This document shows, one piece after another, positions 1 through 42,672 of a DNA stretch of 42,672 nucleotides. Source of the stretch: a bacterium. Its GTDB lineage: Bacteria; Actinomycetota; Acidimicrobiia; Acidimicrobiales; RAAP-2. The stretch is taken from contig DAHXOD010000002.1 in the NCBI GenBank assembly GCA_027365055.1, positions 1-42,672 of the forward strand, in the 5' to 3' direction. The stretch's first letter is position 1, and each line of letters starts with the position of its first letter. A model generated the notes under the pieces. The model ran no database searches. It had not been told where the DNA came from and saw only the letters and a list, made by a program, of their open reading frames with translations. Both the position numbers and the translations under genes were made by a program.

Positions 1-228
1 GTGCTCGTAGTCGCCGAAGTTGGCGATGACGTGGAGCGCACGGGCGCCCACGATGGCGGCCAGGATCACCCACAGGAACATGCCGGTGACCCACTGCCAC
101 GGGTAGCCGGCGTTGCGCAGGCGACGTTCGGTGTAACGCAGGCCGAACCAGAAGGTCAGGGCCAGGCCGATGCCGTAGGTGTGGACCTCGACGAACCAGA
201 TGTGGAAGGCAACGGGTATGGGTCTCAT
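1..228 (-). CDS. lgt: Prolipoprotein diacylglyceryl transferase, N-terminal fragment (truncated by window edge)
   Basis: Minus-strand translation from ATG at 228: MRPIPVAFHIWFVEVHTYGIGLALTFWFGLRYTERRLRNAGYPWQWVTGMFLWVILAAIVGARALHVIANFGDYEH; resembles the Lgt N-terminus (I-x-x-YG-hydrophobic, GARxxHV). Confidence 0.72.
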   Translation of the reverse strand, partial: MRPIPVAFHIWFVEVHTYGIGLALTFWFGLRYTERRLRNAGYPWQWVTGMFLWVILAAIVGARALHVIANFGDYEH

Positions 229-410
229 GGGGATGGGTCCCCGGACCGCGGGAGACCGACGGGTCGACGGTTCCTCCGCTTCCGGAGGTCCCTAGTATGC
301 CCCAAGGCGCCGGTCGGCGGCACCCGGTCTACGGGGCGCAGTCGGGAATCGGTCAGCGTGTCCCGACGTGAGGGGCGGCCCACCCCACCGGGAGGCGGGG
401 GCGGGGTCCC

Positions 411-1694
411 TCAGTTGACGCGACCGACTCCGACGAACCCGGCCCCGGTGCGGATCGGGGTGATGTGCACCGTGGCACCGGTGTAAGGAGCTTCGATCAT
501 CATGCCGCCGCCGACGTACATGGCCACGTGCTGGTCCCCGCCCGGACCGTAGAAGAGCAGGTCGCCGGGTTGGATGTCGGCCAGCGGAATCTGGGTGGTG
601 TCGTCGTACTGGGCACCGGAGTAGTGAGGCAGGCTGATGCCGACCTGGGCGTAGGCCCACATGACCAGTCCCGAGCAGTCGAACCCTGCCGGAGTGGTCC
701 CTCCCCACACGTAGGGTACGCCGACCTCGCGCTCGGCAGCCTGGACGGCACCGGCGGCCCCCGATGCGAGAGGGGGAAGCGGAGCGTTGGACACGGCGAC
801 CGGCGTGTAGCTCGAGCCGCCGCCTCCGGAGCTACCGCCACCACCGTTCCCACCAGAACCACCACCGGCGTTGGCGTTGGCGGCCGCTTGCTGCTGGGCC
901 TGCTGTGCGGCCGCCTGCTGTGCGGCCGCCTGCCGCGCCGCCTGCTGGGCGGCCTGAGCCGCGGCCAGCCGGGCCTGGGCGGCCCGGGCCGCCGCCGCCT
1001 GGGCCGCCGCCTGCTGGGCCAGGATGATGGCGTGCACGTTGGCGTTGGCGCTGTCCAGCTGGTTCTGGTAGGCCGAGGCCAGTGAGGCGGACTGGGCCTG
1101 CTCGGCCGAGAACGCCGCGGCGGTGGCCGCCGCCTGGGCCCGCTGCTTCTGGAGCGCACTCTGCTCGCTCTGCAGCCGGGACTGCGCCGTGGTCAGGTTG
1201 TCGACGGTCGTGGTGACGTTGCCGGTGGCGATGGAGGCGTACTTGGAGCGCTCCGTGGCCGTGTTGCTGCTGCCCGAGGCGAACATCTCGGTGAGCTGGT
1301 TCGTGGTCCCGTTGCTCATGTAGTCGGCGACCGCCTGGCTCCGGAGCTCGCTCTCGTCGGACGACACGGCCTTCTGGTCCTTGCTGAGGCTGGCCTGTGT
1401 CCTGGAGATCTGCGCATCGACCTGGGTCAGGTGGTACGCGGCGGCGTTGTAGTCACCGGCCAGGGCGGTCAGCTGCTGCTGCTCGGCGTTGAGCTTGGCG
1501 CTGAGCGCCGCGGCCTGGGCCTGAGCGGTGGCCAATGTTCCGGCCGATGCGGAGTGCGTGGGCACCACCACCAGTGAGGTGAGTCCGGTTGCGACAGCCA
1601 GCGCGAGCAACGCACCGATCCGCGATCGGGACCTCGTGCGCGCCTGTCGGGACGCACCTGGCTCGGACGTCGAGTACTGCTCGGCGTGAGTCAT
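411..1694 (-). CDS. Secreted NlpC/P60 peptidoglycan endopeptidase with N-terminal coiled coil (RipA-like)
   Basis: Signal-peptide-like N-terminus, Ala/Gln-rich coiled coil, Gly/Ser linker, C-terminal VPYVWGGTTPAGFDCSGLVMWAYAQVGISLPHYSGAQ...PGDLLFYG...HVAMYVGGG (Cys-His NlpC/P60 signature). Start chosen at MTHAEQ (1694). Confidence 0.92.
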   Translation of the reverse strand: MTHAEQYSTSEPGASRQARTRSRSRIGALLALAVATGLTSLVVVPTHSASAGTLATAQAQAAALSAKLNAEQQQLTALAGDYNAAAYHLTQVDAQISRTQASLSKDQKAVSSDESELRSQAVADYMSNGTTNQLTEMFASGSSNTATERSKYASIATGNVTTTVDNLTTAQSRLQSEQSALQKQRAQAAATAAAFSAEQAQSASLASAYQNQLDSANANVHAIILAQQAAAQAAAARAAQARLAAAQAAQQAARQAAAQQAAAQQAQQQAAANANAGGGSGGNGGGGSSGGGGSSYTPVAVSNAPLPPLASGAAGAVQAAEREVGVPYVWGGTTPAGFDCSGLVMWAYAQVGISLPHYSGAQYDDTTQIPLADIQPGDLLFYGPGGDQHVAMYVGGGMMIEAPYTGATVHITPIRTGAGFVGVGRVN

Positions 1695-1861
1695 AACCCG
1701 TGCAGTTCTAGTCGATTGTGAGCGCCAGCACAAGGACCCGCCGGGGTCCGGTGGCTCTGAGCTGGGCTTTTCCTACCTTCTTGGTCGCGGTGGCGATCCG
1801 GAGTGGCGGGTGCCGCGGGTGTCTCGACACGGTCGACGGGCGGCCCGGTAGGGTCGTGGAG

Positions 1862-2554
1862 ATGGGTCAGATCATCGAATTCCCGAGCAATGGACACAGT
1901 GCCAGTGGCTACCTGGCATCATCCCCCGACACCGGTGCTCCGGGTCCCGGCGTGATCGTCCTCCAGGAGTGGTGGGGACTGGTGGACCAGATCACCCGTA
2001 CCTGTGACCGGCTGGCCGCGGTCGGGTTCACTGCGCTCGCTCCCGATCTCTACCGAGGCAAGGTGGTACCGCTCACCGAGCCCGACGAGGCGGGCAAGGC
2101 CATGATGGCTCTCGAGATGGGTTCCACCGCGAAGGAGCTGAGCGGCGCTGTCGACGAGCTGGTGAAGCGGACCGGTCGCCCCCAGGTGGGTGTGCTCGGG
2201 TTCTGTATGGGTGGAGGTCTGGCGCTCGTGCTGGGCACCCAGCGCCCTGACGCGGTGGCAGCGGTGGTGCCGGCTTACGGGCTCATCCCCTGGCCTGATG
2301 CCCATCCCGACTATGCGAAGCTGAACGCGGCGGTCCTCGGCCACGTGGCGGGTGACGACGACTACTTCACCCCCGAAGCCGGGCGCGCGTTGGAGTCCGA
2401 GCTGGTGGCGCTGGGCTGCGATGCCTCGTTCCACGTCTACGACGGGGTGGGGCACGCCTTCTTCAACGAGGACCGGCCTGAGGCCTACGACGCGGAGGCG
2501 GCCGGTTTGTTGTGGGATCGCACGGTCGCCTTCCTCCACGAGCGTCTCGATTGA
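1862..2554 (+). CDS. Dienelactone hydrolase family protein
   Basis: MGQIIEFPSNGHSASGYLA...GVIVLQEWWGL...DLYRGK...GVLGFCMGGGLAL...GHAFFNEDRPEAYD: DLH Cys nucleophile elbow GFCMGG and GHAF His. Confidence 0.93.
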   Translation: MGQIIEFPSNGHSASGYLASSPDTGAPGPGVIVLQEWWGLVDQITRTCDRLAAVGFTALAPDLYRGKVVPLTEPDEAGKAMMALEMGSTAKELSGAVDELVKRTGRPQVGVLGFCMGGGLALVLGTQRPDAVAAVVPAYGLIPWPDAHPDYAKLNAAVLGHVAGDDDYFTPEAGRALESELVALGCDASFHVYDGVGHAFFNEDRPEAYDAEAAGLLWDRTVAFLHERLD

Positions 2555-2560
2555 CCGCCG

Positions 2561-3871
2561 GTGCTCCGTCGCTCGGTCATCCGGCTGCCGGTCGAGCGTC
2601 AGGGAGGACGACCGGGGGTGCCTGACGAACCGACGGGAGGCTTGGTCGGGAGGTACCTCCATCTCGGCCTGCGGCTCGGTCGCCACGTCGATGGCCTGGT
2701 CGACGCTTACTACGGGCCGCGCCGGGCGGCCGAGCGGGTCGAGGCCGAGCCAGTGTGGCCTCCGGCACGGCTGGCCGAGGCGGCGCGGGAGCTGTGCGCG
2801 GATCTGGATGCCGGTGCAGCCCTCGACGGGGTGGGCGGGGGAGCAGCGGCAACGCCCGGCGACGGTTCCCCTTCCCGCCGGCGCTGGCTGCGTGCGCAGG
2901 TGGTCGGGTTGGCGACCACCGCCCGCCGCCTGGCCGGGGAGCCCATCGACTACGCCGACGAGGTCGAGGCCTGTTACGGGGTGCGACCACAGCGGGTCGA
3001 CGAGGGTGTCTTCGCCGATGCCCATCGGTGTCTCGACCAGGTGCTGCCCGGAGACGGGTCGCTGACCGGGCGGTTGGCGACCTGGAGGGAGTCCCACGCT
3101 GTCCCGGTCGACCTGCTGCCCAGCGCGGTCCACTCGCTGGCAGACGATCTCCGCGAGCGCACCCGCCGTCAGTTCGGGCTGCCGGACGGAGAACGGGTGG
3201 AGTTCGAGCTGGTGTCCGACCAGCCGTGGTCGGGTTTCAACTACTACCTGGGCGATCTGCACAGCCGGGTGGCGATCAACACTGATCTACCGGTGCTCTC
3301 GACCTCGCTGGCCCACCTGGTCGCCCACGAGGCGTACCCCGGGCATCACACCGAGCACACCCGCAAGGAGGTCGGGCTGGTCCGCCGCCGAGGGTGGATG
3401 GAGGAGAGCATCTTCCTGGTCGGCACCCCGCAGTGCCTGCTGGCCGAAGGGTTGGCCGACCTGGGGCTCGAGGTGGTGATGGGCAGGCGTCCCGAGCCGA
3501 TCGTGGCGGAGCATCTGCGCCCGCTCGGGATCCGCTACGACGCCGAGCTGGTGGCAGCGGTGGCCGAGGCGGGCGAGGTGCTCGGAGCGGTACGACAGAA
3601 CGCGGCGTTCCGGCTCCACCACGACGGCGCGGATGCGGACACGGTGGTGGAGGAGGTCGCCCGCTGGGGCCTTCTCCCGCGCCGTCGGGCAGCAAAGGCG
3701 GTCGAGTTCCTCACCCACCCCACCTGGCGCGCCTACCTGACCTGTTATGTCGAGGGGCTGCCGTTGTGCCGGTCGTTCGTCGGGGGCGATCCCACCCGGT
3801 TCGAACGGCTGCTGACCGAACAGCTGATCCCGAGCGACCTTGCCGAAGATCCGGGGCCCGCCGCCCGGTGA
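2561..3871 (+). CDS. DUF885-like protein with HExxxGHH metallopeptidase-like motif
   Basis: 436-aa ORF with LVAHEAYPGHHTEHTRKE, a motif typical of DUF885 proteins; ends at TGA 3869-3871. Exact start uncertain. Confidence 0.7.
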   Translation: MLRRSVIRLPVERQGGRPGVPDEPTGGLVGRYLHLGLRLGRHVDGLVDAYYGPRRAAERVEAEPVWPPARLAEAARELCADLDAGAALDGVGGGAAATPGDGSPSRRRWLRAQVVGLATTARRLAGEPIDYADEVEACYGVRPQRVDEGVFADAHRCLDQVLPGDGSLTGRLATWRESHAVPVDLLPSAVHSLADDLRERTRRQFGLPDGERVEFELVSDQPWSGFNYYLGDLHSRVAINTDLPVLSTSLAHLVAHEAYPGHHTEHTRKEVGLVRRRGWMEESIFLVGTPQCLLAEGLADLGLEVVMGRRPEPIVAEHLRPLGIRYDAELVAAVAEAGEVLGAVRQNAAFRLHHDGADADTVVEEVARWGLLPRRRAAKAVEFLTHPTWRAYLTCYVEGLPLCRSFVGGDPTRFERLLTEQLIPSDLAEDPGPAAR

Positions 3872-3989
3872 CCGCCCGGTGACCGCCCGGCCCCGTCCTC
3901 TCGACCGGTCTCGAAGGGATCGCCGGTAGCGTGGGGGCGGCGTCGGGCACCGTGCCCCCCTCAGGCGCCCGGACCTCTGGAGTCCTCTC

Positions 3990-4673
3990 GTGAACGTGCT
4001 CATGGTCCTCACCTCCCACGACCAGCTCGGCGACACCGGTGAGAAGACCGGCTTCTGGCTCGAGGAGTTCGCCGCTCCCTACTACGAGCTGCTCGATGCC
4101 GGAGCGTCCGTCACGCTGGCATCGCCGGCCGGGGGCCAGCCCCCGCTCGACCCTCGCAGCGATGCTCCCGATGCCCAGACCGATGCCACCGAGCGATTTC
4201 GTGCCGACGCCGCGGCGCAGGCCGCCCTGGCCGACACCACCAAGCTGGCCGACGTCTCCGCCGAGTCGTTCGATGCCGTGTTCTACCCGGGCGGTCACGG
4301 TCCGATGTGGGACCTGCCCGACAATCCGGCATCGATCGCCCTGATCGAGGCCTTCGTCGCCGCCGGAAAGCCAGTGGCGGCGGTGTGCCACGCGCCGATC
4401 GCGCTCAAGAACGTCCGGGGCGCCGATGGCGAGCTGCTGGTCGCCGGGAGGGAGGTCACCGGGTTCTCCAACAGCGAGGAAGCCGCAGTCGGACTCACCG
4501 ACGTGGTCCCGGAGCTCCTCGAGGACGTGCTGAAGGCGGACGGGGCCCGGTATCGGAAGGGCGATCAGGACTTCGGCCCCTTCGTCGTGGTGGACGGCCC
4601 GATCATCACCGGTCAGAACCCGGCTTCGTCGGCGCCGGCCGCGGCGAGGCTGATCGAGCTCCTGCGCCACTGA
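3990..4673 (+). CDS. Type 1 glutamine amidotransferase-like / DJ-1/PfpI family protein
   Basis: VLMVLTSHDQLGDTGEKTGFWLEEFAAPYYELLDAG...FYPGGHGPMWDLPDN...AVCHAPIAL: PfpI/HchA-type Cys elbow AVCHA. Confidence 0.92.
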   Translation: MNVLMVLTSHDQLGDTGEKTGFWLEEFAAPYYELLDAGASVTLASPAGGQPPLDPRSDAPDAQTDATERFRADAAAQAALADTTKLADVSAESFDAVFYPGGHGPMWDLPDNPASIALIEAFVAAGKPVAAVCHAPIALKNVRGADGELLVAGREVTGFSNSEEAAVGLTDVVPELLEDVLKADGARYRKGDQDFGPFVVVDGPIITGQNPASSAPAAARLIELLRH

Positions 4674-4726
4674 CGACCCGGTGACCACCGCCTCCCGGTC
4701 CCGCCGCTCGTAGGGCTGCCGATCCG

Positions 4727-6280
4727 ATGGCCGACCTTGTCTCCTTCTCCGCCCGGCTGCGGAGCCTGGCCGCGGAGCGGCCGGGCGCACCGGCGGTCAC
4801 CTGTGGACCGGATGCCGTCAGCCGGGCCGAGCTCGACCGGTGGTCCGACGCCGTCGCCGTCGAGCTCAAGCACCATGGAGTCGGGGTCGGCTCCATGGTC
4901 ACGGTGGCCCTGCCCAATGGCGTGGAGTGGTTCGTGGCCGCAGTGGCCTGCTGGAAGCTGGGCGCCACGCCCCAACCGGTGAGCGCCCGGCTCCCGGCCC
5001 GCGAGCTCCAGGCCGTGGTGGCACTGGCCGAACCGGTGGTGGTGGTCGGCGCCGACCCCGTCGCGCTGCCCGGTCGGAGCTGCATGACGGTGTGCCCGCG
5101 GTCCACGCGGCCGAGCGGGGGCGCGGACCTGCCCGACGTGGTGTCACCGTCGTGGAAGGCGCCCACCTCGGGAGGCTCGACCGGGCGGCCCAAGCTCATC
5201 GTCTCTGGTGACCGGGGCGTGGTCGACCTGGCGGCCGATCCGCCGCTCCTCCTCCGTCGCGATGGCTGCCTGGTGATGCCCGGCCCGCTGTTCCACAACG
5301 GGCCGATCGTCTGGGCCTGCACCGCCCTGCTCCACGGGAACCATGTGGTGGTGTTGCCCCGATTCGACGCCGAGGGAACCCTCGCCGCCCTGGTGGACCA
5401 CCGGGCCGACATGGTCTACCTGGTGCCCACCATGATGAAGCGGATCTGGTCGCTCGGTCCCGAGGTACGGTCGTCCTACGATCTCTCCGCCCTGCGGGTG
5501 GTGTGGCACCTGGCCGAGCCGTGCCCCGTCTGGTTGAAGGAGGCGTGGATCGGTTGGCTCGGGCCGGAGCGGATCCTGGAGCTCTACGCGGGCACCGAGG
5601 CGCAGCTGCGGACGACCATCACCGGGACCGAGTGGCTCGAGCACCGGGGGTCGGTCGGCCGTCCCCAGGGGGGCGAGGTGGAGATCTGCGATCCCGACGG
5701 GCGGCCGTTGCCCGCCGGGACAGAGGGGGAAGTGTGGCTGCGCTCCGGCAGGTCGACCCCGGCCTACCGTTACATCGGGGCCGAGGCCCGGGTGAAGGAC
5801 GGAGGTTGGGAGTCGCTGGGGGACATGGGTCGGCTCGACGCCGACGGCTACCTCTATCTGGGCGACCGCTCCCAGGACATGATCCTCGTCGGAGGGTCGA
5901 ACGTCTATCCAGCGGAGGTGGAGGCGGCGCTGGGTGAGCATCCCGCGGTGCGCTCGTGCGCGGTGATCGGCCTTCCGGACGAGGAGCGGGGGAGTCGTGT
6001 CCACGCCATCGTCGAGGCCGACCCCCGGGCGGTGAGTGCCGACGAGCTGCTGGCGTCCGCCGCCGAGCGCCTGGTGGCGTACAAGCGGCCTCGCACCGTC
6101 GAGTTCGTCTCGACGCCGTTGCGCGACGATGCCGGCAAGGTCCGGCGGTCGCAGCTCCGGGCCGAGCGGCTCGAGCGTCGGGGCGACGGTGGTCCCCCGG
6201 CGCCGCCGACTACCCCGGAGCCGCCGGAGCCGACCACCGTGCACCAGGAACCGCCGGAGCCGGCCACCGGGCCGGGCTGA
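4727..6280 (+). CDS. AMP-binding acyl-CoA synthetase/ligase
   Basis: 517-aa ORF with TSGGSTGRPKLIV (P-loop), ELYAGTEA, LGDMGRLDADGYLYLGDRSQDMILVGGSNVYPAEVE, YKRPRTVEFV. Confidence 0.93.
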   Translation: MADLVSFSARLRSLAAERPGAPAVTCGPDAVSRAELDRWSDAVAVELKHHGVGVGSMVTVALPNGVEWFVAAVACWKLGATPQPVSARLPARELQAVVALAEPVVVVGADPVALPGRSCMTVCPRSTRPSGGADLPDVVSPSWKAPTSGGSTGRPKLIVSGDRGVVDLAADPPLLLRRDGCLVMPGPLFHNGPIVWACTALLHGNHVVVLPRFDAEGTLAALVDHRADMVYLVPTMMKRIWSLGPEVRSSYDLSALRVVWHLAEPCPVWLKEAWIGWLGPERILELYAGTEAQLRTTITGTEWLEHRGSVGRPQGGEVEICDPDGRPLPAGTEGEVWLRSGRSTPAYRYIGAEARVKDGGWESLGDMGRLDADGYLYLGDRSQDMILVGGSNVYPAEVEAALGEHPAVRSCAVIGLPDEERGSRVHAIVEADPRAVSADELLASAAERLVAYKRPRTVEFVSTPLRDDAGKVRRSQLRAERLERRGDGGPPAPPTTPEPPEPTTVHQEPPEPATGPG

Positions 6281-6396
6281 CCGGGGGCCAGCGTTGCACC
6301 AGCTTGCCCGTGCCGGTCACGTCGCCGGAGGTCCCCGGTCCGACTGCCGCTGCCCGCGGTGCGCGGCCCCGGTCGGGGACGGCCTACGATTCGGGC

Positions 6397-7335
6397 ATGT
6401 CCGAACGATCACGTGACCTTCCCCGCCGCTCCTGCATGTCGTCCCCGGGATCGAACGAGAAGTTCCTCTCCAAGGCACCGACGGTGCCGGCCGACATGAG
6501 CTTCCTCGACCTCGAGGACTCGGTCGCCCCGCTCGAGAAGAAGAACGCGAGGGCGAAGGTGGCCGACGCCATCAAAAACCTCCCCTGGGACGACCGGGTG
6601 CTGTGCGTCCGGATCAACGCCTGGGACACCGAGTGGACCTACGGCGACGTCATCGAGGTGGTGGGCAACGCCGGAGAGCGCCTCGACGAGGTGATGCTGC
6701 CCAAGGTGCAGAGCGCCGCGGAGGTGGTGGCACTCGACCTGTTGCTGACGCAGGTGGAGAAGAACTGTGGACTTCCGGTGGGCCACATCGGCATCGAGGC
6801 GCAGATCGAGACCACCGGGGGCCTGATCAACGTGGAGGAGATCTGCGCGGCCTCCCCCCGGTTGGAGACCATCATCTTCGGACCTGCGGATTTCGCCGCC
6901 TCGATGGAGATGCCGGTGCTGACCGGCGGGGTGGCCATCCCCGAGTACCCCGGCGACCACTTCAACTACGTGTTCTCGAAGATCCTGATGGCGGGCCGGG
7001 CCAACGGGCTCCAGGTGATCGACGGGCCGTTCCTCAAGATCCGCGAGCTCGACTCGCTCCGCGAGTTCTCGCAGCGGACCCGGGTCCTCGGCTACGACGG
7101 GAAGTGGGCGCTCACCCCCGACCAGGTCGGTGTGTTGAACGAGGTGTACTCGCCGACCCAGGAGCAGTTCGACAAGGCGTGGGACATCCTCGACGCCTAC
7201 CGCAAGGCCACCGAGGATGACCGCACCGGCGCGGTGATGTTCGGGGACGAGATGATCGACGAGGCGTCGCGCAAGATGGCCACCAAGTTCGTCACCCGTG
7301 GCGAGCGGGCGGGTCTCAGCCGTTCGGGGGGTTGA
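6397..7335 (+). CDS. HpcH/HpaI aldolase / citrate lyase beta family CoA-ester lyase
   Basis: MSERSRDLPRRSCMSSPGSNEKFLSKAPTVPADMSFLDLEDSVAPLEKKNAR...RINAWDTEW...VMLPKVQSAAEV...IEAQIETTGGLINVEEI. Confidence 0.9.
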   Translation: MSERSRDLPRRSCMSSPGSNEKFLSKAPTVPADMSFLDLEDSVAPLEKKNARAKVADAIKNLPWDDRVLCVRINAWDTEWTYGDVIEVVGNAGERLDEVMLPKVQSAAEVVALDLLLTQVEKNCGLPVGHIGIEAQIETTGGLINVEEICAASPRLETIIFGPADFAASMEMPVLTGGVAIPEYPGDHFNYVFSKILMAGRANGLQVIDGPFLKIRELDSLREFSQRTRVLGYDGKWALTPDQVGVLNEVYSPTQEQFDKAWDILDAYRKATEDDRTGAVMFGDEMIDEASRKMATKFVTRGERAGLSRSGG

Positions 7336-7365
7336 GCCGGGCGAACGTCTGAGCTGGCCCGACCG

Positions 7366-8166
7366 TCATCCCAGGCCGGTGAACCCGGTGGTCTGCCATC
7401 CCCGGGTCGGAAAGCCGGCGGCGCGGCACAACGGACCGGTGGACCTGTCGTCGTACAGGCCCGGTGCGGTGGGAAGTCCGGCGGCGACGCCAGGGGCGGT
7501 CCCGGCGATGTGGAGGATCCACCAGCAGGTTCCTGACGCCGACGCGTCGGTGAGGAGCACCGCCTGGGTGGTGGACGCCAGGGAGATGGTGCCTGCCGTG
7601 GTGGACGGCTCACCGGCGCCGACCACGCTGATCGAGGGGAGCGTGCTCTGGAGGGCAGCAGGTGTGAGCGTGGCGAAGCTCCGCCCATTGCCCTCGTAGA
7701 AGGCGGAGGCGGCAGTCAACGCGGAGTTCAGCTCGGCCTGTGCGACGCGATCTTCAGCCGGTCCCTTGCTGCCCTGCTGGGTGGCCGGAGTCGACGTGGC
7801 CGGGGTGGTCGCCACCGGGGACGTCGTGCTCGACGAGGACCGGTGTACCAGGTACGCCACACCCAGCGCGATTACCACCACGAGGAGGCCCACGAGGACG
7901 AATAGCCGGGTGCGATTCGGCCCCGCACTACCCGCACTGCCCGCACTGATCGTCTGCGCTCCGGTCGCTCCCGTGTCTGCCGTAGGGAACGCGGGCGGAA
8001 CGTACCCTGGCAGAGCCGCCGGGTTCGGTGACGCGAGCGAATCTGGCGCTGCCGGCACCTGGCTCGCTGCTCGGGCGTCGGGGTGAAGCTCGGGGGCGTA
8101 CCACTGTCCATCGGAAGCCATCCACCATCCGGGACCAGGTGCACTGACGTCGTTCGTCCCTGTCAC
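7366..8166 (-). CDS. Membrane-anchored protein with N-terminal PGWWxASDGxWYxPE motif; function unknown
   Basis: GTG start at 8166 preceded by GGGAGGGGAGG; VTGTNDVSAPGPGWWMASDGQWYAPELHPDAR, disordered linker, one TM helix (RLFVLVGLLVVVIALGVAYLVHR), extracellular C-terminal domain. Confidence 0.7.
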   Translation of the reverse strand: MTGTNDVSAPGPGWWMASDGQWYAPELHPDARAASQVPAAPDSLASPNPAALPGYVPPAFPTADTGATGAQTISAGSAGSAGPNRTRLFVLVGLLVVVIALGVAYLVHRSSSSTTSPVATTPATSTPATQQGSKGPAEDRVAQAELNSALTAASAFYEGNGRSFATLTPAALQSTLPSISVVGAGEPSTTAGTISLASTTQAVLLTDASASGTCWWILHIAGTAPGVAAGLPTAPGLYDDRSTGPLCRAAGFPTRGWQTTGFTGLG

Positions 8167-8400
8167 GCTGCCTCCCCTCCCACCGTCGATCGCTCGGATG
8201 GTAGTTCCGCCGCAGTGCGCCGCGCTCGTGCGCGGTGGTCCGGGACCACACGCACGTCTCGGCAGGTGCCCGGTGCCCGGCCCCGCTCTCCAGGGTGAGC
8301 GGTACTCACTGACCGGCTGACCGTTCGCATCGCTCAGGTCGGAGAGGTTCGGAGTTGGCACGGTCGCATCGAAGTCCCGCCGTCGTGGGCCACGAAGTCC

Positions 8401-8472
8401 GGTGCGGGTGCGGGTGCGGGTGCGGGTGCGGGTGCGGGTGCGGGTGCGGGTGCGGGTGCGGGTGCGGGTGCG
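8401..8472. repeat. (GGTGCG)12 perfect hexanucleotide microsatellite
   Basis: Read directly: twelve uninterrupted GGTGCG units; plus strand reads GGGTGC GGGTGC..., i.e. GGG tracts separated by 3-nt loops. Confidence 0.98.
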
Positions 8473-8506
8473 GTGGTCGGAACCTATCCGAGCTCGTCCG
8501 AGGTCA

Positions 8507-9344
8507 TCACGGGGTACCGGGAGGTGGTGTGATCGGAGTCAGCGGAGTCCAGTGATCGGGGCGGCTGAGCGCGGCTGGGATGGACGTGGTCGGGTCACCA
8601 TTGGCTGCGGCGAGTTGAGGTTGCGTGAGGAAGGCGGCCTCGTCGAGCTGCGCACCGCGCAGGTCGGCACCGCGCAGGTCTGTCCCGCGCAGGTCTTTCC
8701 TGCGCAGGTCTGCGCCGATCAGGTAGGCGCCGCGCAGGCTGGCCCCTCGGAAGTCGGCACCGGCGAGCTTGGCCCCCATGAGCTCCGCGCCACAACGGTC
8801 GGGTTGGCGCCCGTCGACGCCGTCGCGCACCGACCGGCTGACCCGCTCCAGCAAAGGACCGAACCCGCGGCGGAATGCGCCGGTGTCCACCGCTGCCAGC
8901 TCCGCAGCTCTGGCCCGGGTGAGCTCTGCGGTCCGTTGCCCGGCGCACTCGACGTCGTCGGCCAGCTGACCCGGAGCAGTCAGCGTGGCCGCTTCCGCCA
9001 GGCACCAGAGCAGCTCGTGCAGCTGGCGCATCACCGTGAAGGCCGCGAACATCGGTTCGGCCAGCTCGGGCGTGTTGCGCCAATCGGCATCGCCGAAGGT
9101 CACCTCGACTACCTGCTGCCCGGCCTCGAAAGTAGTCGAACGCCGCGCACCCGGGGAACCCGCGCTGGCGCAACGGGTCGTGCATGGTGCACTCGAAGCG
9201 TCCGCCCGGACTCGGGCACGGTCGCCCGGCAGCCTTGTCGATGGCGACGTCGGCGGAGGCGACGAACGCCGGTGTGACACAGCACAGGCCTGCACAGCGG
9301 CTGCAGTCAGCCCGCAATCGCCGGCGTTGGTCAGTGCTGATCAC
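8507..9344 (-). pseudogene. Cys-cluster plus pentapeptide-repeat protein, interrupted by a 1-nt frameshift
   Basis: Frame A (9344 onward): MISTDQRRRLRADCSRCAGLCCVTPAFVASADVAIDKAAGRPCPSPGGRFECTMHDPLRQRGFPGCAAFDYF. Frame B: EAGQQVVEVTFGDADWRNTPELAEPMF...AELMGAKLAGADFRGASLRGAYLIGADLRRKDLRGTDLRGADLRGAQLDEAAF. The frames join if one base of the AAA run at 9129-9131 (plus strand) is removed. Confidence 0.85.
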
Positions 9345-9426
9345 TGACTGAAACCCGGCGTTCGATCACCCCAGCGGCGCTAGTCGTCGCGTTGCGGACG
9401 ACCAGGGCTCGGCCACGAGGGAGCAC

Positions 9427-9464
9427 GGCATCATCCGCCGCCGGGCGCGGTCATCGATGATGCC
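9427..9464. promoter_or_regulatory. Inverted repeat GGCATCATC-N20-GATGATGCC upstream of ABC exporter
   Basis: Perfect 9-bp arms in the intergenic region between the divergent 9344(-) and 9540(+) loci. Confidence 0.45.
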
Positions 9465-9539
9465 GACGTGTTCGTGACGTCAGCGATCGGCTCGACGGTT
9501 GCCTCGGCCTGACTCGTCGGGGAGTCTTGTGGTCGGGCG

Positions 9540-10517
9540 ATGGAGCATCGAGAGGAACGAGTGCCGATGGCGAGCAGTGATCCGGCGGTGGTCGTCGAGG
9601 GCCTGACCAAGTCCTACGGCCACGTGCGCGCCGTGGACGGCGTCAGCTTCGAGGTGGGCCGGGGGGAGGTCTTCGCCCTCCTCGGACCGAACGGCGCCGG
9701 CAAGACGACGACGATCGAGGTCTTGGAGGGCTTTCGGAGCCGCGACGCCGGACAGGTGGAGGTATTGGGCCTCGACCCGGCAGTCGAAGCCACCAGTCGC
9801 CAGCTGCGCGAGTGCATGGGTGTGGTCCTCCAGGAGCTCGCGATCGAACCGTTCCTGACGGTGCGGCGAGTCCTCGATCGCCATGCCGGGTTCTTTCCCC
9901 GCCCCCGTCCGGTCGACGAGGTCCTCCACCTGGTGGGGCTCGAGGAGAAGGCGGGAAAGCGGGTCAAGACCCTGTCGGGTGGTCAGCAACGCCGGCTCGA
10001 CCTTGCCCTCGGGATCATCGGTGATCCCGAACTGCTGATCCTCGACGAGCCGACCACCGGGTTCGATCCGGCTGCCCGCCGTCAAGCCTGGGAGCTGGTG
10101 GCCGGCCTGTCGGAACGGGGGACGACGGTGATCCTCACCACCCACTATCTCGACGAAGCCGAGGCGCTGGCATCGCGGGTGGCGGTGATCACCGGGGGTC
10201 GGATCGTCGCAGAAGGAACACCCGAGTCGCTCGGAGGGAGAGACCGCGGGGCGTGCCGGATCCGGTTCCGTCTTCCCCCGGACACCGCACCGGAGTCGCT
10301 GCCGGTGGCGGTCGATCGAACGATGCAGGGAGCGATCGAGATCACCACCGACGAGGAGATCGCCGTGCTCGCCACGCTGGCCAACTGGGCGCTCGACCAC
10401 CAGGTGGAAGTGGTCAATCTGACCGTCGAACGGCTCACGCTCGAAGACGTCTATCTCCGCCTGGTCGGTGAAGATTCCGGCGATGGCGCCGACTCCGATG
10501 ACCGGGATCTCACGTGA
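9540..10517 (+). CDS. ABC transporter ATP-binding protein (ABC-2/drug exporter type)
   Basis: LLGPNGAGKTTTIEVLEGF (Walker A), LSGGQQRRLDLALGIIGDPELLILDEPTTGFDP. Confidence 0.96.
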   Translation: MEHREERVPMASSDPAVVVEGLTKSYGHVRAVDGVSFEVGRGEVFALLGPNGAGKTTTIEVLEGFRSRDAGQVEVLGLDPAVEATSRQLRECMGVVLQELAIEPFLTVRRVLDRHAGFFPRPRPVDEVLHLVGLEEKAGKRVKTLSGGQQRRLDLALGIIGDPELLILDEPTTGFDPAARRQAWELVAGLSERGTTVILTTHYLDEAEALASRVAVITGGRIVAEGTPESLGGRDRGACRIRFRLPPDTAPESLPVAVDRTMQGAIEITTDEEIAVLATLANWALDHQVEVVNLTVERLTLEDVYLRLVGEDSGDGADSDDRDLT

Positions 10518-11317
10518 AGGCCGCATCCGCCCACGGCAACTTCAGGGGCCTGAGCGATCTCCGGCTGGTCGGACGTCAGATCTTCTACGAGCAGCTCAGC
10601 TTCTGGCTCAACCCGGTGGCCGCGATCTTCACCGTCGGGTTCAGTGTGATCTTCCTCGTCCTGCTGGGTGCCACCGGGGGCAGCTCACGCGTGGGCTCCC
10701 TCGGTGGTATCCGGGCCATCCAGTACTACGTGCCCGGATTCGTCGCCTACGGGGTGATGTCGACGTGCTTCAACACACTGGCCGTCGCACTGGTGATCCG
10801 CCGGGAGACAGGCCTGCTGAAACGGATGCGTCTGTCTCCGCTGCCGACGTGGGTGATGCTGGCGGGGGTGACCGGAAGTGTCCTGGTGATCTCGATGGTC
10901 CAGGTCGGTCTCCTCTTGTTCATCGGCAGGGTCGCGTACGGCGTGGTGTTGCCTGAGGAGTTGGGCGCGCTGGTGGTCGCAGTGGTCGTCGGGGTGGTCT
11001 GCTTCACCGCGCTCGGGATCGCTACCAGTACGCTCATCCCCAACCAGGACTCGGGCGGTCCCGTCGTCGGCGTGGTGTTCTTCGTCCTGTTGTTCCTGTC
11101 GGGCCTGTGGTATCCGCTGAAGCCGGGATCGACCCTGGCGAACATCTCGGGGTACTTCCCGATCCGCCACCTGATGCTGGCGACCTTCGCACCATTCGAC
11201 TCACGACCCGGTGCGTCGCCGTGGGACTGGCACGACCTCTGGATCGTGGGTGTGTGGGGACTGGCCGCGGTCGCGGTCGCCGCCCGGCGTTGGCGCTGGG
11301 CACCGCGCAAGGACTGA
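10514..11317 (+). CDS. ABC-2 type transporter permease
   Basis: 267-aa polytopic protein overlapping the ATPase by 4 bp; RRETGLLKRMRLSPLPTWVMLAG, LSGLWYPL. Confidence 0.92.
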   Translation: MKAASAHGNFRGLSDLRLVGRQIFYEQLSFWLNPVAAIFTVGFSVIFLVLLGATGGSSRVGSLGGIRAIQYYVPGFVAYGVMSTCFNTLAVALVIRRETGLLKRMRLSPLPTWVMLAGVTGSVLVISMVQVGLLLFIGRVAYGVVLPEELGALVVAVVVGVVCFTALGIATSTLIPNQDSGGPVVGVVFFVLLFLSGLWYPLKPGSTLANISGYFPIRHLMLATFAPFDSRPGASPWDWHDLWIVGVWGLAAVAVAARRWRWAPRKD

Positions 11318-11393
11318 GCGGCGAGGCAGGTGGCGGCCGTCGATTGCCAGGCTGGGGAGCGGCCCCGACTCCCTCGGACGGTCCCGCAGTCCC

Positions 11394-12191
11394 TCAGACC
11401 CTGGCGGTGTCCCTGCGGAACCGCCAGGCGGCGCCTCCGGTGAAGATGACCAGCCACGCCACCAGGTTCGCCACCCAGGTCCAGTCGAAGGCTCCCTGGA
11501 CCAGGGGGTAGTGGACGAGCTGGTTCAGCCCGTAGAGGGGGGTGTAGGCGGCCAGCATCCGCAAGGTGTGGGAGAACTGGCTCAGGGGAACGAACAGTCC
11601 ACCCCCGAACGAGAACAGCACCAGAGCGAAGCCGATAACCTGCATCACGTTCTCGGACGGGAGCAGGTAGCCGACGCAGAGCCCGAAGGCGGCAAAGAGC
11701 AGCGACCCGATCCACACCGCGGCCGCGGTGGCCACCCACAGGCCGACCGGCATGGACGGCTTGTGGGTCAGGATGCCGGCAAGGTAGACGGCCAAGACAG
11801 CGGCGAGGCCGAGCACCAACGAGGTGGCCATCTTCATGGCGATGTACGCGGCCGGCCGGAGGGGCGTGATCCGGAGCTGGCGGCTCCATCCCGAGAGTCT
11901 CTCGACCGACACCATCGCTCCGCCACTGGAGGTGGCGAGCACCGCGCCGTAGAGGGCCATCGAGATCATGACGAACGCCGACTCGTTGCCCCGGCCGATC
12001 CGTTGGTCCGCGTAGGTGCTGTTGAGCCCGAAGATGAGGAAGAAGAACACCGGGAACACGACGGTGAAGATCACCGTGCGGCGGTTCCGCAGGAGCCGGC
12101 GCACTTCGAGGCGCACGATGGCGAGGGAGAAGCCGCCAAGGGGCGGCGTCGTGCGCCCGGCCTGGTCGAGCGTGCCCGGGGTGGCGGTCAC
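11394..12191 (-). CDS. ABC-2 type transporter permease
   Basis: 265-aa polytopic protein; VERLSGWSRQLRITPLRPAAYIAMKM, FSFGGGLFVPLSQFSHTLRMLAAYTPLYGLNQLV. Confidence 0.92.
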   Translation of the reverse strand: MTATPGTLDQAGRTTPPLGGFSLAIVRLEVRRLLRNRRTVIFTVVFPVFFFLIFGLNSTYADQRIGRGNESAFVMISMALYGAVLATSSGGAMVSVERLSGWSRQLRITPLRPAAYIAMKMATSLVLGLAAVLAVYLAGILTHKPSMPVGLWVATAAAVWIGSLLFAAFGLCVGYLLPSENVMQVIGFALVLFSFGGGLFVPLSQFSHTLRMLAAYTPLYGLNQLVHYPLVQGAFDWTWVANLVAWLVIFTGGAAWRFRRDTARV

Positions 12192-13144
12192 CGCCCACCT
12201 CCGTGGTGCGCGGCGGTCACCTGGTGCGCCGGCGGCCCGTCTCCGGTGAGGGCGACGAACGCATCCTCGAGTCCGAGCGCCGTGATCTCCACGTCCTTGG
12301 CGTCCGTGCTGGTCAGCAGGTACCGGGCGACGGCGTCGCTGTCGGCACAGTGGACCACCACGGTGGTCGTCCGGACCTCCACCCGTTCCACTCCGGGCAG
12401 GCCCGACAAGGCCGCTTGGTCAGGATCGGGCAGGGTGGCCCGCACGGTCCGCCCCGAGGCCATGGCCTTCACCTCGGCTGCCGTGCCGTCGGCCACGATC
12501 TCGCCCTTGCGGACCAGCACGACGCGGTCGGCGTAGGCGTCAGCCTCTTCGAGATAGTGGGTGGCGAACACGATGGTGCGCCCTGCCTCGGCGTCGTGGC
12601 GGATGGCCGCCCAAAAGCTTCGCCGTCCTTCGACGTCCATCCCCTGGGTGGGCTCGTCGAGCAGCAGCAGATCAGGATCGGGGAGCAGAGCCATGGCGAA
12701 GCGGAGTCGTTGCTGCTCGCCCCCCGAGCACTTCCCGACGAGGCGACCAGCGACCGAAGTGATGCCGGCCCGTGACATCACCTCGGCGGGTGGGCGGGTG
12801 TCGGCGAAGAGGTGTGCGGTGTAGGCGACGGTCTCGGCCACGGTGAGATCCTTCAGCAGGCCACCGCTCTGCATCACCGCAGAGACGAGCCCCCGGCGCA
12901 CTGCTTGGGCCGGGTCCATCCCATAGACGGCGACCCGACCGGCGGTGGGTTCGGAGAGCCCGAGCACCAGGTCGATGGTCGTCGTCTTGCCGGCCCCGTT
13001 CGGGCCGAGGAATGCCACGACCTCACCCGGTTGGATGGACAGGTCGATACCCCGGACCGCTTCGACGGCGCCGAATTGCTTGTGCACGCCCTCGAGCCCG
13101 ATCGCCGGGGGTGACGGGGAGAGGGTCGGTTGCCGATCGTCCAT
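12188..13144 (-). CDS. ABC transporter ATP-binding protein
   Basis: FLGPNGAGKTTTIDLVLGLSEPTAG, KCSGGEQQRLRFAMALLPDPDLLLLDEPTQGMDVEGR; ends with 4-bp overlap into the permease. Start taken at MDDRQPTLS. Confidence 0.95.
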   Translation of the reverse strand: MDDRQPTLSPSPPAIGLEGVHKQFGAVEAVRGIDLSIQPGEVVAFLGPNGAGKTTTIDLVLGLSEPTAGRVAVYGMDPAQAVRRGLVSAVMQSGGLLKDLTVAETVAYTAHLFADTRPPAEVMSRAGITSVAGRLVGKCSGGEQQRLRFAMALLPDPDLLLLDEPTQGMDVEGRRSFWAAIRHDAEAGRTIVFATHYLEEADAYADRVVLVRKGEIVADGTAAEVKAMASGRTVRATLPDPDQAALSGLPGVERVEVRTTTVVVHCADSDAVARYLLTSTDAKDVEITALGLEDAFVALTGDGPPAHQVTAAHHGGGR

Positions 13145-13229
13145 CAGGATCGGTGCCGCCGGCTCCGGGCCGCACCGATCCGGCCGTCCCCGAGCTCGAC
13201 CGCGCTCCGTATGCGAACCTTCGCCTTGC

Positions 13230-13259
13230 ATCGCACGATGCGAGTATCGCACGAGTGCG
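13230..13259. promoter_or_regulatory. Candidate operator: two overlapping inverted/direct repeats upstream of ABC ATPase
   Basis: TCGCA-CGA-TGCGA (13231-13243) and CGCAC-GA-GTGCG (13248-13259), with direct repeat ATCGCACGA at 13230 and 13246 (16-bp period), between divergent starts 13144(-) and 13296(+). Confidence 0.5.
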
Positions 13260-13295
13260 GTGGTTCGCAGCGGGTGCCGCCGCTATGGTCCGACG

Positions 13296-13940
13296 ATGGC
13301 CGTCCTCCACCAGGCGACGTTGGTTCCGTCCAAGATCGAGCTGTTCCGGAGATGGGTGCCCGGCCAGCCGTGGCTCGGTGGTGCCGACGCATCGACGGTG
13401 GAATCGGTCGGCGCGTTTCGCTTCGACGATCCCGCCGGTCAGGTCGGGATCGAGACCCACCTGTTGCGGACCGCGGACAACCGGACGATCCAGGTTCCCG
13501 TGACCTACCGGGCGGAGCCGACGGCGGGCGCCGAGTCGTCGTTGATCGGCACCATGCAGCACTCGGTGCTGGGGGAACGATGGGTGTACGACGCGTGCGG
13601 CGACCCGGTCTACGTGCAGGCGGTGGCGACCGCGATCTGGCACGGCGGCACCCAGGCGGAACTGGAGGTGGTGACCGCCACCGGGCGTCAACGTCGGGAA
13701 CCGACCACGCTGGCGTGGGGCAGCGGCTCGTCCGATGTGGCGGTCGAGACCGTCGGGTCGCTGTCCGCGTCGGTCCAAGGGACGGTGACCGTGGTGCGAG
13801 CCGACCAGGTTGAGCTGACCGTCATGCGAGTTGTCGAAGACGAACCGTCCGGAGCGGCCCACGACGGGACGCAGCGCTTGGTGGGCACGTGGCCCGGGCA
13901 TGAGGTTCCCGCAGTGCTGGTGCTCGCCCGGATCGGCTGA
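13296..13940 (+). CDS. Stand-alone maltokinase N-terminal cap-like domain protein
   Basis: MAVLHQATLVPSKIELFRRWVPGQPWLGG...FRFDDPAGQVGIETHLLRTADNRTIQVPVTYRAEPTAGAESSLIGTMQHSVLGERWVYDACGDPVYV: resembles the Mak_N_cap region; no kinase domain follows. Confidence 0.65.
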   Translation: MAVLHQATLVPSKIELFRRWVPGQPWLGGADASTVESVGAFRFDDPAGQVGIETHLLRTADNRTIQVPVTYRAEPTAGAESSLIGTMQHSVLGERWVYDACGDPVYVQAVATAIWHGGTQAELEVVTATGRQRREPTTLAWGSGSSDVAVETVGSLSASVQGTVTVVRADQVELTVMRVVEDEPSGAAHDGTQRLVGTWPGHEVPAVLVLARIG

Positions 13941-13959
13941 GGCCGATCCTCGGGGTCGG

Positions 13960-14742
13960 GTGCCGGCCGACCCCGCGTGACGTGAGATCTCCGACCAGGC
14001 ATGCGAGCACGTCGCTCCGCCGGGCCAGTGCGATGAAATGCCCTTCATCGGGGTACGACGAGCGGGTGGCCCCCGGAATCCGACGGGCCAGCTCGCGACC
14101 CCGAGCGTCAGGGACGAGCGTGTCGGCTCCACCTTGGAAGGCGTGAACCGGGACGGTGACCTCCTCTGGCGTGAATCCCCAGGGCGCACTCACGGCGAGG
14201 TACTCGTCGACCCCCCCCACGCGGATCAGCCGACCCCGCACCGAGCAGGGCGGGGAGCCACGGTCCGAGTTCGGCAATCGCCCTGGCCTCGCCGTCCGGC
14301 AGATCCTTCACCGCCTGGCGGAAGAGCACTCTCGGGGCATGTCGCGCCGGCAACCTCGTGAGGACGAAGTAACTCTGGGCGGCGATAGGTGCATAGTTGG
14401 AGAGGCTCATCAGGGCGCGGTCGAGGCGGTTCAGCTCCTTCAGCGTGGCCCGATCATCGAGCAGCGGCACCAGGTCGGCATGCACCCACGAGAGGATGTC
14501 GTGGCCGGGGCTGCGGCCGACCCCGGGCCGACCCCGGGCCGATCCGGTGAGATGACGCGGAGACCCAGCTCCCGGGCGCCGTCGTCGGCCGGACCGACAT
14601 CGTGGCCACTCACCAGTCCGCCGCGGCAGTTCACCACCGGCGTCCCGTCCACATCCCCGTACAGCGGGTCACCGACCGTGCGTCGGTCGGGGAGCACGAG
14701 TGTCCCGTCGCCGAGGGCACGCCTCAAGAGGGGACCCAACAA
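13960..14742 (-). pseudogene. Alpha/beta hydrolase, degraded (two frameshifts, catalytic-Ser region apparently missing)
   Basis: Three minus-strand pieces: LPDRRTVGDPLYGDVDGTPVVNCRGG...VISPDRPGVG / RSPGHDILSWVHADLVPLLDD...LPDGEARAIAELGPWLPALLGAGSADPRG / GVDEYLAVSAPWGFTPEEVTVPVHAFQGGADTLVPDARGRELARRIPGATRSSYPDEGHFIAL. Asp and His regions present, no GxSxG. Boundaries approximate. Confidence 0.82.
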
Positions 14743-14781
14743 GTGATCCGGCGAGCGCCACGATGCGATGCGATGCGGGCG

Positions 14782-15531
14782 TTACCGGAAGCGGTCCATC
14801 GCAGCGTCGACCACCTGTTGGCTGGGGGGATGGCTGAGCGGCGTCGACGCCTGGCGGTCCGCGACCAGACCGTCGAGGATGAGCGTCATGTATCGCTTCC
14901 AGAGGTCGGGGTCGTTCACCCCGACGTAGTCGGCGACGGCTCCGAGCATGGTCACCAGCATCGGCACGTCGTTGACCACCACGTCCGGTCGCAGGGTCCC
15001 CGCCGCCTGCGCCCGCTCGACGATGGCCGTGAGGAGGGGAGTGACGATGTCGCGGAGCCGGGAGGTGTCCGCACTCGCGAACTCGCTGTGCAGCAGCACA
15101 TCGCGCAGGCCTCGGTTGCCGACCTGCCATTCGAGCGCCTGCTCGACGAAGTGGACGAAGCCTTCCCACGGGTCGTCGAACGTCGACGCCGCATGGGCGA
15201 GTACGACGATGTTCTCGATCTTGTCCTCGAACAAGGCGCCGACGAGTGCCTCCTTGTTGGGGAACCGGCGGTATACCGTCCCCACCCCGACGCCTGCTGC
15301 CGCGGCCACGTCGTCGAGGGAGGCGTCGAGGCCCCGTTCGGCGAACACCTCGGCGGCCGCGGCCAACACCTTCTGGCGGTTGCGTTCGGCGTCGGCCCGC
15401 AACTTGTGGGTCGCGCAGCTGCAGTCGGTGCCGTCGGACGCTCCGGCGCCACCGACGGCTGGTGGGGAGGCACCCGCGGCCGGCTCGGGAGGCACGGGCG
15501 GCTCCCTCGGGGGGCTGGTTCGCTGATTCAC
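14782..15531 (-). CDS. TetR/AcrR family transcriptional regulator
   Basis: NRQKVLAAAAEVFAERGLDASLDDVAAAAGVGVGTVYRRFPNKEALVGALF (TetR HTH). Confidence 0.96.
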   Translation of the reverse strand: MNQRTSPPREPPVPPEPAAGASPPAVGGAGASDGTDCSCATHKLRADAERNRQKVLAAAAEVFAERGLDASLDDVAAAAGVGVGTVYRRFPNKEALVGALFEDKIENIVVLAHAASTFDDPWEGFVHFVEQALEWQVGNRGLRDVLLHSEFASADTSRLRDIVTPLLTAIVERAQAAGTLRPDVVVNDVPMLVTMLGAVADYVGVNDPDLWKRYMTLILDGLVADRQASTPLSHPPSQQVVDAAMDRFR

Positions 15532-15556
15532 GGAATATCCATCCTACGTCGGTGTT

Positions 15557-15624
15557 GAAGCGGAGGAGATACCTCCGTATGGTGCTACCGTAGTACCTGA
15601 AGCGGAGAACATACCTCCGGATGA
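15557..15624. promoter_or_regulatory. Candidate TetR operator array: two 26-bp direct repeats flanking a near-palindrome
   Basis: TGAAGCGGAGGAGATACCTCCGTATG (15557-15582) and TGAAGCGGAGAACATACCTCCGGATG (15599-15624), with GGTGCTACCGTAGTACC (15582-15598) between; lies between the divergent TetR and MFS genes. Confidence 0.75.
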
Positions 15625-15673
15625 GAATCGCTCGCCTCGACGGGTGTGGGCATGTCTCGACCGGGATGGGCAG

Positions 15674-17251
15674 ATGAACAACCAGAACGTCAGTGTGCAA
15701 AGGAGACGTGCCATGGCAAGCCACGAGTCGAACGAGCCGGCCGGCATCCCGTCGGCGTCCCTGAATCCCCACCACGACCGACGGTGGCTGATCTTGGCCG
15801 TGCTCGGTCTCGCCCAGCTCATGGTCGTGCTCGACGCCACCATCGTGAACATCGCCTTGCCCACCGCGCAGCACGCCCTCAGGTTCTCCGATGCCGACCG
15901 TCAGTGGATCGTGACCGGGTACGCGCTCGCCTTCGGCAGCCTGCTGCTGCTCGGAGGCCGCCTCTCCGACATGATCGGTCGCAAGCGAGCCCTGATGATC
16001 GGTCTCAGCGGCTTCGCCGTGGCCTCGGCGCTCGGCGGGTTCTCGACCAGCTTCGCCATGCTGTTGGCGGCGCGAGTGCTCCAGGGATCGTTCGGTGCAC
16101 TGCTGGCCCCCGCAGCGTTGGCCATGTTGACCACGACCTTCACGGATCCGTCGGAGCGCGGACGGGCGTTCGGCATCTACGGAGCCATCGCCGGCGGTGG
16201 TGGCGCCATCGGCCTTCTGCTCGGAGGGTTCCTGACCTCCTACGTGTCGTGGCGCTGGACGCTCTTCGTGAACCTGGCGATCGGCGCGGTGGCGATCGCC
16301 GGCGCCGCTGTGCTGCTGTCCAACAGCCGGACCACCGCCCGCCCCCGCCTGGATCTGCCGGGTGTCTTCACTGCCACCGCCGGCCTGTTCGCACTCGTCT
16401 ATGGGTTCTCCCACGCGGAGACCACCTCGTGGGGGGACGCCTACACCGTGATCAGCCTGGCGGTCGCCGTCGTGCTGCTCGTGGTGTTCGTGGCCATCGA
16501 GCGGCGGGTCTCCCAGCCGCTCCTGCCCTTGCGGATCGTCGTCGATCGGAACCGCGGAGGTGCGTTCATCGCCATGTTCGCGGCCGGTGCCGCGATGTCC
16601 GGCACCTTCCTCTTCCTCACCTACTACATGCAGGGCACGCTCCAGTACTCGCCCATCGTGACCGGATTCGCCTACCTGCCGCTGATCGTCGGGCTGATCG
16701 GTTCCGCCCAGGTCGCCACCAACGTGCTGCTTCCGCGTTTCGGACCCAAGTTCATGGTGGCCATCGGCATGCTGGTCGCCTCGTTGGCCATGGTGCTGCT
16801 CACCCGGACCGGGCTGCACTCGAGCTATGTCACGGTGCTGCTCCCCGCGCTGGTCATCCTCGGCGTCGGGTTCGGACTGATCATGGCCCCGTCGATGAGC
16901 GTCGCCACGCTCGGGGCGGCACGAGATGCCGGGGTCGCGTCGGCCATGGTCAACACGACCCAGCAGGTCGGCGGTTCGATCGGCACCTCGCTGCTGAACA
17001 CCCTCGGCGCCAGCGCGGCCGCGGCCTTCGTGCTCGGCAACCACGCGACGGTGACCTCGTCCACGCTGCTCCAGGCGGAGGCCACCGTGCACGGGTACCA
17101 CTCGGTGTTCTCGTACTCAGCCGTGTTTCTGGCGGTCGGCGCGGTCGTCGCCGGCCTGTTGCTGCGGCGGGGAGCCATGGCTGCGCTGGCGAAGGAGGCC
17201 GGCGGGGGAGAAGGCAGCGACGAAGCGGAGAACGTGCTGGTGGTGGTCTGA
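15674..17251 (+). CDS. MFS transporter, DHA2 (14-TM) drug exporter family
   Basis: Polytopic; MVVLDATIVNIALPTAQHAL, GGRLSDMIGRKRALMIG, ARVLQGSFGALLAPAALAMLTTTF. Start may be 15644, 15674 or 15713. Confidence 0.95.
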   Translation: MNNQNVSVQRRRAMASHESNEPAGIPSASLNPHHDRRWLILAVLGLAQLMVVLDATIVNIALPTAQHALRFSDADRQWIVTGYALAFGSLLLLGGRLSDMIGRKRALMIGLSGFAVASALGGFSTSFAMLLAARVLQGSFGALLAPAALAMLTTTFTDPSERGRAFGIYGAIAGGGGAIGLLLGGFLTSYVSWRWTLFVNLAIGAVAIAGAAVLLSNSRTTARPRLDLPGVFTATAGLFALVYGFSHAETTSWGDAYTVISLAVAVVLLVVFVAIERRVSQPLLPLRIVVDRNRGGAFIAMFAAGAAMSGTFLFLTYYMQGTLQYSPIVTGFAYLPLIVGLIGSAQVATNVLLPRFGPKFMVAIGMLVASLAMVLLTRTGLHSSYVTVLLPALVILGVGFGLIMAPSMSVATLGAARDAGVASAMVNTTQQVGGSIGTSLLNTLGASAAAAFVLGNHATVTSSTLLQAEATVHGYHSVFSYSAVFLAVGAVVAGLLLRRGAMAALAKEAGGGEGSDEAENVLVVV

Positions 17252-17307
17252 TCGGAGCGGAGACCGGGGTGGCCGTTCGAGCACGCCTGCCTGCCCCCCC
17301 GCCGCCT

Positions 17308-17330
17308 TGCCCGACCACGCGGGTCGGGCA
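17308..17330. terminator. Candidate terminator hairpin between convergent MFS and APC genes
   Basis: TGCCCGACC-ACGCG-GGTCGGGCA: perfect 9-bp GC-rich stem, 5-nt loop; no U-tract. Confidence 0.5.
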
Positions 17331-17354
17331 GCGATCAGTCCCGTGACAACGTGG

Positions 17355-19229
17355 TCAGTCCCGCGACAAGCGGTACGGCACCCGCGCCACGTTGACGTTG
17401 GTCCGCCGCCGCAGCACGTTGGCGAGCACGATCCCGCGCTGGTTCTGCAGCAGGCGATGGCGCCACTTGCGGGGCTCCACCTCGGGGATGAGGACCATGA
17501 CCTGGCGGTCGCGGATCTCCGGTGATCCGAGGAATTCGAGCATCGGCGCGGCGACGGTGCGGGTGTGCGGGCGCAGGACCACCAGTCGCACCCCAGGGTT
17601 CCAGCGCTCCCATTCGGACCGCAGCGTCTCGGCCCGCTCGTCGTCGAACTGGACGGTGACCGCCAGGACCTCGTGGCCGAGCGACAGAGCGGTGCCGAGC
17701 GCGGCTCGGGTCATGAGCGACACGGCGGCGACGGTGACGACGACCAGCTCTTCGTGGGCCACCGGGGTCGCGGGCACGGAACCCAGCTCCAGCTCGGTGC
17801 TGACGTCGTCGTAGTACCGGTTGATCCTCGAGAACAGCAGCATCAGCGACGGTATGGCGATCACCACGATCCAGGCTCCTCCGGTGAACTTGGTCACCAG
17901 AAAGATCACGGTCGCCACCCCGGTCATGGCTGCCCCGGTCCCGTTGAGGGCGGCCCGGAGCCACCATCGCTTCGGTCGGGCTCGATGCCAGTGGCGGACC
18001 AGGCCGGTCTGGGAGAGGGTGAAGCCGATGAACACGCCGATGGCGAACAGCGGTATCAGCGAGTTGGTGTTCGCGTTGACGGCAATGAGCAGTATCCCGG
18101 CGAGGGCGGCCAGCATCACCACGCCGTAGCGGTAGACCGGGCGGTCGGCACGCAGCCCGAAGACATGGGGCAGCAGGTTGTCGTGGGCCAGCAGGCTGGC
18201 CATCACCGGCAGGCCCCCGAAGGAGGTGTTGGCTGCGAGGGCCAGGATCACCGTGGTCGACAGGTCGATGACGTAGTAGATCGGGCCGCGCCCGACGGCA
18301 GCCCCGGTGATCTGGCTCAGGACCGTCTGGTCGGCCACCGGCCCGATGTGGAAGCGCACGGTCAGGACTGCCAGGCCGAGGAGCATGGTGGCGAGGATCA
18401 CGCCGAGGATCGCCTCGGTGCGCTTCGCCCGCGGCACGCTCGGGTGCTTGAAGGCGGGCACGTCGTTGGCGATGGCTTCGACACCGGTCAGTGCGCTGCA
18501 TCCGGCGGCGAACGCCTTCAGCAGCAGCAGCACGCCGACGGCGGCCGCGGTCTGCGGGAGCGTCACCGGGTGCACGCCGGAGTTGGGTGCCGGATGGGAT
18601 CGCAGCAGACCGGCGCCGATCACGATGTAGATCCCCACGATGAACACTGCCGTCGGCAACAGAAATGTCCGGGCACTGGTGGCGATGCCGCGCAGGTTGA
18701 GGGCGGTGAGCACCACCAGGATGGCCAGTGCGATCAGCAGGCTGTGCGGTCCCAGTGAGGGGAACGCCGAGACGAGGGCGGCGACCCCGGCGGCGATGGA
18801 CACGGCCACGGTGAGGACGTAGTCGACGACGAGGGACGCGGCGGCCAGGCGGCTGGTGCGAGGGCCCAGGTTGGCCTTGGTGACCGCGTAGGAGCCTCCC
18901 CCGTCGGGGTACGCCTCGATGACCTGGCGGTACGAGAACACCAGGATGATCAACAGGACCACGATGGCCACGGTGATCGGCTCGATCCTCGCCAGCGCCC
19001 CGGCCCCGGCGGTCGCCAGCACCGCGAGCATCGCCTCGGGTCCGTACGCCACCGAGCTGATGGCATCGAGGGAGAGGGCGGGGATCCCCTCGATGCTGGT
19101 GATCAGCCCCTGCTGTGACGCCTTGTCGACGACCGTTGTACCGGGCGCAGGTGCGGCCGGTACCGAGCCAGCAGCAGCACCCCCGCCGACGGGCCGGTCC
19201 ACGGCAGCCTCGCGACTCCCATCGCTCAC
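17355..19229 (-). CDS. APC family amino acid permease
   Basis: 624 aa; ALSLDAISSVAYGPEAMLAVLATAGAGAL, YPDGGGSYAVTKANLGPRTSRLAAASLVVDYVLTVAVS, ALTGVEAIANDVPAFKHPSVPRAKRTE, long cytosolic C-terminus. Confidence 0.92.
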   Translation of the reverse strand: MSDGSREAAVDRPVGGGAAAGSVPAAPAPGTTVVDKASQQGLITSIEGIPALSLDAISSVAYGPEAMLAVLATAGAGALARIEPITVAIVVLLIILVFSYRQVIEAYPDGGGSYAVTKANLGPRTSRLAAASLVVDYVLTVAVSIAAGVAALVSAFPSLGPHSLLIALAILVVLTALNLRGIATSARTFLLPTAVFIVGIYIVIGAGLLRSHPAPNSGVHPVTLPQTAAAVGVLLLLKAFAAGCSALTGVEAIANDVPAFKHPSVPRAKRTEAILGVILATMLLGLAVLTVRFHIGPVADQTVLSQITGAAVGRGPIYYVIDLSTTVILALAANTSFGGLPVMASLLAHDNLLPHVFGLRADRPVYRYGVVMLAALAGILLIAVNANTNSLIPLFAIGVFIGFTLSQTGLVRHWHRARPKRWWLRAALNGTGAAMTGVATVIFLVTKFTGGAWIVVIAIPSLMLLFSRINRYYDDVSTELELGSVPATPVAHEELVVVTVAAVSLMTRAALGTALSLGHEVLAVTVQFDDERAETLRSEWERWNPGVRLVVLRPHTRTVAAPMLEFLGSPEIRDRQVMVLIPEVEPRKWRHRLLQNQRGIVLANVLRRRTNVNVARVPYRLSRD

Positions 19230-19366
19230 TCCGGGCTGCCGGTCATGTCGGGGGCTGGCTCGCTGGGCGGGGCATCCACTGATCTTCGCACGACGTCGAC
19301 CGGGTGCCGGAGCAGCCCGGCCACCGGAGCGGCCCGATCGGAACGGCGCAACCTAGGATCGCCGGG

Positions 19367-20818
19367 ATGAGCACCGTGCAGCCAACCGGGGACACCGGCG
19401 TGGACACCGGCATCGTGACCGCGGCCCGCGGACGCTGGCGGCGTGAGGTCCTCCCCCTCCTCGAGATCTTCGCCCGCATCCCCGACCTGTCGCCCGCCTT
19501 CGATCCCGGGTGGGAGTCGGCCGGTCACCTCGACGAGGCGGCCCGTCTCCTCGCCGGGTGGGCGTCGGAGCGCGCCATCCCGGGCATCGAGGTCGAGGTG
19601 GTGCGGCTGCCCGGGCTGACCCCCACCGTGGTGGTCGACGTGCCGGCCAGCAATCCCTCGATCACCGGCACCGCCCTCGTCTACGGTCACTACGACAAGC
19701 AGCCGCCCTTCGACGGGTGGACCGGCAACCGGAGCCCGTGGAGCCCGTCGCTCGAAGGCGACCGGCTCTACGCCCGTGGGGTGGCCGACGACGGGTATGC
19801 ACTGCCTTCGGCCCTGGTGGCCATCGAGGCAGTGCTCGCGGCCGGCGGCCGCCACGGGCGGTGCATCGTGGTTGCCGAAGGCTCCGAGGAGAGCGGGAGC
19901 CCTCACCTGCCCGCGGTACTCGACCACCTGGCCGACCGGACCGGGAGACCGGATCTGGTGGTGGCCCTCGACTCCGGTTGCCCGACCGACGACCGGTTGT
20001 GGATCACCACCTCCCTCCGGGGGTTCGTCGACGGCATCCTCACCGTGTCGGTCCTCGACCACGGGGTGCACAGCGGTTCTGCCGGCGGCGTGGTCCCCGA
20101 CTCTTTCCGCCTGATCCGCCACGTGCTCGATCGGGTGGAGGACCCGGTCACCGGCGATGCCCTCCTCCCCGAGCTCCGGGTGGCGCTCCCGTCCGGGGCG
20201 CTCGAGGACGCCTCGGCACTGGCCGACGCCCTCGCCGAACGCGCCGGCGCCGAGCCGTTCCCGCTGGTCGCCGGGTTGGTACTCGAAGGCGACGGGGCGG
20301 TCGACCGGGTCCTGCGGACCGGTTGGTCGACGTCGCTCGCCGTGGTCGGCGCGGACGGGCTGCCGCCCACCCCGACGGCCGGCAACGTGTTGCGTCCGTC
20401 CACCAGCCTGAAGCTGGTCTGGCGGATCCCCCCGACGGCGGATGCCGCCGCCGCGGCCGAGGCCATCGAACGAGCGGTCACCACCGACCCGCCATCCGGG
20501 GCCCGGATCGAGTGGGCGCTGGGCGGTGCAGCCGCGGGCTGGGCCGCGGCGCCCTTCGCCCCGTGGTTCGAACAGGCGCTCGACCGCGCGTCGCGGGCGA
20601 GCTTCGGACGGCCTCCGGGCCGGTTCGGCGAAGGGGGATCGATCCCCTTCATGGGGTGGCTGGCCGACCGCTTCCCCGGGGCACAGATCCTCGCCACCGG
20701 GGTGCTCGGTCCGGGGTCCAACGCCCACGGACCGGACGAGTCGCTCCACCTGCCCACCGCCGAGCGGGTGACCGCCGCGCTAGGCGTGCTGCTCGACGCC
20801 CTGGCCCGCCGACGGTGA
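19367..20818 (+). CDS. M20 family metallopeptidase (dipeptidase-like)
   Basis: TALVYGHYDKQPPFDGWTGNRSPWSPSLEGDRLYARGVADDGYA, EGSEESGSPHLPAVLDHL, FGEGGSIPFMGWLADRFPGAQILATGVLGPGSNAHGPDESLHLPTAERV. Confidence 0.95.
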   Translation: MSTVQPTGDTGVDTGIVTAARGRWRREVLPLLEIFARIPDLSPAFDPGWESAGHLDEAARLLAGWASERAIPGIEVEVVRLPGLTPTVVVDVPASNPSITGTALVYGHYDKQPPFDGWTGNRSPWSPSLEGDRLYARGVADDGYALPSALVAIEAVLAAGGRHGRCIVVAEGSEESGSPHLPAVLDHLADRTGRPDLVVALDSGCPTDDRLWITTSLRGFVDGILTVSVLDHGVHSGSAGGVVPDSFRLIRHVLDRVEDPVTGDALLPELRVALPSGALEDASALADALAERAGAEPFPLVAGLVLEGDGAVDRVLRTGWSTSLAVVGADGLPPTPTAGNVLRPSTSLKLVWRIPPTADAAAAAEAIERAVTTDPPSGARIEWALGGAAAGWAAAPFAPWFEQALDRASRASFGRPPGRFGEGGSIPFMGWLADRFPGAQILATGVLGPGSNAHGPDESLHLPTAERVTAALGVLLDALARRR

Positions 20819-21936
20819 CCCACCCGGAGTCGATGTCAGGGAACCGTCCTCTGTCGGTGGCGATCGTCGGGTACGGCCTGTCCGGACGCTGGTTCCACGC
20901 CCCGTTGGTGAGCGCAGCGGAAGGGCTGGTCCTCCGGTCGGTGGTCACCGCCGATCCGGTCCGAACGGCTCAGGCCCGCAGTGACCACTCCGGAGTCCAG
21001 GTGCTGGCGGACGTCGGTCAACTGTGGGCCACTGCCGGCGAGCACGATCTGGTGGTCGTGGCCACACCATCAGGGAGCCATGTGCAGGTAGCTCGCGGGG
21101 CGTTGGAACATGGGCTCGCGGTGGTGGTCGACAAGCCCATCGCCCTCACCGGCCCCGAGGGTCGTGCGCTGGTCGACCTGGCCGCCGAGCGCGGCCTGGT
21201 ACTGGCACCGTTTCACAACCGACGCTGGGACAGCGACCACCTGACGCTCCTGCGGCTGCTCGCCGACGGCCGGTTGGGGACCGTGCTCCGCTACGAGTCG
21301 AGGTTCGAGCGGTGGCGACCCGAGCTCGACCGGTCTCGCTGGCGCGACCACCTGACGCCGGCAGAGGGTGGCGGCAGCCTCCTCGACCTCGGAACCCATG
21401 TGGTGGACCAGTCCCTGGTGTTGTTCGGACCGGTGATCGGCGTCTACGCCGAACTACGCTCCCAGCGGGGCGGGTCCGACGACGAAGCCTTCGTCGCCCT
21501 TCATCACCGCTCAGGGGTTCGCTCCCATCTCTCACTCGGACTGCTGTTCGCCAGTCCGGGACCGAGGCTCCGGGTGCTCGGTGATCGAGGAGCGTTCGTG
21601 GTCAGCGGGGTCGACAGCCAAGAAGCCTCGCTCCGGCGGGGGAGATGTCCGGGTGATCCCGGGTTCGGGGAGGAACCCGCGGAACAGTGGGGCACCCTGT
21701 GGAGCGGCGACGTCGACGCCGGGGCCGTTGCCGGGGCGGTCCACGGCGTGCCTGTTCCCAGCGAACCGGGACGCTGGATCGAGTTCTACCTGGGGCTGGA
21801 GCGGGCGCTGCGGTCGGGTGCGCCCCCACCGGTGGACCCGGCCGACGCGCTCGACGGACTGGCGGTGCTCGACGCGGCCCGACGATCGAGCTCGCTGGGC
21901 GAGGTGGTCACCCCGGTGGTCACCTTTGAGCCCTGA
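20815..21936 (+). CDS. Gfo/Idh/MocA family oxidoreductase
   Basis: LSVAIVGYGLSGRWFHAPLV (Rossmann), VVVATPSGSHVQVARGALEHGLAVVVDKPIALTGPEGRALVDLA, FHNRRWDSDHLTL; alternative ATG 20833. Confidence 0.95.
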   Translation: MTHPESMSGNRPLSVAIVGYGLSGRWFHAPLVSAAEGLVLRSVVTADPVRTAQARSDHSGVQVLADVGQLWATAGEHDLVVVATPSGSHVQVARGALEHGLAVVVDKPIALTGPEGRALVDLAAERGLVLAPFHNRRWDSDHLTLLRLLADGRLGTVLRYESRFERWRPELDRSRWRDHLTPAEGGGSLLDLGTHVVDQSLVLFGPVIGVYAELRSQRGGSDDEAFVALHHRSGVRSHLSLGLLFASPGPRLRVLGDRGAFVVSGVDSQEASLRRGRCPGDPGFGEEPAEQWGTLWSGDVDAGAVAGAVHGVPVPSEPGRWIEFYLGLERALRSGAPPPVDPADALDGLAVLDAARRSSSLGEVVTPVVTFEP

Positions 21937-21995
21937 CTCGGCTGGTCACCCCGGTCCGGTACATCGAATCGTCCCCTCGGGGTGCGCCTGGAGAG

Positions 21996-23567
21996 TCAGG
22001 TCCACGGGCCGGAACCGGCCGCTCGATGCAGGGCGTCGACGAGAACGGGAACCGACGCCCGCAGCTCTGCGTACACCTGATCGGCGTTGGGGTCCACGGT
22101 CACGGCGGGACCGTCCCCTGGATCTCCGGCCAGTGAGCGGAAGGCGGCCTCGAGGTCGCGCTGGTACCCGAGCGCGACCAGTCCCAGAGCCGCGGCGCCC
22201 AGTGCGGTGCCCTCGGTCACCGCGGAGACCCGGAACGGCCGTCCGACCATGCCGGCGACCACTTCGGTCCACAGGACGGACCGGAAGGCCCCTCCGACCC
22301 CCCGGATCGAGGTGACCGGACCCACCCCGTCGAGCCGATCGAGCCGATCGACGACCAGCCGGAGCTGCAGAGCGACGCCCTCGACGGCGGCCCGGAGCAA
22401 ATGGGCTCGGGTGTGGCTGCTGCGGAGCCCGACGAAAGCACCGGCCAGGTCGGGATCAGCGAGCGGCGAGCGCTCCGGCAGCAGGTACGGGAGCAGCGCC
22501 AGCCCGTCACTTCCGGGTGGGACGGTGGCAGCCAGTTCGAGTGCAGCCTGTTCGAGTGCGCCCTGTTCACCCCCGCCAACCCCACCCCCGCCAACCCCAC
22601 CCCCGCCCGGGGTGGGGCTGGGAAGCAGGGCACGTGCGGCCCACCGGGCCACGGCGGCCCCGTTGCTGACTGCACCGCCGACCACCCACAATGAGTCGGT
22701 CAGTGCGTAGCAGAAGAGCGCACCGTCGGGATCGACCACCGGTGAGTGCACGGTGAGTCTGACCGCGCCACTGGTGCCGAGCGACAGCCCGGCGACTCCC
22801 GGGGCCAGGGCGCCGGCACCGACGTTGCTGAGGGGACCGTCGGCGGCCCCGGTGACCACCGGTGTCCCGGCGGGCAGGCCGGTCTGACTGGCGGCCGACG
22901 GCCCGAGTGTCAAGCGGTCGGTCGTCCCCGCGATGTCGGGGAGTTGCGCCACGCGGATCCCGCAGAGCTCGGTCGCGGTCGCGCTCCACGACCGCGACCC
23001 GAGGTCGACCAGACCGGTGCCCGAAGCCGACGAGATCTCGGTCACCAGCGTGCCGGTCAACCACCACAGCACGTAGTCCTTCAGGCCGGCCCACCATCGT
23101 GCGCCGGTCAGCAGCTCGGGACGGTTCTGCGCGAACCAGAGCAGCTTGACCAGTGGCGTCATCGGATGGACCGGGACCCCGGTACGGGCGTGGATGTCGC
23201 CGGCCTGCCCGGCGGCGTGGAGCTGACGAGCCTGATCGGCTGCCCGGGCGTCTGCCCAGGTCAATATCGGCGTCAGCGGTCGGTATGCCACGTCGAGCGC
23301 GACCAAGCCGTGCATGGCCGCGGCGACGGACACGCCGACGACCTCGCCGGACCCGACCGCGTGGGCGCATTCGGTGAGCGCCCCGGCCACCGATCTGAGT
23401 ACGACGGCAGGGTCGTGGCACGCCGGATCGGGCGTCGTACCCAGAGCCGAGTAGTCGCGGACAGCGAGGTGACGCCACCCCGAGGTCGTGGCGAATGCCA
23501 CGGCTTTGACAGCGGTGGTACCGACATCGAGCCCGATCACGACGCCAGCCGCGGAGCCGGCGGTCAT
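21996..23567 (-). CDS. gntK: FGGY-family sugar kinase, gluconokinase-like
   Basis: MTAGSAAGVVIGLDVGTTAVKAVAFA...AAMHGLVALDVAYRPLTPILTWADARA...RTGVPVHPMTPLVKLLWF (gluconokinase-like 'TGxPxHPMxPLxKLxW')...SLGTSGAVRLT...IRGVGGAFRSVLWTEVVAGMVGRPF. Confidence 0.88.
   Translation of the reverse strand: MTAGSAAGVVIGLDVGTTAVKAVAFATTSGWRHLAVRDYSALGTTPDPACHDPAVVLRSVAGALTECAHAVGSGEVVGVSVAAAMHGLVALDVAYRPLTPILTWADARAADQARQLHAAGQAGDIHARTGVPVHPMTPLVKLLWFAQNRPELLTGARWWAGLKDYVLWWLTGTLVTEISSASGTGLVDLGSRSWSATATELCGIRVAQLPDIAGTTDRLTLGPSAASQTGLPAGTPVVTGAADGPLSNVGAGALAPGVAGLSLGTSGAVRLTVHSPVVDPDGALFCYALTDSLWVVGGAVSNGAAVARWAARALLPSPTPGGGGVGGGGVGGGEQGALEQAALELAATVPPGSDGLALLPYLLPERSPLADPDLAGAFVGLRSSHTRAHLLRAAVEGVALQLRLVVDRLDRLDGVGPVTSIRGVGGAFRSVLWTEVVAGMVGRPFRVSAVTEGTALGAAALGLVALGYQRDLEAAFRSLAGDPGDGPAVTVDPNADQVYAELRASVPVLVDALHRAAGSGPWT
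22571..22607. repeat. 15-bp tandem repeat (CCCCGCCAACCCCAC, about 2.5 copies) inside the kinase CDS
   Basis: Encodes GGGGVGGGGVGGGEQG insertion; minus strand is G-tract rich. Confidence 0.9.
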
Positions 23568-24955
23568 GGTGCGGCGTCCTGGCTGAACTGGCGGCACTGG
23601 TCGACGATGGCCTCGACGACCGGCACGTCGTCGGCCAGGGCGGGATCCAGGGTCGTGAGCACCCGGCGGGCGGCGACGGGGAGGGGGCCGTTCACGAGGG
23701 AGGTGAGTCCCGGTGACTGACGGGCGATGCCGGCTGGTCTCCGATCGCGCAGGCAGTGGATCCACGCGGCGATCACCCGGGTGGCACCGGTGGGAAGGCG
23801 ACCGGCCTTCCGCTCGGCCTGCAGGACCGGCAGGACCCGCACCGGGATCTTGGCCGAGCCGTCGATGGCGATCTGGTCGAGCCGGTGCTCGATCCGGCGG
23901 TTGGAGAAGCGTTCGAGCAGCAGCGAGCGATAGGCAAGCAACACGTCTGGAGCATGGCCGATGTGCGGGGAGGCGTCCGACCACCACTCCTCGACCCACG
24001 CAAGGACGGCACCGTCGGCGATGGCTCCGGCGACGGTGGTGTGGCCGCGGGCGCTCCCGGCATAGGCCAAGAGCGAATGCGCCCCGTTCAGGAGCCACAG
24101 CTTGCGGTGCTCGTAGGGCGCAATGTCGTCGGTGAAGGTGGCTCCGGCTTCTTCCCAGCGGGGGCGTCCCGCGGGGAAGGCTCCGCTCAGCACCCACTCC
24201 GCGAACGGCTCGGTGACCACGGGGCACCGGTCGGTCCGGCCGGTCAGCTCGAGCACGCGGCGGCGGTCCCTGTCGGTGGTCGAGGGGGTGATCCGGTCGA
24301 CCACCGTGGTGACAGTGGCGAGCGACCCGTCGATCCAGGTCGCCAGTCCCGGGTCGAGAGCACCGGCCATATCGAGGACCAGGCGGCGGGCGACGACGCC
24401 GTTGGCTGCCAGGTTGTCGCAGGGCACGAGGGCGACTGGTCCGCCGCCGGACCGGCGGCGCGCTGCCAGGCCGGCCACGATGCGGGCCGGAACGGTGGAG
24501 AGCGCGCCATGCGGACCGCGCCGGAGCGTCGCCAGATCGGACTGAATGTCCGGGCGGTCGAAGTCGAGCCCGCCACCAGAGGCGACGGGGTAGCCGTGCT
24601 CGGTGACCGTGGTGGTGATCACGGCGAGGTCCGGCGCACCCCAGCAGGCCTCCCAGGCATCGCGCTCGTCGGCACCGCAGCACTGGGAGATGCTGGCGAC
24701 CACCTCGGTCCGATCGGCGTCGTCCCCTCTGACGATGAGGGTGTAACGGGAATCCTGGTCGTTGAGCTGTTCGACCAGCAGGTTGCCGGGATGCCCGGCG
24801 AACGCGGTGAACTGCCACTGCTCGGTGTCGCTGGCATGGTGGGTGTACCACGCCTGGTGGGAGCGGAAGAAGTGCCCGAGCCCGAGGTGCACGAGCCGCG
24901 TCGGGGAAGCCGGGTGGTCGCCTGGTACGCCACGGAGCGCTGGGCGATCGGTCAC
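23564..24955 (-). CDS. uxuB: Mannitol dehydrogenase family protein; probable D-fructuronate reductase (mannonate oxidoreductase)
   Basis: VTDRPALRG...RLVHLGLGHFFRSHQAWYTH...YTLIVRGDDADRTEVVASISQC...VVARRLVLDMAGALDPGLATWI...YEHRKLWLLNGAHSLLAYAG (K-x-x-x-x-N-x-x-H). GTG start overlaps the uxaC stop by 4 bp. Confidence 0.87.
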   Translation of the reverse strand: MTDRPALRGVPGDHPASPTRLVHLGLGHFFRSHQAWYTHHASDTEQWQFTAFAGHPGNLLVEQLNDQDSRYTLIVRGDDADRTEVVASISQCCGADERDAWEACWGAPDLAVITTTVTEHGYPVASGGGLDFDRPDIQSDLATLRRGPHGALSTVPARIVAGLAARRRSGGGPVALVPCDNLAANGVVARRLVLDMAGALDPGLATWIDGSLATVTTVVDRITPSTTDRDRRRVLELTGRTDRCPVVTEPFAEWVLSGAFPAGRPRWEEAGATFTDDIAPYEHRKLWLLNGAHSLLAYAGSARGHTTVAGAIADGAVLAWVEEWWSDASPHIGHAPDVLLAYRSLLLERFSNRRIEHRLDQIAIDGSAKIPVRVLPVLQAERKAGRLPTGATRVIAAWIHCLRDRRPAGIARQSPGLTSLVNGPLPVAARRVLTTLDPALADDVPVVEAIVDQCRQFSQDAAP

Positions 24956-26373
24956 AGCTTGAACACCGTGGTCGGTAGCGTCGTGACGAGATGGATCGCG
25001 GTGTCCACCGCCTCGTCCTCGTCGAGCCGATGCTCGGCGACCAGGCGGGCGAGGACCCCGGCGTCCACCCGGCGGGACAGGTCGTGTCGGGCGGGGATCG
25101 AACAGAACGCCCGGGTGTCGTCGACGAATCCCGACGTGCGCCGGAAGCCGGCCGTCTCGGTGACCGCACTGTGGAATCGACGGATTGCGTCGGGCGCATC
25201 GAGAAACCACCACGGGACACCGACGTACACCGAAGGGTAGAAGCCAGCCAGGGGCGCCAGTTCGCGTGACCATGCGGTTTCGTCGAGGGTGAACACCACC
25301 AGATGAAACCCGGGGTGGGTCCCGAAACGGCGGAGGAGCGGCGCCAGCGCGTCGGTGAACTCGGTGCGGATGGGGATGTCGCAGCCCACGTCCGGTCCGA
25401 AACGCTCGAAGGTGGGTTGATGATGGTTGCGGCGAACCCCGGGGTGCAACGTCATCACCAGCCCGTCGTCGCACGACATGCGGGCCATCTCGAAGAGCAT
25501 GTGGCGGCGGAACGCCGCGGCTTCGGCAGCGCTCACGTCTCCGGCGAGGGCTGAGTGGAAGATCCGGGACGCCACCGCGTGGTCGAGGGGTTCGGTCCGG
25601 ACGTCGAGATGGCTGTGGTCGGCGGCCACCGCCCCGTGCGCACGGAAGGTGCGGCGGCGGGCCTCCAGCGCCCGGAGGTAGCCGTCGTAGTCGGCGGTGT
25701 CGAGTTCGGCGGCGGTGCCGAGCCGAGCGACGGCCTCGGGCCAGTCCGGCCGTGCCGGATCCAGAGCCCGGTCGGGCCGGAAGGTGGGGATGACCCGGCC
25801 CGACCAGGTGGGGTCGTCGGTCAACGCTCGATGGGCGGACAAGTCGTCCCACGGCTCGTCGGTCGTGGCTAGGACGGAGAGCCGGAAGCGCTGGTAGAGC
25901 GCGCGCGGGCGAAAGGCATCCTGGCCGAGGTGTTCAGCGATCTGGTCGTAGATCCGGTCGGCGGTGCGGGCGGATGGGCGGACCGAGCAGTCGAACAGCT
26001 CCACCAGCTCGGCTTCGAGCCACGTGCGGGCCGCGGTGGCGCGCAGCAGGTCCCAGTGCTCGCAGAGGTGTTTCCAGACCGATCGCGCTTGCGGTTCCGA
26101 CAGTGGGCCCGATGCGACCCCGAGGGCTCCGAGGTCGACGCCGTCGGCGTGAAGGAGCCGGGTGAGGTAGTGGTCTGCCGTCACCAGGAGGGTGGCCGGG
26201 TCGTGGAACGGCCGGTCGTCGACGAGCACCTGGGGATCGACGTGGCCGTGGGGGGAGATGACCGGCAGGTCGCAGGTGGTGGCGTGGATCCGCCGGGCGA
26301 TGGAGCGCTCGGCCGGGTCCGACGGGAAGAGCCGGTCGGGGTGCAGGGTGAGCCTCGGGTCGTCATCGTCCAC
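24952..26373 (-). CDS. uxaC: Glucuronate isomerase
   Basis: 473 aa; DLPVISPHGHVDPQVLVDDRPFHDPATLLVTADHYLTRLLHADGVDL, FRPDRALDP, HLDVRTEPLD, HPGVRRNHH: UxaC signature residues. Confidence 0.95.
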   Translation of the reverse strand: MDDDDPRLTLHPDRLFPSDPAERSIARRIHATTCDLPVISPHGHVDPQVLVDDRPFHDPATLLVTADHYLTRLLHADGVDLGALGVASGPLSEPQARSVWKHLCEHWDLLRATAARTWLEAELVELFDCSVRPSARTADRIYDQIAEHLGQDAFRPRALYQRFRLSVLATTDEPWDDLSAHRALTDDPTWSGRVIPTFRPDRALDPARPDWPEAVARLGTAAELDTADYDGYLRALEARRRTFRAHGAVAADHSHLDVRTEPLDHAVASRIFHSALAGDVSAAEAAAFRRHMLFEMARMSCDDGLVMTLHPGVRRNHHQPTFERFGPDVGCDIPIRTEFTDALAPLLRRFGTHPGFHLVVFTLDETAWSRELAPLAGFYPSVYVGVPWWFLDAPDAIRRFHSAVTETAGFRRTSGFVDDTRAFCSIPARHDLSRRVDAGVLARLVAEHRLDEDEAVDTAIHLVTTLPTTVFKL

Positions 26374-26494
26374 CGCCGTATGATGGAGTGGACCGGGAGG
26401 TGGCGCAACACGCTGGGAACGTTCGAGCCCTCGCTCGCCGGGAACATGCTGGTCACTGCCCTGTCGTGCTCCGAGCGGTGGTTGCCAAGGAAGG

Positions 26495-27784
26495 ATGCTG
26501 GTGCCGGGAACGGAAGCGGTGGTCAGTCCGTCGGGCGTCGCGCTGATCGGCGGTCCAGCGGGTTCCCTGGCGCCCGATCAGGTCAGGGCGTTCGTCCGCG
26601 AGCAGCTCGAGCGAGCCGACCTGCGCGGTCGCAGCGTGTGCGTGCTGGTGCCGGACGCCACCCGCACCTGCCCGTTGCCCCTGCTTCTTTCGTCGATCGA
26701 CGACACGCTGAGGGGTCGTGCCTCGCGGGTCACCGTACTGGTAGCGCTCGGAACCCACGCGCCGTTGGGAGAGCAGGCGCTGGCTGCTCATCTCGGACTA
26801 CCTCCTGGGCAGCTGGGGGCCCATGCCCCGAACCTCGAGGTCCGCAATCACGCCTGGTGGGAACCTTCCACGTTCGCCCCTGTCGGGACCATCTCCGCGG
26901 CGAGGATCGACGAGCTCTCCGGCGGGCTGCTGCGTCGTAGCGTCGATGTCGAGGTCAACCGGGCGGTGCTCGACCACGAGGTCACCCTGATCGTGGGCCC
27001 GGTGTTCCCCCACGAGGTGGTCGGCTACTCGGGGGGTAACAAGTACCTGTTTCCCGGCGTGTCCGGACGAGCCTTCATCGACGTGTCGCACTGGTTGGGA
27101 GCGTTGCTCACCAACGTCGCACAGATCGGCGTTCGAGGGCAGACGCCGGTCCGCGCCCTGATCGACGAGGCCGCCTCGATGGTCCCGGGCGAGCACCTGG
27201 CGCTCTGCTTGGTCACCGGCGTTGGCTCCGACGAACTGCACGCCGTCACCTTCGGCGATCCGGTCGAGGCATGGGATGCCGCCACGGCGGTGGCGGAGCT
27301 CACCCATGTCCGCCGACTCGACGCTCCCGTCCGCCGCGTGCTCGCATTGATCCCCGGTCGATACGCCGACCTGTGGACGGGAGCCAAGGGCTTCTACAAG
27401 GTCGAACCGGTGGTGGCCGACGGCGGTCAGGTGGTGCTGTTCGCACCGCATATCCACGAGGTCAGTGTCACCCATCCCCGGGTCCAAACGATCGGGTATC
27501 ACTGCCGTGACTACTTCGTCGGGCAGTGGGAACGGTTCCGGGACGAGCCCTGGGGGGACCTCGCCCACTCCACCCACCTGCGGGGCTCAGGTACCTACGA
27601 TCCCGTGCGCGGGGAGCACGATCGGCTGGTGGTGACACTCGCCACCGGCATTCCCGAAGACGTGACCCGGTCGATGAACCTTGACTATCTCGATCCGTCC
27701 GGGGTCGATCCGGCCGCGTGGGCGTCGGACCCGGACACGCTGGTCGTTCCCGATGCCGGCGAGGTCCTCTACCGGCTTCCTTGA
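26495..27784 (+). CDS. LarA-family nickel-dependent 2-hydroxyacid racemase/epimerase (DUF2088)
   Basis: ATG 26495 after AAGGAAGG RBS; VPDATRTCPLPLLL, VALGTHAPLGEQAL, IVGPVFPHEVVGYSGGNKYLFPGVSGRAFIDVSHWLG: positions matching LarA His108/His174/Lys184/His200. Confidence 0.93.
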   Translation: MLVPGTEAVVSPSGVALIGGPAGSLAPDQVRAFVREQLERADLRGRSVCVLVPDATRTCPLPLLLSSIDDTLRGRASRVTVLVALGTHAPLGEQALAAHLGLPPGQLGAHAPNLEVRNHAWWEPSTFAPVGTISAARIDELSGGLLRRSVDVEVNRAVLDHEVTLIVGPVFPHEVVGYSGGNKYLFPGVSGRAFIDVSHWLGALLTNVAQIGVRGQTPVRALIDEAASMVPGEHLALCLVTGVGSDELHAVTFGDPVEAWDAATAVAELTHVRRLDAPVRRVLALIPGRYADLWTGAKGFYKVEPVVADGGQVVLFAPHIHEVSVTHPRVQTIGYHCRDYFVGQWERFRDEPWGDLAHSTHLRGSGTYDPVRGEHDRLVVTLATGIPEDVTRSMNLDYLDPSGVDPAAWASDPDTLVVPDAGEVLYRLP

Positions 27785-28986
27785 TCGGCCGGGCTCAGCA
27801 CGCCGCGGATCCACGGACTGAGTGCCCCGAGTGCGGTGTCGGCGATGCCGTGACCGCCGGGGTCTCGGGCCGCCGTCGTCTTCGCACCGGCCGGGCCGGT
27901 GAGGTAGTGCCAGGTGCGGTCGAGGAGAACCCGCGGGATCACCTCGTCGTGGTCTCCCTGGGCCACGAAGACGGGCACCCCCTCGAGGCGGCCCTCGTCG
28001 GTGGGAACACCGGCGTCGAAGGGGAGGGTGCCGGCGAGGACGGCGACGCCGGCGTAGCGACGGGGCCGGTCGAGGAGCAGGCCCCCGGCGAAGGCGGCGC
28101 CCCCACTGAACCCCACGAGCACCACTTGTCGACCCGGGGGCGCCTGCTCGTCCAACCACGTTGTGAACCAGCCCATGGTGGCGGCCAGCGAAGAAGTCAC
28201 CGGTCGCCCGATGCCCCGGTTGGCGAACCAGGCGTAGCCGCTGCCTTCGGCGATCGGTGCTCGGACGGCTGCGTAGGCCAGGCCCGATGGGAGCACCTCG
28301 GCCAGGGTGGCGATGGCGTGGGCGTCCGAGCCGCGGCCGTGAAAGAGCACCACAAGTGGCGCCTTCGGGTCGGTCGAACCCTCCCAGACCACCACTGGTT
28401 CGCCGAGCTCCGCACTGGTGTGCATCGGGCCATCCAGGCTGACCGCGCCTGGGGCCGTGTCTGGCTGGTCGGTCCCGCTGGTCGGTGCGGCATGGAGCCC
28501 GTGAGCGGTCCGGACACCACTCCATCGTTCGACCTCTGCGTCCAGGTCGAGCCGCTCGACCGGCGCGGCGTCACGGTAGGCACCCCACGCGCTCCGGGGG
28601 AGCATCCACATCACCTCGAACTCGTTGCCATCGGGGTCGGCTCCGTAGATGCTCTTCGTCGCACCGTGGCTCGATTCGCCGGTAGAGGCGCCCGAGTCGA
28701 CCAGGGCGGTGCGGGCTTCGACGAGCTCGTCGACGGTGTCGACCTGCCAGGCCAGGTGGTAGAGACCGACTGTGCCGGCGATGCGCGGACCGCCCGCGCT
28801 CCCCACCCCGAACAGCCCGAGGTCGTGGTGGTTCCCTGACGCCGGAAGCCGCAAGAACGCGGCGCGCGCCCGCGGTTCCCGGGCGATCACCTCCATCCCG
28901 AAGACGCCGGAGTAGAACGTCACCGAGCGCTCGAGGTCGGCGACGAACAACACCGCGTGGTTGAGGCGTACCGGAGAAAATGACAT
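27769..28986 (-). CDS. VOC-domain (glyoxalase/ring-cleaving dioxygenase-like) fused to alpha/beta hydrolase (phospholipase/carboxylesterase type)
   Basis: N-term: VRLNHAVLFVADLERSVTFYSGVFGMEVIARE...LYHLAWQVDTVDEL...DPDGNEFEVMW. C-term: PLVVLFHGRGSDAHAIATL...VVLVGFSGGAAFAGGLLL...VFVAQGDHDEVIPR...GGHGI. Confidence 0.93.
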   Translation of the reverse strand: MSFSPVRLNHAVLFVADLERSVTFYSGVFGMEVIAREPRARAAFLRLPASGNHHDLGLFGVGSAGGPRIAGTVGLYHLAWQVDTVDELVEARTALVDSGASTGESSHGATKSIYGADPDGNEFEVMWMLPRSAWGAYRDAAPVERLDLDAEVERWSGVRTAHGLHAAPTSGTDQPDTAPGAVSLDGPMHTSAELGEPVVVWEGSTDPKAPLVVLFHGRGSDAHAIATLAEVLPSGLAYAAVRAPIAEGSGYAWFANRGIGRPVTSSLAATMGWFTTWLDEQAPPGRQVVLVGFSGGAAFAGGLLLDRPRRYAGVAVLAGTLPFDAGVPTDEGRLEGVPVFVAQGDHDEVIPRVLLDRTWHYLTGPAGAKTTAARDPGGHGIADTALGALSPWIRGVLSPADQGSR

Positions 28987-29016
28987 GGCGCTCCTTCGTA
29001 GCTCCGTCAGGTCAAC

Positions 29017-29036
29017 ATAGTTGCGAAGACAACTAT
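29017..29036. promoter_or_regulatory. Candidate MarR-type operator
   Basis: ATAGTTG-CGAAGA-CAACTAT, perfect 7-bp inverted repeat about 30-50 bp upstream of the VOC-hydrolase start (28986). Confidence 0.7.
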
Positions 29037-29094
29037 TCCCGTGACCGATGCCACGTTGTCCGCCGTCTGAGCGGACCGGGCTTTGCCGCCGTCG

Positions 29095-30564
29095 TTAGGG
29101 CGCGGCAAAGGCGTAGATCGGCATCCCGTTGTAGTCCGGCGAGAACGCCGGTAGGTACGGCCCGTTGATGATGACCGCCAGCGATCCGACCGGAGCCGGA
29201 CCGGCGTCGCCTTCGATGGTGACGATGGCGCCATCCGGCCACCGCTGTGCGACCAGGCCCACATGGAGCGAGGTGGCCGTACTCCAAGGTCCCGTCCCGT
29301 AGAGAACGGCATCACCGGGCTGCGGGGCGCCGGATGGTGGGATCAGCGCAGTGTTCGATGCTGCCCAGTTGTAGATGTCACCGGTGAAAGCGTAGGAGGG
29401 GATGGGTATCCCCGCCCGGCCCCAGACCCAGGTGGCGAAGAGGGCGCACCATGCCTCGCACGGTCCGTACGGATTGCAGAATGATCCGGGAGAGGGGTCG
29501 CTCGCTACTTGGGTATCGGCGATGGAGACGATCGATGCGGCCAGTGGGGTCGGTGGGCCGCCCGCCGCGCCGGTGAACGAGTAGTTCCAGCCGTCGGGTT
29601 CGAGCAGCCAGTAGCCGGTTCCATTCTGAGTGAGCGTGAGTGCCGTCACGGGGGGTACGTCGGCAGGGTTTCCGCCGAGCCCGTGGCCCAGCGAACCGTA
29701 GTAGTTGAAGCCGCCGAATCCGAAGATGCCTCCGTCGGTGCTCACCAGCAAGTAACCGCTGTCTCCGCGGCTGGGGGCGATCCCGACCACCGGAGCGTTC
29801 AGAACCTGCCCACCCATCGATCCATAGAACCGGGCATCACCGAAGGCGAACACGCCGCCGTCCCCAGCCACCATCCAGTAGCCGCTCCCATTGTCAGTCG
29901 CTGCCATGCCACTGATCGGGGACACCAAGGGGGTGCCGCCCATTGAACCCTTGAACGCCGCATCGCCGAACGCGAAGATGCCCCCGTCCGAGGCGACCAA
30001 CCAATATCCCTGACCGTTCGCTGTCGCCGCCATCCCTACGATCGGACGGTTCAGCGGGTGACCGCCCATGGAACCGTAAAAGTTGGCGTCCCCGAAGGCG
30101 AACACGCCACCGTCGAGCGCCACCAGCCAGTAGCCGTTGCCGTCCGGGGTAGCGGCCATCCCCACAATCGGTCCCTGGAGGGCGAGCGATCCGAGCGACC
30201 CGTAGAACCGGGCATCACCGTAGGCGAAGACGCCACCATCGGCGGTGACCAGCCAATATCCCTGTGAGCCGGCGACCGGATCGACCGCCTGGGCCACCAC
30301 CACCGAGTTGAGCGGAGCCACTGATGCCGTTGCGTACGTCGGCGCGGCGCCGAAGGCGATCACCCCGCCTCCCGCATAGACATGGCTTTTGGGGGCTACG
30401 AGCGACGAAGCGCCAGCGTGCCCGGCGGTCAACGTGCCGACTGCCAGTGCCAACAGAAACGCGACTCCCAGGCGCCGTGCTCCCTGTGCGATCGAAGGGA
30501 ACCTGCCGAGACCCGTCACCGTCGCAATGGTATCCCTCGAGATCACATGCTGCAGTTTGACCAC
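29095..30564 (-). CDS. Secreted repeat protein with 42-aa 'GYWLVxxDGGxFAFGDAxFYGSMGG' repeats and C-terminal CHAP-like amidase domain
   Basis: Signal-peptide-like RRLGVAFLLALAVGTLTAGHAGASS; about 6 repeats; C-terminus NPYGPCEAWCALFATWVWGRAGIPI...PQPGDAVLYG...SLHVGLVAQ. Start codon uncertain. Confidence 0.82.
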   Translation of the reverse strand: MVKLQHVISRDTIATVTGLGRFPSIAQGARRLGVAFLLALAVGTLTAGHAGASSLVAPKSHVYAGGGVIAFGAAPTYATASVAPLNSVVVAQAVDPVAGSQGYWLVTADGGVFAYGDARFYGSLGSLALQGPIVGMAATPDGNGYWLVALDGGVFAFGDANFYGSMGGHPLNRPIVGMAATANGQGYWLVASDGGIFAFGDAAFKGSMGGTPLVSPISGMAATDNGSGYWMVAGDGGVFAFGDARFYGSMGGQVLNAPVVGIAPSRGDSGYLLVSTDGGIFGFGGFNYYGSLGHGLGGNPADVPPVTALTLTQNGTGYWLLEPDGWNYSFTGAAGGPPTPLAASIVSIADTQVASDPSPGSFCNPYGPCEAWCALFATWVWGRAGIPIPSYAFTGDIYNWAASNTALIPPSGAPQPGDAVLYGTGPWSTATSLHVGLVAQRWPDGAIVTIEGDAGPAPVGSLAVIINGPYLPAFSPDYNGMPIYAFAAP

Positions 30565-30747
30565 TCGCCGACGAGTGAGTTCCCTGGCTCCTTGACTCTG
30601 CGTTGGCGTTCGAGGTCCATTCTCAGTGGTCGCACGTCCCGATGGCTCGATCCACGGGCCTCGGGGCCCCGAGACACCACCGTGCAAAAGGGTATGGCTG
30701 TGGAACCGCTGACAGGATACCCTGGGGCAATACGTTGAGGTTCTTCA

Positions 30748-30763
30748 TGCTGAAGATTCAGCA
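30748..30763. promoter_or_regulatory. Candidate operator palindrome TGCTGAA-GA-TTCAGCA
   Basis: 7-bp perfect arms, 2-bp spacer, in the divergent intergenic region just upstream of the 30787 ORF. Confidence 0.5.
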
Positions 30764-30786
30764 CGCAGAGTGGGGGAGGCACCACG

Positions 30787-32528
30787 ATGAGTGACACCGC
30801 ACTGGGGCCAGGATGGTGGAAAGCTGCCGACGGAAGGTGGCATCCGCCTGAGCTGCGCCCGCCGGGTGTAGGGCGGGCCGACGCGTCCGACGCCGGAGAG
30901 AGCGAAGACGTTGGCCTTTTGACTCCTGATGGTGGCCTGACACCGGTTGGCGGGCCAACTCCTGATGGTGATGTTCACGATGCGGGCGGAGCCGAGACGG
31001 TCGCTGAGCGCGGATGGGAACCGGGCTCAGCAGAACACGGCGGGACCTTTGAGCAGGGTGGCCCGGTGGTCGACCCTCCGGTCTCGGATGGGCCCAGCGC
31101 TCCCATTGCCTCGGTGTCACCTCTGGCCAGCACGCCGGTGGCGCCCGTGGTGTCGCCCGCTCCGGTCGAAGACGTCGAACCGGTCGAAGACGTCGAACCG
31201 GTCCAAGACGCCAGACCGCAAGACGCCAAACCAAAACCAGTGGTCTCAGCGTCGTCGATGCTCCTCCGCCCGGTGGCCGACCAGAGGGCGTCCCCACCGT
31301 ACGTGAGCGAAGTCGACCTACCGGCCCACCTCATGAAACCCATCCCTCCGTTCGCTCCCGCCGCTGCCGGATCGGCCGGGGCTGGTGATGGGGCTTCTGG
31401 TCAACCTTGGACCCCGACGCTTGTCCCACCACCGGTCGAGCCTGAGGAGACCGGTGAATTGGCGGCGGAGGGACCGGTCGCGGACGAGGTGCCTGTACCA
31501 CCAGTGGCGGCAACATTCGAAGTAGCGCCGGTTGGCGGACACGAAGGGACGGCAGTCGGCGACTCGGCAGTCGCACAGGCTCCGAGGTCAGCGTTGCGAG
31601 ACGGGACCGAACCGGAGGTGGAACTTGATCACCACCCGGACCATGCCGTCATCGACGGCGGGCCTGCGGGTCTCGACCTTCCTTCCCCGGGTCCGCAGCC
31701 CGAAGGGCTTTCTGAAGCCGCCGCCGGTTCCGAACCACCGGTCGTCGGCGTCGAGTCGTCAGAGCCGTCGATCGTCAATGACGAGAGTCTGCCTTCCACC
31801 GGACCGGATTCCTTCACACCGATCGCCACGTCCGGGTTTGACGAGACGGACGAGATCTCGGAGTTCGACGACGATGGGCCGATCTCACTTCACTCGCTCG
31901 TGTTCCAGGCCAGTACCCCAGCACCTGCGTCCGAGGTCGCCCCTGAACCGCTCGAAGCGGCGACACCGCCGCCGGAGCCAGCGCCGAGTCCCGTAGCGAC
32001 GACTGTCGCCGCACCGGAGCCAGCGCCGGAGCCAGCGCCAGCACCGGTGGTGGCGATCGCTCCGGCACCGGAGCCCGAGCCCGAGCCTGAACCCGCACCG
32101 CTGGTGGCGGTCGCTCCGGCACCCGAGCCCGAGCCCGACCCGAACCTGAGCCCGCACCAGCACCGGTGGCGGCCGCGGCACCCGAACCTGAGCCCGCACC
32201 AGCACCGGTGGCACCACCGGTGCCTGAGCCCGCACCGGTGGTGGCTGCCTCGTCGGAGCCCACCCCGGTGAAGCCTGCTCCAACCCGGAATCCGGGCCTT
32301 TCGCCCGCAGTGGCGGCAAAGAACGCCGAGTTGTTCAAGGGCGGTCCCGAGTTCCCAGACATCTTCCAGCTGGCTCTCAAGGGATCGTCGCTGGCTGACG
32401 AAGTGAAGGTCCAGTACGACGCCAACAGTCAGCGCAAAGCAGACATCGCCGCCGGGGTGACGCCGGCGAAGAACGGCCAGACATCAGACGACAAGTCAGG
32501 AAAGCGCTGGCGGAAGAAGGGTCGCTGA
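30787..32528 (+). pseudogene. PGWW-motif, Pro/Glu/Ala-rich protein with 1-nt frameshift in its repeat region; function unknown
   Basis: RBS GGGGGAGG before ATG; MSDTALGPGWWKAADGRWHPPELRPPG... Frame 1 runs to 32271, but the (A)PEPEPAPAPVA repeat and a structured C-terminus (FKGGPEFPDIFQLALKGSSLADEVKVQYDANSQRKADIAAGVTP) continue in frame 0 to 32528. The frames join if one G is restored at 32138/32139 (GAGCCCGACCC to GAGCCCGAGCCC). Confidence 0.75.
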
Positions 32529-32598
32529 GCGCCTTCTGTGCGGGAGCCGCCCGCCCCGGGGCTCCGGACACGTCGGAGAGGGTCGCAGCACCCGGTTA

Positions 32599-34674
32599 GT
32601 GTCCCCATTCGTGTCGGACACGGTGCGCAGTGCAAAGCGGGGAGCGACCAGCGGCGCCCATCCGGGTGCCAAACGGGCTGCTCGGCGGCCGCTGCGACCC
32701 GAGTCGTTTCTCGAGGGGCTCAACGAACGCCAGCGCGAGGCGGTGGTCCATGGCCGGGGGCCGCTGTTGGTGCTCGCCGGAGCCGGGTCGGGGAAGACGA
32801 AAGTGCTCACGAGCCGGATCGGCTACCTCGTGGCGTCAGGGGTGGTCGCGCCGCAGAGCGTCCTTGCCATAACGTTCACCAACAAGGCCGCCCGGGAGAT
32901 GAAGGAGCGCTTGGCCGCGTCACTCGGGGAGATCGCCTCGGAGATGTGGGTGTCCACGTTCCACAGCGCCTGCGTGAAACTGCTTCGGCCCTACGCCGAC
33001 CGGGTGGGTCTGACCCGGCGATTCACCATCCTCTCCGAGGACGACTGCAAGCGCCTGCTCCGCGATATCGCCGACGACCTCGACATCGACGTGAAGATGA
33101 TGCCGGTCGGCGGGGCCAAGGCGGCGATCAGCGCGGCCAAGAACCGTCTGGTCGATCCCCGCCGCTTCTCGTTGGACGCGGCCGATGCCCGCGCCAACGC
33201 ACAGGCGCGCCTCTACCGCGAGTACCAGTTGCGGATGGTGGCCTCGGACTGCGTCGACTTCGACGACCTGCTGGTCCACACGGTGACCCTGCTGCGCGAG
33301 CACACCGACGTGCGCGACCGCTACCGGGACCGGTTCCGCCAGGTGCTCGTCGACGAGTACCAGGACACCAACCGAGCCCAGAGCGACCTGGTCGAGCTCC
33401 TTGCCGGGGGCCATCTCGACCTCTGCTGCGTCGGTGACGCCGACCAGTCGATCTACGGGTTTCGGGCCGCAGACGTCGGGAACATCCTCTCCTTCGCGGA
33501 GACGTACCCGGGTGCCACCACGGTGCTGCTCGACCAGAATTTCCGCTCCACGGGGACCATTCTCGAAGCGGCCAACGCGGTGATCTCGCGCAACGCGGCC
33601 CGGCCCGAAAAGCACTTGTGGACGGACGCCGGCGAAGGGAGTCCGATCTCGTTGCGGGTCGCCGACGATGCCGAGGACGAAGCATGGTGGGTCGCGGACG
33701 AGGTGGCAGCGATGGTGGCCGCCGGTGGTCGAGCCGGGGACATCGCGATCCTCTGCCGTGCCAAGGCCTTGGCCCGTCCGATCGAGGCAGAGATCGTCCG
33801 CCGCGGCATCGCGTGCCGGACGGTCGGCGGCATTCCCTTCTTCGAACGGCGGGAGATCCGGGACCTGACCGCCTACTTGAAGCTCGCAGTCAATCCGAAC
33901 GACGAGCTCTCGTTCCGGCGCTGCGTCAACGTACCCCGTCGGGCGATCGGTGACTCCAGTGTCAAACGGATCCGCTCCTTTGCCCAGCGCTACGCCTTAC
34001 CCCTCGGGGAGGTCCTTGACCGTCGGTCAGAGATCGACGGTCTGCCGGTGCTGGCTGCCGCGGGCCTCGACCAGTTCGTCGACCTTCTCGATCGTATCCG
34101 GGACGCATCGGCCACCGAAGGTGCGCTGGGAGCGATCGATGCGGTTCTGGCCGACGGCGCCTACCTCCGCCAGTTGCTCGAAGCGGCGGTCGACGACGAG
34201 GAAGGGCGCTACCGGGAGGAGAGCATCGACCAGCTGCGGACGATCGCCGGCGACCATGGAACGATCGAATCACTTCTCGACATGGCCGGCCTGGTCACCG
34301 AGAGCGATGACCTGGGCGACGACCCGTCTCGGGTCGTGCTCATGACCATCCACGCCGCCAAGGGACTGGAATTCCCGACCGTGTTCGTGGTGGGGATGGA
34401 AGAAGGTGTCTTCCCGGACCGACGTTGTTTGGAAGGCGAACAACTCGAGGAAGAGCGCCGCTTGGCCTATGTGGCCATCACCCGGGCGGAACGCCGACTC
34501 TTCCTTTCGTACGCACGGCGCCGGCGGTTGGCTGATCAGGTGGTCGAGCACGACCGGAGCCGCTTTCTCGACGAGATCCCTGAAGCACTGCTGGCCGATC
34601 TCGACCTCCCATCGGACCCGACCATCGGTGCAGCCGATCGCTTCGCCGCTCTGCGAGCCAACCTCGGTGCGTGA
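32599..34674 (+). CDS. pcrA/uvrD: UvrD/PcrA-type ATP-dependent DNA helicase
   Basis: LNERQREAVVHGRGPLLVLAGAGSGKTKVLTSRIGYL, AITFTNKAAREMKERL, VLVDEYQDTNRAQ, VGDADQSIYGFRAAD, LDQNFRSTGTIL, VVLMTIHAAKGLEFPTVFVVGMEEGVFPD, EEERRLAYVAITRAERRLFLSYA. Confidence 0.97.
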   Translation: MSPFVSDTVRSAKRGATSGAHPGAKRAARRPLRPESFLEGLNERQREAVVHGRGPLLVLAGAGSGKTKVLTSRIGYLVASGVVAPQSVLAITFTNKAAREMKERLAASLGEIASEMWVSTFHSACVKLLRPYADRVGLTRRFTILSEDDCKRLLRDIADDLDIDVKMMPVGGAKAAISAAKNRLVDPRRFSLDAADARANAQARLYREYQLRMVASDCVDFDDLLVHTVTLLREHTDVRDRYRDRFRQVLVDEYQDTNRAQSDLVELLAGGHLDLCCVGDADQSIYGFRAADVGNILSFAETYPGATTVLLDQNFRSTGTILEAANAVISRNAARPEKHLWTDAGEGSPISLRVADDAEDEAWWVADEVAAMVAAGGRAGDIAILCRAKALARPIEAEIVRRGIACRTVGGIPFFERREIRDLTAYLKLAVNPNDELSFRRCVNVPRRAIGDSSVKRIRSFAQRYALPLGEVLDRRSEIDGLPVLAAAGLDQFVDLLDRIRDASATEGALGAIDAVLADGAYLRQLLEAAVDDEEGRYREESIDQLRTIAGDHGTIESLLDMAGLVTESDDLGDDPSRVVLMTIHAAKGLEFPTVFVVGMEEGVFPDRRCLEGEQLEEERRLAYVAITRAERRLFLSYARRRRLADQVVEHDRSRFLDEIPEALLADLDLPSDPTIGAADRFAALRANLGA

Positions 34675-34759
34675 GCCTTCAGATCGATACACGACCGACG
34701 GCCCGGTCCGAGGATTGACACCGATTCCCCATGCGAGGTGGCTAACGTTCGGAACATCC

Positions 34760-36010
34760 ATGCGAACGTCCCGACCGAACCAATGGGCGGGGAAGCTGCT
34801 GAAGAAGAGAACGGCCACCCTGTCCAGAGCAGGGCACGAGCCTGCGCATAGCAGCTGGCGCTGGCTGCTAATTGTCGGAGTCTCGCTGACCACTGCGGGC
34901 TGCTCCCTCGTGACCACACCCCGGAACCCGGTGCTTTCCGGGCCGAGCTTTGCCCCGCCGGGAGAGATCGCGTACGCAGTCTGCCCGTCCGCCGTGACAC
35001 CGGTCGAGTTGTCCACCGGAACAGCCGAGGCGAACATCCCGCTTCCGGTCACCGGGACCCCGGGGATCGGTGCCGCCAGCATCGCCACCTCTCCCGGCGG
35101 ACATTGGGCTTACGTGGTGACGACCGAGGGGGTGCCGCCGGGAAGCCACCCGATCAGCTCGGTGCCGGTCACCACCGGGGTGACGCCTCAACCGTCCGGC
35201 TCGTCCGGGCAGAACGTGGTGATACCGGTCAACCTGGTCACCCAGCAGGCGGGCCGTCCCATCGATCTGCCCGGCTCCGGCCCGACCCACGGCATCGTGG
35301 TGCTCCCCGGAGGCCACACAGCGATCGCGGCCAGTGGAACGTCGGTGGTGCCGATCGACCTGACTCGTGATCGGGTGGGGACACCGCTCAATTTGGGGAC
35401 TGGGCACACCATCTTCGGTATGGCGCTCAACCCCGCGGGGACCTCGCTGTACGTGCTGGTGGCCGGCGGGGTGATTCCGGTGAACACAGTGGCCGCCACT
35501 GCGGGTGCCCCGATCGTGACCGGTCTCTCCGTTTCCTCGGTCTACTCACCTCACGGGATCGTGGTGTCGCCGGACGGAACGACCGTCTACGTGATCGGTC
35601 AAGGCGGTACCGACTACGGGGGTCGGGTGCTGCCCATCACTGCGGCCACCGGTGCGTTGCAACCCGAAGCCTCGTTCGATCGGTTCGGCATCGCCGATCC
35701 GGCGGCCGTGGCCATCACCCCTGACGGATCGACGCTCTACGTGGTGGATGCGGCCGACAATTGGATCAATCCTCTGCCGATCGCTTCGTTCGCTTCGCCT
35801 CCCGCCCCGATCCGCCTGCCGGTCCAAAGTGGCGGTCCCGCCGGCACCCAGCACCCGAGTGACATCGTCCTCGCTCCGGGCGGCGCGACTGCCTATCTCA
35901 TCGACGGGTTTGCCGATCTGGTGCCGTTCACCGTGGCCACCCACTCCTTCGGCCAACCGATCCCGGTCTGTTCGGGGGCGTCGTCGATGGCGATCGCTCC
36001 CGCACCCTGA
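34760..36010 (+). CDS. YncE-like beta-propeller lipoprotein
   Basis: Lipobox-like VGVSLTTAGC; repeated blades (V-x-P-I-D/N-L-x-T, A-I-T-P-D-G-S-T-L-Y-V-V-D). Confidence 0.8.
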   Translation: MRTSRPNQWAGKLLKKRTATLSRAGHEPAHSSWRWLLIVGVSLTTAGCSLVTTPRNPVLSGPSFAPPGEIAYAVCPSAVTPVELSTGTAEANIPLPVTGTPGIGAASIATSPGGHWAYVVTTEGVPPGSHPISSVPVTTGVTPQPSGSSGQNVVIPVNLVTQQAGRPIDLPGSGPTHGIVVLPGGHTAIAASGTSVVPIDLTRDRVGTPLNLGTGHTIFGMALNPAGTSLYVLVAGGVIPVNTVAATAGAPIVTGLSVSSVYSPHGIVVSPDGTTVYVIGQGGTDYGGRVLPITAATGALQPEASFDRFGIADPAAVAITPDGSTLYVVDAADNWINPLPIASFASPPAPIRLPVQSGGPAGTQHPSDIVLAPGGATAYLIDGFADLVPFTVATHSFGQPIPVCSGASSMAIAPAP

Positions 36011-36124
36011 CCGGGACCCCCATGGGTCCTGAGGTCGTGGTTCCTGCGGTGCAGTTGCGCACCGCCTGTTGTACTGGGCGACAGCCGCGCGCACCCACTG
36101 CCGACCGCGCTCAGTCGTCAGCGC

Positions 36125-37648
36125 TCAGTCGTCAGTGGCGCTTAGGTCCCCGCAGTCGGACACCAGCGCGGCGCGGCGCGCCTCCTCGTTCCGATAGGTC
36201 GCAGGTTCCAACTGGGCGGCGGCCAGCAGTTCGTCCAGGGCCAGGGGGATGGCGCCGGCGAACTCCCAGACCTTCGGGATCGACTCGGGGCAGGCCATGA
36301 TCCCCCAGTACATTGCCCCGCGGTAGCTCATGATGGTGACGTTGAGCCCCATCCCTTCCATGACCGGTCCGAGGGGGAAGCCGGCCTGCATCTCGGCTCC
36401 AGCCAGGTAGAGGGGGAAGTCGGGACCGGGGACGTTCGAGACGACCAGGTTTGCGACGGGACGGTGGCGGTCGGCCAGGTGCATACGGCTGTAGAGGCGG
36501 GCGGCATTGGCGAACAGGTTCGGTGTGGCGTGCTCGGCCCAGTTGAGCAAGGTGTCGGCCCCGAGGGCATGGTGCTCTTCCTTGGCACCGAGCGTGCCCG
36601 CTCGGATGGCTCCCAGGCGCTCGATCGGATCGTCGATCTGGGTGGGCAACTGCACGAACATCGAAGACACCTTGTTCGACCCGTAGGCGTTCGGCCCGGT
36701 GGACGCGACCGACACCGGCACCACCGCCACCAGCGGCTTGTCCGGGAGCTCTTCCCCGTCGACCAGGAACGAGCGCAGGGCGCCGGTGCACACCGCCAGC
36801 ACCACGTCGTTGACAGTGGAACCGGTCGCCGATTTGAGCCGCTTGACGTCGGCGAGCCCGATGGCGCTGAACGCCACCGAGCGGTGCTTGGTCAGTGACC
36901 GGTTGAAGGAGGTACGCGGTGCCGACAACGGGAGCGCGGCCTTCCCCCGGCCGGGTCGGTCCTCGGACACGCTCCGGACCTTGCGGACATCGAGGATCCG
37001 CTGGCTGGTCCGCAGCACGTCCTTGGTGATCTCGAACGGGCGGAGCGTGCGTGCCACCAGGGCCTGGGCCATGAGGTCGAGCCCTGACGGGAGCGGGCGG
37101 TCGGAGCCTTCGGGCTGCCAGGGCGGGGTGATGGGCGGGGGGTCGGCTTCGAGGTCGAAGAGGACCGACAGCAGGGCGGCGCCCGACACCCCGTCGATGG
37201 TGGAGTGGTGCATCTTGATGATGCAGGCGATCCTCCCGCCGGCCAGTCCTTCGACGACCCGCATCTCCCACAGGGGTTTGGACCGGTCGATCTGCTGACC
37301 GCCGAATTCGCCGGCCAGCTCCGCCAGCTCCCGCAGGCCGCCCGGACGGGGGAGCGCGGCCAGGCGCACGTGGTAGTCGATGTCGAACGCCGGGTCGTCG
37401 ACCCACACCGGATGGCCGAGGTGGAACGGGACCTCGAGGAGGCGTCGCTGGAACACCGGCGCCTGCGGAACGCGCTCCGCGATCGACCCCTTGATCCGGG
37501 TGAACGAGTAGCCACCGGGAATGGTCGTGGGATCGAAGGTCATCGTCATCGCTACGTGCATGTGGAGGCACGGTGCTTCGAGGTAGAGGAAGCTCGCGTC
37601 GAGCCCGCTCAGCCGTTCCACGGGTTCTCCCACCGTCCCATCGCCCAC
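36125..37648 (-). CDS. WS/DGAT (wax ester synthase / diacylglycerol acyltransferase) family O-acyltransferase
   Basis: 507 aa; LSGLDASFLYLEAPCLHMHVAMTMTFDP, KMHHSTIDGVSGAALL (HHxxxDG), TVNDVVLAVCTGALRSFL, NLVVSNVPGPDFPLYLAGAEM. Confidence 0.96.
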   Translation of the reverse strand: MGDGTVGEPVERLSGLDASFLYLEAPCLHMHVAMTMTFDPTTIPGGYSFTRIKGSIAERVPQAPVFQRRLLEVPFHLGHPVWVDDPAFDIDYHVRLAALPRPGGLRELAELAGEFGGQQIDRSKPLWEMRVVEGLAGGRIACIIKMHHSTIDGVSGAALLSVLFDLEADPPPITPPWQPEGSDRPLPSGLDLMAQALVARTLRPFEITKDVLRTSQRILDVRKVRSVSEDRPGRGKAALPLSAPRTSFNRSLTKHRSVAFSAIGLADVKRLKSATGSTVNDVVLAVCTGALRSFLVDGEELPDKPLVAVVPVSVASTGPNAYGSNKVSSMFVQLPTQIDDPIERLGAIRAGTLGAKEEHHALGADTLLNWAEHATPNLFANAARLYSRMHLADRHRPVANLVVSNVPGPDFPLYLAGAEMQAGFPLGPVMEGMGLNVTIMSYRGAMYWGIMACPESIPKVWEFAGAIPLALDELLAAAQLEPATYRNEEARRAALVSDCGDLSATDD

Positions 37649-37672
37649 CGGTCTTTCGTCGTCCGAGTCATC

Positions 37673-37704
37673 TGCTCACGATTGCCACTGCTCACGATTG
37701 CCAC
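37673..37704. repeat. Perfect 16-bp tandem direct repeat (TGCTCACGATTGCCAC x2)
   Basis: 37673-37688 and 37689-37704, in the divergent WS/DGAT - hydrolase intergenic region. Confidence 0.95.
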
Positions 37705-37733
37705 CCGGCACCGACCCGGTGTTTCATAGTGCG

Positions 37734-38999
37734 GTGCCGTGGGTCTTTCTCGCAGTCAGCATGGTCGGTGGACTCTGCACGGTCAACGCCTTTCTCCCGA
37801 TCCGTCGCGAGCCGTACACGGTGGCGAGCTTCGTGCTGGCATGGGCCCCTGGGGAACTCCCGTTGCAGGTGCTGGCCGTCCAGGTGGCCGGCACGCTGAT
37901 CTTTGCCCACTTCGGCGCGTTCTCCCACTGGCCCGGTTGGACCGGCCTTGCCGTCGCCGTGCTGTCGTGGATCGGGCTGGTCTGGTTGGCCGTAGTCGCA
38001 CACCGGGCGGGGGCGTTGGTCGAAGACGCGCTCGCCCGGGGGGCGGGCGGAGCCTCGCCGCCCCCCGGGTTCCGGCCGGGTCCGGTCTGGAACACCTGGT
38101 GGCGGCTGAGCATTGCCGTGCCCTTCCGGTTTCGCCGAATCCAGCGGATCCGGAACATCGACTACTGGGGGGACGGGATCGCCCGGCACCGGCTCGACGT
38201 GATCCGGCTTCGGAGAGGATCGTCGGGACCGGAACTGCGCCCGGTCATGGTCTACATCCACGGTGGTGCCTGGGTGATCGGCGACAAGCGTCAGCAGGGC
38301 CTTCCGCTGTTGCACGAGCTGGCCGCTCGGGGGTGGGTGTGCGTTGCCATCAACTACCGGCTCTCCCCGAAGGCGGTCTGGCCGAGCCATATCGTCGACT
38401 CGAAGCGGGCGGTGGCATGGGTGAAGGAGCACATCGCCGACTACGGAGGGGACCCCGGGTTCGTTGCCGTCTCCGGTGGCTCCGCCGGCGGGCAACTCGC
38501 CTCGCTGGTGGCCCTCACCCCCGGCGCAGCCGAGTGGCAACCCGGCTTCGAGGATGCCGACACCTCCGTGGACGCCGCTGTCTGTTTCTACGGCGCTGCC
38601 GACCTGACCGGCGATCCGGAGCTCTCCGGGTCGTTCGGACCGGGGTTCCTACGTCTCGTCGAACGCTATGTGATGCAGCAGCCGATCACGTCGGATCGGG
38701 AGCGCTTCGTCAGAGCGTCCCCCATCGAACGGGTGGGACTCGATGCACCCCCGATGTTCGTGCTGCACGGCAGCAACGACACCCTGGTGTCGGTCGCGGT
38801 CGCCCGAAGGTTCGTGGTTCGTCTGCGCGAGGTCTCGCGGGCGCCGGTCGTCTCCGTCGAGCTTCCCCTCGCGCAACACGCCTTCGACATCCTGGCGTCG
38901 ATCCGTTGCCGTCACACCACGATGGGTGTCGTCCGCTTTCTCGAAGGTGTTCGCGTCGGGACGACTCCGGAGTTCCGCGTCGGCCCGCCGGAGTGCTAG
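37734..38999 (+). CDS. Alpha/beta hydrolase (HSL/carboxylesterase-like) with N-terminal membrane segment
   Basis: VMVYIHGGAWVIGDKRQQGLPLL (HGGAW oxyanion hole), VAVSGGSAGGQLASLVAL, PMFVLHGSNDTLVSV, AQHAFD. Start GTG 37734 preferred over TTG 37698. Confidence 0.9.
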   Translation: MPWVFLAVSMVGGLCTVNAFLPIRREPYTVASFVLAWAPGELPLQVLAVQVAGTLIFAHFGAFSHWPGWTGLAVAVLSWIGLVWLAVVAHRAGALVEDALARGAGGASPPPGFRPGPVWNTWWRLSIAVPFRFRRIQRIRNIDYWGDGIARHRLDVIRLRRGSSGPELRPVMVYIHGGAWVIGDKRQQGLPLLHELAARGWVCVAINYRLSPKAVWPSHIVDSKRAVAWVKEHIADYGGDPGFVAVSGGSAGGQLASLVALTPGAAEWQPGFEDADTSVDAAVCFYGAADLTGDPELSGSFGPGFLRLVERYVMQQPITSDRERFVRASPIERVGLDAPPMFVLHGSNDTLVSVAVARRFVVRLREVSRAPVVSVELPLAQHAFDILASIRCRHTTMGVVRFLEGVRVGTTPEFRVGPPEC

Positions 39000-39099
39000 A
39001 CAGACCCGGGAGTTTCTGACGTAGAGTCACATCACGGTGGACGAGGTCCGGGGAGGGTCCCGACCGGTCGCCGTCTGACGCCGAGCGCAAGGGGGAAGT

Positions 39100-40407
39100 G
39101 TGGTCTCAGCATCGCGAAGGATGCGGATGGCGGCGGTAGGGGCGGCCCTCCTGGTCGCCGTCGTCGGCACGGCGTGCAGCTCTACCAACTCGTCCACGAC
39201 CGCCACCACGGCCGCCGGTGGTTCGGCGAAGATCCCGGCGAGTGCCTTCAGCGACCGAACTGGGATCACCCGCACCACCGTCCAGGTCGGGAACATCTCG
39301 ACCCTCAACATCGGCGGCCTCTTCAAAGGGGCACTGGTCGGCACCCAGGCCTACGCCGCCTACGTCAACTCCACTGGCGGGATCAACGGCCGGAAGATCG
39401 TCGTGAGCAGCGGAGCCGACCAGTTCAACAACGGCGCGCTGAACAAGGCGCTCCCCCAGACGGCGATCCAGAACGACTTCGCGCTGGTTGGGGGCTTCAG
39501 CCTCAACGACGGCTACGGCGGTGCCGTCCTGGCCCAGAACCCGGGAATGCCCGATGTGTCGGTGGTCCTCGATCCGGCGACCAACAAGCTCCCCAACGTC
39601 TTCAGCCCGGTGCCGGAGAACACCGGCTGGGAGACCGGGCCGCTCCAGTACTTCAAGGACAAGTACCCCACCGAGGTCAAGGCGGTCGGCACCCTGGTGG
39701 CCACGTCCCCGTCGGCAGTCACCGACTGGAACGGTGAGAAGGCGGCCATGGAGCACCTGGGCTACAAGGTCGTTTACCAGCCCCAGTACCCGGTCACCCA
39801 GACCGATTTCACCCAGTACGTGATCGCGATGCGGAACGCCGGGGTGAAGATGCTGTTCCTCGACCAGATGCCCGCGAATTACGCCTCGGCGGTGATCAAG
39901 GCCCTGAACGACCAGAACTACCACCCGGTAGTGGTCTTCGGTGCGGCCACCTACAGCTCCAACCTCGTGCACGACTCCGGTGGGGCGGCCGCAGTCCAGG
40001 GGATGTACCTCGAGCAGAACGCCTCCCTCTACCTCGGCGAGGACCGGAACCTGATCCCCGCGGTGGGAACGTTCCTCCACTGGGTCGCGGTGGCGTCGCC
40101 CGGGTTCAAGCCGGATCTGTTCACCATGTACGGCTGGGTGTCGGCCGAGCTGTTCAGCCAGGCCCTGAAGAACGCCGGCTCCAATCCCAGCCGGGGCTCG
40201 CTGTTGCAGGCTCTGTCGAAGATCACCACGTTCAACGCCAACAACCTGATCTCCACCACCAACCCGGCGGCCAAGACCAACGGGTCCTGTTACCTCCTGG
40301 CCCGGATCAACAACGGCCAGTTCCAACGGCTGGCGGATCCTCCGGTCTCGAGCAGCACCGGGGGCTACCGGTGCAACGGCACCTACTACCTGCACACCAA
40401 AGCGTGA
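39100..40407 (+). CDS. Branched-chain amino acid-type ABC transporter substrate-binding lipoprotein
   Basis: VAVVGTACSSTNS lipobox; TVQVGNISTLNIGG...GTQAYAAYVNSTGGINGRKIVVSSGADQFN. Confidence 0.93.
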   Translation: MVSASRRMRMAAVGAALLVAVVGTACSSTNSSTTATTAAGGSAKIPASAFSDRTGITRTTVQVGNISTLNIGGLFKGALVGTQAYAAYVNSTGGINGRKIVVSSGADQFNNGALNKALPQTAIQNDFALVGGFSLNDGYGGAVLAQNPGMPDVSVVLDPATNKLPNVFSPVPENTGWETGPLQYFKDKYPTEVKAVGTLVATSPSAVTDWNGEKAAMEHLGYKVVYQPQYPVTQTDFTQYVIAMRNAGVKMLFLDQMPANYASAVIKALNDQNYHPVVVFGAATYSSNLVHDSGGAAAVQGMYLEQNASLYLGEDRNLIPAVGTFLHWVAVASPGFKPDLFTMYGWVSAELFSQALKNAGSNPSRGSLLQALSKITTFNANNLISTTNPAAKTNGSCYLLARINNGQFQRLADPPVSSSTGGYRCNGTYYLHTKA

Positions 40408-40473
40408 GCGGGTCGGAAGGTGGCAACGACGCCTGAGGTGCGGCGACGGTGATGGGATCGGGAGGGTGATCCG

Positions 40474-42420
40474 ATGACCGCGTTCCTCCAGTACACCGTG
40501 TTCGGGGTGATCCTCGGGGCAGGGTTCGCGATCGCCGCCACCGGGCTGGTGGTCACCTACACGACGTCGGGGGTCTTCAACTTCGCCCAGGGAGCGGTCG
40601 GGATGATCGCCGCCTTCAGCTACTGGGAGCTGGTGGTCGGTCATCACGTGCCGGTGCTGGCGGCGATGGCGATCATCTTGTTGGTCGGTGCTCCCATCGC
40701 AGGTGCGCTGGTCGAGCGGGTGCTGATGCGCCGCCTGCACGGGGCGACCGCGGAGCGGCCGATCATGGTGACGCTCGGCCTCACGGTCATCCTCACCGGT
40801 GTCGCCACCATCGTGTGGCCACCGTCGAACCAGTACCAGCTCGACCCGATCGTATCGGGGACGTTCCGGCTGGTGGGAATCAACCTCCAGTACCAACAGC
40901 TCCTGACCATCGGCATTGCCGTCGTGCTGGTGGTGGGACTGCGCTTCCTCTTCTACTCGACCCGTACCGGGGTCGGGCTCCGAGCGGTGGTGGACGACCC
41001 GGGCCTGCTGGCCATGTCGGGAGCGTCTCCCAACATGATGAGCCAGTACGGCTGGATCCTCGGCTTCATGATGGCGGCGCTGGCCGGCGTCCTCCTCGCC
41101 CTCACCCAGGAGCAGTCGGGGATCAGCATCACCGCGATGACGCTGCTGGTGGTCAACGGGTACGCCGCCGCGGTCGTCGGCCGCCTCAAGAGCATTCCGG
41201 TGACCTTCGTGGCGGCCATCGTCATCGGTTTGGCCGAGGAGTACATCATCTACTACGCGTTGCCCCATGTGTCCCAGGGCCTCGCTTCGGACATCACCCT
41301 GGCACTGCCGATGGTGTTCCTCTTCGTCGCCTTGGTCATGCTCCCTTCGGTCCGCCTGCGTGCGGCCGGCCGGCTCAGCACGGTCCGGGTGCCCCGCATC
41401 CCGAGCGGTCGGGAGTCCCTGGCCGGTGGGGCGGCCTTCGTGGTGGTCGGAGTGATCTTCGCCCTCGTGTTCGCCACCACCGCGGTCAAGGGCATCCCCA
41501 TGCTCCAGCTCGGTGGGGACACCATGACCCTCGGCATGGTGGCGTTGTCGCTGGTGCTGCTCATCGGCTACTCGGGACAGGTGTCGCTCTGCCAGTTCTC
41601 GTTCATGGGGATCGGCGCCTTCCTGATGGGCAAGGTGGCCGGCGGAGGATCGCTGCTCGGCTTGGTGGCGGCGGCCGCGGTGTGTGCCCTGCTCGGCGCG
41701 CTGGTGGCGCTGCCCACCATCCGGCTGCGCGACCTGTACTTCGCCCTGGCGACGTTCGCGTTCGCCGACGCGGTGGACCAGGGCTTCTTCGGCGACGCCC
41801 GGGTCTACGGGGGCCCGGGGGTGAACGTCGGCCGGATCGTGCTGCCCGGCATCTCGTTCGGCGGGGACCGGGCGGAGTTTCTGCTGGTGACCGTGTTCTT
41901 CGTGCTGGCCGCGCTCCTGGTCCTGGCCATCCGGAGGAGCCTGTTCGGGAGGCGGCTGGTGGCGATGAGCGACTCCCCGGCCGCGTATGCCACCGTCGGG
42001 CTCAACCTCGGGTTCACCAAGGTGGCGGTGTTCGCCATCGCCGCGGCGATGGCGGGTATCGCCGGCGGGCTCTACGCCACGGTCAACCAGACCGTCGGCA
42101 CCTCCGACTTCGGCTTCTTCTCCGGCATCATCTTCGTCCTCTTCGTGACCGTGTGGAGCGTCAGGACGGTGTCGGGTGCGTTCCTCGCCGCGCTGACCTA
42201 TGTGGTGCTCTACAACTTCTGGCAGACCGGGCTGGGGCTGGTGGCCGGCATCGGGATCATCCTGATCGGCCGGGCGGCAAGTGGGATCCTGGGCATCGAG
42301 TGGCTCACCAACGCCGTCCGGCTGCCGTGGGTCAAGCGCCCGGCCGACGGGGACGCGGGCGCCGCGGTGACCGGGAGCGATCCCTCCACGATCGGGGGTG
42401 AGGCCCGTGTCGCCGGGTGA
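40474..42420 (+). CDS. Branched-chain amino acid ABC transporter permease, LivH-LivM fusion
   Basis: 648 aa; LivH half (GAGFAIAATGLVVTYTTSGVFNFAQGAVGMIAAFSYW; GVGLRAVVDDPGLLAMSGASPNM) and LivM half (GYSGQVSLCQFSFMGIGAFLMGKV; LFGRRLVAMSDSPAAYATVGLNLGFTKVAVFAIAAAMAGIAGGLYA). Confidence 0.95.
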   Translation: MTAFLQYTVFGVILGAGFAIAATGLVVTYTTSGVFNFAQGAVGMIAAFSYWELVVGHHVPVLAAMAIILLVGAPIAGALVERVLMRRLHGATAERPIMVTLGLTVILTGVATIVWPPSNQYQLDPIVSGTFRLVGINLQYQQLLTIGIAVVLVVGLRFLFYSTRTGVGLRAVVDDPGLLAMSGASPNMMSQYGWILGFMMAALAGVLLALTQEQSGISITAMTLLVVNGYAAAVVGRLKSIPVTFVAAIVIGLAEEYIIYYALPHVSQGLASDITLALPMVFLFVALVMLPSVRLRAAGRLSTVRVPRIPSGRESLAGGAAFVVVGVIFALVFATTAVKGIPMLQLGGDTMTLGMVALSLVLLIGYSGQVSLCQFSFMGIGAFLMGKVAGGGSLLGLVAAAAVCALLGALVALPTIRLRDLYFALATFAFADAVDQGFFGDARVYGGPGVNVGRIVLPGISFGGDRAEFLLVTVFFVLAALLVLAIRRSLFGRRLVAMSDSPAAYATVGLNLGFTKVAVFAIAAAMAGIAGGLYATVNQTVGTSDFGFFSGIIFVLFVTVWSVRTVSGAFLAALTYVVLYNFWQTGLGLVAGIGIILIGRAASGILGIEWLTNAVRLPWVKRPADGDAGAAVTGSDPSTIGGEARVAG

Positions 42421-42672
42421 CGGGCTGCCGGCTCTCCGGGTGTCGGAGGTGTCGGTGCACTTTGGCGGGGTGGCGGCGCTCAACTCGGTGGACCTCGAGG
42501 TCTGGCCCGGCACGGTCACCGGGCTGATCGGGCCGAACGGGGCCGGGAAGACCACCCTGTTCAACGTGATCAGCGGCCTCCAGGATCCGGACCGGGGAAC
42601 AGTCCACTTCTTCGCCACCGAGGTGACCTCGATGAAGCCCCACCGTCGGGCACGGCTCGGACTGGCTCGGAC
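42407..42672 (+). CDS. LivG-type ABC transporter ATP-binding protein, N-terminal fragment (runs off window)
   Basis: GTG 42407; LRVSEVSVHFGGVAALNSVDLEVWPGTVTGLIGPNGAGKTTLFNVISGLQDPDRGTVHF. Confidence 0.94.
   Translation, partial: MSPGDGLPALRVSEVSVHFGGVAALNSVDLEVWPGTVTGLIGPNGAGKTTLFNVISGLQDPDRGTVHFFATEVTSMKPHRRARLGLAR

Follow-up and report, generated by a model that had tools for sequence, protein, structure and literature searches.

A predicted actinobacterial D-glucuronate pathway in which a LarA-type epimerase and a gluconokinase would bypass 2-keto-3-deoxygluconate

Four adjacent genes in the window, by which is meant the whole stretch of 42,672 nucleotides that was analysed, very likely form one D-glucuronate catabolic unit that avoids 2-keto-3-deoxygluconate (KDG) by passing from mannonate to gluconate (Table 1). 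In the proposed pathway, UxaC would isomerise D-glucuronate to D-fructuronate, the reductase would turn D-fructuronate into D-mannonate, the LarA-type NPN-dependent enzyme would epimerise D-mannonate at C2 to D-gluconate, and the FGGY kinase would convert D-gluconate to 6-phosphogluconate, from which a 6-phosphogluconate dehydrogenase (6PGDH) encoded outside the cluster would supply ribulose 5-phosphate to the pentose phosphate pool. Sequence evidence for this reading comes from the identity of the genes, the conservation of residues, the structure of the operon, and the repeated occurrence of the cluster with beta-glucuronidase, 6PGDH and NPN-biosynthesis genes.

The chemistry of the route had been proposed before and in part demonstrated in other bacteria. 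A mannonate to gluconate conversion was proposed for Thermotoga maritima by Rodionova et al. 2012 (as cited in PMC7583248 and PMC6978723), with UxaC, UxaD, GntE and GntK described as leading in the same way from fructuronate to mannonate, through a LarA homologue to gluconate, and through a gluconokinase to 6-phosphogluconate. D-Gluconate 2-epimerase activity was then demonstrated in 2020 for the T. maritima and C. glutamicum enzymes (PMC7583248). What is new here is a glucuronate-specific route, apparently the sole one in many actinobacteria, and a pathway context that bears on the dispute over which substrate actinobacterial GntE naturally acts on. Within the literature collection searched, no paper was found that describes or tests an actinobacterial glucuronate operon, and a search there for a glucuronate pathway of C. 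glutamicum found nothing.

Table 1 Features of the predicted glucuronate cluster in the window
Feature	Position	Strand	Basis
uxaC, glucuronate isomerase (D-glucuronate to D-fructuronate)	24952-26373	-	NCBIfam NF002794 and Pfam UxaC
Mannitol-dehydrogenase-family reductase, probably fructuronate reductase (UxuB role)	23564-24955	-	Pfam Mannitol_dh and Mannitol_dh_C; role by context
FGGY-family kinase, probably gluconokinase	21996-23567	-	NCBIfam gntK_FGGY, 3GBT, context
LarA-superfamily NPN-dependent epimerase, GntE type, predicted D-mannonate to D-gluconate at C2	26495-27784	+	4NAR match, invariant residues
Promoter region from which uxaC operon and epimerase gene diverge	26374-26494	.	121 bp, operator half site

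The earlier note had described four genes with two 4-bp overlaps and a divergent spacer, and all of these were reproduced at the same positions. The four open reading frames are intact, with no internal stops on translation. The uxaC stop overlaps the GTG start of the reductase gene in GTGA at 24952-24955, and the reductase stop overlaps the ATG start of the kinase gene in ATGA at 23564-23567. Genes for UxuA, KDG kinase and KDPG aldolase are missing from the cluster, as had been claimed. The kinase gene also contains a 15-bp tandem repeat (22568-22607, 2.7 copies), which encodes the glycine-rich stretch GGGGVGGGGVGGG.

UxaC scored 521 bits against the NCBIfam glucuronate isomerase model NF002794 (cut-off 387). 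The kinase, the reductase and the LarA-type protein are sure members of their superfamilies, and since none of them passes an NCBIfam equivalog cut-off, their exact substrates were assigned from context. The reductase reached 227 bits against the fructuronate reductase model UxuB (PRK15037, cut-off 603) and a slightly higher 242 bits against D-arabinitol 4-dehydrogenase (cut-off 600); its setting makes it probably a fructuronate reductase. For the kinase the best NCBIfam model was gntK_FGGY (TIGR01314), at 315 bits under an equivalog cut-off of 648.55, and the best PDB match was 3GBT, a gluconate kinase. A homologue with 48% identity adjoins gnd in genome G053. Context and the 3GBT match together indicate that the enzyme is probably a gluconokinase.

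The best PDB match of the LarA-type protein, and its closest solved structure, was 4NAR (E 6e-50), which was deposited under the name putative uronate isomerase and is T. maritima GntE2, a D-gluconate 2-epimerase (PMC7583248). Members of the LarA superfamily are recognised by the Lar_N domain, the catalytic residues D72, H108, H174 and K298 and the NPN-binding residues R75, K184 and H200 (LarA numbering). In the window protein Pfam Lar_N scored 65 bits, and the equivalent residues D54, H88, H173, K298, R57, K183 and H199 are, together with T295, unchanged in every one of the 86 homologous loci. It has been reported that the hexonate-epimerising groups 18-20 share a signature of E-V/S after the second catalytic histidine and a tryptophan in helix 11 (PMC7583248); these correspond to E174 V175 and W294 of the window protein, which are likewise invariant in all 86 loci.

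The superfamily and the hexonate signature are thus common to the window protein and to LarAH group 18, the "putative hexonate epimerase" group (NF052594). Membership of group 18 itself was rejected, because the window protein reached 143 bits with that model, whose cut-off is 500; its identity to a group 18 member from Catenovulum is 28% over 305 residues. The protein is probably a member or close neighbour of group 19, to which actinobacterial GntE1 belongs. The C. glutamicum member of that group (LarAH19/GntE1) is also a LarA homologue from an actinobacterium; it has D-gluconate 2-epimerase activity and lies in a uronate-related context (PMC7583248). The same paper showed that GntE2 converts D-mannonate to D-gluconate and gave KM values for D-mannonate of 17 mM for GntE2 and 120 mM for C. 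glutamicum GntE1. Given the latter value its authors doubted mannonate as the native substrate of the C. glutamicum group and proposed a different one. A further GntE member was reported from an oomycete in 2024 (PMC11770544). In the C. glutamicum genome, which served as a control, UxaC, LarC and 6PGD were present and UxuA was absent.

The recurrence of the cluster was examined in a scan with one genome per species, which gave 80 named loci, all actinobacterial by title. The locus sets contain G003 under two handles, L015 and L022. Because related species are dependent samples, counts of this kind overstate significance. The closest congener, G003, has the same four-gene layout with 52-67% identity, and wherever uxaC and the epimerase gene are adjacent the pair is divergent (38/38); on these grounds chance adjacency was rejected. 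A different arrangement was found in G029, where uxaC, a beta-glucuronidase gene, the reductase gene and the epimerase gene form a single run, with a 4-bp overlap between the last two and a LacI regulator beyond. Since the glycosidase encoded inside this run scored 855 bits as a beta-glucuronidase, for which the cut-off is 544, glucuronate is marked as the substrate. In G014 uxaC and the reductase gene are convergent with the epimerase gene. Neither G014 nor G029 yielded a gluconokinase of the FGGY or the GntK family.

For a census of neighbours, all ORFs around the epimerase gene were clustered without preconceptions and representatives of the larger families were identified by HMM. Across 83 actinobacterial loci, the reductase was found in 52, uxaC in 50 and LacI in 38, followed by the beta-glucuronidase family (18), the FGGY kinase (16) and gnd (13). 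The NPN genes larB, larE and larC were neighbours in 26, 25 and 24 of these loci (about 30% each). Genes for UxaC, reductase, epimerase, kinase and gnd occur together in seven loci (L030, L056, L058, L059, L071, L074 and L075), which hold the whole predicted route from glucuronate to ribulose 5-phosphate; complete pathway clusters are present in the cultured genera Streptomyces, Knoellia, Modestobacter and Intrasporangium. The outline of UxaC, reductase, LarA-type epimerase and gluconokinase that the earlier note had drawn is supported by these recurrent neighbours as well as by the likeness to GntE2 and the signature residues, and the co-occurrence of uxaC, larA and gntK without uxuA, which it had expected, does recur in actinobacterial loci.

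In its entry the actinobacterial pathway would differ from that of Thermotoga. Thermotoga also has the tagaturonate epimerase UxaE and UxuA, whereas none of the recurring neighbour families of the actinobacterial clusters was recognised as UxaE, and entry there would be from glucuronate via UxaC, with beta-glucuronidase neighbours. Galacturonate was rejected as the main substrate on the same two grounds, the recurrence of beta-glucuronidase and the lack of a recognised UxaE.

UxaC-encoding genomes with and without a close epimerase were compared. UxaC was found in 20 of 298 genomes of the phylum; besides the window's own genome, only one of the other 19 (G053) has a close epimerase, whose gene adjoins uxaC, and the LarA homologues of G161 and G199 are all distant ones. 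The surroundings of 19 control uxaC genes, from genomes lacking a close epimerase, held a single gntK and neither an FGGY kinase gene nor larC, whereas larC was present in 25 of 86 epimerase loci. A gluconokinase of either family was near uxaC in 19 of 52 epimerase loci versus 1 of 19 control loci (p 0.008). Apart from the window's genome, every epimerase genome tested (45 of 45) has LarC, versus 10 of 18 UxaC genomes without a close epimerase (p 1e-5). The expectation of the earlier note that NPN-biosynthesis genes accompany the epimerase therefore holds for the sister genomes tested, where they often adjoin it; in the window's own genome LarC was not found. This genome is a MAG of only 64% completeness, so the absences in it, that of LarC included, prove nothing, and an NPN supply in the window strain is presumed from its relatives. 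Growth on glucuronides would be tied in this way to nickel and NPN supply.

An independent link between epimerase and gluconokinase was seen in loci from a plasmid search in which LarAH group 18 genes are joined or fused to gluconokinase genes, with lar genes and uxaC nearby. On the Saccharobesus litoralis plasmid NZ_CP026605.1 (L130:7461-9230) a 589-residue GntK::LarAH18 fusion protein is encoded, whose N-terminal part scored 185 bits as gluconokinase (TIGR01313, cut-off 114) and whose C-terminal part scored 619 bits as LarA group 18 putative hexonate epimerase (cut-off 500). Its gene is followed by larE, larB, tagaturonate epimerase, gnd and uxaC. In Catenovulum adriaticum (NZ_CP109967.1, L132:7480-11760) the order is gntK-larA(group 18)-larC-larE-larB, with overlaps among gntK, larA and larC, downstream of uxaC and a TRAP transporter. 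The fusion likely gives group 18 a function; because these proteins belong to a different LarA group, the two loci back the logic of the reaction and not the identity of the window gene. The database record of the fusion protein names gluconokinase only.

The order of the last two enzymes is the point at which another reading has to be weighed. The FGGY kinase could act first, phosphorylating D-mannonate, so that the LarA-type enzyme would epimerise 6-phospho-D-mannonate to 6-phosphogluconate. Extracts of Lactobacillus suebicus do this (PMC6978723): its mannonate kinase and 6-phosphomannonate 2-epimerase likewise join the isomerase route to 6-phosphogluconate without KDG; phosphorylation precedes epimerisation there, the substrate is galacturonate, and the epimerase gene is unidentified. 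The same order would account for the 120 mM KM of C. glutamicum GntE1, measured with unphosphorylated mannonate, and the window kinase is far under the gluconokinase cut-off. Against it, three assayed GntE enzymes work on free D-mannonate, gluconokinases of both the FGGY and the unrelated GntK family turn up repeatedly beside the epimerase, which agrees better with gluconate as the substrate of the kinase, and the substrate loop carries an invariant acidic glutamate with no obvious fit to a phosphorylated ligand. We consider this order unlikely. It is similarly improbable that the actinobacterial LarA-type enzyme, working after the kinase in a glucuronate pathway that avoids KDG and is the only one open to many actinobacteria, is the missing 6-phosphomannonate 2-epimerase; if it were, the LarA family would include an enzyme that acts on a phosphorylated sugar acid. 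The context of the actinobacterial epimerase points to D-mannonate and D-gluconate, or to their 6-phosphates, and the native-substrate question of the actinobacterial GntE group becomes directly testable.

Whether the bypass would be the main route depends on the enzymes of KDG metabolism. UxuA was found in 3 of 45 epimerase genomes versus 4 of 18 UxaC genomes without a close epimerase (p 0.095). The earlier note had taken the absence of UxuA as explained by the bypass; the rarity of UxuA among epimerase genomes agrees with this, but as proof it was rejected, since UxuA is rare in actinobacteria with UxaC anyway (missing in 14 of the 18 controls) and the enzyme can have a substitute, the enolase-type mannonate dehydratase ManD, a family unrelated to UxuA that was above cut-off in 10 of 33 epimerase genomes. 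Both dehydratase families are missing in 21 of 32 epimerase genomes and KDPG aldolase as well in 12 of 32, among them G003, G014 and G029, the nearest sampled relatives of the window's genome, in which neither UxuA nor ManD was found either. None of the three proteins was found in the 64%-complete window genome itself. Because UxuA and KDPG aldolase are so often missing, the route looks like the only one in many actinobacteria. As expected, a 6PGDH-family protein was found in every one of 33 epimerase genomes; that of the window genome and its near relatives is of a short type, with a weak match in G014 and G029.

It is conceivable that a mannonate dehydratase, KDG kinase and KDPG aldolase encoded elsewhere carry the flux, the cluster serving to balance mannonate and gluconate pools. 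A dehydratase (UxuA or ManD) and KDPG aldolase do occur together in 11 of 32 epimerase genomes, and T. maritima, used as a control, also has UxuA; set against the 21 genomes without either dehydratase family, the lack of dehydratases and KDPG aldolase in the window's nearest relatives, and the same picture in the window genome, incomplete as it is, such an auxiliary role appears very unlikely. In the preferred reading, a bypass that carries the flux, a nickel-dependent epimerase would gain a physiological job, probably as a step on which the use of glucuronate by many actinobacteria depends, and the route would yield reduced cofactor and pentose phosphate and not pyruvate and triose phosphate, which is useful for metabolic engineering.

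A role of the epimerase on some other sugar acid (for example D-glucarate to D-mannarate, or another hexonate), with uxaC adjacency reflecting a looser association with uronate metabolism, was suggested for group 19 (PMC7583248) and would suit the 33 homologous loci without uxaC and those of the Actinoplanes type, but it is most improbable for the cluster, since the genes that recur beside it encode reductase, gluconokinase, 6PGDH and beta-glucuronidase, and no glucarate-pathway genes were recognised among the commonest neighbour families, of which representatives of the larger ones were identified.

In loci L057, L067, L082, L089 and L093, which come from Actinoplanes and its relatives, the genes that precede that of the epimerase are two of the Gfo/Idh family, one for a TIM barrel resembling xylose isomerase and one for an IolE-like protein. 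It lies several kb from uxaC there, and these genomes have ManD. The epimerase of these loci may serve another sugar acid.

A candidate for shared control was found in the divergent spacers. The palindrome GGCAANNNNTTGCC, with at most one mismatch, is present in 20 of 38 divergent uxaC-epimerase spacers (0.2 expected in shuffles) and in 0 of 37 coding controls, and in many cases a second half site, of the TTGCC type, comes after it. It is a candidate shared operator, which fits the recurrent LacI gene nearby. In the window the full operator was not found in the spacer, which has the half site GGTTGCCA only; for this reason the operator is treated as a feature of the family and is not carried over to the window, where the operon and the epimerase gene are presumably co-regulated. 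Elsewhere in the window (14782-17251), a TetR-family regulator gene is divergent from that of a DHA2-type multidrug MFS transporter, which scored 221 bits, slightly below the EmrB subfamily cut-off of 230.
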